Below are positions 1 to 64,000 of a stretch of DNA of 64,000 nucleotides, piece after piece. How positions within the stretch are numbered: the stretch's first letter is position 1; each line of letters begins with the position of its first letter. The stretch is from Glaciimonas sp. (GTDB taxonomy: Bacteria; Pseudomonadota; Gammaproteobacteria; Burkholderiales; Burkholderiaceae_D). A program made the position numbers and the translations under genes. Under the pieces are notes generated by a model that was not told the DNA's origin, made no database searches, and was given only the letters and a program-made list of their open reading frames with translations. The DNA lies in the NCBI GenBank assembly GCA_012927625.1, contig JABBOV010000012.1:62001-126000 (forward strand). Reading direction: 5' to 3'.

Positions 1-798
1 GTCGAACACGATGAACGGGGCGTTACCGCCCAACTCCAGCGACAGTTTCTTAATGTTCGATGCGCACTGTTGCATCAACAGGCGTCCGGTCGCAGTGGAA
101 CCGGTGAAGGTCAGTTTGCGTACGATGCGACTGCTGGTCAGTTCTCGCCCGATTTCGACCGGATTTCCGGTCACAATATTGAGTACGCCGTCCGGTACGC
201 CGGCCCGCTGCGCCAGCTCACCCAGCGCGAACGCGGAGTAAGGCGTCAACTCGGCCGGTTTAAGCACTACAGTACAACCAGCAGCAAGTGCCGGCGACAC
301 TTTGCGCGTGACCAACGCGCTCGGAAAATTCCACGCGGTAATCGCAGCGCACACACCGATCGGTTGCTTGATTGCCAGCAGACGTTGATCCGAGCGCGTC
401 TGTGGCAAGACGTCGCCGTACACCCGTTTCGCCTCCTCTGAAAACCATTCGACAAAAGACAGCGCATACAGTATTTCGCCCCGTGCTTCGGCCAGCGGTT
501 TGCCCTGCTCCAGCGTCATGATGAGGGCAAGGTCATCGATATTCTGTTGAATCAAATCGTACCAGCGACGCAAAATCGCACCGCGCTCTTTGCCGGTCTT
601 GGCACGCCATGCAGGCAACGCTGCCTGCGCCGCGCCGATGGCCCTTCTGGTCTCCACCTCGCCCATGGACGGTGCCGTGCCAAGCAGTGCGCCGTCAGCC
701 GGATTGGTTACTGCAAATGTCGCGCCGCTGTCGGCATCGCACCATGCACCGCCGATATATGCCTGCTGGCGAAAAAGTGTGGGATCAAGCAATTTCAT
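1..798 (-). CDS. gabD: NAD(P)-dependent succinate-semialdehyde dehydrogenase family enzyme, C-terminus cut by window edge
   Basis: Reading the minus strand from the ATG at 798 gives 266 residues without a stop up to base 1, so only the N-terminal half is here. The start MKLLDPTLFRQQAYIGG, the AWNFP motif near residue 156, the cofactor-loop FTGSTATGR near 231 and the ELGGN motif near 255-259 (general-base Glu) are typical of the ALDH superfamily, closest in feel to GabD/DavD. The catalytic Cys lies beyond the edge. Members oxidise succinate or glutarate semialdehyde to the diacid. It starts 9 bp after the HMG-CoA-lyase gene stop, so it is probably the third gene of the CaiB-lyase operon. Substrate cannot be settled from the sequence. 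Confidence 0.85.
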   Translation of the reverse strand, partial: MKLLDPTLFRQQAYIGGAWCDADSGATFAVTNPADGALLGTAPSMGEVETRRAIGAAQAALPAWRAKTGKERGAILRRWYDLIQQNIDDLALIMTLEQGKPLAEARGEILYALSFVEWFSEEAKRVYGDVLPQTRSDQRLLAIKQPIGVCAAITAWNFPSALVTRKVSPALAAGCTVVLKPAELTPYSAFALGELAQRAGVPDGVLNIVTGNPVEIGRELTSSRIVRKLTFTGSTATGRLLMQQCASNIKKLSLELGGNAPFIVFD

Positions 799-807
799 GT
801 GACAGTC

Positions 808-1749
808 CTATTGACGTTGTGCCGCTGATCTGGAATGAAGATTGGTCCGCTTTCCAGCGCGCAAGACATAGCCCGGCACCGGATGACCAATCATCGTAGG
901 CAGTTCATGTGCACACGAGAGCAACGCGTCGAGATCGACACCGGTATCAATGCCCGACGATTCCAGCATGTGCACCAAATCTTCGGTACAGATGTTGCCG
1001 CTGGCGCCGGGCGCATATGGACAGCCGCCGATACCGCCCAAAGAAGCGTCGTAACTGACGATCCCGGCTCCCAGCCCGGCCAGCACATTCGCCAGCCCCA
1101 TGCCACGGGTATTGTGGAAATGCAAAGTCGCCGGCATCTGTGGTAACGCTGCAAGATAAGCCACTGCAACTTGTTCCACTAGTCGCGGGTGCGCGGTACC
1201 GATAGTGTCTGCCAATGTGATCGAATGCATGCCTATTGCGGCATATTCTTGTGCCGCCCACAGGATGCGCTCTAGCGAAGGCTCCCCGTCAAAGGGGCAG
1301 CCAAACGCAGTGGCAATGGTGCCGTTGACGCGCATGTCGGTACCATTGAGCATTCGCATCACATGGCGAAACTGCTCCAGTGACTGCTTACACGTCATGC
1401 GCATGTTTGCCAGATTATGCGATTCACCGATCGACATCACCAGATTGATTTCGTCAATCCCGCTTTCGATAGCACGCTCGCAACCTTGCTCGTTTGGCAC
1501 CAGCGCAACATACGTCACGCCAGGCTGCCGCGTCAAACCATGTATTACTTCCTGTGCATCGCGCAGATTAGGAATCGCTTTGGGTGACACGAATGAAGTA
1601 ACTTCAATTTTTGCCAAACCAGTCTTGGCAAGCTGATTTATCAAGCGAATCTTATCTTCCGTGGCGACGAATTGCGCCTCACTTTGAAAGCCGTCGCGCA
1701 CGGCAACATCGTTAATGAAAACCCGTTTTGGTAGGGTGGCAAATGACAT
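808..1749 (-). CDS. mvaB: Hydroxymethylglutaryl-CoA lyase family protein
   Basis: 313 residues, a DRE-TIM type lyase that cleaves HMG-CoA to acetyl-CoA and acetoacetate. The expected residues are visible: Arg18-Asp19 in AVRDGFQSE, the metal-binding His210/His212 in LHFHNTRG, and the family signature GGCPYAPGASGN with the catalytic Cys at about 243. Length matches the bacterial family (about 300). The common form of the first motif is RDGLQNE, so the Phe and Ser are slight deviations. It lies 28 bp after the CoA-transferase gene and 9 bp before the semialdehyde dehydrogenase gene, so all three are probably co-transcribed. An alternative is lyase activity on a related 3-hydroxyacyl-CoA such as citramalyl-CoA. 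Confidence 0.88.
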   Translation of the reverse strand: MSFATLPKRVFINDVAVRDGFQSEAQFVATEDKIRLINQLAKTGLAKIEVTSFVSPKAIPNLRDAQEVIHGLTRQPGVTYVALVPNEQGCERAIESGIDEINLVMSIGESHNLANMRMTCKQSLEQFRHVMRMLNGTDMRVNGTIATAFGCPFDGEPSLERILWAAQEYAAIGMHSITLADTIGTAHPRLVEQVAVAYLAALPQMPATLHFHNTRGMGLANVLAGLGAGIVSYDASLGGIGGCPYAPGASGNICTEDLVHMLESSGIDTGVDLDALLSCAHELPTMIGHPVPGYVLRAGKRTNLHSRSAAQRQ

Positions 1750-1777
1750 TTTTATTATCCTTACTGGTAAGTGTCGG

Positions 1778-2989
1778 TTAAATCACGCCTTGCTGCCGTA
1801 GCACTTCAATATCGGCCGCATTACGTCCGATTGATGCAAGCACTTCTGCAGTGTGTTGGCCTAGTTCCGGGCCGACCCAGTTGGTTTGGCCCGGTGTGCC
1901 AGACAACTTCGGCACCACTCCTGGCAGATCGATCGATGCGCCGTCAGGAAGTGAAAATTTCTGGATCATTTCGCGTGCCCGATAGTGGGGGTCCTGATGG
2001 ATGTCGGCGGCGGTGTATACGCGGCTGCTCGGTACATCGGCGGCCTCCAGTACCGCCAGTACATGCGCAAGTTCATGTTGGCCGGTCCAGTCGGAAATGG
2101 CTTGATCAATCATGTCGTTTTGCGCAACCCGACCGTCGTTGCGCGCCAGATGCGGATCATTAGCCAAATCCGCCCGTCCCATGGCGTTTGCCAGTCGTTT
2201 GAAGATACTGTCACCGTTGCCGGCGATGATCACATACAGCCCATCAGCACATAAATAGGTGCTAGAAGGTGATATGCCGGGCAGGCTGGCACCTGTGCGT
2301 TCGCGCGTAAAACCGAATTCAGCGTATTCTGGAATCAGGCTTTCCATCACGCCGAATACTGCCTCATACAAGGCGATGTCAATGAATTGACCCTTACCGC
2401 CGTTGACCTTCAGATGATGCATGGCCAGCAGGGCGCCAATCACACCATACAGTGAGGCTAGCGTATCGCCGATGCTGACGCCGACGCGTACCGGCGGACG
2501 GTCTGGAAACCCGATCAGATTACGCAGGCCACCCATCGATTCGGCAATCGCAGCAAAGCCGGGGCGCTGGCTGTACGGGCCACTTTGACCGTAACCGGAA
2601 ACCCGTACCATGATCAGATTCGGGTTGATCTTGACCAGATCCTCCCACCCAAGACCCCAACCTTCCAGCGTACCTGGACGAAAATTCTCGATCACAATAT
2701 CGGCCGACTTCACCAGTTCCCGTACGATTTCCTGCCCCTGCTGGGATTTCAGGTTCAACGTGATCGATTTCTTGTTTCGGCTTTGCGAATACCACCAAAG
2801 CGAAGTGCCATCATGTAGCTTGCGCCACTTGCGCAGCGGATCGCCATCAATCGGAGATTCGATCTTGATGACTTCGGCACCGAATTGCGCCAGCAAACCA
2901 GCAGCGTAGGGCCCTGCGATCAGCGTTCCCATTTCAATTACCTTAACACCGTGGAGCGATGCTTTTTTTGACGGAGCAGAATTATTCAT
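1778..2989 (-). CDS. CaiB/BaiF (family III) CoA-transferase
   Basis: About 403 residues from the chosen ATG at 2989 (MNNSAPSKK). A longer reading from 3070 exists, but its extra 27 residues look non-coding. The N-terminal LHGVKVIEMGTLIAGPYA, the ENFRPGTLEGWGLG stretch and the IGDT motif with the probable catalytic Asp near residue 175 are typical of formyl-CoA/succinyl-CoA type transferases. These move CoA between carboxylic acids through an aspartyl-CoA intermediate. Placed before an HMG-CoA lyase, it could activate 3-hydroxy-3-methylglutarate (as mammalian SUGCT does) or a similar dicarboxylate; this is inference. No strong Shine-Dalgarno is seen. The 288-bp gap to the divergent LysR gene should hold the shared control region. 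Confidence 0.88.
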   Translation of the reverse strand: MNNSAPSKKASLHGVKVIEMGTLIAGPYAAGLLAQFGAEVIKIESPIDGDPLRKWRKLHDGTSLWWYSQSRNKKSITLNLKSQQGQEIVRELVKSADIVIENFRPGTLEGWGLGWEDLVKINPNLIMVRVSGYGQSGPYSQRPGFAAIAESMGGLRNLIGFPDRPPVRVGVSIGDTLASLYGVIGALLAMHHLKVNGGKGQFIDIALYEAVFGVMESLIPEYAEFGFTRERTGASLPGISPSSTYLCADGLYVIIAGNGDSIFKRLANAMGRADLANDPHLARNDGRVAQNDMIDQAISDWTGQHELAHVLAVLEAADVPSSRVYTAADIHQDPHYRAREMIQKFSLPDGASIDLPGVVPKLSGTPGQTNWVGPELGQHTAEVLASIGRNAADIEVLRQQGVI

Positions 2990-3277
2990 TGCAGTCGTTG
3001 TTAAAATTATTTGACGATTGAAAGCAGGAATGCAACCGAGGCGGAATAGCGAAATGCTGCGTCTCCTCAATTACATGGCAGGGCCACACAAATGTTTTTT
3101 AATTTTTATACGGCCTATCCTAGCGCCGCACCAGAGTGACACACAGCAATATATAGTGACGTTGCCATCGCGTAAAACGACGACAGCTCTGCAGCCCTTA
3201 TGTAGCTTAGGGCTCTTCGCGTACGTCTGGATCAGTGGAATGCTACAATCAGCATAACGCCATCGGAAACGCTGTCC

Positions 3278-4177
3278 ATGCGACTCGACCCTACTTCCCT
3301 GAATCTGTTTTTGAGCGTGATAGAAGAAGGCACGATTGCGGCAGCTGCGGAACGCGAGCACATTGCCGCTGCTGCTGTAAGCAAACGCCTCAGTGAGATT
3401 GAATCCATCCTCGGAACAAAATTGCTCACGCGCACCAACCGCGGCGTCGAGCCGACCAGCGCAGGCATAGCCTTATCGGCTCTGGCACGCCGGGTGCTAC
3501 ATGAACTTGACGATATTGCCGTGCAGATGCGGGAGTACGCTACAGGCATACGGGGTCAGGTCCGCATATTCGCGAACATCTCGGCGATCACGCAATTTCT
3601 ACCACGCGAAATCAGAGCTTTTCTGGCCGACTATCCGCATGTAAAGGTGCACCTTGAGGAGAAAATCAGCACCGTGATCACCAAGGCGGTTGAAGAAAAT
3701 TCTGCCGACATCGGCATCTTCACCGAAGAACCGAACGGGCGTAAACTGGAGTTGTTTCCGTATCATCGCGATCGTCTGGCCATTATCACGCCGAGAAACC
3801 ACCTGCTGGCAAGCTGCAATGCGCTGACGTTTGAGGAGACTTTGGACTTCGATTACGTTGGGCTCCACTCTGGCAGCGCGATCAACCGCCTCTTGCTAAA
3901 AAAGGCAACCGAACTGAACCGAAATATCAAACTGCGAATTCAGGTCACGAGTTATGACGCGCTGTGTCTTATGGTGGATTCTGGTTTGGGCATTGCTTTG
4001 TTGCCGGAAGCAGTTGCGCAGCAGTACGCCAGAATTCTGAGTATTTGCACTGTGCCGCTGGTAGAACCCTGGGCCGAACGAAAAATTACGATTTGCGTGC
4101 GTTCATTCGAAGCGCTTCCTGTGGCCGCTCAATTATTGGTTGGCCACTTGCGTGCGCAGGAGGGCAAGCCCGCCTGA
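3278..4177 (+). CDS. LysR-family transcriptional regulator
   Basis: 299 residues, the usual LysR length. The N-terminal winged helix-turn-helix (residues about 1-60, DPTSLNLFLSVIEEGTIAAA then AAVSKRLSEIE) is followed by a type 2 periplasmic-binding-like effector domain to about residue 292. It is divergent from the CoA-transferase/lyase/dehydrogenase operon, the usual position for its activator, so it probably senses the substrate or a CoA-ester intermediate of that pathway. The ATG at 3278 is chosen because the HTH begins straight after it. It converges on prpE, with only 17 bp between the two stop codons. Confidence 0.9.
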   Translation: MRLDPTSLNLFLSVIEEGTIAAAAEREHIAAAAVSKRLSEIESILGTKLLTRTNRGVEPTSAGIALSALARRVLHELDDIAVQMREYATGIRGQVRIFANISAITQFLPREIRAFLADYPHVKVHLEEKISTVITKAVEENSADIGIFTEEPNGRKLELFPYHRDRLAIITPRNHLLASCNALTFEETLDFDYVGLHSGSAINRLLLKKATELNRNIKLRIQVTSYDALCLMVDSGLGIALLPEAVAQQYARILSICTVPLVEPWAERKITICVRSFEALPVAAQLLVGHLRAQEGKPA

Positions 4178-4194
4178 CGCCATGCATCACCGAA

Positions 4195-6090
4195 TTAGTG
4201 CGGCGACCCCAGTGTTTCCTCGATTTGCTTAAGTGAAGTCGGGTCTTCAATCGAAGACATATCGCCCGGGTCGCGCCCTTCGCAAATAGCCTGGATCGAG
4301 CGCCGCAACAGTTTTCCGGAGCGGGTCTTTGGTAGCTGGGCAATGAAATACACACGGGCCGGGCGGGCTACTGCACCCAACTGGCGATCGACTACACCCA
4401 TGATTTCCTTTTCCAGCGCTTGCTGCGCCTGCGCTGTGTTGGCCGCTGCGGGATTTTTCAGGATCACGAAGGCAACGGCAACCTGGCCCTTGAGCTTGTC
4501 TTCGACCCCGACCACGGCAACTTCCGACACATTGGCATGACTGGAAATACTTTCTTCGATTTCCCGCGTGCCGAGCCGGTGACCGGCAACATTGATCACG
4601 TCATCAGTGCGGCCAAGGATGAAATAATAACCTTCCGCATCGCGAATGCCCCAGTCGAAGGTCGAATAGACATGTTTGCCGTTCAAAACGCTCCAGTAGG
4701 TACTGACATAACGCGCATCGTCGCCGTACACAGTCTGCATGCAGCCAGGTGGCAACGGGCCTTCGATCATGACCACGCCTTTTTCATTGGCGCCACATTC
4801 TTCGCCGGTCGTTTCATTAAACAACTTGACGTTAAATCCCGGGATCGGAACGCCAGGGCTGCCGAGCTTGGTCGGCATGTCTTCCAAACCTTTGGCGACC
4901 GATAGGATCGGCCAACCGGTTTCGGTCTGCCAGTAATTGTCGATAATGGGTACACCCAGGGCGTCCGAAATCCAGGCCGAGGTGGTTTCATCCAGCGGTT
5001 CGCCGGCCAGATACAGCGCCTTGAGCGAAGACAAGTCGTATTTCTGCATGAATTCTTGCGGCTGCTTCTTGAGCACCCGCACCGCAGTCGGGGCCGAGAA
5101 CATCCGCGTCACTTTGTATTTCTCTACGATGCTCCACCAGATACCGGCGTCCGGCAAGGTTGGCAAGCCTTCATACATGATAGTGGCCATGCCCGCGATC
5201 AGCGGACCATAAACGATATATGAGTGACCGACCACCCAGCCGATATCGGAAGTGGCAAAGTAAGTCTCACCCGGATTGCCGCAAAAAATATGCCGCATCG
5301 AAGAAGCCAGAGCAACTGCATAACCGCCGACATCGCGTTGCACGCCCTTCGGTTTGCCGGTAGTGCCAGAGGTATACAGAATATAAGACGGCTCATTCGA
5401 TTCCAGCCAAGTCACTGGCACCTGCGTATCCAGGTGTTGCGCGCGTAGCGCTGCGTAATCGACATCACGCCCTTCCACCAGGTTCATAGGAGCCAAATTA
5501 CGATTGACCAGCAGCACTTTGCCCGGTTTGTGGGCTGAAAGTGTAATCGCCTCATCCAGCAAAGGCTTATAAGGAATCGGCTTGCCGCCTCGGGAGCCGG
5601 CATCTGCAGACACGATCAGCTTGGGCTGCGCATCTTCGATCCGCGTGGCCAAGCTATGCGCTGCAAAGCCGCCGAACACGACCGAATGAATGGCGCCGAT
5701 GCGGGCACAGGCCAGCATGGCAAAAGCGGCTTCGGCGATCATCGGCATGTAAATCAGCACGCGGTCGCCCTTGCCCACGCCCAGTGTTTGCATGATGGCG
5801 GCCATGCGGCTGACTTCAGCTTGCAATTCCTTGAAGGAATAGACTTTCTCGGTTCCGGTTTCGGTCGAAATCGCGATCAGCGCGGCCTTGTCGCCTTGGG
5901 TGGCGGCCCAACGATCGACAGCGTTATGGCACAGATTGGTCTTGCCGCCAATAAACCATTGGGTGAATGGCGGTTTTGAATAATCGAGCACTTTCGAATA
6001 CGGTTGCTGCCAGTCGATCAGTTTGGCTTCGCCGTCCCAGAATGCTTGCGGTTGTTCAATCGAATTTTTATAAATATTTGCGAAATTCAT
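4195..6090 (-). CDS. prpE: Propionate--CoA ligase (propionyl-CoA synthetase)
   Basis: 631 residues from the ATG at 6090, which has a good GGAGAA ribosome site; an upstream in-frame start would add 40 residues taken from the palindromic repeat. AMP-forming acyl-CoA synthetase: the N-terminal ACAS domain carries FIGGKTNLCHNAVDRW, typical of PrpE rather than acetyl-CoA synthetase. The P-loop is YTSGTTGKPKG and the catalytic Lys lies in KTRSGKLLRRSI near the C-terminus. It activates propionate to propionyl-CoA, the entry to the methylcitrate cycle. It is the last gene of the prpBCDE array, separated from prpD by about 200 bp that hold a palindrome. A general acetyl-CoA synthetase is possible but less likely. 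Confidence 0.92.
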   Translation of the reverse strand: MNFANIYKNSIEQPQAFWDGEAKLIDWQQPYSKVLDYSKPPFTQWFIGGKTNLCHNAVDRWAATQGDKAALIAISTETGTEKVYSFKELQAEVSRMAAIMQTLGVGKGDRVLIYMPMIAEAAFAMLACARIGAIHSVVFGGFAAHSLATRIEDAQPKLIVSADAGSRGGKPIPYKPLLDEAITLSAHKPGKVLLVNRNLAPMNLVEGRDVDYAALRAQHLDTQVPVTWLESNEPSYILYTSGTTGKPKGVQRDVGGYAVALASSMRHIFCGNPGETYFATSDIGWVVGHSYIVYGPLIAGMATIMYEGLPTLPDAGIWWSIVEKYKVTRMFSAPTAVRVLKKQPQEFMQKYDLSSLKALYLAGEPLDETTSAWISDALGVPIIDNYWQTETGWPILSVAKGLEDMPTKLGSPGVPIPGFNVKLFNETTGEECGANEKGVVMIEGPLPPGCMQTVYGDDARYVSTYWSVLNGKHVYSTFDWGIRDAEGYYFILGRTDDVINVAGHRLGTREIEESISSHANVSEVAVVGVEDKLKGQVAVAFVILKNPAAANTAQAQQALEKEIMGVVDRQLGAVARPARVYFIAQLPKTRSGKLLRRSIQAICEGRDPGDMSSIEDPTSLKQIEETLGSPH

Positions 6091-6133
6091 GTCTTCTCCG
6101 GTGCCTAAAAGTGAATTTTTTGCATAGTTCGTA

Positions 6134-6189
6134 AGTAGTGCAGGCCTCTGTGCCTGCAACCAGAGGCAGGCACAGAGGCCTGCACTACT
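6134..6189. repeat. Long perfect inverted repeat in the prpD-prpE spacer (copy 1)
   Basis: Two 24-bp arms, 6134-6157 and 6166-6189, are exact reverse complements around an 8-bp loop. The arm core reads GTGCAGGCCTCTGTGCCTGC. A diverged second copy lies at 9384-9434 in the prpB-prpC spacer, where several arm changes are matched on both sides. There is no T-run after it on the minus strand, so it is not a plain intrinsic terminator. Confidence 0.9.
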
Positions 6190-6292
6190 GAAGTATTTTG
6201 CACAAGCCAAAGGTAAAAAAACGCGGCACCAAGTGAATGTGGCCGCGTTTTATATAACTGCATCTGCTATCGAAGGGAATCAGCTTAGTGAA

Positions 6293-7744
6293 TCAGATCA
6301 CGTAAAGATCAACGTATTCATGCACCGGCATCGCTTCCAGTGTGGCCTGGTCGAGCGAAATGTCGAGAATGGTTTTTTGTTGCTTGGCGGGAAATTGGCG
6401 TGCCAGGTTGGTCTTGAACTTGGCCTCCAGCAACGGAATACCATCGGTGCGGCGGCGTGCATGACCGATTGGATATTCAACGACGACTTCAGCAAACTTG
6501 CTGCCGTCATTGAATTCGACCGTCAAGGCATTGGCAATCGAACGTTTCGCAGGATCATGATAATCGGCGGTGAAAGCGGGATCTTCAACGCAGACGATCT
6601 TGTCGCGCAACGTGTCGATGCGTGGATCGGCGGCGACCTTGTCTTCATAGTCGGATGCAGTCAGGCGACCGAAAATCATCGGCATGGCAACCATGTACTG
6701 GATGCAATGATCGCGATCGGCAGGGTTATCCAACGGGCCTTTCTTGTCGATAATGCGGATGCAGGCTTCGTGGGTGCGGATTGTGACCTTCTTGATATCC
6801 TCAACCGATTTGCCGGCGGCCTTCAGTTGCGCGTGTAATGTCATGCCGGCTTCAACTGCGGTTTGCGAGTGAAACTCGGCCGGGAACGAAATCTTGAACA
6901 GCACGTTTTCCATCACGTAGGAACCGTATGGGCGCTGAAATTTGAACTTGTTGCCTTTGAACAGCACATCGTAGAAACCCCAGGTCTTGGCCGACAGTAC
7001 CGATGGATAACCCATTTCGCCGGTTTTTGCCATCAATGCCAAGCGTACCGCACGCGATGTCGCGTCTCCTGCAGCCCATGATTTGCGGGAGCCGGTGTTG
7101 GGCGAATGACGATAGGTGCGCAGTGACTGACCATCGACCCATGCCAGCGATACTGCATTGAGGATTTCGTCGCGGGACAAGCCCATCATCTCAGACACCA
7201 CTGCAGTCGAAGCAACCTTAACCAGGACAACGTGATCGAGGCCAACTTTGTTGAAGGAATTTTCGAGCGCGATACAACCTTGGATTTCATGCGCCTTGAT
7301 CAGGCCGGTCAAGACTGATTTCATGGTCAGCGGTTTCTTGCCGGCCGCAACCGCATTGCGTGAAAGCCAATCGGCCGTTGCCAGAATGCCGCCCAAATTA
7401 TCCGATGGGTGACCCCATTCAGCAGCCAGCCAGGTGTCATTGAAGTCGAGCCAGCGAATCATCGCACCGATGTTGAACGCGGCTTGCACCGGATCGAGCT
7501 GGAATTGGGTACCCGGAACCTTGGCCCCGTTCGGCACCATGGTGCCTGGCACAATCGGGCCCATGAGTTTTTTGCAGGCAGGATATTCGAGTGCTTCGAG
7601 GCCGCAGCCGAGCGTATCGATCAGACAGTTGCGGGCTGTGGTGTAGGCCACGCTGGATTCGATCTTGTAGTGCATTACGTAATCGACGATGTCGATTATT
7701 TCCTGGTCGAACTCGGTACGCACGTTTGAAATATGAGCAGACAT
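6293..7744 (-). CDS. prpD: 2-methylcitrate dehydratase (MmgE/PrpD family)
   Basis: 483 residues from the ATG at 7744, preceded by AGGAA; this equals the length I know for enterobacterial PrpD. The residues before this ATG in the longer frame look like spacer. The MmgE/PrpD fold covers the whole protein: [18 protein letters not shown] near 45-60, then the [20 protein letters not shown] region near 100, which is typical of true PrpD. It dehydrates 2-methylcitrate to 2-methylaconitate in the cytoplasm. No acnD/prpF pair was seen, so this locus uses the PrpD route. A lipoprotein gene separates it from prpC. Confidence 0.93.
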
Positions 7745-7766
7745 TGAGATTCCTGTTTTTAAAAAA

Positions 7767-8162
7767 TTAGCGGGTTTTACATTCATTGGCAAGCTGCTGG
7801 CCTGCCTTGGCATTCAACAGCATGGATTTGGCTGGAATTTGAATCCAGACATGGCCGCTGGCGGCATCTTCATAGCGCAGCGCACCGGTGGAAGTTGTAA
7901 CCGCTCGCAGCGGATACGAACGCCCTTTCCAAGCCACATTGATCGCATCAGGATGCTGCGGGTCGGCACTTACGTCGACTTGATTGCCTAGTTCACAACG
8001 AAAATTGCCAGCGATTAAAGCTGTTTTGGCAGACGCCGGCGATTGCAGCATCGGGATTGCAGCCAATGGCATTGGCTGGGTTTCCGATAACGGCACCTTG
8101 GATGCACAAGAGGCCAGCAAGGCAGTGAAAATCAGGGTGGATGTCAGTCTCAGGGCAATCAT
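7767..8162 (-). CDS. Small lipoprotein resembling MliC-type lysozyme inhibitors
   Basis: 131 residues. A lipoprotein signal peptide ends in the lipobox LLAS-Cys19. After a Pro/Ala-rich linker, a small domain runs from about 52 to 130 with Cys56 (NFRCELGN) and Cys128 (ANECKTR). Between them lie [11 protein letters not shown] and [10 protein letters not shown]. This pattern (Y/F-x-C near the start, a Ser/Thr-x-x-Gly-x-x-Tyr segment and a C-terminal Cys) is like the MliC fold that inhibits c-type lysozyme. The family call comes from pattern recognition and is uncertain. The gene sits between prpC and prpD in the same direction with short gaps (22 and 37 bp), where the classic operon has no such gene. 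Confidence 0.6.
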
Positions 8163-8199
8163 AATTTTCTCCAGTACCGATACGCGTTGGCCGGATTGG

Positions 8200-9351
8200 C
8201 TAGCGTTTGCCGATTGGTACGAATTTTAAATCGTCTGGGCCGACATAATTTGCGGAAGGACGAATAATTTTGTTATCGATGCGTTGTTCGATAATGTGCG
8301 CAGCCCAGCCGGAGGTGCGGGCAATCACGAACAACGGCGTAAACATTGCGGTCGGCACTCCCATCATGTGATACGACACGGCCGAAAACCAGTCCAGGTT
8401 TGGAAACATTTTTTTAATGTCCCACATCACCGTTTCCAGACGTTCGGCAATGTCGAACATCGCCGTCGAACCGGCCTCGGTAGACAAATTGTGCGCCACT
8501 TCCTTGATTACCTTGTTACGCGGGTCGGACACGGTATACACCGGATGCCCGAAACCGATCACGACTTCCTTGTTTTCAACGCGTTTTTTGATGTCGGCTT
8601 CGGCTTCGTCTGGATTATCGTAACGCTTCTGAATTTCGAACGCGGCCTCATTCGCCCCGCCGTGCTTCGGGCCGCGCAAGGCGCCGATCGCACCAGTGAT
8701 GGCAGAGTGAATATCGGAACCGGTGCCGGCAATGACGCGGCTGGTGAAAGTCGACGCATTGAATTCATGTTCGGCATACAGGATCAGCGAAGTGTGCATC
8801 GCCTTTTCCCATGCAGCGGACGGCTTCACGCCATGCAGCAGATGCAGGAAATGGCCGCCGATGGAATCATCATCGGTTTCAACTTCGATCCGTTTGCCAT
8901 TGGTGCTGAAGTGATACCAGTACAGCAACATGGAACCGAATGACGCCATCAGACGGTCGGCAATGTCGCGCGCACCTGGGATGTTGTGGTCATCTTTTTC
9001 TGGCAATGTGCAGCCGAGTACGGAAATACCAGTGCGCATCACGTCCATCGGGTGCGATGCGGCAGGCAGCGCTTCCAGCGCAGCCTTGACGCTGGCAGGC
9101 AGGCCGCGCAAGGATTTCAGCTTGGCTTTGTAGCCTTTCAGCTCGGCTGCGGTAGGCAGTTTGCCGTGTACCAGCAGATAGGCGATTTCTTCGAATTCGC
9201 AGGTATCGGCGATATCCAGAATGTCATAGCCGCGGTAGTGCAGATCGTTGCCGGTCTTGCCGACGGAACACAGCGCAGTGTTACCTGCAGTGACGCCGGA
9301 CAGCGCAACAGATTTTTTTGGTTTGAAAGCAACTGCTTGTGATTCATTCAT
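8200..9351 (-). CDS. prpC: 2-methylcitrate synthase
   Basis: 383 residues, the usual length for the short type II citrate synthase-like PrpC. Catalytic residues are visible: His230 in GPKHGGANE, His269 in GFGHPVY and the Asp in NLDWFSAV. The phrase [10 protein letters not shown] near 40-48 is typical of PrpC. It condenses propionyl-CoA with oxaloacetate. The AGGAG ribosome site lies about 9 bp before the ATG at 9351. It follows prpB after a 103-bp spacer that carries the second palindrome copy. A citrate synthase side activity is normal for the family. Confidence 0.95.
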
Positions 9352-9383
9352 TTTTTTAGTCTCCTAACGAAAAAGAATCAGTG

Positions 9384-9434
9384 TAGTGCAGGTCTCTACT
9401 CCTGCAACCGATGCAGGAGTAGAAACCTGCACTA
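9384..9434. repeat. Inverted repeat in the prpB-prpC spacer (copy 2)
   Basis: Arms 9384-9406 and 9412-9434 (23 bp) pair with one mismatch. They share the core GTGCAGG-CTCT-CCTGCAACC and the flank ACTACTGAA with the copy at 6134-6189. The three variable positions GTG/CAC in copy 1 are ACT/AGT here, changed on both arms so that pairing is kept. Confidence 0.9.
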
Positions 9435-9454
9435 CTGAAAAATACGCAAATATC

Positions 9455-10342
9455 TTATTTTTTCTGGGCTGCAAACAAGGCGTCCAGATGCTGCTCGAAG
9501 TCGTAATAATTGATGCGATCGTACAATTCCATGCGGGTTTGCATGGTGTCGACCACATTTTTTTGAGTGCCGTCACGGCGGATTGCGGTATATACGTTTT
9601 CGGCCGCCTTGTTCATTGCGCGAAAGGCCGACAACGGGTATAGCACCAGGCGAACATCGGCTGATTTCAACTCTTCCACCGTAAACAACGGCGTAGCACC
9701 GAATTCAGTGATGTTGGCCAGTACCGGCACCTTGACCGCAGCGGCAAACTTCTTGTACATCGCCAGCTCGGTAATCGCTTCCGGGAAGAGCATGTCGGCA
9801 CCGGCTTCGACGTAAGCGATGGCACGTTCCAGTGCGGACTCCAGCCCTTCGACTGCCAACGAATCAGTGCGCGCCATGATTACGAAATTCTCGTCGGTAC
9901 GGGCATCGACTGCAGCCTTGATGCGGTCCACCATTTCCTGCTTGCTGACGATTTCCTTGTTCGGACGGTGGCCGCAGCGCTTGGCGCCGACCTGGTCTTC
10001 GATATGCAGCGCGGCAGCGCCGAACTTGACCATCGACTTGACGGTGCGCGCGACATTGAACGCGCTGGAGCCAAAACCGGTATCGACATCGACTAGCAGC
10101 GGCAGGTCGCAGACATCAGTAATGCGGCGCACGTCGGTCAGCACATCGTCCAGATTAGAAATGCCCAGATCGGGCAGACCGAGCGAGCCGGCAGCGACAC
10201 CGCCACCGGAAAGGTAAATCGCCTTGAACCCGGCACGTTTGGCCAGCAGCGCATGATTGGCGTTAATCGCACCAATTACTTGCAACGGGGACTCTTCTTG
10301 CATCGCCTTGCGGAAGGCAGCACCTGCGGAATACAAACTCAT
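9455..10342 (-). CDS. prpB: 2-methylisocitrate lyase
   Basis: 295 residues, the typical PrpB length. An isocitrate-lyase/PEP-mutase superfamily TIM barrel with the diagnostic KRCGH motif at residues 121-125 (catalytic Cys123), metal-binding VDVDTGFG near 84-91 and HIEDQ near 113-117. It splits 2-methylisocitrate into pyruvate and succinate, closing the methylcitrate cycle. It is the first gene of the operon, about 40 bp downstream of the start site predicted from the sigma-54 promoter at 10395-10410, and divergent from prpR. Confidence 0.96.
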
Positions 10343-10394
10343 GTCTTCACCTTATCTGTTGAGAGGTTTCACTGACGCTAACTGCGCACTGTAT

Positions 10395-10410
10395 TGCAAT
10401 CGCCGTGCCA
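10395..10410 (-). promoter_or_regulatory. Sigma-54 (-24/-12) promoter of the prp operon
   Basis: The minus strand reads TGGCACGGCGATTGCA, an essentially perfect match to the sigma-54 consensus TGGCAC-N5-TTGCA as I know it. The GG-GC spacing is correct and transcription should start near 10384, giving a leader of about 40 nt to prpB. The divergent neighbour PrpR is a sigma-54 activator, which fits. Confidence 0.9.
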
Positions 10411-10530
10411 CATGGGCGGAAATGCCGGCATGCGCGCGTTAGAACTTTAAAAATACCTTGCGATTCATTAGCTTAAGAAGCTCATAGCGCAGCGTAGAGC
10501 AGCATGTCATTACTTAGTACAAGTAATTTT

Positions 10531-10600
10531 TGTTTCAAGCTACGTTACAATCATCGGCATATCTGAAACATTACAACCATATTGAAACATATTTGAAACA
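10531..10600. promoter_or_regulatory. Cluster of TGAAACA motifs, candidate PrpR operators
   Basis: TGAAACA occurs at 10564-10570, 10583-10589 and 10594-10600, and its reverse complement TGTTTCA at 10531-10537. This places direct and inverted copies 130-215 bp upstream of the predicted prpB start site, a normal distance for an enhancer-binding protein. The last copy touches the prpR start codon, so autoregulation is possible. The link to PrpR is inference. Confidence 0.55.
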
Positions 10601-12255
10601 TGCGCCCCAGTCCAAACTCCCACATCCAGAACGACAGCAACAAGGAAAAACCGGTCATCTGGACCGTTTCCGTATCGCGTCTGGCGGACCTGTTCCGTGA
10701 CATTACGCTGGAATACGACGATCGCGCCACCATCGAGCCGATTGATCTCGGTTTTGAAGATGCGGCACGCCATATCCGCGAGCGCATGGCAACGGAGCGC
10801 TGCGACGCTGTGATTGCCGCGGGCTCCAACGGCACTTATCTGAAGAGCCGCCTGTCGGTGCCGGTGGTAATCGCCAAGGCCAGCGGCTTTGACGTAATGC
10901 AGGCGCTATCGCGCGCGCGCAAGATCACGCCCGACATCGGCATCATCACCTATCAAAACACGATGCCGGCGCTGAAGGAATTTCAGAACGCATTTGGCTT
11001 TCGCATTGCGCAGCGCAAATATGCCACCGAGGAAGATGCCCGGGCCCAGATCAACGAACTCAAAGCGAGCGGCATCAAAGCCATCGTCGGTGCCGGCCTG
11101 ATTACCGATCTGGCTGCGGAAGCCGGACTGGCCGCAGTCTTCGTGTATTCGGCCGCGTCGATCCGGCAAGCCTTCGACGACGCGCTTGAAATCGCCAAAC
11201 TGACGCAACTGGAATCGCAGCGTGGGCGTGGCACACAGTTGGTTGCGGCTGCTGGTATACCTGAGACCTTGCGCGCCAAACACGGCATCACCGATTTGCG
11301 CGGCACATCAAGCGCTATGGAAGCATTGCGGCAAACCGTGGTGCTATACGCCAGATCCCCCGCCACCGTATTAATCCAGGGCGAAACCGGCACCGGCAAG
11401 GAACTGGTGGCGCAAGCGATTCACCGCGAAAATCCACGTATGGACGCCGGCAACCGGCCCTTTGTCGTTGTTAATTGCGGCGCGATTGCAGAATCCCTGT
11501 TGGAGTCGGAATTATTCGGTTATGAAGAAGGTGCATTTACCGGATCACGTCGTGGTGGGCACGCCGGACTGTTTGAGGCAGCCCATCGCGGTACGCTGTT
11601 TTTGGATGAAATCGGCGAAATGCCGCTGACGCTGCAAACCCGGTTGTTGCGGGTACTGGAAGAGCGTGAAATTGTGCGTGTCGGCAGCACCCGGCCGATT
11701 CCGGTCGATGTGCGCATCATCAGCGCCACCCATTGCGACCTGGAACAACGCATCCGCGAAGGGCGTTTTCGCGCCGACTTGTTTTACCGGTTGGCGGTGT
11801 TGCGCCTGACGCTGCCGCCACTGCGCGAACGCGGTGAAGATCTGGTTGCACTGGCAGTGTGGTGCCTGAAAAACGCGCTGGCCGCGCTCGGCGCCCGTCC
11901 GCATCCCAATCTGCAAGCAGAAATCAATGCGTGCGGTGGATTGCTGCAAAACTATGACTGGCCCGGTAATGTGCGCGAATTACGTAATCTGATGGAGCGC
12001 CTGGCGCTATTTTTGGCAGCCGAACCGCTACAAGCTATCTCGCCCGGCTTTGTCTTGAGAGTAGCGCCGGAGTTGCTGCAGGCGTCGGATTCAGCAATAA
12101 CGCGCCCAGCGCCTATCTTGGAACAACCAGCAATGACGCAGCTTGAAAACATTTACCAAACCCTGGCCCGATTCAATGGCAACCGCGCAGCGGCGGCCAA
12201 ACACCTCGGCATCAGCCGTACCACGCTGTGGCGCCGAACGCAGACTGGAGAATAA
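10600..12255 (+). CDS. prpR: Propionate catabolism operon regulator, sigma-54-dependent activator
   Basis: 551 residues. An N-terminal PrpR_N sensor domain (about 15-200, beginning [18 protein letters not shown]) would bind 2-methylcitrate. It is followed by a sigma-54 AAA+ domain with Walker A GETGTGKE (about 262), the sigma-54 contact loop GAFTGSRRG and the Walker B stretch [11 protein letters not shown] Fis-type helix-turn-helix closes the protein ([18 protein letters not shown]). Divergent from the prp operon it controls. No clear Shine-Dalgarno precedes the ATG at 10600, which overlaps a TGAAACA motif. The 3' end touches an AT-rich repeat at 12247-12330. Confidence 0.95.
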
Positions 12256-12330
12256 AGCATACTAGCGGCAGCATATTTCATTAACGCATATTTTATATGC
12301 GGAAATGCCCACATTTATTAGCATACTCCA
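12247..12330. repeat. AT-rich palindromic repeat with GGAG(T)AT ends (copy D)
   Basis: Lies between the convergent prpR and kup genes and overlaps the prpR stop. It carries the hairpin CGCATATTTTATATGCG near 12285-12301 and ends in GCATACTCC. The left boundary (CTGGAGAATA) is tentative. It resembles, with divergence, the elements at 25371, 36914, 54857 and 16181. Confidence 0.55.
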
Positions 12331-12357
12331 GCTATTTTAAATATGCTACGCAGGCAC

Positions 12358-14235
12358 TTAAATCTCGACCTGGGTACCCAGCTCGATAACCCGGTTAGCC
12401 GGGATGCGATAGTAGTCGGCCGCATCGCGGGCATTGCGCGACATGCCGACAAATAGTCGTTCGCGCCATAGCGCCATGCCGGAGCCCGGAGTGGCAATAA
12501 CGGTCTGGCGGGCGATGAAGAACGAGGTTTCCATCATGTTGAAATCGAACCCATATTCTTTCGATAATTCCAGCGCTTTGGGAATATCCGCCGTGTTCTT
12601 GAAGCCGTAATGCATATCAAGCTGGTAGCAATTGTGTCCCAAGTCATTAATTTGTATGCGCTCCGAAAATGGCACCCACGGCACATCGTGCTGATACACG
12701 GTCAGGAAAACTACCCGCTCGTGCAGCACCTTGTTGTGCGACAGGTTGTGCAGCATCGCATGCGGCACACCGTCACCCGGCCCACGCATGAAAATAGCCA
12801 ATCCTGGAACCCGTATCGGCGGGTCGGTAAATAGCGAAGCCAGAAAATCCTCCAGTGGAATTGCATGTTTTTGCAGATTGGCGCGCACCAATTCACGCCC
12901 ACGTTTCCATGTCATCATTACGACAAACATGATGCCGCCCAGCAATAACGGGAACCAGCCGCCATGCAGTATCTTCAGCGCATTGGCAGACAAGAATGCC
13001 AGATCAATCACGAAAAAGAAGCCGGTGGCGCCGATGCACAGCACAAGATTGTATTTCCAGTCGTAACGCAGGACAAAGAAAGACAGCATTGTGGTTGCTA
13101 TCATGGTGCCCGTCACTGCAATGCCATAGGCTGCCGCCAGGTTGGAAGAAGAATCGAAAGCAAGCACCGCCAAAGCGACTACGGACCACTGCAGCCAATT
13201 AACCAGCGGAATGTAGATCTGCCCGATTTCCTTCGAGGAGGTTTGAATGATCTTCATGCGCGGCAAAAAACCCAGCGCAATGGCTTGCTTGACCATTGAA
13301 TACGTGCCTGAAATAGTCGCCTGCGAAGCAATTATGGTAGCCACTGTGGACAAGACGATCAGCGGATAAATGCTCCAGTCGCCAAGTTGCTGGAAGAAAG
13401 GGTTTGAGACCGCCTCAGGATTACGCAACAACAAGCCGCCCTGACCTAGATAATTCAGCGCCAGTGCCGGAAAAGTGATGAAGAACCAAGCCATGCGTAC
13501 CGGCTTGCGGCCGAAGTGACCCATATCGGCATACAGCGCTTCGGCACCGGTCAAGGTCAGCACAATCGCACCCAGCGCGACAAAAGCGACCCAGCGGTTG
13601 TCATTGAGGAAATAGAGGGCATGCAGCGGGTTCAAGGCGGCGAGAATTTCCGGTGCGTCGATAATATTGACGATCCCCATACCGGCCAAAGTGGTAAACC
13701 AGACTAGCATGATTGGCCCGAACCATTTGCCGATGCCGGCGGTACCATTTTTTTGCAGCATATACAAACCGGTTAGCAACACCAGCGTCAAAGGCACCAC
13801 ATATGGCTTAAAAGTCGGCGTTGCCACCTCCAGCCCTTCCATTGCGGACAAGACCGAAATCGCTGGGGTGATGACACCGTCGCCAAAAAATAGTGCGGCA
13901 CCAAACATGCCCGTCACCAGCAGCGGGAAATGCCAGCGCGATAGCGGCCCAACTGAAGTCAAGGTCAGCGACAGCAGCGCCATGATGCCGCCTTCGCCAT
14001 GATTGTCGGCGCGCAGCACTAGCGTGACGTACTTGAGCGAGACCACCACAATCAAGCTCCAGACGATCAGGGAAACCACACCCAGCAAGTTGCTGTGGCT
14101 CAATGTAAGCCCGTGCTGCGCCGAAAAAACTTCTTTCATCGCATACAGCGGACTGGTGCCGATGTCTCCGTAGACAATACCGACGGCAGCCAAAGTTAAT
14201 ACCGCCAACCTGCTTTTTGGATTTTCTGAGGCCAA
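12358..14235 (-). CDS. kup: Kup-family potassium uptake permease
   Basis: 625 residues, the usual Kup length. The N-terminal signature GIVYGDIGTSPLYAMKEVF is unmistakable. About twelve membrane helices follow up to residue about 455, then a cytoplasmic C-terminal domain of about 170 residues starting near RVPGLAIFM. It imports K+ by proton symport in the inner membrane and belongs to the housekeeping potassium supply. It stands alone: the downstream neighbour prpR converges on it and the upstream gene is divergent. Confidence 0.95.
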   Translation of the reverse strand: MASENPKSRLAVLTLAAVGIVYGDIGTSPLYAMKEVFSAQHGLTLSHSNLLGVVSLIVWSLIVVVSLKYVTLVLRADNHGEGGIMALLSLTLTSVGPLSRWHFPLLVTGMFGAALFFGDGVITPAISVLSAMEGLEVATPTFKPYVVPLTLVLLTGLYMLQKNGTAGIGKWFGPIMLVWFTTLAGMGIVNIIDAPEILAALNPLHALYFLNDNRWVAFVALGAIVLTLTGAEALYADMGHFGRKPVRMAWFFITFPALALNYLGQGGLLLRNPEAVSNPFFQQLGDWSIYPLIVLSTVATIIASQATISGTYSMVKQAIALGFLPRMKIIQTSSKEIGQIYIPLVNWLQWSVVALAVLAFDSSSNLAAAYGIAVTGTMIATTMLSFFVLRYDWKYNLVLCIGATGFFFVIDLAFLSANALKILHGGWFPLLLGGIMFVVMMTWKRGRELVRANLQKHAIPLEDFLASLFTDPPIRVPGLAIFMRGPGDGVPHAMLHNLSHNKVLHERVVFLTVYQHDVPWVPFSERIQINDLGHNCYQLDMHYGFKNTADIPKALELSKEYGFDFNMMETSFFIARQTVIATPGSGMALWRERLFVGMSRNARDAADYYRIPANRVIELGTQVEI

Positions 14236-14557
14236 TTACACACCTGTAGGTTGTTATTTTGCGTCGCAGCATATTGGATGCCATTTCAAAAAGCAAGTCG
14301 CATTGTTGCATTTCGGCCCCATTGTGTCTGAGATGCGGCACTGCTGGGGTATAGCAATATGGATTTAGAAAATGGTTTTTTGTTTTACCGCACAAAATCG
14401 GCGCGCCTGCTTCTGGCAACGGCACTGAAAAACAGCCGTTTTTAGGTAAGCACTGAATATACCATTTTAGAGATTGCCGGGCATGTAGCGTTAAAATAGC
14501 GCCCTCCCCGCTGCCGGCGTTGTTGCAGCGAGCCTTATTATCGTGTGGAAAATGGTT
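14236..14557. other. Divergent intergenic region kup / FAD oxidoreductase
   Basis: About 320 bp without a convincing gene; longer frames here lack a family match and a ribosome site. It should hold the promoters of kup (minus) and of the oxidoreductase gene (plus). I saw no riboswitch or strong hairpin. Confidence 0.5.
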
Positions 14558-16165
14558 ATGTTGCGACTCAATGAAGTAAAACTGCCGCTGGATCATGCCG
14601 AAGCCGACATCAAAGCTTCCATCCTGGTGCGCCTAGGTATTCCCGAGGCGATGCTGGTCAGCTATGCGATATTCAAACGCAGCTACGACGCCCGCAAGAA
14701 AAGTGCCATCGTGCTGATTTATGCATTCGATGTGGTCACGACCGACGACCAGGCGATCCTGCAGCGCACACACAAAGACGGCCATATCGGCATCACGCCC
14801 GATACCGGTTACCATTTCGTCGCGCACGCCAGCGGCACCATGAAAACTCGCCCGGTGGTCATCGGCACTGGCCCTTGCGGCCTGTTCGCCGGACTGATTC
14901 TGGCGCAGATGGGATTCAATCCGATCATCCTGGAACGCGGCAAAATGGTGCGCGAACGCACCAAGGATACTTGGGGCTTATGGCGCAAAGGAGAACTCAA
15001 CCCGGAGTCGAACGTACAATTCGGCGAAGGCGGTGCCGGCACTTTTTCAGATGGCAAGCTGTACAGCCAGATCAAGGACCCCAAACATTTGGGCCGCAAG
15101 GTCTTGACCGAGTTCGTCAAAGCCGGCGCGCCGGAAGAAATCATGTACGTCAGCAAGCCGCACATCGGCACCTTCCGGCTAGTCAAGGTGGTCGAACAGA
15201 TGCGCGCCACCATTGAAGCATTGGGCGGCAGCTTTCGCTTCCAGAGCCGAGTCGAAGATATCGAGATCGAAAACGGTCAGGTACAAGGCGTAGTGTTGGC
15301 CGACGGCGAACGCATCGAAACCAGACATGTGGTGCTGGCCATCGGTCACAGCGCCCGCGACACTTTCGAGATGCTGCATCGGCGCGGGGTGTATGTGGAA
15401 GCGAAGCCGTTTTCAATCGGGTTCCGGGTCGAGCATCCGCAATCGCTGATCGACAAATGCCGCTTCGGCCCGAATGCCGGCAACCCGATTTTGGGCGCGG
15501 CCGATTACAAACTGGTGCATCACAGCAGCAACGGCCGTGCGGTGTACAGTTTCTGCATGTGCCCGGGCGGCACCGTGGTGGCAGCCACTTCGGAGCCGGG
15601 GCGCGTGGTCACCAACGGCATGAGCCAATACTCGCGCAACGAGCGCAACGCCAACAGCGCAATTGTGGTCGGCATTACGCCGGCAGACTACCCAGGCGAT
15701 CCGCTGGCCGGCATCACTTTCCAGCGCCACTGGGAGTCGCGCGCGTTCGAACTTGGCGGCGGCACTTACCAGGCTCCCGCTCAATTAGTCGGTGACTTTG
15801 TTGCCGGTAAAACTTCAGCCGAATTCGGCAGCGTAATTCCATCCTACCAACCGGGTGTGCAATTGGGCAACCTGTCGACCGCCATCCCCGACTACGCCAC
15901 CGAAGCGATGCGTGAAGCGTTTCCGGCTTTCGACAGGCAGATCAAGGGATTTGCGATGCATGATGCGCTGCTGACCGGGGTTGAGACGCGCACATCGTCG
16001 CCGATTCGCATCAAGCGCAATGATGACGATATGCAAAGCCTGAATACCAAGGGACTGTTTCCGGCCGGTGAAGGCGCCGGTTACGCCGGTGGCATTCTGT
16101 CGGCAGCGGTAGACGGCATCCGGGTCGCCGAAGCGCTGGCACTGAGCATCAATGCCGGCAAGTAA
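14558..16165 (+). CDS. Uncharacterised FAD-dependent dehydrogenase (COG2509-like)
   Basis: About 535 residues from the ATG at 14558, with GGAA at a good distance; a GTG at 14543 would add five residues. A short N-terminal domain (1-85, LRLNEVKLPLDHAEADIKAS) precedes an FAD Rossmann motif VVIGTGPCGLFAGLIL near residue 95. Further on are VQFGEGGAGTFSDGKLYSQI and a C-terminal FAD motif GEGAGYAGGILSAAVDG. This arrangement is that of the widely conserved flavoproteins annotated only as FAD-dependent dehydrogenases; the substrate is unknown. The protein looks intact. It converges on ntrC, with an AT-rich repeat between them. Confidence 0.8.
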   Translation: MLRLNEVKLPLDHAEADIKASILVRLGIPEAMLVSYAIFKRSYDARKKSAIVLIYAFDVVTTDDQAILQRTHKDGHIGITPDTGYHFVAHASGTMKTRPVVIGTGPCGLFAGLILAQMGFNPIILERGKMVRERTKDTWGLWRKGELNPESNVQFGEGGAGTFSDGKLYSQIKDPKHLGRKVLTEFVKAGAPEEIMYVSKPHIGTFRLVKVVEQMRATIEALGGSFRFQSRVEDIEIENGQVQGVVLADGERIETRHVVLAIGHSARDTFEMLHRRGVYVEAKPFSIGFRVEHPQSLIDKCRFGPNAGNPILGAADYKLVHHSSNGRAVYSFCMCPGGTVVAATSEPGRVVTNGMSQYSRNERNANSAIVVGITPADYPGDPLAGITFQRHWESRAFELGGGTYQAPAQLVGDFVAGKTSAEFGSVIPSYQPGVQLGNLSTAIPDYATEAMREAFPAFDRQIKGFAMHDALLTGVETRTSSPIRIKRNDDDMQSLNTKGLFPAGEGAGYAGGILSAAVDGIRVAEALALSINAGK

Positions 16166-16180
16166 ACCCGTATTGGAGAT

Positions 16181-16254
16181 GATACTGGTTATTGTATTTT
16201 TAGGTACTGCACAATTTATATGCGGTAATTACTGCAAAAATACTTATACTCCCG
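16181..16254. repeat. AT-rich repeat with ACTCCC end (copy C, diverged)
   Basis: In the spacer between the convergent oxidoreductase and ntrC genes. On the minus strand it begins GGGAGTATAAG and contains CCGCATATAAATTGTGC, similar to the elements at 25371 and 54857, and it ends CCAGTATC. The match is partial, so membership of the family is tentative. Confidence 0.45.
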
Positions 16255-16277
16255 TATATTTCAAAAACATAAAAAGT

Positions 16278-17780
16278 CTAATCGTCGCCGGCACCGTCTA
16301 TGCCGAGCTCCTGAATTTTGCGGGTGATGGTGTTGCGACCAATCCCGAGCCGCACCGCCGCATCGTTTTTACGTCCATGCGTATGTTTTAGCGCAGCCCG
16401 AATTAGTACCGATTCAAACTGGCGGCCCAGCACTTCCATTACATCCGGTTGTCCGCCCGCCAGCAAACCGGCCGCTTCCGATTCCAGCAAAGTCTGCCAG
16501 GCAGCAGCATCTGCCGCGACCTGACTGGGATGAGCCGGAGTGTAAGCCGACACTTGCGGTGCGCCAACAGCCGGAAGGCCGGGAACAAAAGCTGGGGCGT
16601 AACTTGGCGCCGGAGCAACCGCATCCAGGGTGCTCACCAGATCGGGGGGCAAATCCTTGACCTCGACGGTTTGCCCCGGCGCCATCACGGTGATCCAATT
16701 GCAGAGGTTTTCGAGCTGGCGCACATTGCCTGGCAAATCCAGTCCAGTCAGAAACTGCATTGCCGGTTCCGACATCCGCTTGGCTTCCACGCCCAACTGT
16801 GAAGCGCTTTGCACCAAAAAATAGCGGGTCAGCAACGGAATGTCTTCGCGCCGCTCGCGCAAACTGGGCAAACGCAACCGGATCACGTTGAGGCGGTGAT
16901 AGAGATCTTCGCGAAACAACCCGTCCTTGACGCGCTGCTCCAGATTCTGATGGGTAGCCGCGATTACGCGCACATTGGCTTTCTGCGGCTGATGACCGCC
17001 GACTCGGTAAAAATGGCCGTCCGACAGCACCCGCAGCAGACGTGTTTGCAGATCGAACGGCATGTCGCCGATTTCATCCAGAAACAAGGTGCCGCCTTCG
17101 GCTTGTTCGAAGCGGCCACGGCGCGAAGTCTGGGCCCCGGTAAATGCACCGCGTTCATGGCCGAACAGTTCGGATTCAAGTAAATCCTTCGGTATCGCTG
17201 CCGTATTCAAGGCAATGAAGGGCCGCGCCGCACGCGGGCTGTGCTTGTGCAACGCGCACGCTACCAGTTCCTTGCCGGAGCCGGATTCGCCGGTGATCAG
17301 CACCGTTACATTTGATTGCGCGAGCCGGCCGATGGCGCGAAACACATCCTGCATGGCCGGTGCCTGACCCAGGATTTCCGGGGTTTCACTAATAATTTGC
17401 GGGGCACTGGCTTCGCGCAGGCTTTCTTCCAGTGCGCGCCGGATCAGCTCGACCGCCTTTTCCAGATCGAACGGCTTGGCCAGATACTCGAAAGCACCAC
17501 CCTGAAAAGCCGCCACAGCGGAGTCCAGATCCGAGAACGCCGTCATGATGATCACCGGCAAACCCGGATATTGAGTCTTTACGGTTTGCAATAACTCAAG
17601 ACCGGAAGCGCCCGGCATGCGGATATCGGATACCAGCACCTGCGGCGTTTCGTCCGCCAGTGCAGCAATCGCATCGCGCGCATTGGTGAAACTCCGGGTG
17701 ATCAGATTTTCACGCGCCAGCGCTTTTTCCAGCACCCAGCGTATCGATTCGTCGTCGTCAACAATCCAGATTGGCTTCAT
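16278..17780 (-). CDS. ntrC: Nitrogen regulation response regulator NtrC
   Basis: 500 residues. Receiver domain 1-120 with the acidic pair in VDDDES and the phospho-acceptor Asp in LVSDIRMPG (about 52). AAA+ sigma-54 domain with Walker A GESGSGKE (about 168) and the GAFTGAQ loop. A Pro/Ala-rich linker of about 60 residues (around 385-440) precedes a Fis-type HTH (DAAVRLGIGRNTITRKIQEL). When phosphorylated by NtrB it activates sigma-54 promoters of nitrogen genes; a good NtrC site lies before glnA at 21416. It follows ntrB after 88 bp on the same strand. The linker is longer than I expect for enteric NtrC. Confidence 0.95.
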   Translation of the reverse strand: MKPIWIVDDDESIRWVLEKALARENLITRSFTNARDAIAALADETPQVLVSDIRMPGASGLELLQTVKTQYPGLPVIIMTAFSDLDSAVAAFQGGAFEYLAKPFDLEKAVELIRRALEESLREASAPQIISETPEILGQAPAMQDVFRAIGRLAQSNVTVLITGESGSGKELVACALHKHSPRAARPFIALNTAAIPKDLLESELFGHERGAFTGAQTSRRGRFEQAEGGTLFLDEIGDMPFDLQTRLLRVLSDGHFYRVGGHQPQKANVRVIAATHQNLEQRVKDGLFREDLYHRLNVIRLRLPSLRERREDIPLLTRYFLVQSASQLGVEAKRMSEPAMQFLTGLDLPGNVRQLENLCNWITVMAPGQTVEVKDLPPDLVSTLDAVAPAPSYAPAFVPGLPAVGAPQVSAYTPAHPSQVAADAAAWQTLLESEAAGLLAGGQPDVMEVLGRQFESVLIRAALKHTHGRKNDAAVRLGIGRNTITRKIQELGIDGAGDD

Positions 17781-17868
17781 AGTCTCTTGTCTCTCCCGCG
17801 TTTTATGTCACGCACGCATGTCACGTTTGCTTCGCGCTCGTTGCGTGGCGACCGCCATCGCCACGCCA

Positions 17869-18942
17869 TCATGGCAACGGCAGCAGCATCCTGAAATCGG
17901 TATATCCCGGCCGGCTTTCGCATTCGATCACGCCCAGATGCTGCTGCACGAATGTTTGCGCCAGCGTCAGCCCCAATCCGCTACCGCCATCCCGCCCCGA
18001 TACCAGCGGGAAGAAAATGCGGTCCTGGATTTCAGGCGGGATGCCCGGCCCGTTATCAGTTATATGCAAGTCTAATGCCAGCCTGTAGCGCACCTTGGCC
18101 AGAGTGACCTGGCGCATGATGCGGGTCTTGATGGTCAGCTCGGCGTCCCCAGCCAGAATCCGCTGCGACAGTGCCTGTGCAGCGTTGTGCGCAATATTCA
18201 GCACGGCTTGGATCAGTTGCTCCTTGTCGCCCCGGAATTCCGGGATCGAGAGGTCGTAATCGCGCTTGATGTGCAAGCCGAGCGGGAATTCGGCCACAAT
18301 CAGGCTGCGCACCCGTTCGCACACTTCATGGATATTGACGTCGCCGACGATATGCGCATGCCGTTGCGGTGCCAGCAAACGATCCACCAGGGCTTGCAGG
18401 CGGTCGGCCTCCTTGATGATGACTTGCGTGTATTCGCGCAACTCCTTGAGCTGCCGCTCCGGCAGTTCCAGTTCCAGCAATTGCGCGGCGCCACGAATGC
18501 CGCCCAGCGGATTCTTGATCTCATGCGCCAGATTGCGGATCAGCTCCTTGTTGGCTTGGCTCTGGTCGATAATGCGCTCTTCCCGATCCAGCTTGATCTG
18601 TTGCACGTTTTCGCGCAGCTCGATCAATACTGACATCTCAGCGCTATCAAGCGCGGTGATGATGCTGTCGACGCACAAAGGCTCGCGCCCACTGCGCTGC
18701 AAAGTCAAGTCCTGGCGCTTATCGGAGAACTGGTGCGCTACAGCCTGCTGAAAAACCGCCTCCAGCTCCGCACCATTGACGAACAGGGAAGTCAAAGCCT
18801 GCCCTATGAGGGTGCGGGATGCGCTTTCCAGCAAAATCTCAGCCGCTGGATTGACATACGCGATGCAACCTTGCGCGTCGAGCACGATCACGGCCGACGG
18901 CAGCAGGTCCAGCCCTGCCAACGAAATTAACGATGTTTTCAT
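17869..18942 (-). CDS. ntrB: Nitrogen regulation sensor histidine kinase NtrB
   Basis: 357 residues from the ATG at 18942, which has a GGAGG site; an in-frame start further upstream lacks one. A PAS domain (about 15-110, LPSAVIVLDAQGCIAYVNPAAE) is followed by the phospho-acceptor His in LAHEIKNPLGGIRGAAQ (about 150). A HATPase domain follows with NIAHNAAQA, DNGPGIPPE and the GSGLGLTLAQ box. No membrane helix is seen, as expected for cytoplasmic NtrB controlled by PII. It phosphorylates the NtrC encoded just downstream. Confidence 0.94.
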   Translation of the reverse strand: MKTSLISLAGLDLLPSAVIVLDAQGCIAYVNPAAEILLESASRTLIGQALTSLFVNGAELEAVFQQAVAHQFSDKRQDLTLQRSGREPLCVDSIITALDSAEMSVLIELRENVQQIKLDREERIIDQSQANKELIRNLAHEIKNPLGGIRGAAQLLELELPERQLKELREYTQVIIKEADRLQALVDRLLAPQRHAHIVGDVNIHEVCERVRSLIVAEFPLGLHIKRDYDLSIPEFRGDKEQLIQAVLNIAHNAAQALSQRILAGDAELTIKTRIMRQVTLAKVRYRLALDLHITDNGPGIPPEIQDRIFFPLVSGRDGGSGLGLTLAQTFVQQHLGVIECESRPGYTDFRMLLPLP

Positions 18943-19019
18943 CGTGTCCTCCAAAAAATAAAGGCCGCTATACGTTATATGGCGACCCTGGGCTGCATAC
19001 CGGCAAACTGACAAGCACG

Positions 19020-19529
19020 CTATTTCATGTTGCCGATTTCACGGTTCAGCGCTTCCATATTGCGCTGCGAACGGTGGATGGCTTCTTCCAGACCTTTGAC
19101 CCGCTCCTGGTACTTGGCATAGTTGCGCTCGTTACCCAAACGGTCCGGTTGGCCATTTTTATATTCTTTTTGCAGATTTTCCAACTTCAGCTGCTCGGTC
19201 TTCAATTCATTTTGCAAAATTTGCTTGCGATCATTGTCGCGCTCTTTTTGCACAGTGCCATCCACCTTTGGAAAATCAGACGGCGTAGCAGTCGATTTTC
19301 TGCTCGGGCCGGCTGCTGGCATTTTTGGCGGCGCAGAAAAAGTGGTGATATCAGGCAAATCAATTTTTTTGCAGCCTCTGGTTTCACCGGTATTCTTATA
19401 TTCTTTTTTACCATTTTGATCGATGCACAAATACACACCGGACTGCGCATAGGCGTGCCCTACTGTTGTGGTAGACAGTGCAATTACGACCATCAATGCA
19501 AGCTTAAGTGCAGCAAGTTGTTGTTTCAT
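19020..19529 (-). CDS. Secreted DUF4124-type protein with C-terminal coiled coil
   Basis: 169 residues. A signal peptide (about 1-29, ending HAYAQ) is followed by a short DUF4124-like segment GVYLCIDQNGKKEYKNTGE with Cys residues near 34 and 52. A Pro/Ser-rich linker leads to a charged helical region (about 95-165, QNELKTEQLKLENLQKEY and later ERVKGLEEA) likely to form a coiled coil. The envelope location is inferred and the function unknown. It lies between glnA and ntrB on the same strand, but a strong glnA terminator separates it from glnA, so it may have its own promoter or go with ntrBC. Confidence 0.75.
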   Translation of the reverse strand: MKQQLAALKLALMVVIALSTTTVGHAYAQSGVYLCIDQNGKKEYKNTGETRGCKKIDLPDITTFSAPPKMPAAGPSRKSTATPSDFPKVDGTVQKERDNDRKQILQNELKTEQLKLENLQKEYKNGQPDRLGNERNYAKYQERVKGLEEAIHRSQRNMEALNREIGNMK

Positions 19530-19634
19530 AAACTCTTTTTCTGAAGCAATTCAAAACGCTTATTAGTTTATGGCAAGTCTCAATGCAACACCAACGACTA
19601 TCACCCAATTTGCGCCATTGCAACAACAAGCCAT

Positions 19635-19674
19635 AAAAAAACAGGCGGGCAGTGCCGAAGCCCTGCCCGCCTGT
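19635..19674 (-). terminator. Intrinsic terminator of glnA
   Basis: Twelve-bp GC-rich arms, 19641-19652 (ACAGGCGGGCAG) and 19663-19674, pair perfectly around a 10-bp loop. On the minus strand they are followed by a run of seven T. It lies about 60 bp after the glnA stop. Confidence 0.93.
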
Positions 19675-19736
19675 TTCTTGTTTGACATTGGAGTCGATCT
19701 TTTGACTGCCCTCAATCAAATGTTATGCCGAGTAAT

Positions 19737-21152
19737 TTATGACGAGTAATACATATCAAATTCAACTGGGTGCGTCGTCATCCGAATGCGCTGCACTTCA
19801 GTCATTTTCAGTTCCAAATATGCATCAATCATGCTGTCGCTGAAAACACCACCGCGGGTCAGGAATTCGCGGTCCTGGTCCAGTGCTTCCAGTGCCTGCT
19901 CAAGCGAAGAACATACGGTCGGGATCAGTGCTTCTTCTTCAGGCGGCAAATGGTATAGATCTTTGGTCGCTGCTTCGCCCGGATGAATCTTGTTTTGCAC
20001 GCCGTCCAGGCCCGCCATCAACAGAGCGGCGAAGCACAGGTACGGGTTAGCCAGAGGATCCGGGAAACGTGCTTCAACCCTACGTCCCTTTGGATTTGCC
20101 ACATGCGGAATACGGATTGAAGCAGAACGATTGCGGGCCGAATATGCCAGCTTGACCGGCGCTTCATAGCCTGGAACCAGACGCTTGTAAGAGTTGGTGC
20201 CAGGGTTGGTGATCGCGTTCAAAGCGCGCGCATGCTTGATAATGCCGCCGATGTAATACAGCGCGAAATCCGATAAGCCGGCATAGCCGTCGCCTGCAAA
20301 CAGGTTTTTGCCGTCTTTCCAAACCGATTGATGCACATGCATGCCGGAACCGTTGTCGCCAACCAGCGGCTTCGGCATGAAAGTTGCTGTTTTACCATAG
20401 GTGTGGGCAACATTCCAAACCACGTATTTCATGTTCTGGGTCCAGTCCGCACGCTCAACCAGGGTCGAGAATTTGGTGCCAATTTCATTCTGCCCGGCAC
20501 CGCCGACTTCGTGGTGATGCACTTCAACCGGAATACCGAGGCCTTCCAGAATCAGACACATTTCAGAACGCATGTCCTGGAAGCTGTCAACTGGCGGCAC
20601 TGGGAAATAACCACCCTTGACAGCCGGACGATGGCCGCTGTTGCCGCCTTCAAGCTTGGCGCCGGTCGACCAGGATGCTTCATCCGAATCGATCTTGACG
20701 AAACAGCCGGACATATCGACGTTCCAGCGCACACTATCAAAAATAAAGAACTCAGGCTCAGGGCCAAAGTAAGCGGTGTCGCCCAGGCCGGATGATTTCA
20801 AGTAGGCTTCAGCGCGTTTGGCGATCGAGCGTGGGTCGCGGTCATAGCCCTTGCCATCGGACGGCTCGATCACGTCGCACTGCATGAACAAGGTGGTTTC
20901 TTCCATGAACGGATCGATATTGGCAGTTGACGGATCGGGCATCAGCAACATGTCGGATGCTTCAATACCTTTCCAGCCAGCGACCGAAGAACCATCGAAT
21001 GCATGGCCGGACTCGAATTTGTCCATATCAAAATGAGATACCGGAACAGTTACGTGCTGTTCTTTACCCCTTGTATCTGCAAAGCGAAAATCAACGAATT
21101 TAACTTCATTGTCTTTGGCCATCTTCAAGACTTCTGCCGCTGTCATTGCCAT
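19737..21152 (-). CDS. glnA: Glutamine synthetase type I
   Basis: 471 residues, close to the 469 of enteric GlnA. Signatures: EGSHAFDGSS-like [17 protein letters not shown] near 48-65, the metal/ATP region with [14 protein letters not shown] near 210, and the adenylylation loop DLYHLPPEE with its Tyr near 400. It makes glutamine from glutamate, ammonia and ATP in a dodecamer and is controlled by adenylylation. Upstream lie a sigma-54 promoter (21325-21341) and an NtrC box (21416-21432), with ntrBC downstream on the same strand, so it is part of the nitrogen regulon. Confidence 0.97.
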
Positions 21153-21324
21153 GCGAAACTCCTCAATAAGAGATAAAAATAATTCGAATTATGTATTAAG
21201 CCAACATGTGTTAAGCCAACTATTGGGCCAACCGTTGTGCCAACGATGCTCGGCCCCGCTATGCCAATTCACTTGCCAACACCAGCGCACATGCCCAGTG
21301 CGATCGGACTTCAACGAAAGATCA

Positions 21325-21341
21325 TAGCAGATTCCATGCCA
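21325..21341 (-). promoter_or_regulatory. Sigma-54 promoter of glnA
   Basis: The minus strand reads TGGCATGGAATCTGCTA, with GG and GC at the required spacing and only two changes from TGGCACG-N4-TTGCTA. The predicted start near 21316 leaves a leader of about 160 nt to the glnA ATG. Confidence 0.75.
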
Positions 21342-21415
21342 TGAACTTCCACTTCACAAGACATTAATCAGGTCGGTTTTACAAGGCAATTCACACATTG
21401 GGCAAGCCACCGAGT

Positions 21416-21432
21416 CGCACCATCTTGGTGCA
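21416..21432. promoter_or_regulatory. NtrC-binding site upstream of glnA
   Basis: CGCACCATCTTGGTGCA matches the palindromic NtrC consensus TGCACCA-N3-TGGTGCA at all but one base. Its centre is about 108 bp upstream of the predicted start, the spacing known for the glnAp2 enhancer of enterics. Confidence 0.85.
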
Positions 21433-21593
21433 AATAAAATATTAAGCGCTACTTTAGTGCGTTAATCTAAAAATATCTTGTTTCGCATCAAAACAGTGCG
21501 GGCAATCCCAGGACAATTGCCGCCAATGATCTGCATGTAATTTCGTTTCACGCATTATAATTATTTTACCGATCCTACAATGCAAGGCTGAAT

Positions 21594-22055
21594 ATGAATC
21601 CTCGTGACATTCTTGCCGTCGCGAGACAGCGCGGCACAGAGCAGTCCTTTCCCTATGCCGGTGCGGTCACGCCCGAGGAAGCGTTTGCTTTATTGCAGGC
21701 GAACATCAAGGTCAAGCTCATCGACGTGCGCACCAATGCCGAACGCGACTGGGTCGGAAAAGTCGACATTAATGATATCCAGCATGCAGCAGTGCAGTGG
21801 AACATCTATCCAGGCGGCAGCCCGAATTCGGATTTCCTGGCGCAGTTACAGCAGGTAGCCGGTAAGGATAGTATCCTGTTGTTCCTGTGCCGCTCTGGGG
21901 TACGTTCGCGCCATGCGGCCAAACTAGCCACGGAGAATGATTACCTGCACTGCTTCGATATTCTGGAAGGCTTCGAAGGCAACAAGAACGCCGACGGCCA
22001 TCGCAAAACTGTAGGCGGCTGGTGTCATGCCGAACTGCCCTGGGTCGGTGCCTGA
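21594..22055 (+). CDS. Rhodanese-like domain protein
   Basis: 153 residues, a single rhodanese domain (about 25-145). The active-site loop is LFLCRSGVRSRHAAKLA with Cys99, a six-residue loop of sulfurtransferase type. VKLIDVRTNAERDWVGKV near 40-57 is the usual N-terminal CH2-like motif. It could carry persulfide sulfur in the cytoplasm; its acceptor is unknown. It is 160 bp upstream of moaA on the same strand, so a role in sulfur supply for molybdopterin is possible but unproven. The upstream region is the glnA control region on the other strand. Confidence 0.85.
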   Translation: MNPRDILAVARQRGTEQSFPYAGAVTPEEAFALLQANIKVKLIDVRTNAERDWVGKVDINDIQHAAVQWNIYPGGSPNSDFLAQLQQVAGKDSILLFLCRSGVRSRHAAKLATENDYLHCFDILEGFEGNKNADGHRKTVGGWCHAELPWVGA

Positions 22056-22215
22056 TGCAATCAAAGTAAGGGAAAACCAGGCGATGCGGCACCCGCGCAG
22101 CGGTCCCGGAGCATCCGCTGGGATACACAACAATATGGCTGCGCAAGTCATGCAAACCTGCATCGGAAGACAGCAACGATAACGACGCTACCAGCACCAA
22201 CTTAAACCAGATGCC

Positions 22216-23331
22216 ATGACTGAAAAATTTATCCCGCTGACGGATTACCGCAACCGCAATAACGTACCTGAGATACCGTCGGTACTCGAAGCGCCGAGCG
22301 GCCTGTTAAGCGATTCATTAAAGCGTCCCTTGCGTGATCTACGCATTTCCGTCACCGATCATTGCAACTTCCGCTGTGTGTATTGCATGCCGAAAGAAAT
22401 GTTCGACAAGGATTACGCTTTTCTACCGCACAGCGCGTTGTTGAGCTTTGAAGAAATAACTCGACTCGCCGCAATATTCATCCGTCATGGCGTCGAAAAA
22501 ATTCGATTGACCGGAGGCGAACCGCTGCTGCGCAAAAATATCGAGCGCTTAATCGGCATGCTCAGTAGCCTGCGCACACCCGATGGCCGCGAACTGGACT
22601 TGACCCTGACCACCAACGGTTCGCTGCTGGCGAAAAAGGCACAGCTGTTGAAGGATGCCGGTTTGAAGCGCGTCACGGTGTCGCTCGATGCACTCGACGA
22701 CGCGACATTCAAGCGTATGAACGATGTCGATTTTCCCGTAACGGATGTACTGGCGGGAATTGATGCCGCGCATCAAGCCGGGCTAGGCCCGATCAAAATC
22801 AATATGGTGGTTAAACGCGGCATGAACGAGCAGGAAATCCTGCCGATGGCGCGCCACTTCAAGGGTTCGCCTTACATCCTGCGCTTGATCGAATACATGG
22901 ACGTCGGTGCATCCAACGGCTGGAAGATGGATGAAGTCATCCCATCGGCCGAGGTGGTGCGTCGCATCCATGCCGAACTGCCGTTGCAGCAAGTTGCGCC
23001 CAACTATCCGGGCGAAACCGCCGGGCGTTGGCGTTATCAGGATGGCGGCGGTGAAATCGGCGTAATTTCCAGCGTCACGCAAGCGTTTTGCCACGACTGC
23101 AACCGTGCCAGGCTATCGACCGAAGGCAAGCTTTACACCTGTCTGTTCGCCGGTGCCGGGCACGACTTTCGCGCGCTGTTGCGCGGCAATCGCAGCGATA
23201 GTGAAATCTCCAACGCGGTGGCGCAGATCTGGCGCGTCCGCAACGACCGTTATTCGGAACTGCGCAGCGCCAACACATCCGATTTGCCGCCAGCGATCAG
23301 GAAAGTCGAGATGTCGTATATCGGTGGGTAG
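22216..23331 (+). CDS. moaA: GTP 3',8-cyclase (molybdenum cofactor biosynthesis protein A)
   Basis: 371 residues. The radical-SAM cluster is CNFRCVYC (Cys50, 54, 57). The C-terminal cluster motif [18 protein letters not shown] lies near 290-307, and the protein ends in Gly-Gly, essential in this family. An N-terminal extension of about 35 residues precedes the core. It converts GTP to 3',8-cyclo-H2GTP, the first step of Moco synthesis. The 160 bp before it showed no structure I could assign to a Moco riboswitch. mobA and moeA follow on the same strand. Confidence 0.96.
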
Positions 23332-23340
23332 CAATTTCAA

Positions 23341-23362
23341 GCGCGGGTTACACCGGCCCTAC
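23341..23362. repeat. Short dispersed repeat after moaA
   Basis: GCGCGGGTTACACCGGCCCTAC is nearly identical (20 of 22 bases by hand count) to 37032-37053, another intergenic site. It looks like one arm of a small palindromic repeat. Confidence 0.6.
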
Positions 23363-23425
23363 CCTCAAAAGTACAGATGAGCGTGCCCATATCCCATATA
23401 TGTAAACTTACAAAATTGGACTTCA

Positions 23426-24022
23426 ATGATTAAACAGGAATGCATCACCGGCCTGATTCTGGCTGGCGGCCGCGGCTCCCGCATGGGCCATGTGGATAAA
23501 GGCTTGCAACCATTTCGCGATGCGCCGATGGCGCTGCATGTGATGCTGCGCCTGTCGCCGCAAGTAGGTGACCTGATGATCAATGCGAACCAGAACCTGG
23601 CACCCTATGAAAGTTTTGGGGTGCCGGTATGGCCGGATGAGTTCGGCTCTTTCGCCGGGCCGCTAGCCGGCCTGCAGACGGGACTGAACCATTGCTCTAC
23701 GCCTTATCTGGTCACCGCGCCATGCGATACGCCGTTTTTGCCAACCGATCTGGTGGCGCGCCTGTCTACCGCGCTTGAGGCCGCAGATGCTGACCTGGCC
23801 GTTGCGGTTACGGGCGCAGGTCCGACACGCCAGCCGCATCCGGTGTTTTGCCTTTTGAAGACATTGCTACTGCCGCAACTGACCGATTATCTACAAGGCG
23901 GCGGTCGCAAAGTCGATGGCTGGTACGCCAATCTGAAAACCGTCGAAGTGCAATTCGAAGATGAAGCAGCCTTCCGCAACATCAATACGCTGGAAGAATT
24001 ACGCCAGTTCGAAGTCCTGTAA
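23426..24022 (+). CDS. mobA: Molybdenum cofactor guanylyltransferase
   Basis: 198 residues, a normal MobA length. The nucleotidyltransferase signature LAGGRGSRMGHVDKGLQPF at residues about 12-30 and the TAPCDTPFLPTDL motif near 98-110 bind GTP and metal. It attaches GMP to Mo-molybdopterin to give the guanine-dinucleotide cofactor used by DMSO-reductase-family enzymes such as nitrate reductase. It sits between moaA and moeA, 41 bp before the latter, probably one transcript. Confidence 0.94.
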   Translation: MIKQECITGLILAGGRGSRMGHVDKGLQPFRDAPMALHVMLRLSPQVGDLMINANQNLAPYESFGVPVWPDEFGSFAGPLAGLQTGLNHCSTPYLVTAPCDTPFLPTDLVARLSTALEAADADLAVAVTGAGPTRQPHPVFCLLKTLLLPQLTDYLQGGGRKVDGWYANLKTVEVQFEDEAAFRNINTLEELRQFEVL

Positions 24023-24063
24023 TCCGATTCAAATCAACTCCCTTTTTAGCACCTTCTCCTGCC

Positions 24064-25356
24064 ATGACCGAAACCCACCGAGCCTTGTCCGACGTTGTCA
24101 GTTGCCTGTCCGATTACGACCCTGACGCGTTGCCGGTTGTGCTCGCGCAACAGGTCATCCGCAGTTTCATCCAGCCGGTAAATGCAATCGAAAAAGTCGC
24201 GATCCGCGCCGCGCTGGATCGCATATTGGCGACCGACATCGTCTCGCCCATCAATGTGCCGGCACATGACAATTCGGCCATGGATGGCTACGCGTTGCGT
24301 GGCAGCGATCTGATTGTCGATACGGACCTGACCTTGCGCGTGATCGGCAGCGCCTACGCCGGCCGCATATACGAGGGCGTGGTTGGCAGCGGCGAATGCG
24401 TGCGCATCATGACGGGCGGCGTGATGCCGGACGGCTGCGATACAGTAGTACCGCAAGAGTTCACGCACAATGCAACCCACGATAGCGTCACGCTGCCCGT
24501 CGGCGTGGTCAAGACCGGCGACAATCGCCGCCTGACAGGCGAAGATTTAGCAGTCGATCAAGCCGCACTGCAGCAAGGCAAAATCCTGCGTCCCGCCGAT
24601 CTGGGTTTGCTGGCCTCGCTCGGCGTTGCCGAAGTGCCGGTACAGCGCCGCCTGCGGGTAGCGTTTTTTTCCACCGGCGACGAACTGCGCTCAATTGGCG
24701 AACCGCTGGATGCCGGCTGCATCTACGACAGCAACCGCTACACGCTGTACGGCATGTTGACCAGGCTCGGCTGCGACTTGATCGACATGGGCGTGATCAA
24801 GGATGATCCGGCCGCGCTTGAAGCGGCCTTTCGCAACGCGTGCGAAAACGCCGACGCTGTCATCACCTCCGGCGGCGTCTCGGTCGGCGCGGCTGACTAC
24901 ACCAAGCAAATAATGGCGCAATTGGGCGACGTTACGTTCTGGAAAATCGGCATGCGCCCGGGTCGCCCGATGGCTTTCGGCCGCATCAATTCGAACGGCA
25001 AAAGCGCCATTCTGTTCGGCTTGCCCGGTAATCCGGTCGCCGTTATGGTGACGTTTTATTTTTTGGTGCGCGACGCGCTGCTGCACATGATGGGTGCCAA
25101 CGCAGCAGCGCTGCCGCTGCTGCGCGCCCGCGCACAATCGGCGATTCGCAAAAAAGCCGGCCGCACCGAATATCAGCGCGGCATCCTGTCAACCGATGCC
25201 AGCGGCCAACAGCAGGTACGCATCACCGGCAGCCAAGGCTCCGGTATTTTGCGCTCGATGTCGGAAGCCAATTGCATGGTGGTGCTGCATCATGAACAAG
25301 GCAATGTAGCGGCAGGAGATGCAGTCGATGTGTTGCTGTTCGAGGGTTTGCTGTAA
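24064..25356 (+). CDS. moeA: Molybdopterin molybdenumtransferase
   Basis: 430 residues. MoeA N-terminal/linker region (about 30-180) with PAHDNSAMDGYALRG near 69-83 and MTGGVMPDGCDTVVPQE near 116-132. The MPT-binding domain contains FFSTGDEL, YDSNRY, TSGGVSVGAADY near 270-281 and FGLPGNPVAVMV near 316. A C-terminal domain IV follows. It inserts molybdate into adenylylated molybdopterin. It is the last gene of the moa-mob-moe run and converges on norD, with an AT-rich repeat in the gap. Confidence 0.96.
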   Translation: MTETHRALSDVVSCLSDYDPDALPVVLAQQVIRSFIQPVNAIEKVAIRAALDRILATDIVSPINVPAHDNSAMDGYALRGSDLIVDTDLTLRVIGSAYAGRIYEGVVGSGECVRIMTGGVMPDGCDTVVPQEFTHNATHDSVTLPVGVVKTGDNRRLTGEDLAVDQAALQQGKILRPADLGLLASLGVAEVPVQRRLRVAFFSTGDELRSIGEPLDAGCIYDSNRYTLYGMLTRLGCDLIDMGVIKDDPAALEAAFRNACENADAVITSGGVSVGAADYTKQIMAQLGDVTFWKIGMRPGRPMAFGRINSNGKSAILFGLPGNPVAVMVTFYFLVRDALLHMMGANAAALPLLRARAQSAIRKKAGRTEYQRGILSTDASGQQQVRITGSQGSGILRSMSEANCMVVLHHEQGNVAAGDAVDVLLFEGLL

Positions 25357-25370
25357 CAGGTTTTAGAAAA

Positions 25371-25446
25371 TATACACAGTCATGTATGCTTAAAAATACT
25401 ATACTTTCCGCATTAAAATTATGCGAAAAGTAAAAATACTCCCTGT
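25371..25446. repeat. AT-rich palindromic repeat (copy A)
   Basis: 76 bp between convergent moeA and norD. It contains the hairpin CCGCATTAAAATTATGCG and the end TAAAAATACTCCC. It aligns without gaps to 36914-36989 at about 57 of 76 positions by hand count. It may act as a two-way terminator or be a mobile palindromic element. Confidence 0.75.
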
Positions 25447-25541
25447 TTTATTTGAAAAATTATTGCTATTTAACCGGCCTGGAAATTAAGAACGACATGG
25501 TGCACTGCGACAAGAACTACGTCAGTTTGAAAATTTTTTAT

Positions 25542-27383
25542 TCAATTCGCGCCAGTCAGTTGCACATACAGGCGCGGCAGCACCTGCGGCAGTTCAGCTG
25601 CGTTTCTGACCATGACATAACCGTTGGCGCCAAACAGATGCGGTAGATAATCGCCGGCTTTTTCATCGATAGTCACGCAAAATGGCGTCAAGCCGAGACG
25701 GCGGGCTTCCTGGATTGCGACCCGGGTGTCTTCGATGCCGTAGCGGCCTTCATATTTATCAAGATCGTTCGGCTTGCCATCGGTCAAAATCAACAACAAG
25801 CGGCGGGTCGATTTCTGTTTTGACAGAATCGCTGCGGAGTGGCGAATTGCCGCTCCCATGCGGGTATAAAAGCCGGGCTTGAGGGCCGCCAGCCGCCCAC
25901 GAATGGTATCGTTGTAGCGCTCATCGAAACCTTTGAGCAAATGAAAACGAATATTCTGGCGCCGCACCGAAGAAAAACCGTACAGCGCAAAACGGTCGCC
26001 CGTGGCCGCCAGCGATTCTCCAAACAACAACAGGCTGTCGCGAATGACATCGATCACCCGTGCCGAATTATTGATCCAGGCATCGGTCGATAGCGACAAA
26101 TCGGCTAGCAGCAAACAAGACAAGTCACGCAACTGTTTGCGGTTGTCGATATACAGTCCCGGCTCGGCAATCGGCGCACCGCTAGCCTTTTCCGCTGCGT
26201 AGCGCACACAGGCATCCAGATCCAGGTCGCTGCCGGAAACCTGGCCCTTGAGCCTGGATGGCGCCGTGCTCAAGGATTGAAACTGGTTACGCAAGCGCTT
26301 CGCTGTGGCGCGCAAGGCGGGTGGCAATGCGCAGGGTTCGGCATCGCGCGCCAGCATCATTTGCAGGCGGCAATGGGCCGGTTGCAATTGCTGTTTGCGG
26401 TAATGCCACTCCGGCAGCAGGATGCCGTCTGCCAGCACAAAATCGTCATCCGATTCAGCCGGCAGATCGAGATCAAAACGGATCCGGCTGGCGGTGGTCT
26501 TGCCATCGTTGGCGACACTGAGAAAATCGAGATCGTTGGCGGCCTTGGCAGCATCATCGTTCTCATCCTCATCCAGCGACCGGTTAACCTTCACATATTC
26601 AGCCCATGAAAATAAACTTTCGGCGCGAAATAGCAACATGAAAGGGCTTTTGTTTTCTGGCATATCGACCGCTTTGGCGCGGCGTTTGCGGGCTTCGACA
26701 TCGGTGCTGACCTTGCTGCCTTCCGGCTGCTGGGGCACGTTCTGCCGTGATTTTGGCTGCGCGCCCAGTGCCACCGGCGGCTCTGGGTGCAACCATAGCG
26801 GCACCGGGGCCGGCGGATTTTTGCCTGCTGTAAAGTCTGCGACGGAACCCGGCTGACATAAGGCAGCCCGAATCGCACTCTCTGCGGCAGCATCCAGCGG
26901 CGCCAAGCTAGCGGGGTCTGTGCGCTGCGCCAATATTGCATCGCGCAGCCGTCGGTAGCGTTCCCGCATGCCGGGCAGCGCTTGCAGCGTGGCTAGCACA
27001 GCCTTTTGATTGCGCACAATCCAGCCCGCTTCGGGCGCAACATCATGGGCTGCCAACGCGATCAGCCACAGGTACAACTCGCGGTTTTGGGTGCGCTCGG
27101 GAAAGGTGTCGATCCAGGCCGGCAGGTACAAGGTGGTCTCGTCAAGCCAGGCCAGTTCCACTTTCTGACCGACGCCGGCAACCCGCTCCAGCCATTTGCG
27201 TCTGGCGCCGTGCGCGGTAGCGGTGCCGGCACTAATGGTCAGCCCGGCATCGCCACCCAGCGCCCGGAAAAAAACCGGTGCAATGCGCTCAATTTCCTTC
27301 AGATTAATCCGCGCTTTGGGATAGCCCTGATACGCGGTGCGCGTGATCAGCTTGTCCCACAGACCGCCAATGAATTGTTCCAT
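25542..27383 (-). CDS. norD: Nitric oxide reductase accessory protein NorD (VWA domain)
   Basis: 613 residues. The N-terminal region (1-400) is the CbbO/NorD type, starting MEQFIGGLWDKLITR. The C-terminal von Willebrand A domain has a MIDAS motif in LLADLSLSTDAW (about 433) and LILTDGKPNDLDKYEGRYG near 545. NorD works with the AAA+ protein NorQ, probably to mature or insert the metal centre of NorB. The start at 27383 has an upstream AGGG and matches the family N-terminus, yet it overlaps the end of the preceding Fe-S gene by 80 bp. Last gene of the nor operon. Confidence 0.93.
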   Translation of the reverse strand: MEQFIGGLWDKLITRTAYQGYPKARINLKEIERIAPVFFRALGGDAGLTISAGTATAHGARRKWLERVAGVGQKVELAWLDETTLYLPAWIDTFPERTQNRELYLWLIALAAHDVAPEAGWIVRNQKAVLATLQALPGMRERYRRLRDAILAQRTDPASLAPLDAAAESAIRAALCQPGSVADFTAGKNPPAPVPLWLHPEPPVALGAQPKSRQNVPQQPEGSKVSTDVEARKRRAKAVDMPENKSPFMLLFRAESLFSWAEYVKVNRSLDEDENDDAAKAANDLDFLSVANDGKTTASRIRFDLDLPAESDDDFVLADGILLPEWHYRKQQLQPAHCRLQMMLARDAEPCALPPALRATAKRLRNQFQSLSTAPSRLKGQVSGSDLDLDACVRYAAEKASGAPIAEPGLYIDNRKQLRDLSCLLLADLSLSTDAWINNSARVIDVIRDSLLLFGESLAATGDRFALYGFSSVRRQNIRFHLLKGFDERYNDTIRGRLAALKPGFYTRMGAAIRHSAAILSKQKSTRRLLLILTDGKPNDLDKYEGRYGIEDTRVAIQEARRLGLTPFCVTIDEKAGDYLPHLFGANGYVMVRNAAELPQVLPRLYVQLTGAN

Positions 27384-28410
27384 TTAATACCCTTTCTGTG
27401 CCTTTCCGGCGGTCGGAGTGTGCGGGATCTTCACGCAGGAGCGCTATTTGTATGGTGCGCGCCCGTGCAGTGCTGCCATTCAAAGCCGCTTCCGATTCGG
27501 CTCTGGCTTCGTGTACCCAGTGCAGCAAGGTGCCGCCTGGATTATCGGTCTGAGTTTGCTCGCAGGCATCGACGCACTGGCCGCACTGCACGCAGGCAAA
27601 CATCAGGCGCTTCACACTGCGGGGATTGAGCCGCATCGGGCACACGTGATCGCAGGCCGAATAGCAACTGCTGCAATCCTTGGCGCGCTCACGCTCGAAA
27701 CCGACCACCATGGCTTTTTTGTTGCCCATCCACGCCAAGCTTTGAAATAAACCGACAGCGCAGCCGTAACGGCAAAACAGGTGACGCGCAAACATGAATT
27801 CGACAAAAAAAGCCAGGCTGCCGGCAGTCAGAAAAATGGCTTGATTACGCGTCAGCGTGCGATGCCAAAGATTGCCGTAGATCTCGAATGGCGGCAGCAA
27901 ATAAGTCAGTAGAACCACCGCCCACAGCAGCGAAAAACCAATCACCAGCGGCACCACCGCGCACCACCAGATCGCATCTTTGCGCGTTTCGCTGCCGTCT
28001 GGATTGCGCGCCGGTAGCGGCTCCGGGTCCCACAAGCTTTGCTTGCCGATAGCCCGTCGCAAGGTCTGGTTGATGGTTTCGACTACTGAAAAATGAGGGC
28101 AAAGCCAGCCGCAGTACAGGCGGCCCCACTTCCAGCTAACGAAAATCAGCGTGCCGCCAATCGCCAGCAGCGGTAGAAATCCGCGCAATACGATATTGGC
28201 TGCCGCCTGATTCGATGAAATCCGCCCCGCAATAAAAGCATCCAGCCCGAGCGTCCAGTTGAAGCCGAACAGAATGAAATGCTTCAGGTTCAAGTCCAGC
28301 CGGAATATATCGAATACCGGCGCCAGGATGAACAGAATAAAAAACCCGGCTTGGGTAAACTGACGCCAACGCTGCACCGGCAGACCGGTCGCGGACTGCC
28401 CAGTGTTCAT
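27304..28410 (-). CDS. NapH/NosR-like membrane 4Fe-4S ferredoxin protein in the nor operon
   Basis: 368 residues. About five hydrophobic segments (around 20-36, 45-60, 75-93, 148-170 and 190-205). Cys motifs RLYCGWLCP near 98-105 and CRYGCAVG near 213-220 resemble the CxxxCP pairs of NapH/NosR/CcoG. Two [4Fe-4S] motifs follow, CSSCYSACDHVCPM and CVQCGQCVDAC near 240-290. It probably moves electrons across or along the inner membrane. It overlaps norQ by 4 bp (ATGA) and norD by 80 bp; the last 26 residues are read out of frame with norD and look unstructured. Its role in NO reduction is inferred from position only. Confidence 0.85.
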   Translation of the reverse strand: MNTGQSATGLPVQRWRQFTQAGFFILFILAPVFDIFRLDLNLKHFILFGFNWTLGLDAFIAGRISSNQAAANIVLRGFLPLLAIGGTLIFVSWKWGRLYCGWLCPHFSVVETINQTLRRAIGKQSLWDPEPLPARNPDGSETRKDAIWWCAVVPLVIGFSLLWAVVLLTYLLPPFEIYGNLWHRTLTRNQAIFLTAGSLAFFVEFMFARHLFCRYGCAVGLFQSLAWMGNKKAMVVGFERERAKDCSSCYSACDHVCPMRLNPRSVKRLMFACVQCGQCVDACEQTQTDNPGGTLLHWVHEARAESEAALNGSTARARTIQIALLREDPAHSDRRKGTERVLNGTIHWRSVGQADHAHRVSGLSQSAD

Positions 28411-29222
28411 CGTCCGAAGGTTGCCTTGACCACTTCCAGTAAAGCCGTGGCAGTGTCGGCGTCATCGGTCAGCGGCTCGATCAGGGCGGCTTCGCAAGCC
28501 GTCACCGGGTCGCAACCGGCCTTGATCAGAGTGGCTGCGTATACCAGCAAACGGGTCGATGCAGCTTCTTCCAGATCGTGATCCTTCAACTGACGGAAAT
28601 GCCCGACCAACGACACCAGACGCTGCGCCAGCAGAGAATCGATGCCGGTTTCAGTAACAATAATCTGTTGCTCCAGCTCGGCCGGCGGAAAATTAAAACT
28701 GATTGCGATAAAACGTTGGCGCGTCGATGGCTTCAGGCTCTTCAGCAAATTCTGATAACCGGGATTGTACGAAACCACTAGCATGAAATCATCCGGCGCA
28801 TGCAACTCTTCGCCGGTGCGCTCGATCGGTAGAATGCGCCGATCATCTGTCAAAGGGTGCAACACCACCGTGGTGTCCTTGCGCGCCTCGACCACTTCAT
28901 CCAGATAACAGATGCCGCCTTCGCGCACTGCACGGGTGAGCGGACCGTCGGACCAGATAGTTTGACCGTCGCCGATCAGGTGCCGCCCAACCAGATCGGC
29001 CGCGGTCAGATCGTCATGGCAGGCAACGGTGATGAGAGGCCGCGCCAGTCTGGCAGCCATATGGGCGACAAAACGCGTCTTGCCGCAACCGGTCGGGCCT
29101 TTGATCAGCAGCGGCAGGCGATTGTGAAATGCATATTCGAACAACGTGCACTCATTGCCGACCGGCTGGTAAAACGGAATGACTATCTTAGCCAAGAGGC
29201 CAGCTGCAGTCCTGTCGTTCAT
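28407..29222 (-). CDS. norQ: AAA+ ATPase NorQ (CbbQ/NirQ/NorQ family)
   Basis: 271 residues. MoxR-type AAA+ with Walker A LLIKGPTGCGKTRFV near 35-48 and Walker B GGICYLDEVVEA near 96-107; VSYNPGYQNLLKSLKPSTRQRF near 150-171 is highly typical of the CbbQ/NorQ family. With NorD it activates the NO reductase complex, probably by chaperoning metal insertion. The GGAG site precedes the ATG at 29222. Tight coupling (4-bp overlap) to the NapH-like gene downstream. Confidence 0.94.
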   Translation of the reverse strand: MNDRTAAGLLAKIVIPFYQPVGNECTLFEYAFHNRLPLLIKGPTGCGKTRFVAHMAARLARPLITVACHDDLTAADLVGRHLIGDGQTIWSDGPLTRAVREGGICYLDEVVEARKDTTVVLHPLTDDRRILPIERTGEELHAPDDFMLVVSYNPGYQNLLKSLKPSTRQRFIAISFNFPPAELEQQIIVTETGIDSLLAQRLVSLVGHFRQLKDHDLEEAASTRLLVYAATLIKAGCDPVTACEAALIEPLTDDADTATALLEVVKATFGR

Positions 29223-29242
29223 TTACATCTCCAGTTAAATTA

Positions 29243-29497
29243 TCAGGCGCGAAAGGCAACGCCAATCAGGCTTAGGACTAGCACCAACCAGCCCAGCACA
29301 ATCCAGCGCCACGGACCGGCCACACCTTGCAGCGCCATGAAGCGATCAATCACGAGACGCCCCTTGAGCAAGGTAACCAGTAATATGGGAATCATCATGG
29401 CGCGACCGGACAGGCTAGCCTCGGACAAGCTAAAAGTAATTCCCGTAAGCAGCAACAAGGCGGCCCATTGAAAGGTAGCTAATTTTATATTCGACAT
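29243..29497 (-). CDS. norF: NorF-like small membrane protein (cytochrome oxidase subunit IV type)
   Basis: 84 residues, three hydrophobic helices (about 10-24, 32-46 and 62-82). The segment MMIPILLVTLLKGRLVIDRFM is characteristic of NorF/COX4-like proteins, where a Lys-Gly-x-x-Val-Ile-Asp pattern recurs. It sits between norE and norQ, the usual place. Exact function is not established; it is needed for full NO reductase activity in some denitrifiers. Confidence 0.8.
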   Translation of the reverse strand: MSNIKLATFQWAALLLLTGITFSLSEASLSGRAMMIPILLVTLLKGRLVIDRFMALQGVAGPWRWIVLGWLVLVLSLIGVAFRA

Positions 29498-29510
29498 ATA
29501 TTCAACATAT

Positions 29511-30101
29511 TCAATGCATTACATAAATCAATGGAAACAATATGATCCAGACCAGGTCGACCATGTGCCAGTAGGCAGCGCCGGTTTCAACCCCGGCATG
29601 GTCAGTCGCGCTGTAACCGCCGCGCCACGCCTTGAGGGCAACCGCGCCCAGGATCACCATGCCGAGAATCACGTGCATGAAATGAAAAAAAGCAAGAAAC
29701 AGGTAAAACATAAAGAAAGTATTGGTCGACATCGTGATGCCGGCCTGATACTTGGCACCGAATTCGAACAGTTTGAGCACCACGAAAAAACTGCCCAATA
29801 CTATGGCTGCAACCAACCAGCGCGCACTGCTCTTGCCTTGGTCACGCCGGATGCACTCGACGGCTCTGACGACGAAATAGCTGCTGCTGATCAGTAAAAC
29901 AGTATTGATTGCACCGCTAACCCGATTCAGTTGCAACTGTGAAGCATTGAATAATGCGACATCGCCTGTACGGGCAAAAGCGTAAGCCAAAAAAAGGATG
30001 CCGAACACTAGCAGTTCGGCAAATATGAAAAACCACATGGCCAGATCGCCCGGTAATTCGCGGCTGATCTGGCGTGGCAAAGTGGGTGCACTCGTGTTCA
30101 A
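29511..30101 (-). CDS. norE: NorE-like cytochrome c oxidase subunit III family protein
   Basis: 196 residues, about five membrane helices with the heme-copper oxidase subunit III pattern: ELPGDLAMWFFIFAELLVFG near 16-35, LFLAFFHFMHVILGM near 135-149 and AAYWHMVDLVWIILFPLIY at the C-terminus. The start is a TTG at 30101 with CGGAT about 7 bp upstream; no ATG is in a suitable place. It accompanies norCB; its function in NO reduction is accessory. Confidence 0.88.
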   Translation of the reverse strand: MNTSAPTLPRQISRELPGDLAMWFFIFAELLVFGILFLAYAFARTGDVALFNASQLQLNRVSGAINTVLLISSSYFVVRAVECIRRDQGKSSARWLVAAIVLGSFFVVLKLFEFGAKYQAGITMSTNTFFMFYLFLAFFHFMHVILGMVILGAVALKAWRGGYSATDHAGVETGAAYWHMVDLVWIILFPLIYVMH

Positions 30102-30156
30102 AATACATATCCGAACCCGCCCGATCTAACTTGCCTGATCGTGCGGGTATGCAGGG

Positions 30157-31551
<1,395 letters not shown>

Positions 31552-31573
31552 TCATCTTGTCTTGATACCGGAA

Positions 31574-31999
31574 TCAACCCTCGATATTCGGCGGCCAATT
31601 ATTGGTATTGATTTCGGACGTATATTTCAGGAAATTCACCATATCATCCAGTTCTGCGTTGGTCAGATGAAACTGCGGCATTTGTCGGCGTCCAGGCGCA
31701 CCAGTGGGTTGAGACTGAATCCAAGCCTTGATGAATTCCGGGCCGCGACGTTTGTACACATTGCCCAACTCCGGGGCAAAATACGCCCCCTCACCCAGCA
31801 CCGTATGGCAGCCGATACAGTTGCGCGTCTCCCATATATGCTTGCCGCGTATTGCAGAGTCAGTCAGATTTGCGCGATTATCACGTTTTGGCAACGCAGA
31901 AACCGTGTCGAAGGTTAATGTCAGAAACAGCAAAAAGAAAAATACCGCGCCGCCATAAAAAATATTCCGGGCAGTCGACTTTGTAAATGCTGAACTCAT
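31574..31999 (-). CDS. norC: Nitric oxide reductase subunit C (cytochrome c)
   Basis: 141 residues, usual NorC length. One N-terminal membrane anchor (about 12-30) and a periplasmic mono-heme domain with CIGCH near 60-64 followed by VLGEGAYFAPELGNVYKRRG, a highly conserved NorC stretch. The axial Met is probably the one in GRRQMPQFHLT. It passes electrons from periplasmic cytochromes to NorB. First gene of the operon; the long 5' region carries an NsrR-like site at 32096 and an FNR/Dnr-type box at 32323. Confidence 0.96.
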   Translation of the reverse strand: MSSAFTKSTARNIFYGGAVFFFLLFLTLTFDTVSALPKRDNRANLTDSAIRGKHIWETRNCIGCHTVLGEGAYFAPELGNVYKRRGPEFIKAWIQSQPTGAPGRRQMPQFHLTNAELDDMVNFLKYTSEINTNNWPPNIEG

Positions 32000-32095
32000 G
32001 TCAAGTGCTTCCTTTCGTTGTAATCCGCAAAAAAAAACTTATTTGCAGTTGTTTATGTAGTGGCAGCGTGATGCTGGCCGGCTCATGATTTTTTT

Positions 32096-32118
32096 AAGAT
32101 GTAAACATAATACATGTA
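32096..32118. promoter_or_regulatory. Candidate NsrR-type operator before norC
   Basis: AAGATGTA then, at the right spacing, AATACAT match both half-sites of the NsrR palindrome (AAGATGYATTT/AAATRCATCTT as I recall it), about 17 of 23 bases. It is centred about 108 bp upstream of norC. NsrR is a known NO-sensing repressor of nor genes. Confidence 0.5.
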
Positions 32119-32322
32119 TTAGATGCGATTAATAATAAATTTTTTCGAACAAGGCATATGAACTTTTAGTGTGATTAATTGAGTGATGCCAGCAGTAAGC
32201 CAAGGTTTTAGCTATGCATCGAGCGCTGTGAAACTTTTTTAATCAAAATTTTGCGGCATGGCACGGACAGGTACTGGCCGTATCACACATGCAATGGTAA
32301 ATGTTGAAGAAGCAATCAAGCA

Positions 32323-32336
32323 TTGATACCCATCAA
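32323..32336. promoter_or_regulatory. FNR/Dnr-type box upstream of norC
   Basis: TTGATACCCATCAA is a perfect TTGAT-N4-ATCAA palindrome. On the minus strand a TACCAT hexamer lies where a class II promoter would have its -10, giving a start near 32287. The nearest gene it could drive is norC, nearly 290 nt further on, so either the leader is long or a small RNA lies between. Confidence 0.75.
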
Positions 32337-32352
32337 GAAATTTCGGATGGAA

Positions 32353-33795
32353 TTATTCAGCCGATGGTGCGCCGCCATCGCTCTCATTCTCGCCATTTCC
32401 ACCCAATAATTGTTGTGCCAGATCGGTCGGCAAGGCTTCTACAGATTTAAGCTTGCGGGTCATCTGGCGGGTGCGGGTTTCGGCGTTCTCGATATTTTTA
32501 GCCGCACGTTCCAACGTCACTTTGGTGGCGGCAAGAGCTGCGCCGAACTTGCCGAACTCGGTCTTCACCGCGCCCAGTACCTGCCACACTTCGGACGAAC
32601 GTTGTTCCAGTGCCAGCGTGCGAAAGCCCATTTGCAAGCTATTCAGCAACGCCGACAAAGTCGAAGGGCCAGCTATGGTGACGCGGTGCAGGCGCTGCAA
32701 TGCATCAGCCAGACCGGGGCGACGCATGACTTCGGCATACAACCCCTCGGTTGGCAGAAACAGGATCGCGAAGTCGGTGGTCAGCGGCGGCGACAGGTAT
32801 TTCTCAGCGATGGTTTTGGCTTCACCTAGTATCGCGCGCTCCAGTTCGCGCCCAGCCGTGGCCACGCCCTCGGCGTCGGCCCGCTCTGCAGCCTCGCTTA
32901 AACGCTCGTATTGTTCCTTCGGAAATTTGGCGTCGATCGGCATCCAGACCGGTATGCCACGGTCGTCATTGCCGGGCAGTTTGATGGCAAACTCCACCCG
33001 CGCGCCGGAGCCGGGAATGGTTTCCACGTTCTTGGCGTACTGCTCGGAAGTCAGCATTTGTTCCAGCAACATGCCCAGTTGCACTTCGCCCCAAGTGCCG
33101 CGCGATTTAACGTTGGTCAGTACGCGTTTCAGGTCGCCTACACCGATAGCCAACGTTTGCATCTCACCTAGCCCTTGATGCACTTTTTCCAGACGGTCTG
33201 ACACCAGCTTGAAAGATTCGCCCAAGCGCTGCTCCAGGGTGGCGTGCAGCTTCTCATCCACCGTTTTGCGCATCTCTTCCAACTTGCTGGCGTTATCGGT
33301 TTGCAAATCCTTGATTCTGGCTTCCAGCGTGGCGCGCACTTCAGCCATGCGCTGGGCGTTGGATTCTGTCAGGGTCGCCAACGACTGATGGATCGTGTTG
33401 CCAAAGCGCTGCAGCGAGCCGGACTGCTCCTCGCGCCCGACTTGCGCCTGCAGCAGCATGGCCTGGCGCATCGTTTCGAGTTGCTGACCGAAGGCGTCGA
33501 TTTGCTTATTCTGCACCGTCGCCACACTGGTGAGCTGGGCCGCGAAAGTCTGATGGAACTGGGCAAAATTATGCGTCAATTCTTCCCGCGTACCTTGGGC
33601 GGTCTGCTGCACCTGAGAGCGTAATTCGCGCTCAGTGCGCTCGCTGGTATTTTGTTGATGTTGTTGTAAATTGTGCTGCAATTGCGCGATCTCAGGCCCG
33701 ACATCCACTGCGCGTTTGCGCAGTAACAGGAAAATTTGCAAAATAACGATGATTGTGGCGAGCAGTAGCAAGAGGATAAGTTCGGTCTGGATCAT
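32353..33795 (-). CDS. rmuC: DNA recombination protein RmuC homologue
   Basis: 480 residues. An N-terminal membrane helix (about 5-27, LILLLLATIIVILQIFLLL) is followed by a long coiled coil (about 35-200, rich in Gln/Glu/Arg). The RmuC nuclease-like domain (about 215-440) has RGTWGEVQLGMLLEQML near 236-252, PVWMPIDAKFPKEQYERL near 281-298 and FLPTEGLYAEV. RmuC limits DNA inversion at short inverted repeats in E. coli, though its enzymology is poorly known. It stands alone between the norC control region and a palindromic repeat. Confidence 0.93.
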   Translation of the reverse strand: MIQTELILLLLLATIIVILQIFLLLRKRAVDVGPEIAQLQHNLQQHQQNTSERTERELRSQVQQTAQGTREELTHNFAQFHQTFAAQLTSVATVQNKQIDAFGQQLETMRQAMLLQAQVGREEQSGSLQRFGNTIHQSLATLTESNAQRMAEVRATLEARIKDLQTDNASKLEEMRKTVDEKLHATLEQRLGESFKLVSDRLEKVHQGLGEMQTLAIGVGDLKRVLTNVKSRGTWGEVQLGMLLEQMLTSEQYAKNVETIPGSGARVEFAIKLPGNDDRGIPVWMPIDAKFPKEQYERLSEAAERADAEGVATAGRELERAILGEAKTIAEKYLSPPLTTDFAILFLPTEGLYAEVMRRPGLADALQRLHRVTIAGPSTLSALLNSLQMGFRTLALEQRSSEVWQVLGAVKTEFGKFGAALAATKVTLERAAKNIENAETRTRQMTRKLKSVEALPTDLAQQLLGGNGENESDGGAPSAE

Positions 33796-33828
33796 GAGAT
33801 GGGTACACGTAAAAGAGGGAGAGAATAA

Positions 33829-33910
33829 GTAGGTTGGGTTAGCGCAGCGTAACCCGACGTTCCCAGCCGAAAATGTCGGGTTACGCGATAAAGCCGCTAA
33901 CCCGACCTAC
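33829..33910. repeat. Nested palindromic repeat between rmuC and the globin gene
   Basis: Outer arms 33829-33844 (GTAGGTTGGGTTAGCG) and 33895-33910 pair with one mismatch. Inner arms 33847-33858 (GCGTAACCCGAC) and 33875-33886 pair perfectly. All arms share the GGGTTA/TAACCC word. The right end supplies the TAG stop of the globin gene. Such elements are common in betaproteobacterial spacers. Confidence 0.85.
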
Positions 33911-34326
33911 GCACCATGCACCGGGCATTCTGCCTTGTTGCGCATCCAGTCAGCGGTTTTATAGAACGATTCCATCAGACGCAATTGCAGCGACTCATCG
34001 ACTTCTCTATCTTGTAATGCCCACGCCATGCAGCGCAGCCACTGATCGCGCTCATCCGAAGCAATTGGAAACGGCAAATGGCGGGCGCGCAAACGCGGAT
34101 GGCCGATCCGCTCGACATATAAATCAGGACCGCCCATCCAGCCTGATAAAAACCAGTACAGCTTGTCGCGCGTGTCATTGAGCTGGGGCGGATGCAGTTT
34201 GCGAATGCCGGAAAATTCCGGCTCCAACTCCATCAAATCATAAAAACGATCCACCAATTCACGCAGCTTGGAAGCGCCACCGATCAGATCAAAGGTGGAG
34301 AATGCAGAGGATTCTTCAGTTGTCAT
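33907..34326 (-). CDS. Group II truncated hemoglobin-like protein
   Basis: 139 residues with the 2/2 globin pattern: GGASKLRELVDRFYDLM near 16-32 (helix B region with Tyr), HPPQLNDTRDKLYWFLSGWMGGPDLY near 45-70, and the proximal His region HPRLRARHLPFPI near 76-88, ending with WLRCMAWAL. Group II globins bind O2 and NO and take part in oxygen or reactive-nitrogen handling, which would suit a denitrifier; the function here is inferred. The C-terminal codons abut a palindromic repeat. The next gene upstream ends 12 bp before its start, so the two may be co-transcribed. Confidence 0.85.
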   Translation of the reverse strand: MTTEESSAFSTFDLIGGASKLRELVDRFYDLMELEPEFSGIRKLHPPQLNDTRDKLYWFLSGWMGGPDLYVERIGHPRLRARHLPFPIASDERDQWLRCMAWALQDREVDESLQLRLMESFYKTADWMRNKAECPVHGA

Positions 34327-34338
34327 GGGGGTAGTTTC

Positions 34339-36843
34339 TCAGGCGTCACGCAAGGTTTCCAGCGGCGGCCGATTCAGTACATTGCGCAGCCCAAACCAGC
34401 CTCCAATGAAGGCGCAGAGCGCACCAACAAAGATACCTGCGAGCCAAACTAACGGATTGAAGGTCCATGCAAAATCGAACACGAAGGTAGCCAGCGCCCA
34501 GCCGACGGCGGCCGCGCCGCTGGCAGCGAGCAAACCGGCCAGACTGCCGACCAGCACAAACTCAATCCATTGCGCCCGCGACAACTGCTTGCGCGTTGCG
34601 CCCAGCGCGCGCAGCAGGCTGGACTCTTGCGAGCGCTGGTCCTGGGTGCCCATCAGTGCTGCATACAACACCAGCACACCGGACGCCAGCGTGAACAAGA
34701 ACAGGAATTCGACTGCGGTAATCACTTGATCCAGTACCGTCTGAATCTGACGCAGCACGCTGCCCAAATCGACTACCGTCAGATTCGGGAAATCGCGTGT
34801 TAACTCATTGACGAAATTGCCCGCCGTAGGCGGCAGATAAAAGGCGGTTATCCAGCTTTGCGGCATGTCGGCCATCAACTTCGGGTTCAGGATCACGAAG
34901 AAATTAACCCGCATTGAACTCCAGTCCAGCTTGCGAATGCTGGTGACGGGCGCTCGCACTTTTTGGCCGCCGATGTCAAAAGTAAGCGTGTCACCCAATT
35001 GCAGGTTCAAGGTCTTGGCCAACCCTTGCTCGACTGAGGCTTCGGGCTTGGTGTCGTCATACCAGCGACCGCTGACGATTTTATTCAAGGGCGGTAAGCC
35101 CGGCATGGTGGACAAATTAAATTCGCGTTCCACCAGTCGTTTGGCGCGCTCATCCGCATAAGCTGTACCGTCAACCGCGCTATCGTTGACTTCGATCAGG
35201 CGGCCGCGAATCATCGGGTACAGGGTTGCGCCCGCGATGCCTTGCTGCGCGAAACGGGCATCAATCAGGGCTTTCTGTTCCGGCTGGATATTAATCACAA
35301 AATGATTTGGGGCATCCGCCGGCGTCGCATTGCGCCAAGCGCCGAGCAAGTCGCCACGGACTACGGTTAATAACAACAGTGCCATCAAACCCAGTGCGAG
35401 GGCGACAATCTGCACCACAGTGGCAGCAGGGCGACGCTGCAAAGAAGTCACCGCGAAACGCCAGCTTTGGCTATCGATAGCGCCGCGCAGGCTGCGTAGC
35501 GATTTCAGGCTGAGCCAGCCGATCAGAGCGAAGGCAGCCAGCCCGAGCAAAAATGCCGCTGCCGTAATCAGGCCCAGCTTGGCATCGCCGGCCTGCCACA
35601 ATAACAGTGCGACAAACACTGCTCCGCCAAGGCCATAGGTTGCCAGCGCCATCGGTTTAGGCGCTTCTTGTTCGCGCCGGATCACGCGATTGTGCGGCAC
35701 ATTGCGCAGTTGCAAAATCGGCGGTAATGCAAAGCCGATCAATAGCAGCAAGCCAGTGGCAACACCTTGCAATGCTGGCAAGATGGACGCGGGCGGCAAT
35801 GATTTCGATACCAGTTGCCCGAGCCATTCCAGTAGAACGAAATGAGCGGCAAAGCCGGTCAGCACGCCCAGCACACTGCCCGCCAAGCCGATCAGGAGGA
35901 ATTCATTCAGATACAGCAGCGTAACTTCACTCTGGGTCAAGCCCAGGCAGCGCAGCATCGCGCAAGCATCCAGATGGCGCACCATGAAGCGCCGTGCCGC
36001 CATCGCAATTGCCACTGCTGCCAGCATCGCCGACAACAGCCCGACCAGAGACAGGAACTGGCCAGCGCGATCGAGCGTGGTGCGCATTTCCGGGCGACCG
36101 GATTCCAGCGACTCCAGCGCAACGCCTTTGCGGTCCTCGGTCTCGATGCGTTGCTGTATCCAACTCTGAAAGGCGCGCGTCGCCAGCGGCTCGCCGGCTA
36201 CTTGCAAGCGATAGGTCAGACGCGAACCGGGCTGCACCAGATTGGTTGCCGCCAGGTCAGTCACCGCGATCATCACGCGCGGCGAAAAACTCATGAAACC
36301 TGAGCCGCGATCCGGTTCGGCCGCAATCAGTTTGGAAATTGTAAATACCTTGTCGCCCAGCTTTAGCGGGCTGCCGATCACTAGCTTCAAGTTGGTCAGC
36401 AACACCGGATCGACCCATACCGTGCCGGGTGCGGGAATCGCGCGCGTGACATTCTCCGGCCCATTGATCTGATCGAAAACCGTCATGCTGCCGCGCAATG
36501 GATAATTGGTTGAGACCGCCTTGAGCGCGGTCAACTGCGATACGGAATCACTGCCCTGTCCTGCCGTTGCCATGCTGGGAAAAGTTACGGTATCGGCCAA
36601 TTTAAGGCCACGTCGCTGCGCCTCGGCACGCCAGGCTGCATCAATGGGTTGATCGGCCCGTACCAGTAAATCGGCACCGATCAGTTGCAGCGCATCGCGT
36701 TCCAGCCCGGTACGCATACGGTCAACAAAAAAGCCGACTGAAGACAAGGCAGCAACGGCCACCACCAATGCAATCAGCAGAAAACGCAACTCACCGGCAC
36801 GCCAATCGCGCAACGTCATGCGCAAGGATTGTTTAAAAATCAA
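34339..36843 (-). CDS. Large FtsX-type ABC transporter permease (YbbP-like)
   Basis: 834 residues. Topology of YbbP-type permeases: one N-terminal helix (about 20-42), a periplasmic domain of about 220 residues, a block of FtsX-type helices (about 270-430 with QFLSLVGLLSAMLAAVAIAM), a second periplasmic domain (about 515-700) and three C-terminal helices ending GWFGLRNVLNRPPLETLRDA. Such permeases normally pair with a LolD/YbbA-like ATPase, sometimes next to an esterase gene; neither is in the window beside it. The exported substrate is unknown; lipophilic or lipoprotein-like cargo is possible. Confidence 0.88.
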   Translation of the reverse strand: MIFKQSLRMTLRDWRAGELRFLLIALVVAVAALSSVGFFVDRMRTGLERDALQLIGADLLVRADQPIDAAWRAEAQRRGLKLADTVTFPSMATAGQGSDSVSQLTALKAVSTNYPLRGSMTVFDQINGPENVTRAIPAPGTVWVDPVLLTNLKLVIGSPLKLGDKVFTISKLIAAEPDRGSGFMSFSPRVMIAVTDLAATNLVQPGSRLTYRLQVAGEPLATRAFQSWIQQRIETEDRKGVALESLESGRPEMRTTLDRAGQFLSLVGLLSAMLAAVAIAMAARRFMVRHLDACAMLRCLGLTQSEVTLLYLNEFLLIGLAGSVLGVLTGFAAHFVLLEWLGQLVSKSLPPASILPALQGVATGLLLLIGFALPPILQLRNVPHNRVIRREQEAPKPMALATYGLGGAVFVALLLWQAGDAKLGLITAAAFLLGLAAFALIGWLSLKSLRSLRGAIDSQSWRFAVTSLQRRPAATVVQIVALALGLMALLLLTVVRGDLLGAWRNATPADAPNHFVINIQPEQKALIDARFAQQGIAGATLYPMIRGRLIEVNDSAVDGTAYADERAKRLVEREFNLSTMPGLPPLNKIVSGRWYDDTKPEASVEQGLAKTLNLQLGDTLTFDIGGQKVRAPVTSIRKLDWSSMRVNFFVILNPKLMADMPQSWITAFYLPPTAGNFVNELTRDFPNLTVVDLGSVLRQIQTVLDQVITAVEFLFLFTLASGVLVLYAALMGTQDQRSQESSLLRALGATRKQLSRAQWIEFVLVGSLAGLLAASGAAAVGWALATFVFDFAWTFNPLVWLAGIFVGALCAFIGGWFGLRNVLNRPPLETLRDA

Positions 36844-36913
36844 TTGATCAGCCTTTCAAATCTCAACAGGGAACATAAAGGAAACGGTTCGGAACACGCC
36901 GCTGCAGTATTTA

Positions 36914-36989
36914 TATACATACCTTTGTATGCTAAAAAATGATGCCTTTTCCGCATATTAAATATGCGCAAAGTAAAAATACCCCCTAT
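36914..36989. repeat. AT-rich palindromic repeat (copy B)
   Basis: 76 bp, hairpin CCGCATATTAAATATGCG, then AAAGTAAAAATACCCCC. It aligns gap-free with copy A at 25371-25446. It lies between the permease start and the deaminase 3' end, the only copy that is not between convergent genes. Confidence 0.75.
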
Positions 36990-37031
36990 AAAATAGGGTA
37001 TTCGAAGCCCATATTTTTGACCGCACGCAAA

Positions 37032-37053
37032 GCGCGGGTTGCACCCGCCCTAC
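37032..37053. repeat. Short dispersed repeat before the deaminase 3' end
   Basis: GCGCGGGTTGCACCCGCCCTAC, near-identical to 23341-23362. It contains GCGGGT/ACCCGC pairing, so it can form a small hairpin. Confidence 0.6.
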
Positions 37054-37058
37054 AAAAT

Positions 37059-38291
<1,233 letters not shown>

Positions 38292-38306
38292 TCAGTCGTC
38301 ATTCCG

Positions 38307-39932
38307 TCAGTGGCTGGTTCCTTCCGAACGTGTGATCTTGTTATACACATTGTATTTGCCGGAAGGCTTGTTCATCGGAATGCGCTTGACTATCTGGAGC
38401 GTTTTCGCATCGTAGATGACCAGTTCACCATCATTTTCCCAGATGCTCACCACTGCATATTTACCATCGCGCGTGAATTCGGTGTGCGCGGCAATTTTGC
38501 CCGGACTGGGTTTTAATTCCCTGACGACTTCCAGCGTTTTTTTGTCGATGATCTGAATCACATCATGATGTTTGGGATCATTGAATACATCGACCCAGGC
38601 ATACGGCGTGTTCTCATGGCTGCGCATGAAAAAACCCGGCCCAAGCGTCGGTATCTGCTTTATGGTTTTCCAGGTTTTCATGTCGATCACCGACACTACG
38701 CCGTCTTTCAGGTTGGGCGTCGCCATCACTTGACGGCCCTGATAATCCCAGCTTATGCCGGAACCCAGATGCGGCAGGCCGGGTAAATCGACATCGGCAA
38801 TCTTGCGCCCGATATTCAGATCGACCACTTGACCGTGCCCGCCGCGAGAAGATCCGATCACGTGGTTATAACTCGGATCGAAAAAGAAGTCGTCCAGGAA
38901 GTCATCGAGCTTAATGCGGCGCGGTGGAAACGGTCCCTTGACGGCCACCCCTTCGCCCATTTTGTAGTCGTGTACCAAGCCGGCATAGACGGGCGGCGCT
39001 TTTTCGTCGTAACTCATTTCCCATACTTCCGGGATATCTTTGAGTGCGGCGATGAAGCTCTTGCGCGGCGCGGCGTCATACACGGCGGACACGCGTGACG
39101 ACTTGCCGTTGTCATCCTTGACATCGATTACACGGATCGGCGACAAGTCGCGGGTATCGAATGCCACCAGCGTATTCGGAAAATAATTGGCGACCATTGC
39201 GAAGCGACCATCGCTGGATACCGCCATATTGCGGGAATTGATGCCGGCACGTACTTCCGCCACCATTTTCAGATTCCAGATATCGTATTTGGCGATCCAA
39301 CCGTCGCGCGACGCAAAATACACATAGCGTCCGTCAGGTGAGAATTTCGGGCCGCCATGCAAGGCATAGCGGGTGGGAAAACGGGCAATCGGTTCAAACT
39401 TATCGCCATCCAGAATCGTCGCGTGATGGTCGCCAATTTCCACCACTACAAAAAGATTCAGCGGGTCGGCCTTGAATACCGGCTTGTTGGGCAGACTGCC
39501 CTCTTTCACGTACTCAATCCGCGATGCGCGAATTTCATCCATACCCCAGACCGGCGTCTTCGCCAGCGGCGCATAGATTAAGTCGGCAAGCGCAGTGATT
39601 TCTTGCGCAGTCAGGGTGGCGCCGAAAGCCGGCATCTGGGTCGCGATGCGGCCTTCGGTGATGGTCTTGATGGCGGCCGGACGACGTAATCGGTCCAGAT
39701 TGCCCGGCAATAAAGCCGGCCCGGTAGCGCCCAGGCGATCGGCACCGTGGCAGGAGGCGCAGTTGGCTTGATAGGTTGTGTTCACCTCAGAATTTACGCC
39801 AGCGCTCACTTCGGTATGCGCTGCTGCCGCAGCGGGCGCAGGCGAATTAGGTGCTGCTCCGGCCGAAAACGTGGCGCCGGCCAGCACCACCGTCAAGCCG
39901 GATAGCAGTTTATTTACTGACACCGGCCTCAT
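38307..39932 (-). CDS. nirN: NirN, c-type cytochrome with d1-binding beta-propeller (dihydro-heme d1 dehydrogenase)
   Basis: 541 residues. Signal peptide to about residue 26, a cytochrome c domain with CASCHG near 58-63, then an eight-bladed cytochrome cd1-type propeller (about 140-535) with ALHGGPKFSPDGRYVYFASRDGW near 188-210. It resembles NirS but is shorter; by family knowledge NirN oxidises dihydro-heme d1 in the last step of heme d1 synthesis in the periplasm. It is the last gene of the operon and overlaps nirJ by 4 bp (ATGA). Two beta-propeller relatives, nirS and nirF, lie upstream. Confidence 0.9.
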   Translation of the reverse strand: MRPVSVNKLLSGLTVVLAGATFSAGAAPNSPAPAAAAAHTEVSAGVNSEVNTTYQANCASCHGADRLGATGPALLPGNLDRLRRPAAIKTITEGRIATQMPAFGATLTAQEITALADLIYAPLAKTPVWGMDEIRASRIEYVKEGSLPNKPVFKADPLNLFVVVEIGDHHATILDGDKFEPIARFPTRYALHGGPKFSPDGRYVYFASRDGWIAKYDIWNLKMVAEVRAGINSRNMAVSSDGRFAMVANYFPNTLVAFDTRDLSPIRVIDVKDDNGKSSRVSAVYDAAPRKSFIAALKDIPEVWEMSYDEKAPPVYAGLVHDYKMGEGVAVKGPFPPRRIKLDDFLDDFFFDPSYNHVIGSSRGGHGQVVDLNIGRKIADVDLPGLPHLGSGISWDYQGRQVMATPNLKDGVVSVIDMKTWKTIKQIPTLGPGFFMRSHENTPYAWVDVFNDPKHHDVIQIIDKKTLEVVRELKPSPGKIAAHTEFTRDGKYAVVSIWENDGELVIYDAKTLQIVKRIPMNKPSGKYNVYNKITRSEGTSH

Positions 39933-41134
39933 TCTGCGGCCCTCGCGCGCCGCACTGAAATATAGGGTGCCATCTTGACCCGATCACGCTCGCCGCCGAG
40001 CCCGATTTCCGCATCCGACATGTAGCATGCAGGGTCTTCCTGCCAAGGGTCGTTTGTCAATTGCAACGCACGCACCCGGGTATTGCCGCCGCAGACATCG
40101 AAATAACTGCATTCGCCGCAACGGCCTTTAATCACACGCGGCACGGCTTTCAGGCCCGCCATCAATGGGTCGGAAGTGTCGTTCCAGATTTCGGAGAATG
40201 GCCGCTCGCGCACATTGCCCAGGTTGTGGTGCCACCAGAATGTATCGGGATGGACATTGCCGAGATTGTCGATATTGGCAACATTGACGCCCGATGAATT
40301 GCCGCCCCATTGCGCCAGTTTGGCGCGCAAACCTGCTTCCCGTTCGGGGAAATGACGGCGCACCCAGTGCAACAAATACACGCCGTCAGCATCGTTATTA
40401 CCGGTAACAAATTCCTTATCGACGCCATTCTGGATATTCTTCCAGCAGGTATCAAACATCAAATCCATCGCATTGCGGGTGGTTTCCAGGAAGGCATCAT
40501 GACCACGATTCTTGTTGCCGCGCCCGGCATAATTCAGGTGCGACAGGTAAAATTTATCGATGCCTTGGTCGTCCACCAGTTTTAGCAACGCCGGCAAATC
40601 CTTCGCGTTGTCTTGGGTCAGTGTGAAGCGCACCCCAATCTTGATGCCGGCGTCGCGGCACAATTTGACGCCATGCAGCGAAGCATCAAAGGCACCTTGC
40701 TTGCGGCGAAATATATCGTGCGTTTCGCGCAAGCCATCCAGGCTGATACCGACATAATCAAAGCCAACAGCGGCGATACGCTGGATATTCGATGCATCTA
40801 TCAGAGTGCCGTTGGTCGATAGGCCGACATAAAATCCCAACTCTTTTGCGCGTTTTGCAACATCGTAAATATCCTCGCGCAGCAACGGCTCGCCGCCCGA
40901 CAGAATCAGCACCGGTACGCCAAAACCGCGCAAATCATCCATCACGTCATGTACTTCTGCGGTACTCAATTCGCCGGCAAAATCCTTGTCAGCCGAGATC
41001 GAATAACAGTGCTTGCAGGTCAGGTTGCAGCGTCGGATCAGGTTCCAGATTACTACCGGGCCGGGCGGATTTCGCTTGGGTTGCAGTGGCGTCGGATGGG
41101 CGATTTCTCGCATGTATTGGGTAACTCGAAACAT
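39929..41134 (-). CDS. nirJ: Radical SAM heme d1 biosynthesis protein NirJ
   Basis: 401 residues. Radical-SAM motif CNLTCKHCYS near 36-45, a GGEPLL motif near 80, and a C-terminal SPASM-like auxiliary cluster motif CGECSYFDVCGGNTRVRA near 340-357. N-terminal RVTQYMREIAHPTPL is typical. It replaces the two propionate side chains of 12,18-didecarboxysiroheme in heme d1 synthesis. Lies between nirH (21 bp gap) and nirN (overlap). Confidence 0.95.
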   Translation of the reverse strand: MFRVTQYMREIAHPTPLQPKRNPPGPVVIWNLIRRCNLTCKHCYSISADKDFAGELSTAEVHDVMDDLRGFGVPVLILSGGEPLLREDIYDVAKRAKELGFYVGLSTNGTLIDASNIQRIAAVGFDYVGISLDGLRETHDIFRRKQGAFDASLHGVKLCRDAGIKIGVRFTLTQDNAKDLPALLKLVDDQGIDKFYLSHLNYAGRGNKNRGHDAFLETTRNAMDLMFDTCWKNIQNGVDKEFVTGNNDADGVYLLHWVRRHFPEREAGLRAKLAQWGGNSSGVNVANIDNLGNVHPDTFWWHHNLGNVRERPFSEIWNDTSDPLMAGLKAVPRVIKGRCGECSYFDVCGGNTRVRALQLTNDPWQEDPACYMSDAEIGLGGERDRVKMAPYISVRRARAAE

Positions 41135-41155
41135 GATTTTCCTTTTCCTCGTTTT

Positions 41156-41692
41156 TCAACTGGCAATGTATTGCGTTGCCTTGGTTTGTTGGTTTAGCCG
41201 CAGGCCGGTTTTTTTCAATATGCGGGTGCTATACAAGATGGTATGGCTGCGCACATGTTCGGCTAGCAGTGCAGCAATTTGCGCCACTTGCGTCTCGACC
41301 TCATCGCGACTCTTGCCATGCACCATCGCGAACAGGTTGTAAGGCCATTCTGGCAGGCGGCGCGGACGGCAATAACAATGGCTGACGAAAGCAAAGCTGC
41401 CCACCGATGCGCCTAACTGATCCACTAGCGCATCCGGCACATCCCACACTGACATGCCGTTAGCCCGGTAACCGATTGCATAATGATTCGGCACCACGCC
41501 TACGCGACGAATCACGCCCGTCTGCTGCATGCGCAGCATCCGCTCCATCACTTGCTGCGGCTCCAATTGCAGGCTTGCAGCAATGGCATGGTAAGGGCGC
41601 GCTACCAGCGGCAACCCGCCCTGGGTCGCTACGATGATGGCGCGGTCGATGGCATCGATCGCTTGTGGTGCAATGGCGGGGGAAATGGGCAT
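41156..41692 (-). CDS. nirH: Siroheme decarboxylase subunit NirH (Lrp/AsnC-like)
   Basis: 178 residues. An Lrp/AsnC-type winged helix (about 12-65, DAIDRAIIVATQGGLPLVARPY) plus an RAM-like domain with GMSVWDVPDALVDQLG, SHCYCRPRRLPEWPYNLFAMVHG. The CYxRP-RRLPxWPYNLF signature marks the NirL/NirH type. With NirD, L and G it decarboxylates siroheme to didecarboxysiroheme; despite the fold it is an enzyme subunit, not a regulator. Four bp separate nirG from its start. Confidence 0.92.
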   Translation of the reverse strand: MPISPAIAPQAIDAIDRAIIVATQGGLPLVARPYHAIAASLQLEPQQVMERMLRMQQTGVIRRVGVVPNHYAIGYRANGMSVWDVPDALVDQLGASVGSFAFVSHCYCRPRRLPEWPYNLFAMVHGKSRDEVETQVAQIAALLAEHVRSHTILYSTRILKKTGLRLNQQTKATQYIAS

Positions 41693-41695
41693 ACG

Positions 41696-42139
41696 TTATG
41701 CCTTCAATTTCAACTCGACGAAGTACTCGCGAGATTTGGGGAAGTTGAATACGCTGCAACCGGTTTGCTGCTCTATCGTATCGATCACGCTGGCAATTTC
41801 TGCCGGGGTTTCGGTGGCTATGACGAACCACATATTCAGTTCATGATCGCGCGCATAGTTATGCGCGACTTGCGGCAAGGCATTGACCTGTTGCGCCACC
41901 CGTTCATAGTCTACAAGCGGGGCATGTAGGGCCGCCAAGGTAAAAGCGCCGCCGATACGTTCAATCTGGTACAGCGGCCCAATCCGCGTCAGCACGCCTT
42001 CGGCCAGCATGCGGGTCAGCCGCGCAATCAGATCTTCTTCACTCAGGCCGAGGCGCTGCGCCGCTTCCAGGTAAGGACGTTCACAAACCGCCAGCCCCTC
42101 TTGCAGCCCGTTGATGATGGCACGATCAATCGGGTCCAT
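41696..42139 (-). CDS. nirG: Siroheme decarboxylase subunit NirG (Lrp/AsnC-like)
   Basis: 147 residues from the ATG at 42139 with GGAG seven bp upstream; a TTG two codons earlier is less likely. Lrp-like fold: DPIDRAIINGLQEGLAVCERPY at the N-terminus, then LTRIGPLYQIERIGGAFTL and NYARDHELNMWFVIATE. The NYxREHxxNxWFV motif marks the NirD/NirG type. Its start overlaps the end of the nirDL fusion by 14 bp. Part of the multi-subunit siroheme decarboxylase. Confidence 0.92.
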   Translation of the reverse strand: MDPIDRAIINGLQEGLAVCERPYLEAAQRLGLSEEDLIARLTRMLAEGVLTRIGPLYQIERIGGAFTLAALHAPLVDYERVAQQVNALPQVAHNYARDHELNMWFVIATETPAEIASVIDTIEQQTGCSVFNFPKSREYFVELKLKA

Positions 42140-43205
42140 AGGCAAGCTCCTGCAAGGTTAAAGGGATTGCATTCGTCACGTTCGTCACATACTGGGCGCC
42201 GCATTGCTTGAAACGGCGACGGCTAAACAGGATAGCGCGCGGGTACTCGTCCAGTTCGCATATCTGCGTCAAGTCAGCGATACGCTGTTCGACTTCGCGA
42301 CGGTCTTTGCCGTGGATCATGCAAAATAAGTTGTAAGGCCAATGCGGCAAACATCGCGGCCGGCGATAACACAAACTGACTTGACCGGAATCGGCAATAC
42401 GCCTACCGACAGCAGAAACCAGCGCATCGGGCACATCCCACACCACCATCGCATTGGCAGTAAAACCCAGTTCATGATGGCGCACCACAACGCCGAAACG
42501 CTTGATTACGCCATCGCGGCACCAGCGTGTGAGCGTTGCAAGCGCATCCGACTCGGCACATCCCAATTGTGCAAACGGCCGCACCACCAGCGGCAGACCG
42601 CGCTGCAAAGCAGCCATGAAAGTTTGCTCGCTCTGACTCAATGTAAGCGCAGCAACCTCTGCCGGCGCTTGCTTGTTCTGCTGAAAAATTTGCGATCGAG
42701 TTAATGCTGAATCTGACCTACAAACAGACCCCAGATCGAACCCCAGATCGATGTGAAACTGTTCCAGCAACGGCAGCGTCAACACTGGCCCGGATTCGCA
42801 CACGGCTTCAATTCTATGCAACAACCCATGCAGATGCTCGACGGATGCAGCGGTTGCCACGAACCAAAGATTGAAACGATGCTCGCGCTCATAGTTATGG
42901 TTGATTTCGGCAAAGACGTTAACCTGGAGTGCAACCGTTTCCAAGCGTTCGACAGGAACAGCCAGCGCCGCAAGGACACTCACGCCGACCACGTTCGGCC
43001 GGAATACAGCGCCGACCCGACTGATCAAACCACGCTGGTGCATAGAGTGCAAAACTTCAATGACAGTCGCCTCATCAACCTCCAGACGTTTTGCCAGCGC
43101 AGCAAAGGGTTGCGCCACCAACGGAAAATCTCGCTGAAAATCGTTCAACAACTTGAATTCCAGCGCTTCCAGAATTCCCTCTTGCTTCAGATTTATTGCG
43201 CGCAT
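42126..43205 (-). CDS. nirDL: Fused siroheme decarboxylase subunits NirD-NirL
   Basis: 359 residues from the ATG at 43205. The first half (about 10-165) is NirD-like, with LLNDFQRDFPLVAQPF, ISRVGAVFRPN and NYEREHRFNLWFVAT. The second half (about 200-345) is NirL-like, with FMAALQRGLPLVVRPF, NAMVVWDVPDALV and CYRRPRCLPHWPYNLFCMIHG. A linker of about 30 residues joins them. Fused NirDL proteins are known in some denitrifiers. The start follows the nirF stop by 16 bp, with the ribosome site next to that stop. A longer upstream frame lies inside nirF and is rejected. Confidence 0.93.
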   Translation of the reverse strand: MRAINLKQEGILEALEFKLLNDFQRDFPLVAQPFAALAKRLEVDEATVIEVLHSMHQRGLISRVGAVFRPNVVGVSVLAALAVPVERLETVALQVNVFAEINHNYEREHRFNLWFVATAASVEHLHGLLHRIEAVCESGPVLTLPLLEQFHIDLGFDLGSVCRSDSALTRSQIFQQNKQAPAEVAALTLSQSEQTFMAALQRGLPLVVRPFAQLGCAESDALATLTRWCRDGVIKRFGVVVRHHELGFTANAMVVWDVPDALVSAVGRRIADSGQVSLCYRRPRCLPHWPYNLFCMIHGKDRREVEQRIADLTQICELDEYPRAILFSRRRFKQCGAQYVTNVTNAIPLTLQELAYGPD

Positions 43206-43221
43206 ATGTTCTGTATCCGCC

Positions 43222-44406
43222 TTAAAATCCGATGCGCGCCGCGCGGTGGGTGAAGAAAATACCGCTAGGCGATTCAGCCGACAGCACGCTTCTTTGGATA
43301 AAAGTTTCCGTGTCGTACACCACCACACGGTTGTCGTCGCGCGCCGAAACCCAGACGGATTCGCCGCGTGGAGTGAACTCCAAATGCAACACGGTTTTTC
43401 CGGGTGCCAATTGCTTGATGATGCTGCGGGTTTCGGTATCGATCACATCAACCTTGCTATTGTCGGGGAATGCGTAAATGACCCAAACCTGCCGGCCGTC
43501 AGGACGCGCAATAACAAAAACCGGCTGACTGGAAACCTGGATGTGGCCGGCTTCAAGCCATGTGTCCATATCCACTACCAACACTTCGTGATGGCCTACA
43601 GCAGGCAAATACGCATAGCGCCCTGCCACCGCCCAGCCGCGCAGATGCGGCATTTTATACACCGGCAGTTTTTCCTGCCCACGACCGTAGCCATCGAGAA
43701 TGCGGCGCACACCCTGCTCGGGATGCCACAAATCCAGCAAGGCCATGCCATCTTCCCCAAATAATCCGGCCAAATAATAACGTCCATTCGGCGTGATCAA
43801 ACCGTCATAAGGCTGGCGTCCTACATTCCTGAATTTGTCTATACGTGGTTTACCTGGATTGGAAAAATCTCCGACCCAGATTTCACCTGCATCAAAAAGG
43901 CTCCAGACAAAACGGTTACCTGGCGCATCTGCCAGGCCGACCACTTTAGAACGCAAGCCAGCCGACCCATAAGTCGATGGAACGTCCGCAATCAGTTCCA
44001 GGGTATCGGCTGAAAAAACCTTCACGCCGCCCGGCACATAATTCTGTACCGCTACCAATGTGCCATCTTGCGAAATCGCGCCTCCAATGCTATTGCCGGC
44101 CTGCATCACGCGGCGCTCGATGACGCCACGCAACAAGTCAACCTTACTCAAACCGCCGTCGCGTCCAAACACATACGCATAACGACCATCCCGCGAATAT
44201 ACGAGCGAGGCATGCGATAGATCACCTAGACCTTTGACTGTAGCTATGGCTACACGCTTGCTGGTATCAACGATTTGTACACTGCCGCTGGCGCGCTCGA
44301 TAACGACACCCAAGTCGCCAGTGCCGCGCAGGGCGGGACCGGCGCAACCGGCCAACAAGAACAACGCCGTCATAAACAACATTGCTTGAAATTTTTTAAT
44401 GTTCAC
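43222..44406 (-). CDS. nirF: Heme d1 biosynthesis protein NirF (lipoprotein)
   Basis: 394 residues. A lipoprotein signal with lipobox LLAGC (Cys21), then a beta-propeller of the cd1 type without a c-type heme motif: DLGVVIERASGSVQIVDTS near 32-50, HASLVYSRDGRYAYVFGRDGGLSKVDLLRG near 65-95. It handles a late heme d1 intermediate at the periplasmic side of the membrane. Starts with a 4-bp overlap to nirC. Confidence 0.93.
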   Translation of the reverse strand: MNIKKFQAMLFMTALFLLAGCAGPALRGTGDLGVVIERASGSVQIVDTSKRVAIATVKGLGDLSHASLVYSRDGRYAYVFGRDGGLSKVDLLRGVIERRVMQAGNSIGGAISQDGTLVAVQNYVPGGVKVFSADTLELIADVPSTYGSAGLRSKVVGLADAPGNRFVWSLFDAGEIWVGDFSNPGKPRIDKFRNVGRQPYDGLITPNGRYYLAGLFGEDGMALLDLWHPEQGVRRILDGYGRGQEKLPVYKMPHLRGWAVAGRYAYLPAVGHHEVLVVDMDTWLEAGHIQVSSQPVFVIARPDGRQVWVIYAFPDNSKVDVIDTETRSIIKQLAPGKTVLHLEFTPRGESVWVSARDDNRVVVYDTETFIQRSVLSAESPSGIFFTHRAARIGF

Positions 44407-44774
44407 TTGGGGAAACCCTTCTGCAAATTAAATACGATCCACTCTGCCTCTGCTTCACTCAAGAAGCGCTGCCAAGGCGGCATTGCCGTATCTGGGCGGC
44501 CATGCAGGATGATGGACTTGAGGTAATCAGCGGATTTGTCTTTTAAAGCTTCAGGCAGCAATGCAGGGCCCAGACCACCTTTGAGTGTCAACCCGTGGCA
44601 GGAGCCACAATCTTGCCGTACCAGAGAGATAAGTTCGACCCGCCGCGCAGCACTAATTACGGTACTGGCGTTTGCAACAGTATCGGTGGCAAAAACTGCC
44701 GTAGAGAAGATCAGTCCGAGGCCAGCAATGAAATACTTACTACAAAGTCCAATAACACACGGTTTTACAGACAC
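44403..44774 (-). CDS. nirC: Cytochrome c55x NirC
   Basis: About 123 residues from a GTG at 44774 with AGGG seven bp upstream; a TTG at 44789 is the alternative and would add five residues. From the GTG the protein begins VSVKPCVIGLCSKYFIAGL, a plausible signal peptide. One c-type heme site, CGSCHG near 56-61, and a Met ligand in AMPPW near 95. Periplasmic electron carrier for NirS or for heme d1 maturation. It overlaps nirF by 4 bp and is separated from nirM by a 93-bp spacer with a hairpin. Confidence 0.88.
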   Translation of the reverse strand: MSVKPCVIGLCSKYFIAGLGLIFSTAVFATDTVANASTVISAARRVELISLVRQDCGSCHGLTLKGGLGPALLPEALKDKSADYLKSIILHGRPDTAMPPWQRFLSEAEAEWIVFNLQKGFPK

Positions 44775-44828
44775 TTCCAGACCCTTCAATATTTTTTGTA
44801 TTCAGGCACAATATATTGGAGCAAGTTA

Positions 44829-44856
44829 AACACACAGACCCGAAAGCCTGTGTGTT
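44829..44856 (-). terminator. Hairpin between nirM and nirC (weak terminator or processing site)
   Basis: Perfect 9-bp arms AACACACAG (44829-44837) and CTGTGTGTT (44848-44856), loop of 10 bp, 11 bp after the nirM stop. No long T-run follows, so partial termination or transcript stabilisation is more likely than a full stop. Confidence 0.55.
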
Positions 44857-44867
44857 GGCGTTGTTAC

Positions 44868-45203
44868 TTACTTAGTTGCTAACACCCACTCAGTCAATAT
44901 TTTGATGTCTGCATCACTTACCTTAGGACCATTCGGTGGCATTGGAATTGGGCCCCACACGCCGCTACCGCCATCCTTGATTTTTTTGGAAAGCAGTGCT
45001 ACCGCATCCGCATTGCCTTTGTACTTCGTTACAACATCCTTGTATGCAGGGCCGAGGATTTTCTTGTCGATACTATGACAAGCCATGCAGCCATTTTTTT
45101 GTGCCAAGTCAGCACCAGTTGCTGCGAATGTTGAGTTACTGCCTATCAGAAGTGCAACAACCCCTGCACCGGCTGCCAGAATCGGAATGAGACGATTTTT
45201 CAT
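44868..45203 (-). CDS. nirM: Cytochrome c-551/c8 family electron donor
   Basis: 111 residues. Signal peptide to about residue 27 (FAATG), heme site NGCMACHSID near 37-46 and a Met ligand in GPIPMPPNGP near 87-96, the standard class I c551 pattern. Donates electrons to NirS in the periplasm. It starts 11 bp after the nirS stop, so the two are surely co-transcribed. Confidence 0.93.
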   Translation of the reverse strand: MKNRLIPILAAGAGVVALLIGSNSTFAATGADLAQKNGCMACHSIDKKILGPAYKDVVTKYKGNADAVALLSKKIKDGGSGVWGPIPMPPNGPKVSDADIKILTEWVLATK

Positions 45204-45214
45204 CAGGTGCTTTC

Positions 45215-47011
<1,797 letters not shown>

Positions 47012-47107
47012 CTATAAACAGATTTATTGTGTTGATCAGTCATGACCAGCGAATTAGACTTTTCACTTTTGTCGTGCGTAGAGTGCTACAGAAAAATCCA
47101 TTTCTCC

Positions 47108-47121
47108 TTAATGGATATCAA
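47108..47121. promoter_or_regulatory. FNR/Dnr-like box between nirS and nirE
   Basis: TTAATGGATATCAA matches TTGAT-N4-ATCAA at 9 of 10 defined positions. It lies about 100 bp from the nirE start and 170 bp from nirS, so it may serve either direction. Confidence 0.55.
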
Positions 47122-47214
47122 TTTTATTTAGACAAGGTAGCGTTAGATTGAGAGCAACAAACCACGTTGCACCGCCTTAGCGAGACAACTGATAATAATG
47201 AGTGAGGAAAGTCA

Positions 47215-48045
47215 TTGAATAACTTATCAATATCTAGAAAACAACCTGATACACCTCAACATGAATCGCAGACAGGCGTCGTGTATCTGGTGGGCGCTGG
47301 CCCAGGCGACCCTGACTTATTAACGCTGCGCGCGGTGAAGCTGCTGCAGCATGCGGATGTGGTTGTATACGACAATCTGGTCAGTGAAGATGTCGTCAAC
47401 TTCGCCCGTCATGGTGCTCAAAGGATTTACGTAGGCAAGGAAAAAAGTCGGCATACCATGCCGCAGGAGAAAATCAACCAACTCCTGGTCACACTGGCGA
47501 AGGAAGGAAAAAAAGTCGTACGTTTGAAAGGTGGTGATCCATTTATATTTGGGCGCGGCGGCGAGGAATTGGAAGTGCTGGTCGAGCACGCCATTCCGTT
47601 TGAAGTCGTCCCGGGCATTACTGCCGCTAATGGCGTTTCATGCTATTCCGGCATCCCACTTACGCACCGGGATTATGCGCAATCCTGCCTGTTTGCCACA
47701 GGCCATCTGAAAGACGGTTCACTTGACTTGGACTGGCAATCACTTACGCGGAAAAATCAGACAGTAGTGATTTATATGGGGTTGGGTGCGCTGGCTGAAA
47801 TAGCGCGGCAGCTGATTGCTCACGGCATGCCAGCCAACATGCCTGCTGCGATAATTGAAAAAGGCACCACCAGGGATCAAAAAGTAGTTACCGGTACACT
47901 GGAAACACTGCCAGATCTGTTGCGTACATTGGGTCTGAAATCTCCTTGCCTTATCATCGTTGGCCAAGTCGTCGCATTGCAAAAACGCCTGCAGTGGTTT
48001 GTGGAAGGCAAGATTTCGCAAACGGTGCCGGCACCAAGCAGTTGA
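47215..48045 (+). CDS. nirE: Uroporphyrinogen-III C-methyltransferase NirE
   Basis: 276 residues. The SUMT signature [22 protein letters not shown] begins at about residue 22; [12 protein letters not shown] near 106 and [25 protein letters not shown] near 135-159 bind SAM and substrate. It makes precorrin-2, the first committed step to siroheme and heme d1. The start is a TTG at 47215 with GAGGAAA seven bp upstream; no ATG is suitably placed. A six-codon frame, 47198-47218, ends over this start. Divergent from nirS. Confidence 0.92.
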
Positions 48046-48353
48046 GTAGTCGGTTGCACTTCACAACTGAATCGGCGATCTTGTCCCCCACTTTCCCTCT
48101 AACGAAAGATTCGCTAGTAGAAAAATGGCAGCAGTCCTTAAATCAGATTACAGAGCTGTTAAATAGAGCGACGAAGGGATCTGGAAATAAAAAATGCCAC
48201 AGAAATAATCATGTAAAAATGGGTCTCAAACCATAAATTTTCTGCACTTGGAAGCATAAGAAAAGAATACCAGATGGCTCAATTTTGATGTCAAAAACGT
48301 CGAGATTGCCATGATAAAACGCTCCCGTCTGCAATGGTCACACTGGACTTTTC
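48046..48353. other. Spacer between nirE and the hydrolase gene
   Basis: About 300 bp, AT-rich. A frame crossing from inside nirE to 48236 has no ribosome site and no recognisable family, so I do not call it a gene. No clear terminator or hairpin was seen. Confidence 0.5.
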
Positions 48354-49295
48354 ATGATTACATTCCTCACGCAAGTTTTGATTGTCTTGCAGATTGTCCT
48401 AAGCGTTGGGCTGTACATGCTGCTGCGTGATTTATTTCTTGTTGGCAGCATTCCCTTGGCATGGATATTGAGTTTCGGCATAGTCTTATGGATACGTTTT
48501 ATGTTGATCGCCAACACTTTTTTCATTGCCTATCGCCACCGCACACCATTACCAGCAAAACAACAGCTTGCTTTGAAAGCGGCCCTACGCTTATTGCTGC
48601 AGGAGTTCTGCGCCAGCATGTTGGTGACTTCGTGGCATATGCCATTCCGATCATTTTCCGGCGCTATTGCATCACAGGTGATTGGATTGCCGGTATTGCT
48701 AATTCACGGATATGGCTGCAATAGCGGCTATTGGCAATGCATGCGTCGGCGCTTGGTACAGAGACATATAAGTCACAAGGCGGTCGACCTGGAGCCGCTA
48801 TTGGGTGGAATTGACGACTATCTCGCCGGCGTTGACCAAGCGGTGGAAACCCTCTGCAAAGCAACCGGGCAAGAGCAAATTATCATCTTGGCGCATAGCA
48901 TGGGCGGACTGGTTGCACGGGCATATCTGCGCAAGTGCAGCGGCCGCAGGATTGCAAAAATCATTACTGTTGGGACCCCGCATCATGGCACTGTGCTGGC
49001 GAATTTTTCGATTGGCATCAACAGTCTGCAGATGCGATGGTGTGGCGATGCGGAGCACGGTCAGCCTTCCGAATGGTTGCGCAATTTAGCCGGCTCGGAA
49101 GATGCCGCCAGCCGCGCACTGATTACTTCCATCTATTCGCTGCACGACAATATCGTAGCGCCGCAACGATCATGCCATCTGCCTGGCGCAAAAAATATTG
49201 CAATACCGGGAATCGGTCATGTCGCTCTGGGGCTGCACCCGGCAGTGCAAGCGCTGGCTCTTGAAGAAATCAAGCTTGCAGCCGAGCACGGTTAG
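48354..49295 (+). CDS. Membrane-anchored alpha/beta hydrolase, lipase-like
   Basis: 313 residues. Two hydrophobic N-terminal segments (about 4-27 and 32-58) precede an alpha/beta hydrolase domain (about 100-312): oxyanion region VLLIHGYGCNSGYWQ near 115-129, nucleophile elbow LAHSMGGLVARAYL with the Ser near 182, and a catalytic His probably in IPGIGHVAL near 293. TVGTPHHGTVLAN resembles bacterial triacylglycerol lipases of the EstA/PGAP1 type. Substrate unknown. A weak ribosome site (TGGAC) precedes the ATG. It converges on glmM. Confidence 0.82.
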   Translation: MITFLTQVLIVLQIVLSVGLYMLLRDLFLVGSIPLAWILSFGIVLWIRFMLIANTFFIAYRHRTPLPAKQQLALKAALRLLLQEFCASMLVTSWHMPFRSFSGAIASQVIGLPVLLIHGYGCNSGYWQCMRRRLVQRHISHKAVDLEPLLGGIDDYLAGVDQAVETLCKATGQEQIIILAHSMGGLVARAYLRKCSGRRIAKIITVGTPHHGTVLANFSIGINSLQMRWCGDAEHGQPSEWLRNLAGSEDAASRALITSIYSLHDNIVAPQRSCHLPGAKNIAIPGIGHVALGLHPAVQALALEEIKLAAEHG

Positions 49296-49372
49296 GTTTT
49301 CAGGAAAACCGTAACCGCAGGTGCTTATTCAACCGCAATACCATGGGCGAATAGTCCACAATAATTTTGAGT

Positions 49373-50704
49373 TCATATTTTCTCGGCAATCCGATGCGCC
49401 ATCTGTTGCGCCAAATCCGCGTTTTTAGCCTCAACCATCACACGTATCAGTGGCTCGGTGCCAGACGCGCGAATCAGCACACGACCGTTGTCACCCAATT
49501 CACGCTCCACTTTTTCTTTCTCGGCCACCATTCCAGCATTTTTCAGCCAATCGAAACCGGCCTGTACTTTAACATTGATTAAAACCTGCGGGAATAACGG
49601 GAGGTCAGCTACCGACTGCGCCAGCGTCAAACCGCTGCGTTTCAGGGCGGAAAGAACTTGCAAAGCCGAAACAATGCCATCGCCTGTCGTCTGTTTATCA
49701 AGAAATAATAGATGGCCAGAACCCTCGCCACCCAGAATCCAGCCACGTTCCCGCAGCACTTCAAGCACGTAGCGATCACCCACCTTGGCACGGGCAAAAC
49801 CGACACCCATTTTTTTCAAGGCAACCTCCAGTGCCATATTGGTCATCAGCGTACCGACCGCCCCATTCACTGGCCCATTTTTCAATCGATCCTTGATCAT
49901 CAAATATAACAATTGATCACCGTTATACAAGCACCCGCTAGCATCTGCCATAAGCAAACGATCGGCATCACCATCCAGTGCAATGCCAAGATCGGCCTGA
50001 TGGGCGCGCACGGCAACCATCAATGCCTCGGGCGAGGTGGCTCCAAAGCCGTCATTGATATTCAAACCGTTAGGCTGGTTTCCAATGGTCACGACATCAG
50101 CTCCCAGCTCGTGAAATACCAGTGGCGCAATCTGGTAGGCGGCGCCATGAGCGCAGTCGAGAACAATTTTCAGCCCGCGCAAATCCAACTCATTTGGAAA
50201 AGTCGATTTACAAAACTCGACATATCGGCCCTGCGCATCGTCGATACGGCGTGCTTTACCTAATTTTTCAGAAGATACGCAGGACATGGGAGTCTCCAGC
50301 GCAGCTTCGATTGCCTGCTCGACTGCATCCGGCAATTTGTTACCCTGCGCAGAAAAAAACTTGATCCCATTGTCGTAGTAAGGATTATGAGACGCAGAAA
50401 TAACAACCCCGGCAGACAAACGCAGTGCGCGCGTCAGGTAGGCTACTGCAGGAGTCGGCACCGGGCCCGCCAGCATTACATCTACGCCGGCGGCGGAAAA
50501 CCCTGCCTCTAAGGCCGCCTCCAGCATATAACCGGAAATGCGGGTGTCCTTGCCGATCAATACTGCCGGCTTGGTATCGGTCAACCCAGTCTGGGTGAGC
50601 ACTTTTCCTGCTGCATAGCCGAGCCGCATGACAAAATCAGGAGTAATCGGTGCATCTCCCACGCGACCGCGTACACCATCAGTACCGAAATATTTTCTCG
50701 ACAT
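49373..50704 (-). CDS. glmM: Phosphoglucosamine mutase
   Basis: 443 residues from the ATG at 50704 with AAGGAT upstream (an in-frame earlier start adds 14 unlike residues). N-terminal [14 protein letters not shown], the phospho-Ser loop [17 protein letters not shown] near 98-114, the metal loop [13 protein letters not shown] near 240-252 and the C-terminal phosphate-binding [16 protein letters not shown]. Converts glucosamine-6-P to glucosamine-1-P for peptidoglycan and LPS. Follows folP by 20 bp. Confidence 0.96.
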
Positions 50705-50724
50705 ATTGATCCTTATTATTCTAT

Positions 50725-51564
50725 TTATCGGGTTGCAACTTGCCATACAGCAAGGGCGTCAATTGTTTCTGCGACATCATGCACGCGCACTATCTTTGCA
50801 CCATTCGCGGCCGCGACCAAGGCAGCAGCCAAGCTGCCGGCAAGTCGCTTTTCAACTGGTTGCCCGGTTATTGCGCCCAGCATGGATTTGCGGGATAGTC
50901 CAGCCAATAAAGGCAAATCCAGCGCCTCCTGTATCGCGGCGATGCTCTTGAGTAAAGCCACGTTGTGCGGCAAAGTTTTGCCAAAACCAAAACCAGGATC
51001 AATGCAAGTGCGTGACCGGGAAACACCTGCTGTCTGTAGTACCGCGACACGCTGCTGTAGAAAACAAATAACCTCATCCACAGGGTTTGTATATTTTGGA
51101 TAATCCTGCATATTTTGCGGCTGATTTTGCATGTGCATCACACACAATCCGCAATCATTGTCTTTAATAGCATCCACGGCTCCCTCCGCGCGGAAACCGT
51201 TGATGTCATTAATCATGTCGGCACCTGCTGCCAAGGCTTGGCGCATGACCTCTGGCTTGTAAGTATCAATTGAGATCGGCTTGCCGCAATCGCGCAAAGC
51301 GTAGACCAGCGGCATTACGCGCTGCAATTCTACTTCCAGAGGCAATACATTGGCACCAGGACGTGTGGTTTCACCGCCAATGTCGATGATATCAACACCG
51401 TCGGCAATCATCTGTTCAGCATGCGACAGCGCGGACTCAAACGCATGATATTGGCCCCCATCCGAAAAAGAATCCGGGGTGACGTTCAGCACACCCATAA
51501 CAAGTGGCCGCGCACTCTCCTGCAGTGGCAAGCGATAACGCCCACATTGAAAGTAATTTTTCAT
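50725..51564 (-). CDS. folP: Dihydropteroate synthase
   Basis: About 279 residues from the ATG at 51564 ([10 protein letters not shown]); an ATG three codons earlier is possible. Signatures [16 protein letters not shown] near 22-37, [14 protein letters not shown] near 58-71 and DPGFGFGKT near 190. It joins p-aminobenzoate to the pterin for folate and is the sulfonamide target. There is no clear Shine-Dalgarno, and the ftsH terminator ends only about 10 bp before the start, so its expression probably depends on read-through. Confidence 0.94.
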
Positions 51565-51575
51565 ATTAACCATAG

Positions 51576-51607
51576 AAAAAAGGGTGAGACCGAATAGTCT
51601 CACCCTT
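51576..51607 (-). terminator. Intrinsic terminator of ftsH, directly before folP
   Basis: Perfect 11-bp arms AAGGGTGAGAC (51580-51590) and GTCTCACCCTT (51597-51607) with a 6-bp loop, followed on the minus strand by six T. It lies between the ftsH stop and the folP start. Confidence 0.9.
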
Positions 51608-51648
51608 GCAATTACATCTGAACCCAACGCGACTGCAACTTTCTGTTA

Positions 51649-53535
51649 TTAAGCGGGCGCAGTTGCAGTGGGTGATATATCACCGGAATGACCGTCGGAC
51701 GAAGAACGCTTAGCAGGGATACCATCTCTAGGTGGGCGTGGCGCGTTGCCTTCCATAATGTCGTTGATTTGGTCGGCATCAATGGTTTCCCAATCCAGCA
51801 GAGTTTTGGCCATCATCTCGACTTTTTCACTATTATCTTCCAACAGTTTACGTGAGAGTGCGTACTGTTCGTCCAGAATGCGCCGAATCTCCGTATCCAC
51901 TTTTTGTTGCGTCGCCTCGGACACTGTCTTTGCAGAGGAGCGGCCAAAGTAGGCATCTTGCTCAGTATCCTCATAAACCATAGTGCCGAGGGACTCTGAC
52001 ATGCCGTAGCGGGTGACCATGGCGCGGGCCAACTTGGTTGCGCGTTCAAAGTCGTTCGATGCACCGGTCGACATCTGGTGCATGAAAATTTCTTCCGAGA
52101 TGCGGCCACCAAACAGGATAGCTATTTCCTCCAGCATCTTGTCCTTGTACATATTGACCCGATCGTGCTCAGGCAATTGCCATGTCAGACCGAGCGCAAA
52201 ACCACGCGGCATTATGGTTACCTTGTGCACTGGATCTGCTTTAGGCAGTAATTTTGCCACTACCGCATGGCCCGATTCATGGAAAGCTGTGTTCCTGCGT
52301 TCTTCTTCGCGCATGACTGCGGACTTGCGCTCGGGGCCCATTACAATCTTGTCCTTGGCATCCTCGAAATCATTCATTTCAACCAACCGCTTGTTGCGGC
52401 GGGCGGCAAAGAGTGCCGCTTCATTTACCAGATTAGCCAGGTCGGCGCCGGAAAAGCCGGGAGTGCCACGGGCCAAAATGTCTGCCTTGACGTCTGGTGC
52501 GATCGGCACTTTGCGCATATGCACCATGAGGATCTGTTCACGACCGCGAATGTCCGGCAAACCAACTACAACTTGACGATCAAACCGACCAGGGCGCAGG
52601 AGTGCCTTGTCGAGAACGTCGGCGCGGTTGGTTGCGGCCACCACGATGACGCCTGAATTAGGTTCGAAGCCGTCCATTTCGACCAGCAACTGGTTCAGGG
52701 TTTGCTCACGCTCATCATTGCCACCGCCCATACCGGCACCACGATGACGCCCGACTGCATCAATTTCATCAATAAAAATAATGCAGGGCGCATTCTTTTT
52801 AGCATTTTCGAACATGTCACGTACCCGTGACGCACCCACGCCGACGAACATCTCAACGAAATCGGAACCTGAAATTGTAAAAAAAGGGACTTTCGCTTCG
52901 CCAGCAATAGCGCGCGCCAACAAAGTTTTGCCGGTACCTGGAGGCCCAACCAGTAGGACGCCACGCGGAATGCGGCCGCCTAATTTCTGGAACCTTGCAG
53001 GCTCTTTCAGAAAATCGACCAGTTCCTGTACTTCTTCCTTGGCCTCATCGCAACCTGCCACATCGCCAAAAGTCACCGTATTGCTAGCCTCATCGAGCAT
53101 ACGCGCTTTGGATTTACCAAAAGAAAAGGCGCCGCCTTTGCCTCCTCCCTGCATTTGACGCATGAAAAATACCCACACCCCAATCAGCAACAACATCGGG
53201 AACCAGGAGATGAAGATTTGCGACAGGAAAGACTGCTCTTCAGGCTGCTTGATGTCGAACTTGACGCCATTGTTGACCAAGTCTCCGATCAAACCGCGAT
53301 CTAGATAAGTAACTGAAGTCTTAACTTTCTTACCGTCGCTCGTGGTTGCAATAATGTTGCGATCCTCGATAACCGCGTCCTTGATACGCTGGGCCTTCAC
53401 ATCATCGAGAAAATCAGAATATTGAATAGGTGTAGCACCGGTCGCCAGCCCACGGCCATCGAACTGTTTGAATACGGTAAATAGCACAAGGGCGATGACC
53501 ACCCAAATTGCTGTTTTGGAAAACATATTGTTCAC
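51649..53535 (-). CDS. ftsH: ATP-dependent zinc metalloprotease FtsH
   Basis: 628 residues. Two membrane helices (about 5-22 and 103-122) flank a periplasmic domain. AAA+ module with Walker A GPPGTGKT near 197, Walker [12 protein letters not shown] near 253, the SRH region [21 protein letters not shown], and the zinc site HESGHAVVA near 418. A Pro/Ser-rich tail ends the protein. Degrades membrane and short-lived cytosolic proteins. The start is a GTG at 53535 with AAGGAG five bp upstream; an ATG three codons later is worse placed. Lies between rlmE and folP, as in many proteobacteria. Confidence 0.97.
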
Positions 53536-53662
53536 AAGAACTCCTTTAGCGCGAACGCGATTTGTTGCCTATCTTACTGTGTCTATTTTACGCGCAATGT
53601 AATCAGTTTGTTATTGCGCATATGCGACTGCTTGATATGAAAATCAAGGTGTGAAATGTAAT

Positions 53663-54307
53663 TTACGTAGGGTTTTTCAGGATTTTCCCCAGCAAAAATA
53701 TCTCGGAAGACTTATCTCTGCTCGCTTTTGGTTTCTTCTGTGACACAATTTTGAATTCCAGTTTCAATTTCGCCAAAATGTCATTGAAGCCCATACCGTT
53801 AAAACATTTGACCAGTAGCGAGCCGGATGGCTTCATGTGTTCCTTGGAGAACGCAATCGCCAAATCTATCAAGTATTCGACCCGCGCCGCGTCTGTCACT
53901 GCGATGCCGGATAAATTTGGAGCCATATCGGATAAAACAAGATCTACTTTGCGTCCAGCCAATACATTTTCGAGCGCAAGTAAAGGGCCGTCCTCACGAA
54001 AATCTCCCAGTATAAAGTGCACGTCGGCAATTGGCTCCATGGGTAGCAGGTCCAGGCCAATAATTGTTCCATGAATGCCGCCGCCGTCCTGACCAGACAG
54101 CTTATTGCGCACATACTGCGACCAACTGCCTGGAGTGGAACCTAGGTCAACAATGACTTGGCCGCGCTTGACCAGCTTTTCATCCTCATCAATTTCTTTG
54201 AGCTTGTATGCAGCCCGAGCTCTATAACCTTCTTTCTGCGCCAGCTTTACATAGGGGTCGTTGATATGATCGTGCAGCCAGTTTTTGTTTAATTTGTTTT
54301 TAGCCAT
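53663..54307 (-). CDS. rlmE: 23S rRNA (U2552) 2'-O-methyltransferase
   Basis: 214 residues, the RrmJ/FtsJ family length. N-terminal [37 protein letters not shown] motif [16 protein letters not shown] near 48-63 and the catalytic K-D-K-E set (Lys in AAYKLKEI, Asp in [12 protein letters not shown], Lys in LLVKCFNG). The common motif is GAAPGGWSQ; here it is GSTPGSWSQ, a mild variant. Methylates U2552 in the peptidyl-transferase A-loop. Divergent from yhbY across 47 bp. Confidence 0.94.
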
Positions 54308-54354
54308 TCGCGTAGAATAGTGCCTTTAGAATATATTAGTTAGTTGCTGAAATC

Positions 54355-54828
54355 ATGTTGAAACTTACCCCCGTAGAACGTAGCGCACTCCGCTCAGAAG
54401 CGCATGCGATCAATCCTATCGTGTTGATCGGCGAAGCTGGTTTGACGCCTGCCGTGCTCAAGGAAATTGATGCCGGACTTGATGTGCACGGACTAATCAA
54501 AGTGCGTGTTTTTGGTGATGACCGTGAAGCCCGGATTACCATGTACGATACCATTTGCGACAATCTCAAGGCTGCACCAGTGCAGCATATTGGCAAACTG
54601 TTGGTAGTTTACCGCCCACAAAAAGAAGCATCAAAAGGGCGTGTCGAAAAAAAAGGCAGAGGCATGCGCGAGGTGACCATTGTCAAGCCTAGCGCCAGCG
54701 GAACAAAACGCCCCTCAGTAACAAAGGTGATGCTCAAAGGCAATGAGCGCGTAACCGAAGGTGGCAATATAAAACGTGCCAAGCCTCGCCAGACCAGTGC
54801 CAAAAAAAGCGCACTCGGAAGCAAATAG
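54355..54828 (+). CDS. yhbY: YhbY-type CRM-domain RNA-binding protein with basic tail
   Basis: 157 residues. The first 95 form a CRM domain: LTPVERSALRSEAHAINPIV, IGEAGLTPAVLKEIDAGLDVHGLIKV, then the GxxG-like loop. E. coli YhbY is about 97 residues, so the Lys/Arg-rich extension of about 60 residues is additional. It associates with pre-50S ribosomes. Divergent from rlmE, which also works on 50S rRNA, and convergent with greA with an AT-rich repeat between. Confidence 0.92.
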   Translation: MLKLTPVERSALRSEAHAINPIVLIGEAGLTPAVLKEIDAGLDVHGLIKVRVFGDDREARITMYDTICDNLKAAPVQHIGKLLVVYRPQKEASKGRVEKKGRGMREVTIVKPSASGTKRPSVTKVMLKGNERVTEGGNIKRAKPRQTSAKKSALGSK

Positions 54829-54856
54829 AATCCAGTGCTGTAAATACGAGAAAACT

Positions 54857-54918
54857 GGAGTATAAATTTTTTCGCACTATTATTATGCGTATGATAGGGC
54901 ATTTTTTTCTATACTCCC
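54857..54918. repeat. AT-rich palindromic repeat with perfect 8-bp ends (copy E)
   Basis: 62 bp from GGAGTATA (54857-54864) to TATACTCC, with TTTTTTCGCA and ATGCG words inside. This is the copy with the clearest terminal inverted repeats and it defines the family ends. Lies between convergent yhbY and greA. Confidence 0.7.
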
Positions 54919-55012
54919 GGTAATTATTGTCAACATCAATTACCGTCAATCGATGTGAAAAACAAAGCGGACGCAACCACTTAGCCCAGACCCCCGCTTC
55001 CGAGCATGCGTT

Positions 55013-55489
55013 CTAGATATAACGCACTTCCAGGATTTCGTATTCTCGAATGCCTGCCGGGGCCATGACTTCAACCACATCGCCGGCAGATTTACCAATC
55101 AAGGCGCGTGCAATGGGAGACGTCACCGATACTTTCAATTCTTTTATGTCGGCCTCGTCTTCACCAACGATTTGATAAGTCACTTTCTGTTCCGACTCCA
55201 GATCTTCGAGGTAGACAGTGGAGGCAAACACCACGCGCCCCTCAGCCTCCAGTAACAGTGGATCGATAATCTGGGCCGCACCCAGTTTGCCTTCCAAATT
55301 CTGAATACGCCCCTCGATAAAACTCTGCTTTTCTTTGGCCGCGTCATACTCAGCATTTTCAGATAAATCGCCCTGCGCACGTGCTTCGGCAATGGCGCTA
55401 ATGACTTCATGGCGGTCTTTTGTTTTCAGGCGATGTAACTCTTGCTTGAGAAGTTCTGCGCCATGTTTAGTAATAGGTACTGAGCTCAT
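55013..55489 (-). CDS. greA: Transcription elongation factor GreA
   Basis: 158 residues from the ATG at 55489 with GGAAATT just upstream; a TTG three codons earlier is less likely. N-terminal coiled coil (1-75, [20 protein letters not shown], with the acidic tip [15 protein letters not shown] near 41-55) and a C-terminal FKBP-like domain ending [15 protein letters not shown]. Stimulates cleavage of backtracked RNA in RNA polymerase. Downstream of carB behind a modest terminator. Confidence 0.96.
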
Positions 55490-55526
55490 AATTTCCAACT
55501 ATATAAATGCTACAGAGGCCACAAAA

Positions 55527-55548
55527 GGTGCCGAACAGTCTCGGCACC
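55527..55548 (-). terminator. Hairpin after carB (modest terminator)
   Basis: Arms GGTGCCGA (55527-55534) and TCGGCACC (55541-55548) pair perfectly with a 6-bp loop and extend imperfectly with flanking GAGG/CCTC. Only four T follow on the minus strand, so read-through into greA is likely. Confidence 0.7.
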
Positions 55549-55593
55549 GTTTATGACCTCTGCAGGTTAGGGTTTAACTATTTAACAATTAGC

Positions 55594-58500
55594 TTAGTGT
55601 AAAGTTTTATGCAGACCTTGTAAATCATAGACATGCAACTCATCCAGATGCGCCATGCCCTGCACTGCTGCTTCTGCACCAAAAATAGTGGTAAACGTGG
55701 TCACACGCGCTGCTAGAGCAGAGGTACGGATGGCGCGTGAATCGATGATCGCACTGCGCTTTTCTTCTACCGTGTTGATGACCATGGCAATCTCGTTATT
55801 CTTGATCATATCCACCACGTGCGGACGACCTTCACTCTTTTTGTTGACCATCGTGACCGGCACCCCAGCCACGCTGATGGCAGCTGCAGTGCCTTTGGTG
55901 GCAACGATTGCAAATCCGAGCCGAGCTAAATCTTTGGCGACTTGCACTGCAATTGGCTTGTCACTCGCTTTGACGCTAATGAACACCTTGCCGGATTTAG
56001 GCAATTTCACACCAGCGCCGAGTTGTGCCTTGACAAAGGCTTCGCCGAAAGTCTTGCCGACCCCCATGACTTCACCGGTCGATTTCATCTCCGGGCCGAG
56101 AATCGTATCAACACCCGGGAACTTCACGAATGGGAAAACCGCTTCCTTTACACTGTAATAAGGTGGAACCACTTCGCGCAGTATTCCCTGACTATCGAGT
56201 GACTGCCCAACCATACAACGCGCCGCAATCTTGGCCAGTTGCAGACCGGTGGCCTTGGAGACGAAGGGTACTGTACGCGAGGCGCGCGGATTGACTTCCA
56301 GCACATAAACGATATCCTTGCCGTCCTTTTGCTGAATGGCAAACTGCACATTCATCAGACCCACTACATTCAAGCCTTGTGCCATCAATGCGGTTTGATG
56401 CTTCATCACGTCAATGGTTTCCTGCGACAGTGAATAAGGCGGCAGCGAGCAAGCAGAGTCACCTGAATGCACGCCAGCCTGCTCGATATGTTCCATCACA
56501 CCGCCGATAAAGGTGCGACTGCCATCTCTGATGCAATCGACATCGCACTCGATCGCGTCGTTGAGGAAACGATCCAGCAATACCGGCGAATCATGCGACA
56601 CCTTGACCGCTTCACGCATATAACGTTCCAGATCACGTTGCTCATGCACGATTTCCATTGCACGCCCACCCAGAACATACGAGGGGCGCACCACCAGCGG
56701 ATAACCAATTTCGGTTGCCTTTTCCAGCGCTTCCTGCTCGGTGCGAGCAGTCCTGTTAGGCGGTTGCAGCAAATTTAACTCCTGCAATAATTGCTGGAAG
56801 CGTTCGCGATCCTCGGCCGCATCGATCATGTCTGGCGAAGTGCCAATGATGGGTACGCCGTTGGCCTCCAGTTCAAGTGCCAGTTTTAGTGGTGTCTGAC
56901 CGCCATACTGGACGATGACGCCGTATGGTTTTTCGATGGCAACGATTTCCAGCACGTCTTCCAGCGTCAGCGATTCGAAATACAACCGATCCGAGATATC
57001 GTAATCGGTCGAAACTGTTTCAGGGTTGCAGTTAACCATGATAGTCTCATAGCCATCCGCACGCAGCGCAAGTGCTGCATGAACGCAGCAATAATCGAAT
57101 TCGATGCCTTGGCCGATGCGATTCGGGCCACCGCCCAGCACCATGATTTTTTTTCGGTCAGTCGGTTGCGCTTCGCATTCTTCATCATAGGTCGAATACA
57201 TATACGCGGTCTTAGTCGAAAATTCCGCGGCGCAGGTATCGACCCGCTTGTAGACCGGGCGAATATTTAACGCATGGCGCCTCTCGCGTATAGCGGTTTC
57301 GGTAGTTTTGAGCAACTTGGCAAGGCGACGGTCAGCAAAGCCTTTTTGCTTTAACTTGTACAGCAGCGGTTTGTCGAGCGCATCCAGGGTCTGGGTTTCC
57401 AGCCACAATTCGATATCGACAATTTCTTTAATCTGCACCAGGAACCACATGTCGATATGCGTTAGCTGATGCACTTCTTCGAGCGTAAAACCTTGGGCAA
57501 ATGCGTCGCCCACATACCAGATACGTTCAGGACCGGGTTCACCGAGTTCCTCCTCGATAGTTTCGCGGTCTTTGGTCATTTCATTCAGACCATCGACGCC
57601 CACTTCCAGGCCGCGTAACGCTTTTTGGAAAGATTCCTGAAAAGTACGCCCGATCGCCATCACTTCACCCACCGATTTCATCTGAGTAGTCAGATGAGAA
57701 TCCGCCTGCGGGAATTTCTCGAAAGCAAAGCGTGGAATTTTGGTCACAACATAGTCTATCGATGGCTCGAACGAAGCCGGAGTTGCACCACCGGTGATTT
57801 CGTTACGCAACTCGTCCAGCGTAAAACCAACCGCCAACTTGGCAGCAATTTTCGCGATGGGGAAGCCGGTCGCTTTCGACGCCAGCGCGGAAGAACGCGA
57901 TACACGCGGATTCATCTCAATGACAATCATGCGACCGTCTGCCGGATTGATTGCAAACTGTACGTTCGAGCCACCGGTATCAACACCGATCTCGCGCAAA
58001 ACCGCCAGCGAAGCGTTGCGCATGATCTGGTATTCCTTGTCGGTGAGCGTTTGCGCCGGCGCGACCGTGATCGAATCGCCTGTATGCACGCCCATCGGGT
58101 CGAGGTTTTCAATTGAGCAAACGATGATACAGTTGTCCGCCTTGTCGCGCACCACTTCCATCTCATACTCTTTCCAGCCGATCAGCGATTCTTCGATCAG
58201 CAATTCGGAAGTTGGGGAGGCTTCCAGGCCACGCTTGCAGATGGTCTCAAATTCTTCTGCGTTATATGCAATTCCGCCGCCGCTGCCCCCCATGGTGAAC
58301 GAAGGGCGGATGATAGTCGGGAAGCCGAGTTCCTTTTGTACCGACCAGGATTCCTCCATCGTATGCGCCACGCCAGAGCGTGCAGAGTCGAGGCCGATCC
58401 TGGTCATCGCTTGCTTGAACTTGGAACGGTCTTCGGCCTTGTCGATTGCTTCTGGAGAGGCACCGATCAGTTCACAGTGATATTTGTCCAGCACACCATT

Positions 58501-58812
58501 ATTGTGTAAATCAAGCGCACAATTGAGCGCGGTCTGGCCGCCCATAGTCGGCAGAATCGCATCTGGACGTTCCTTGTCGATAATGCGTTCGACCACCTGC
58601 CAAGTGATCGGCTCGATGTAAGTTACATCGGCCATTTCCGGATCGGTCATGATGGTCGCCGGGTTGCTGTTGACCAAGATAACCTTGTAGCCCTCTTCAC
58701 GCAGGGCTTTGCACGCTTGTGCACCGGAATAATCGAATTCGCAGGCTTGGCCGATGATGATCGGACCGGCACCGATGATCAGAATGCTTTTAATGTCATT
58801 GCGCTTAGGCAT
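55594..58812 (-). CDS. carB: Carbamoyl-phosphate synthase large subunit
   Basis: 1072 residues, normal for CarB. Starts [21 protein letters not shown]. Two ATP-grasp halves (about 1-400 and 553-935) with repeated GGxNRxGQ-type motifs ([19 protein letters not shown] near 560). An oligomerisation domain separates them, and a C-terminal MGS-type regulatory domain (about 940-1072) closes the protein. Makes carbamoyl phosphate for arginine and pyrimidines with ammonia from CarA. Its start overlaps carA by 8 bp. Confidence 0.97.
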
Positions 58813-59968
58813 TTTTTTTCTTCTCCGTCACGCTTTCTTCCATCATTGTTACAAAGCGGTCAAACAGGGGGGCGATATCGTGCGGACCAGCCGACGCCTC
58901 AGGATGCCCCTGAAAACAGAAGGCAGGTTTGTCGGTGCGAACAAAACCTTGCAATGAGCCGTCGAAAAGAGATACATGAGTCACCCGGCAATTGGCGGGC
59001 AAAGTTGCCGCATCCACTGCAAAACCATGATTTTGCGAAGTAATCAGCACTTTCCTGGTTTCCAAATCCTGTACTGGATGATTGGCGCCATGGTGACCAA
59101 ATTTCATTTTCAGCGTCTTTGCGCCGGAAGCCAGCGCCATGATCTGATGTCCGAGACAAATACCGAAGGTTGGAATGCCGCTCTCTATCAATTCCGTGAC
59201 AGCAGTGATAGCGTAATCACAAGGCTCCGGGTCTCCGGGGCCGTTGGACAGAAAAATGCCATCTGGATTCAGGGCCAATGCTTCTGCAGCGCTGGCTTGC
59301 GCTGGCAGCACAGTAATCTTGCAACCACGTTGTGCCAACATGCGCAGGATATTGCGTTTGATGCCGTAATCGAAAGCGACAACATGATACTTTGGCGCAA
59401 TTTGCCGGTCATAGCCCTTACCTAACCGCCATTCGGTTTCGAACCAGGAATAAGGTTTGGCAGTAGACACCACCTTGGCCAGGTCCATGCCACCAAGTCC
59501 TGGGAAAGTGTGTGCCAGCGCCAATGCTTTATCGACATCATTGCCCACCAGAATGGCGCCACCTTGAGCACCCTTTTCACGCAGAATCCGGGTCAGTTTA
59601 CGGGTATCGATGCCAGAAATAGCGACGATATTTTCAGCTTTTAGATAATCCGATAAAGTTTGCGCGGCGCGGAAACTGGATGTGACAATCGGCAGATCCT
59701 TGATGATTAGTCCCGCCGCATGTATTTTGTCGGACTCCACGTCTTCGGGGTTGACACCGGTGTTGCCAATATGGGGATAAGTAAGTGTGACGAGTTGGTG
59801 ACTATAACTAGGATCGGTAAGGATTTCCTGGTAACCGGTCATTGAAGTGTTGAATACCACCTCACCGATAGTATGGCCTTCAGCGCCAATTGAGAAACCT
59901 TGAAAAATCGACCCATCTGCTAGTGCAAGTATGGCTGGAACGGTGTAGCCAGAAAAAAACGGCAGCAA
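58805..59968 (-). CDS. carA: Carbamoyl-phosphate synthase small subunit (glutamine amidotransferase)
   Basis: 387 residues. The N-terminal CarA domain (1-150, [21 protein letters not shown]) is followed by a class I glutamine amidotransferase with the nucleophile Cys in [13 protein letters not shown] near 273, and a His-x-Glu in QGHPEAS near 357. Start is a TTG at 59968 with a strong GGAG six to seven bp upstream; no ATG fits the family N-terminus. Releases ammonia from glutamine for CarB. First gene of carA-carB-greA. Confidence 0.96.
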
Positions 59969-60198
59969 GGGTAACTCCTGATGTTGTTACCGCCGCTGCT
60001 CCGTGCCACGACAACCACCGACATCCCGGGCTAATGCAGCCAAGTCGGTGGCAAATTGTTTTGACGGGGTAAATATGGCATGCGCTACGGCGGGGTAAGT
60101 TTAGGTAAACCCGCAGATTATAACGCAAAGCACCCCTCCCGTAAATCTGTAAACTTCTGCAAGAAACGCCGGAAACGTAAGGGAAAGGTTTTAAGTGC

Positions 60199-60606
60199 TT
60201 ACAACGCTAATGCAGCGATACCCGCCTTGGCAATTTGCGCATCTTCGGCAGATTTCACACCGGAGACGCCGACCGCTCCCAGGCATTGCCCATTGACCAT
60301 GATAGGGACGCCTCCTTCAAGCATGCCATCGATATACGGCGCCGATATGAAAGAAACGCGGCCGTTATTGATCATTTCTTCATAAATTCGGGATTCACGA
60401 CAACCCATTGCAGCGGTTTTTGCCTTGGCTGGCGCAATATGGGCGGATATCGGCGCCACCCCGTCCAGTCGTTGCAGCCAAAGTAGGTGCCCGCCGTCAT
60501 CCACAATCGAAATCACCACTGCCCAGTTGTTTTTATTGGCTTCCGCTTCTGCTGCGGCAGCAATTTTCTTGACATCGTCAAGGGTCAATATTTGCTTGGA
60601 TTGCAT
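60199..60606 (-). CDS. GlcG/HbpS family heme-binding-like protein
   Basis: 135 residues from the ATG at 60606, directly after a perfect AGGAGG site. The whole protein is one GlcG/HbpS domain: LTLDDVKKIAAAAEAEANKN, VVISIVDDGGHLLWLQRLDGVAP, then GGVPIMVNGQCLGAVGVSG. Family members bind heme or small oxidised metabolites; many are uncharacterised and often sit in catabolic clusters. Here it stands alone, with carA upstream (230 bp) and an NlpC/P60 gene divergent. The function here is not determinable. Confidence 0.85.
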   Translation of the reverse strand: MQSKQILTLDDVKKIAAAAEAEANKNNWAVVISIVDDGGHLLWLQRLDGVAPISAHIAPAKAKTAAMGCRESRIYEEMINNGRVSFISAPYIDGMLEGGVPIMVNGQCLGAVGVSGVKSAEDAQIAKAGIAALAL

Positions 60607-60834
60607 CACGCCTCCTAAAATGAATGTTGCTGGATTGTACGACAGGTGTCGGATACCCACTATCGTAACTGTTTTTACTTTAGGCAAGCTGCCTTCAGCA
60701 AACCGTTTTTAGCAGGAGAGATGAGACTCACAGATGGCCTGTAGCCGGTCATCAAAAAAATTATTTCGATCTCACACTTTGACAGGCTGCCGACATTCAT
60801 TTACATTGTAGCTTCATAGAAGAAAGTTTCAAAA

Positions 60835-61398
60835 ATGATAATAAAACTCACGTTTAGCCAGAACAGAGAAATAATACGCTTCTACATGTTTGTTATCATA
60901 CTGCTATGTTTCGGTCAGGCTTGGGCCACTGAGCCGCCGCCGCCAAAAGCCAATATTGCGCTCGAAAAATTGCAAAACTTGGGGCATAGTGCGGTCGAGT
61001 TTTCCAGCCGGGCCTCAGAATTGGCCATGCGAGCGATGGGAATGATCGGAATCCACTACAAATACGGCGGCAGTACACCGGAAAGCGGGCTCGATTGCAG
61101 CGGTTTGGTGCGTTATGTATTTAAAGAAGCCTGGGGTGCCAATCTGCCCCGCACTTCATCTGAAATTAGCCAAGTTGGCGAGACAATTGAGCCGCAAAAC
61201 CTGCAACCAGGCGACCTAGTGTTCTACAACACGCTTAAGCGTAGCTTCTCGCACGTCGGAATTTATTTGGGCAATAACAAGTTCATCCATTCTCCATCTG
61301 CCGGAGGTCAAGTACGGATTGAAAGCATGGATATTAGATATTGGAAACAGCGTTTCAACGGTGCACGCCGCATCAATGAACCAACGCAAAATAGATAA
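60835..61398 (+). CDS. Secreted NlpC/P60 family peptidoglycan hydrolase
   Basis: 187 residues. A hydrophobic N-terminal signal (about 15-32, FYMFVIILLCFGQAWA) follows a basic start, then a helical stretch and the NlpC/P60 domain (about 65-180): catalytic Cys in GLDCSGLVRYVF near 88, His in SHVGIYLGN near 138 and a second polar residue in FIHSPSAGG near 150. Cleaves peptide bonds in the peptidoglycan stem, DL-endopeptidase type by family. A later Met (MFVII) could be the true start. Converges on the patatin gene with only 8 bp between. Confidence 0.88.
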   Translation: MIIKLTFSQNREIIRFYMFVIILLCFGQAWATEPPPPKANIALEKLQNLGHSAVEFSSRASELAMRAMGMIGIHYKYGGSTPESGLDCSGLVRYVFKEAWGANLPRTSSEISQVGETIEPQNLQPGDLVFYNTLKRSFSHVGIYLGNNKFIHSPSAGGQVRIESMDIRYWKQRFNGARRINEPTQNR

Positions 61399-61406
61399 GC
61401 ATCATT

Positions 61407-62312
61407 TTATTGCTGCTGCATCGCCTTTAATTTTCGCTTGATTTCACTCATCGCGGCAACTGTTGCCTGCTCGCCGGCCATGATGGCTACATTACGGCCA
61501 TTGAAGTCATTACCTTTCATACTGCCTAAAACAGGCTGGATGACGACATCGGCTTGCCTCAACTCATATTTATTAATACGCTGCCCCATGATGGTGAAAG
61601 TCTGTAGTAGGACATCAAGGGAGCCGGACGCTATCAGCGCGTCGGCTTGCGATGAGATATTTACCGCAATCACAAAATCGGCCCCCATGTCGCGCGCGAA
61701 CTTCGCAGGAACCGGCGACACCAATCCCCCATCAACATAAGTGCGGTTGCCAATTCTGACCGGTTGAAAAATGCCGGGCACAGCCGATGAAGCCCGGACT
61801 GCCAAGCCGGTATTTCCCCGTTGAAACAAGATGGGCCGGCCGGTATTCAAGTCGGTCGCCACTGCGCCGAACGACTTTTTAAGCTTTTCGATCGGCACGT
61901 CATGAATGGTCTTGTTAATGTAATTCTGCAAGCCTTCACCCTTGATGATTCCGCTAAATTTGGAGAACAATGGTACTGACCAGTCCGAAATAGCGGCTTC
62001 ATCCATTTCCATCGCCATCTTCTGCAAAGCGAAGCCATTGTTACCGGCCGCATACAGCGCACCGACCAAGCTGCCGGCGCTAGTTCCAACCACGATATCG
62101 GGCACGATACCTTGTGCCTCCAAAGCCTTAATTACGCCGATATGAGCAAAACCGCGGGCAGCACCACCACCTAAAGCCAGCCCAATTTTGATATTACGCA
62201 CTGGTTTAGCGACTACAGATTCGGCAACCGGAGCTGAAGCGATCAGGCTGCAACCGCTTATCAGAAATAAGACCGCGCTTAGGCAGACAAACAAACAACG
62301 TAGAAATGGCAT
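61407..62312 (-). CDS. Patatin-like phospholipase lipoprotein (RssA-like)
   Basis: 301 residues from the ATG at 62312; an earlier in-frame Met lacks support. A lipoprotein signal ends LISGC. Patatin domain: oxyanion loop GLALGGGAARGFAHIGV near 46-62, nucleophile VVGTSAGSLVGALYAAG near 76-92 with GxSxG, and the catalytic Asp in YVDGGLVSPVP near 195. Serine-aspartate dyad lipid acyl hydrolase, probably anchored to the outer membrane. Its start lies about 150 bp from the iron-binding protein gene, with a Fur-type box between them. Confidence 0.88.
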   Translation of the reverse strand: MPFLRCLFVCLSAVLFLISGCSLIASAPVAESVVAKPVRNIKIGLALGGGAARGFAHIGVIKALEAQGIVPDIVVGTSAGSLVGALYAAGNNGFALQKMAMEMDEAAISDWSVPLFSKFSGIIKGEGLQNYINKTIHDVPIEKLKKSFGAVATDLNTGRPILFQRGNTGLAVRASSAVPGIFQPVRIGNRTYVDGGLVSPVPAKFARDMGADFVIAVNISSQADALIASGSLDVLLQTFTIMGQRINKYELRQADVVIQPVLGSMKGNDFNGRNVAIMAGEQATVAAMSEIKRKLKAMQQQ

Positions 62313-62396
62313 CGAGTTATGGCTTGGGCTTGTTTTGTAACGTGCGGATTGTAGCTTAACTAGCAGGTTTATATTGCGTTGCAAAAATTTTTAATT

Positions 62397-62415
62397 GAGA
62401 ATGATTTTCATTTAA
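62397..62415. promoter_or_regulatory. Fur box upstream of the iron-binding protein gene
   Basis: GAGAATGATTTTCATTTAA matches the 19-bp Fur consensus GATAATGATAATCATTATC at about 13 positions, with both half-sites. A further ATAATTCTCATTTAAG-like half-site is at 62444-62460, beside the start codon. Confidence 0.75.
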
Positions 62416-62467
62416 AATAGAATCAGTTGCTTTAAAAATTGCGCATAATTCTCATTTAAGGATTCCA

Positions 62468-63508
62468 ATGTATAAATTTACCCTCAACATTCTGTCTGCC
62501 GCTATTGCTTTGTCTGTCGTTGCTGGCGCCCATGCAGAAGACAAAGAGTTGAATATTTATTCGGCTCGCCACTACCAAACCGATGATGCGTTATATGGTG
62601 ATTTTACCAAGAGAACCGGGATCAAAATCAACCGCATCGAAGCTGATGACAATGCGCTGCTGGAACGTTTGAAGACTGAAGGCAAGAACAGTCCGGCCGA
62701 TATCATCTTGATGGTGGACGCCGCGCGTTTATGGCGCGCACAAATCGAGGGGTTGTTCCAACCAGTCAAATCGAAGGTTCTAGCAGCGCGCATCCCGGCC
62801 CACCTACAAGGCAATGACGCTGGACAAGGACCGCAATGGTATGGCTTTTCGACCCGCGCCCGCGTAATCGTCTACAACAAAACAACTGTCAAGCCAGAAG
62901 ATGTAGCAACTTACGAAGCACTGGCCGAACCGAAAAACAAGGGTAAAGTCTGCACCCGTTCCGGCTCACATCCTTATATGCTGTCTTTGATCGGCTCTCT
63001 GGTTGAGCGCGATGGCGAGAAAGCTACGGAAGAATGGGCGCGCGGCATGGTCAGCAATTTTGCCCGCCCCCCACGCGGTGGCGATACCGACCAAATCCAC
63101 GGCGTAGCCTCCGGCGAATGTGGAGTAGCGCTAACCAATAGTTATTACTATGTGCGCATGATGCGCTCGACCAAACCGGAAGACCGCCAAGCGATAAACA
63201 AGCTCGGCTTTGTCTGGCCCAATCAAAAAACCTCTGGCACACATGTAAACGTGGCCGGCGGTGGCGTTGCCAAGAATGCTCCGCACCGCGAAGCGGCAGT
63301 CCAATTTTTGGAATATCTGGCCGGCGATTCCGCCCAGCGCAATTTTTCTGATGGCAACAACGAATGGCCAGCGGTGCCCACTGTAGCAACGCACAATCCG
63401 GCTCTGGATTCGCTCGGAAAATTCAAATCTGAAAAACTTTCGATTGCCACCATCGGCAAGAACCAAATTGTGGCGCAAAAAATCTTGGATCGCGCCGGCT
63501 ACAAATAA
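62468..63508 (+). CDS. fbpA: Periplasmic ferric-iron binding protein of an ABC transporter
   Basis: 346 residues. Signal peptide to about residue 23 (VAGAHA-ED). Iron-binding extracellular solute-binding fold of the FbpA/FutA type: ELNIYSARHYQTDDALYGDF near 26-45, VYNKTTVKPEDVATYEALA near 134-152, and the iron-ligand tyrosines in LTNSYYYVRMM near 222-232. Captures Fe3+ in the periplasm for an FbpBC-type importer, whose permease and ATPase are not in this window. A Fur box precedes it, so it should be induced by iron limitation. The AAGG site lies just before the ATG. Confidence 0.93.
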   Translation: MYKFTLNILSAAIALSVVAGAHAEDKELNIYSARHYQTDDALYGDFTKRTGIKINRIEADDNALLERLKTEGKNSPADIILMVDAARLWRAQIEGLFQPVKSKVLAARIPAHLQGNDAGQGPQWYGFSTRARVIVYNKTTVKPEDVATYEALAEPKNKGKVCTRSGSHPYMLSLIGSLVERDGEKATEEWARGMVSNFARPPRGGDTDQIHGVASGECGVALTNSYYYVRMMRSTKPEDRQAINKLGFVWPNQKTSGTHVNVAGGGVAKNAPHREAAVQFLEYLAGDSAQRNFSDGNNEWPAVPTVATHNPALDSLGKFKSEKLSIATIGKNQIVAQKILDRAGYK

Positions 63509-63603
63509 ATTACAAGCTCCCGAAAATCTGATATTTATTGGGAGCATATGCAATAAATACCTAACCGGTTTCAATATTCGAGTGCAACAAGACCAAGTTT
63601 ATC

Positions 63604-63720
63604 GGCCAAGCATGCACGTTATACTGCGTGCTCAACTCGGCCAGCGTTTTCTCGCCTTTGATTGCCGCAAAGGCAATTTACCTTGAATACCGCAGGGTAA
63701 TTTCTTTTGGTACGTTTCAT
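63604..63720 (-). pseudogene. Remnant of an IS3-family transposase OrfA (frameshifted)
   Basis: From the ATG at 63720 the frame reads MKRTKRNYPAVFKV, then a +1-type shift near 63680 is needed to continue as AFAAIKGEKTLAELSTQYNV. Together these are the HTH N-terminus of IS3-type OrfA. The remainder of the element (OrfB, inverted repeats) was not recognised here, so this is a decayed fragment. Confidence 0.6.
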
Positions 63721-64000
63721 CTTCTCTGCTCCCGGTGAGCGTATTGCACTTTCTCATTTGAGCAGAATTGCCACTTGACCGTCTGCCTGAATTTCTGGAA
63801 CCACCTCTATCACTTACAACAATCCTTGCCATTTTTATGCAATATCCAGGTTAGGTGGTTGTTTTGAACAGGACGATGGCTTCCAAAATCGCCCAAAACA
63901 CAGTTGTGACCGATTGTTTTATATACAGCCATACACTGGTTTTTATGTTTGTGTTTCTCACCAAAAAACAGCGTAACCGCATGATATTATGGATAAATAT
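63721..64000. other. Right-edge region without a recognised gene
   Basis: 280 bp. A frame opens at 63876 and runs off the edge (MASKIAQNTVV...), but it has no ribosome site or family signal, so it is not called. The region may hold more of the decayed insertion element. Confidence 0.4.

Follow-up and report, generated by a model that had tools for sequence, protein, structure and literature searches.

The closest described systems are the REPINs of Pseudomonas fluorescens SBW25 and E. coli (Bertels and Rainey 2011, PMC3116915). These elements resemble those reported here in being made of two inverted REPs that form a hairpin, in being dispersed and tied to a RAYT, and in showing compensatory arm changes. 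They differ in that the REP here has another sequence, that a short spacer turns the two REPs into one long palindrome, and that in the genome studied here, G000, the cognate enzyme was not found. The GTAG-tagged REP families of Di Nocera et al. (2013, PMC3733652) likewise have a GTAG foot, a perfect stem and head-to-head dimers, but their loops are described as mostly very short, whereas the loop here is 6 nt and conserved across hosts; one of the 24 families tabulated there may be identical with the present one. The DHVH, WQ and Y(I/V)MNNP motifs given for TnpA-REP subclasses 2.4 and 2.7 in PMC6006769 (BMC Genomics 2018) resemble those found here, and 28-bp 'double foot' forms, which that text proposes could arise by central deletion, are common to both collections. 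Its search definition sets short-hairpin loops at 2-5 nt, in contrast to the 6 nt seen here. Finally, REPtron Sm of Stenotrophomonas maltophilia (Corneloup et al. 2021, PMC8266576) is described as having a perfect-stem REP like ours, with a 3-nt rather than a 6-nt loop; there, both binding and cleavage depend critically on the loop sequence.

The two palindromes in the prp operon described below add to this known class. In the mainly open-access literature on REPIN/RAYT systems, Oxalobacteraceae REPs and quasipalindrome template switching, we found no report of the prp-REPIN family, nor of template switching in REPINs; a search in print for the string CCTCCGTGCCTG listed works on human or viral cell biology and on a hot-spring metagenome.

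Two palindromes in the spacers of the prp operon

The window, a stretch of 64,000 nucleotides, comes from the genome of Glaciimonas sp. (G000, 3.81 Mb; assembly 97.8% complete). Its relevant features are as follows.

4195..6090, minus strand: prpE, propionate--CoA ligase (NF007815, 1158.7 bits, cut-off 955)
6135..6188, no strand: REPIN copy 1, 54 bp, in the prpD-prpE spacer (DNA fold -32.9 kcal/mol)
6135..6157, plus strand: left REP of copy 1, GTAG-TGCAGGC-CTCTGT-GCCTGC (small hairpin, -7.5 kcal/mol)
6158-6165: inner spacer of copy 1
6166..6188, minus strand: right REP of copy 1, in inverted orientation and with a loop of the same subtype, CTCTGT (from sequence)
about 6215..6254, minus strand: terminator-like hairpin with T-run, outside the REPIN and directly after prpD (sequence and fold; conserved in G003)
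6293..7813, minus strand: prpD, 2-methylcitrate dehydratase (NF006943, 901.8 bits, cut-off 575; the true start may be downstream)
8200..9351, minus strand: prpC, 2-methylcitrate synthase (NF009006, 730.6 bits, cut-off 550)
9383..9435, no strand: REPIN copy 2, 53 bp, in the prpB-prpC spacer (DNA fold -25.8 kcal/mol)
9383..9405, plus strand: left REP of copy 2, ACT variant (from sequence)
9406-9412: inner spacer of copy 2
9413..9435, minus strand: right REP of copy 2, carrying the complementary AGT (from sequence)
9455..10342, minus strand: prpB, methylisocitrate lyase (NF008455, 551 bits, cut-off 353)

The divergently encoded PrpR and the PrpB, PrpC, PrpD and PrpE proteins each score above the NCBIfam equivalog cut-off, in agreement with the original prediction, which had placed two palindromes inside a prp operon. 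Both sequence and fold confirm the palindromes. Their limits were given there as 6134-6189 and 9384-9434; the exact ones are 6135-6188 and 9383-9435. The copies are near-perfect palindromes of 53-54 bp with GTAG...CTAC ends, and their single-stranded DNA folds were equalled by none of 200 dinucleotide shuffles (z of -10.9 and -12.3). The blocks GTGCAGG, CTCT, CCTGCAACC and ACTACTGAA are common to both, as had been noticed. Where they differ, both arms change together, from CTCT-GTG/CAC-AGAG in copy 1 to CTCT-ACT/AGT-AGAA in copy 2, again as claimed, with one arm position of copy 2 left unpaired. Exact matches to GTAGTGCAGGNNTCT occur in the window at these two places alone, on both strands each; when up to 3 mismatches are allowed, the number of matches in the window is at chance level.

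The prpD-prpE spacer also holds the separate T-run hairpin at about 6215-6254, on which the original prediction was silent. The consensus terminator scan, whose loop limit is 8, omits this hairpin.

A dispersed REP family and its putative transposase

Each REPIN of the family contains two inverted units, GTAG-TGCAGGC-CTCCGT-GCCTGC; the REP strand that is the candidate substrate of the enzyme is written GTAGTGCAGGC-CTCCGT-GCCTGCA. At least 40 places in G000 carry a REPIN (the best 40 of 67 candidates), and the pattern at up to 1 mismatch matches G000 120 times, compared with 16 for the reversed control. A half-element search of 148 genomes, with the reversed pattern as a control, gave 92 matches in G000, 89, 130 and 1 in its congeners G002, G003 and G001, 34 in Noviherbaspirillum (G081) and 1 in G074; the remaining 142 of the 148 genomes had none, and the reversed control had none in any. 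G003 is the congener nearest to G000 by PrpC (99% identity). The search for copies in the genome and its relatives that had been proposed thus returned numerous further ones, by pattern and by BLAST counts. A T stands directly outside the GTAG ends in 79 of 86 flanks. The two REPs of a copy stand 2-8 nt apart in 41 of 44 G000 copies and so pair also as one long palindrome. By a mechanical ORF test, as opposed to gene calls, 8 of 43 copies lie wholly within an ORF of at least 100 aa on either strand.

Site occupancy varies among the genomes. Site L172 holds a copy in G003 and G002 but is empty in G000 and G001, and at site L182 the difference in occupancy concerns a REPIN sitting within a larger element. 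At L165 G000 has other sequence. A clean empty site was sought for L003, where G002 is filled and G001 is too diverged.

A RAYT-type gene with the same REPs directly on its flanks is carried by G002, G003 and G081, and these REPs flank RAYT genes at loci L145-L148 too. The products of L102, L088 and L099 score 39.1, 34 and 39.6 bits with the Y1_Tnp model (cut-off 23), and the DHVH and YxxNNP motifs (HuH and tyrosine) are present in the transposase alignment; they have the two features expected of a RAYT, a Y1 transposase domain and, on the flanks of the gene, REPs that recur throughout the genome. With NF047646 the same three reach 74.9, 79.4 and 76 bits, all just below the cut-off of 80, and are therefore not filed under that equivalog model. 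In G003, a single family match lies about 0.2 kb from another RAYT-like gene, in locus L097, and a further one about 1.2 kb from such a gene in locus L093; because these matches are one-sided, they were taken as ordinary neighbours.

The family thus has the inverted, head-to-head, hairpin-forming REPs, the outer GTAG and the many dispersed copies of REPINs, and in the relatives, as distinct from G000, the same REPs flank a RAYT gene. A cognate RAYT within the same genome is usual, though outside the sequence definition, and none was found in G000. The dispersal, the GTAG ends, the head-to-head doublets and, in the sister genomes, the REP-flanked RAYT-type gene bear out one of the two readings first proposed, that of a REP-type element of a RAYT-like enzyme; the transposase that was to be looked for is present in G002, G003 and G081 but was not found in G000. 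In the 97.8% complete G000 assembly the best match, at 29% identity, is another RAYT with other REPs. The acd-ychJ junction, which is the transposase locus in congeners, is empty in G000, with 20 bp between the genes. G000 appears to have lost its cognate enzyme and, since none was found there, its REPIN population is probably an immobile leftover. The four Glaciimonas genomes make a small natural experiment on the persistence of REPINs without their enzyme, which is kept alongside 89 and 130 half-elements (G002 and G003) and was not found alongside 92 and 1 (G000 and G001).

G000's own RAYT at C10:640339-640749 was considered as the cognate gene and rejected because its flanks bear a different repeat (GTAGGAGCGC...) and lack the family REP. 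Other G000 loci matching Y1/RAYT models (L009 to L019) were set aside, with no REP of the prp-REPIN family inside them.

Possible roles in prp expression

One could envision that the palindromes are transcription terminators or attenuators, as they are very stable, GC-rich hairpins in spacers of co-directional genes. We consider this extremely improbable. As originally noted, no T-run follows either palindrome, neither appears in the terminator scan, and the prpD-prpE spacer has a separate T-run hairpin upstream. Alternatively, the palindromes might act in cis within the mRNA to tune prpBC versus prpDE output, their covariation arising from selection on the RNA hairpin; this was the other reading offered at the outset. 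Both copies do lie in spacers of one operon, their predicted RNA hairpins are very stable (-50.1 and -45.9 kcal/mol), and double changes exceed chance (see below). However, the family is spread genome-wide. The prpD-prpE copy has shrunk to about 12 bp in G003, although PrpD and PrpE remain 99.2% and 98.3% identical between G000 and G003. The prpB-prpC site is occupied also in G003 and G002, but neither the congener G001 nor any of the four other genera whose spacer was read (G007, G008, G014 and G016) has the copy. No Rfam family reached its gathering score between positions 4000 and 12500 of the window. Because the same element stands at dozens of other places and its operon copies are reduced or absent in relatives, an operon-specific switch is not supported, and we regard the mRNA element as very unlikely. 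The only Rfam matches in that region, to microRNA models below threshold, were dismissed as chance hairpin likeness.

Origin of the arm covariation

Covariation between hairpin arms is usually read as strong evidence of a functional RNA. The covariation in this family is genuine. Arm variants were compared in 44 G000 copies and 53 G003 copies, two samples that were picked differently. Matched two-arm changes occupy 24 cells in the 44 copies, against a shuffle mean of 4.5, and 7 cells in the 53 copies of the differently chosen G003 sample. For the most part, this look of covariation probably stems from the near-perfect inverted repetition within each copy.

Among 25 orthologous pairs from G000 and G003 (2 further pairs could not be mapped), 42 arm changes are one-sided, 10 compensated and 2 of another kind; the pair L062/L175, a doubtful comparison, underlies 2 of the 10 compensated cells. 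Double changes number 12, against 1.9 expected under independence, and the one-sided departures fall 22 in G000 and 20 in G003. The original prediction had staked itself on further copies, which abound, and on arms in relatives changing in step, which they mostly do not. Its inference of selection on the fold is weakened because most changes between orthologues are uncompensated, and those that are compensated look like arm-to-arm copying. In two mixed-arm pairs (L178/L045 and L207/L031), one arm has changed in G003 and both in G000. Such pairs can count as intermediates provided that the second change arose in G000; they may also reflect mutational loss in G003. The centre is clearly inverted in L193/L055 and less clearly in L209/L033. 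The contrast between transitions and transversions is borderline (Fisher p = 0.052). Homogenisation of the arms by template switching during replication fits these data better than does selection on the mRNA fold.

The excess of double changes could also be produced by selection on a fold or by conversion between REPIN copies. One possibility is that the full-length hairpin is kept by selection as a DNA substrate of transposition, and that this, instead of template switching, is the source of covariation. Single-REP stems of unlike sequence in different phyla, all of them fully paired and with GTRG and loop kept, are consistent with this proposal, as are the compensatory changes reported to be common in REPINs by Bertels and Rainey (2011, PMC3116915). 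We nevertheless think it rather unlikely, given that the higher matched count is that of the enzyme-less G000 (from samples, as stated, chosen differently), that one-sided changes outnumber compensated ones between orthologues, and that selection does not readily account for an inverted centre. Conversion between REPIN copies, or replacement of whole REPINs, would alter both arms at once, and matched variants do recur in many G000 copies at arm positions 14 (10 cells) and 15 (6 cells). Such exchange seems to us improbable as the source of the covariation, since the ACT/AGT variant of copy 2 is unique among the 44 G000 copies read, the spacer and unique flanks remain orthologous where arms have switched (L027/L170 and L021/L216), and mixed-arm copies occur.

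We conclude that both prp palindromes are very likely REPINs copied by a RAYT, with arms homogenised by template switching and any effect on prp incidental. REPINs are short, non-autonomous elements, each built from two inverted REPs. Going by published work on the class, a single-strand HuH transposase would recognize the REPs in their folded form, as DNA hairpins with GTAG foot, stem and loop, and would copy the whole doublet. Template switching in replication may then copy one arm onto the other, as the mixed-arm copies suggest, and sometimes flip the centre, as the inverted centres suggest, while the remaining mutations would pile up unpaired; an effect on prp mRNA, if any, would be a by-product. 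Orthologous copies that differ in a single arm, in both arms or in the orientation of the centre suggest that functional-RNA covariation can be mimicked by the mutation process of a mobile palindrome.

REPs associated with transposases of several phyla keep the 6-nt loop and GTRG, with stems that differ and are fully paired. When loop type was placed as a label on the RAYT tree, which is poorly resolved, it did not behave as a single clade (6 changes, as low in 228 of 500 shuffles). We tentatively propose, as a conjecture we would not yet favour, that a RAYT lineage of several phyla reads its REP by the loop [C/G]TC[C/T][G/C][T/C] and the GTRG foot, leaving the stem free in sequence and drifting by compensated change. 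On this proposal, the Oxalobacteraceae doublet might have become a symmetric long palindrome whose arms were homogenised and centre flipped by template switching, and the orphan population might have been kept young-looking and covarying after loss of the transposase. Loop-conserved, stem-free REPs offer a testable guess at recognition by this RAYT lineage.

The prp palindromes and their family

Two palindromes with compensated arm differences (GTG/CAC against ACT/AGT) had been predicted in the spacers of the prp operon, and both were found, with the arms differing as described:

Copy 1, 6135-6188, palindrome in the prpD-prpE spacer
Copy 2, 9383-9435, palindrome in the prpB-prpC spacer

Copy 2 also has one unpaired arm position. 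Folded as single-stranded DNA, the copies gave -32.9 and -25.8 kcal/mol, respectively, and none of 200 dinucleotide shuffles folded as well. The four enzymes of the propionate operon and its divergent regulator each scored above an NCBIfam equivalog cut-off. Just downstream of prpD, a terminator-like hairpin followed by a T-run (6215-6254) is kept in the congeneric genome G003 and may separate prpE from prpBCD. Between prpC and prpD lies a 131-aa ORF (7767-8162; lipoprotein-like start, by eye) that is conserved at 77-98% identity in G001, G002 and G003, all of the same genus.

When copy 1 was used as a DNA query against the assembly that contains the window (G000; 3,809,254 bases, 25 contigs), at least 79 matches were obtained at at least 40 places, 40 of the 67 first-look candidates having been scored. 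Allowing one mismatch, the pattern GTAGTGCAGGNNTC matched 120 times, versus 16 for the reversed control. We read 63 loci (62 from the searches and stretches, plus copy 2), and 44 carried a two-arm element, 43 detected by script and copy 2 added by hand; among the remaining 19 were seven with a 28-bp GTAG...CTAC form, the others being gapped doublets, single REPs or possible chance matches. In the family consensus, the unit GTAG-TGCAGGC-CTCCGT-GCCTGC is followed by its inverted copy across a spacer that measures 2-8 nt in 41 of 44 copies, and T is the outer base in 79 of 86 flanks. This anatomy, two inverted REPs (short hairpin repeats) each with a GTAG foot, is that of a REPIN. We thus class the prp palindromes as REPINs, a known type of element, and their dispersal bears out the REP-type option of the original prediction. 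That two lie within 3.3 kb in prp is not special, because other neighbouring places are 2.4 kb (contig C3) and 3.1 kb (C14) apart. We did not find this family described in the literature searched (REPIN/RAYT, REPs of Oxalobacteraceae, and the sequence string of the element). What the present analysis adds is the missing cognate enzyme, orthologue evidence pointing to largely mutational covariation, and loop-conserved REPs of a RAYT lineage.

The prpB-prpC REPIN is shared, at one position, by G000, G003 and G002 and is absent from the spacers of G001, G007, G008, G014 and G016, these being the prpC-bearing genomes in which that spacer was read. The spacer of G016 (genus g14) carries an unrelated long insert, partly palindromic by eye. 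The prpD-prpE REPIN is present in G000 and shrunk to GGCCTGCACTAC in G003, the prp proteins of the two genomes being 98.3 to 99.5% identical; if the REPIN were required by the operon, such a disappearance would not be expected. At a third site (L172), a REPIN is present in G003 and also in G002, where the match is split around a REPIN; G000 and G001 have similar sequence at this site and carry no REPIN. PrpC places G000 closer to G003 (99% identity) than to G002 (94%), so a single insertion at this site would also need loss or recombination. In G003 the GTAG foot of this REPIN seems, by eye, to supply the stop codon of a gene that reads further in G000 and G001. Another site (L182) is empty in G000, and its REPIN lies within another palindromic element that is absent together with it.

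Distribution and the cognate transposase

A set of 148 genomes, G000 among them, was searched for GTAGTGCAGGNNTSNNTGCCTGC, one mismatch being allowed. Matches numbered 92 in G000, 89 in G002, 130 in G003 and 1 in G001, all of one genus, 34 in G081 (Noviherbaspirillum, same family), frequently in arrays, and 1 in G074; the other 142 genomes gave none, and the reversed control none in all. Many Noviherbaspirillum REPINs (L088 950-2160, contig C7) are asymmetric, with left loop GTCCCT and right loop CTCCGT, and are arrayed around a transposase gene.

The original prediction had also invoked a RAYT-like enzyme (REP-associated Y1 HuH transposase), and this part held, the enzyme being found in relatives of G000 and not in G000 itself. 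Seven genomes were scanned with the NF047646 model for REP-associated tyrosine transposases. At three loci, in G002 (C49, L102), G003 (C11, L099) and G081 (C7, L088), a RAYT-type gene has REPs of the prp-palindrome family on its flanks, with the same acyl-CoA dehydrogenase gene upstream in each; a YchJ-like gene comes next after the transposase in G002 and G003 and further off in G081. Compared with the G002 protein, that of G003 shows 90% identity and that of G081 68%; all three share the DHVH and tyrosine motifs, exceed the Y1_Tnp cut-off and score 74.9 to 79.4 bits against NF047646, just below its 80-bit cut-off. Single family matches, on one side only, near two other G003 genes (L093, L097) may be chance neighbours.

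A search of G000 with the G002 transposase did not find the cognate enzyme; the best match (29% identical) is another RAYT, ruled out by the different GTAG repeat in its flanks. The G000 dehydrogenase-YchJ-like junction has 20 bp between the genes, with neither transposase nor REP, and in G001 the cognate enzyme was likewise not found (best E 0.118), other genes occupying that interval. Because the enzyme adjoins the same gene in two genera, we infer loss in G000 as the simpler reading, a completeness of 97.8% leaving small doubt.

Several further observations concern RAYTs. The G002 transposase frame continues into the downstream REPIN (L102 1894-1956), giving a REPIN-encoded C-terminus, and the RAYT-type gene of Noviherbaspirillum malthae has, in its record, an in-frame stop (L147 1501-1923). 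G000 has its own RAYT (C10:640339-640749; NF047646 137 bits; L014 1250-2110), surrounded by a different REP family, GTAGGAGCGC...GGGCGCGAC. RAYTs of G001, G002 and G003 (L085, L086, L087, L092, L093) reach 191-204 bits against NF047646, with no equally strong G000 match.

Covariation of the arms

Compensatory changes are common in REPINs, as already noted by Bertels and Rainey (PMC3116915). Among the 44 G000 copies, 24 pair cells were off consensus on both arms yet complementary and 49 on one arm; in 2000 shuffles matched cells averaged 4.5 (sd 1.9, largest 14), so the arms covary, as predicted. The 53 G003 copies, selected by a perfect pattern match and hence biased toward conserved copies, gave 7 matched cells (shuffle mean 1.3, largest 6), 48 one-sided and 1 mismatched double.

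Orthologous sites bear on the cause. From long flank matches 37 site pairs were picked, of which 30 were entered into the count and 25 usable; 5 were skipped (gapped or missing arms) and 7 not entered (deleted, gapped, non-doublet or contig end on one side). In the 25 pairs, 42 changes affected one arm; 10 were two-sided with complementarity kept in both species, and 2 were other doubles, versus 1.9 doubles expected with independent arms. One pair (L062/L175), which sets unlike tandem forms against each other, contributed 2 of the 10; without it there are 8 two-sided and 40 one-sided changes. Transversions made up 6 of 10 two-sided changes and transitions 32 of 42 one-sided changes (Fisher p = 0.052). 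At L178/L045 and L207/L031, a C/G variant is on one arm in G003 and both arms in G000, and either state may be the older. At L193/L055 the two species clearly carry the centre in opposite orientations (alignment score 16 inverted vs 0 direct); for the 8-nt centre of L209/L033 the inversion is less clear (2 mismatches inverted vs 5 direct).

Template switching between inverted repeats is recognised by two features, arm homogenisation and spacer inversion (PMC8604942; PMC8794818), and we therefore prefer it as the source of the covariation. Selection on the transposition substrate could also make arms covary, as could conversion between REPIN copies, and both are live rivals. On the orthologue evidence, we favor the view that REPIN covariation here is largely mutational.

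Short forms, loops and host elements

Three orthologous pairs (L208/L039, L173/L006, L164/L023) have the 28-bp GTAG...CTAC form in G003 against a 48 or 54 bp element in G000. This form is the "double foot" of PMC6006769, which according to that source could come from central deletion. A double-foot palindrome, GTAGGGCGGGTGCAACCCGCCCTAC, adjoins a REPIN at L005 (about 1578-1602) and is a third GTAG repeat type of G000.

Searching named genomes with an alignment of the three transposases gave 18 loci, spread over several phyla; only relatives with one of two peptide patterns could appear. Loop-type hairpins (GTRG, a stem with at most one mismatch, and a 6-nt loop [CG]TC[CT][CGA][TC]) occurred at 10 of these, all 4 in Oxalobacteraceae and 6 of 14 others, and none at the other 8. 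They total 59, with 22 in one array (L154); block shuffling gave 0.09 on average and at most 1 in 100 rounds, a lenient null since the pattern was chosen after data inspection. Perfect stems include TGCAGGC, GCCCCGGC, CGACCGGC, GGCAGGC, GACAGGC, GTCAGGC and CGCTGGGC. Among stem-loop types whose triloop is TCC or TCT, counted per locus, 13 of 15 have complementary bases (C-G or G-C) at loop positions 1 and 5, which hints at one extra base pair inside the loop, not drawn by the fold program. Loci with this label do not form one clade in the weakly resolved RAYT tree. The 2018 classification (PMC6006769) sets the loop of short REPs at 2-5 nt, so the 6-nt-loop type may have been passed over, judging from the definition in its text.

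Some REPINs lie within larger elements. One such repeat, about 230 bp long and bounded by the inverted ends GATGTTACGCA...TGCGTAACATC, shows 8-bp target duplications (by eye) and has a REPIN or remnant at its centre, so some REPINs may spread as passengers of this MITE-like element:

Sites of the ~230 bp repeat: L022 1101-1326, L002, L020, L024, L027, L057, L061
Sites of the ~230 bp repeat in G003: L166, L170, L176, L187, L210, L213

REPINs also form the centre of a second palindromic element, whose ends resemble GGACTTACGCAA (L163, L182, L190, L205 and L211 in G003; L026 and L051 in G000). Taking both host types together, 5 of 43 sites and 10 of 48 showed complementary flanks (L182 falling below threshold); among control points, 2 of 258 and 0 of 285 did.
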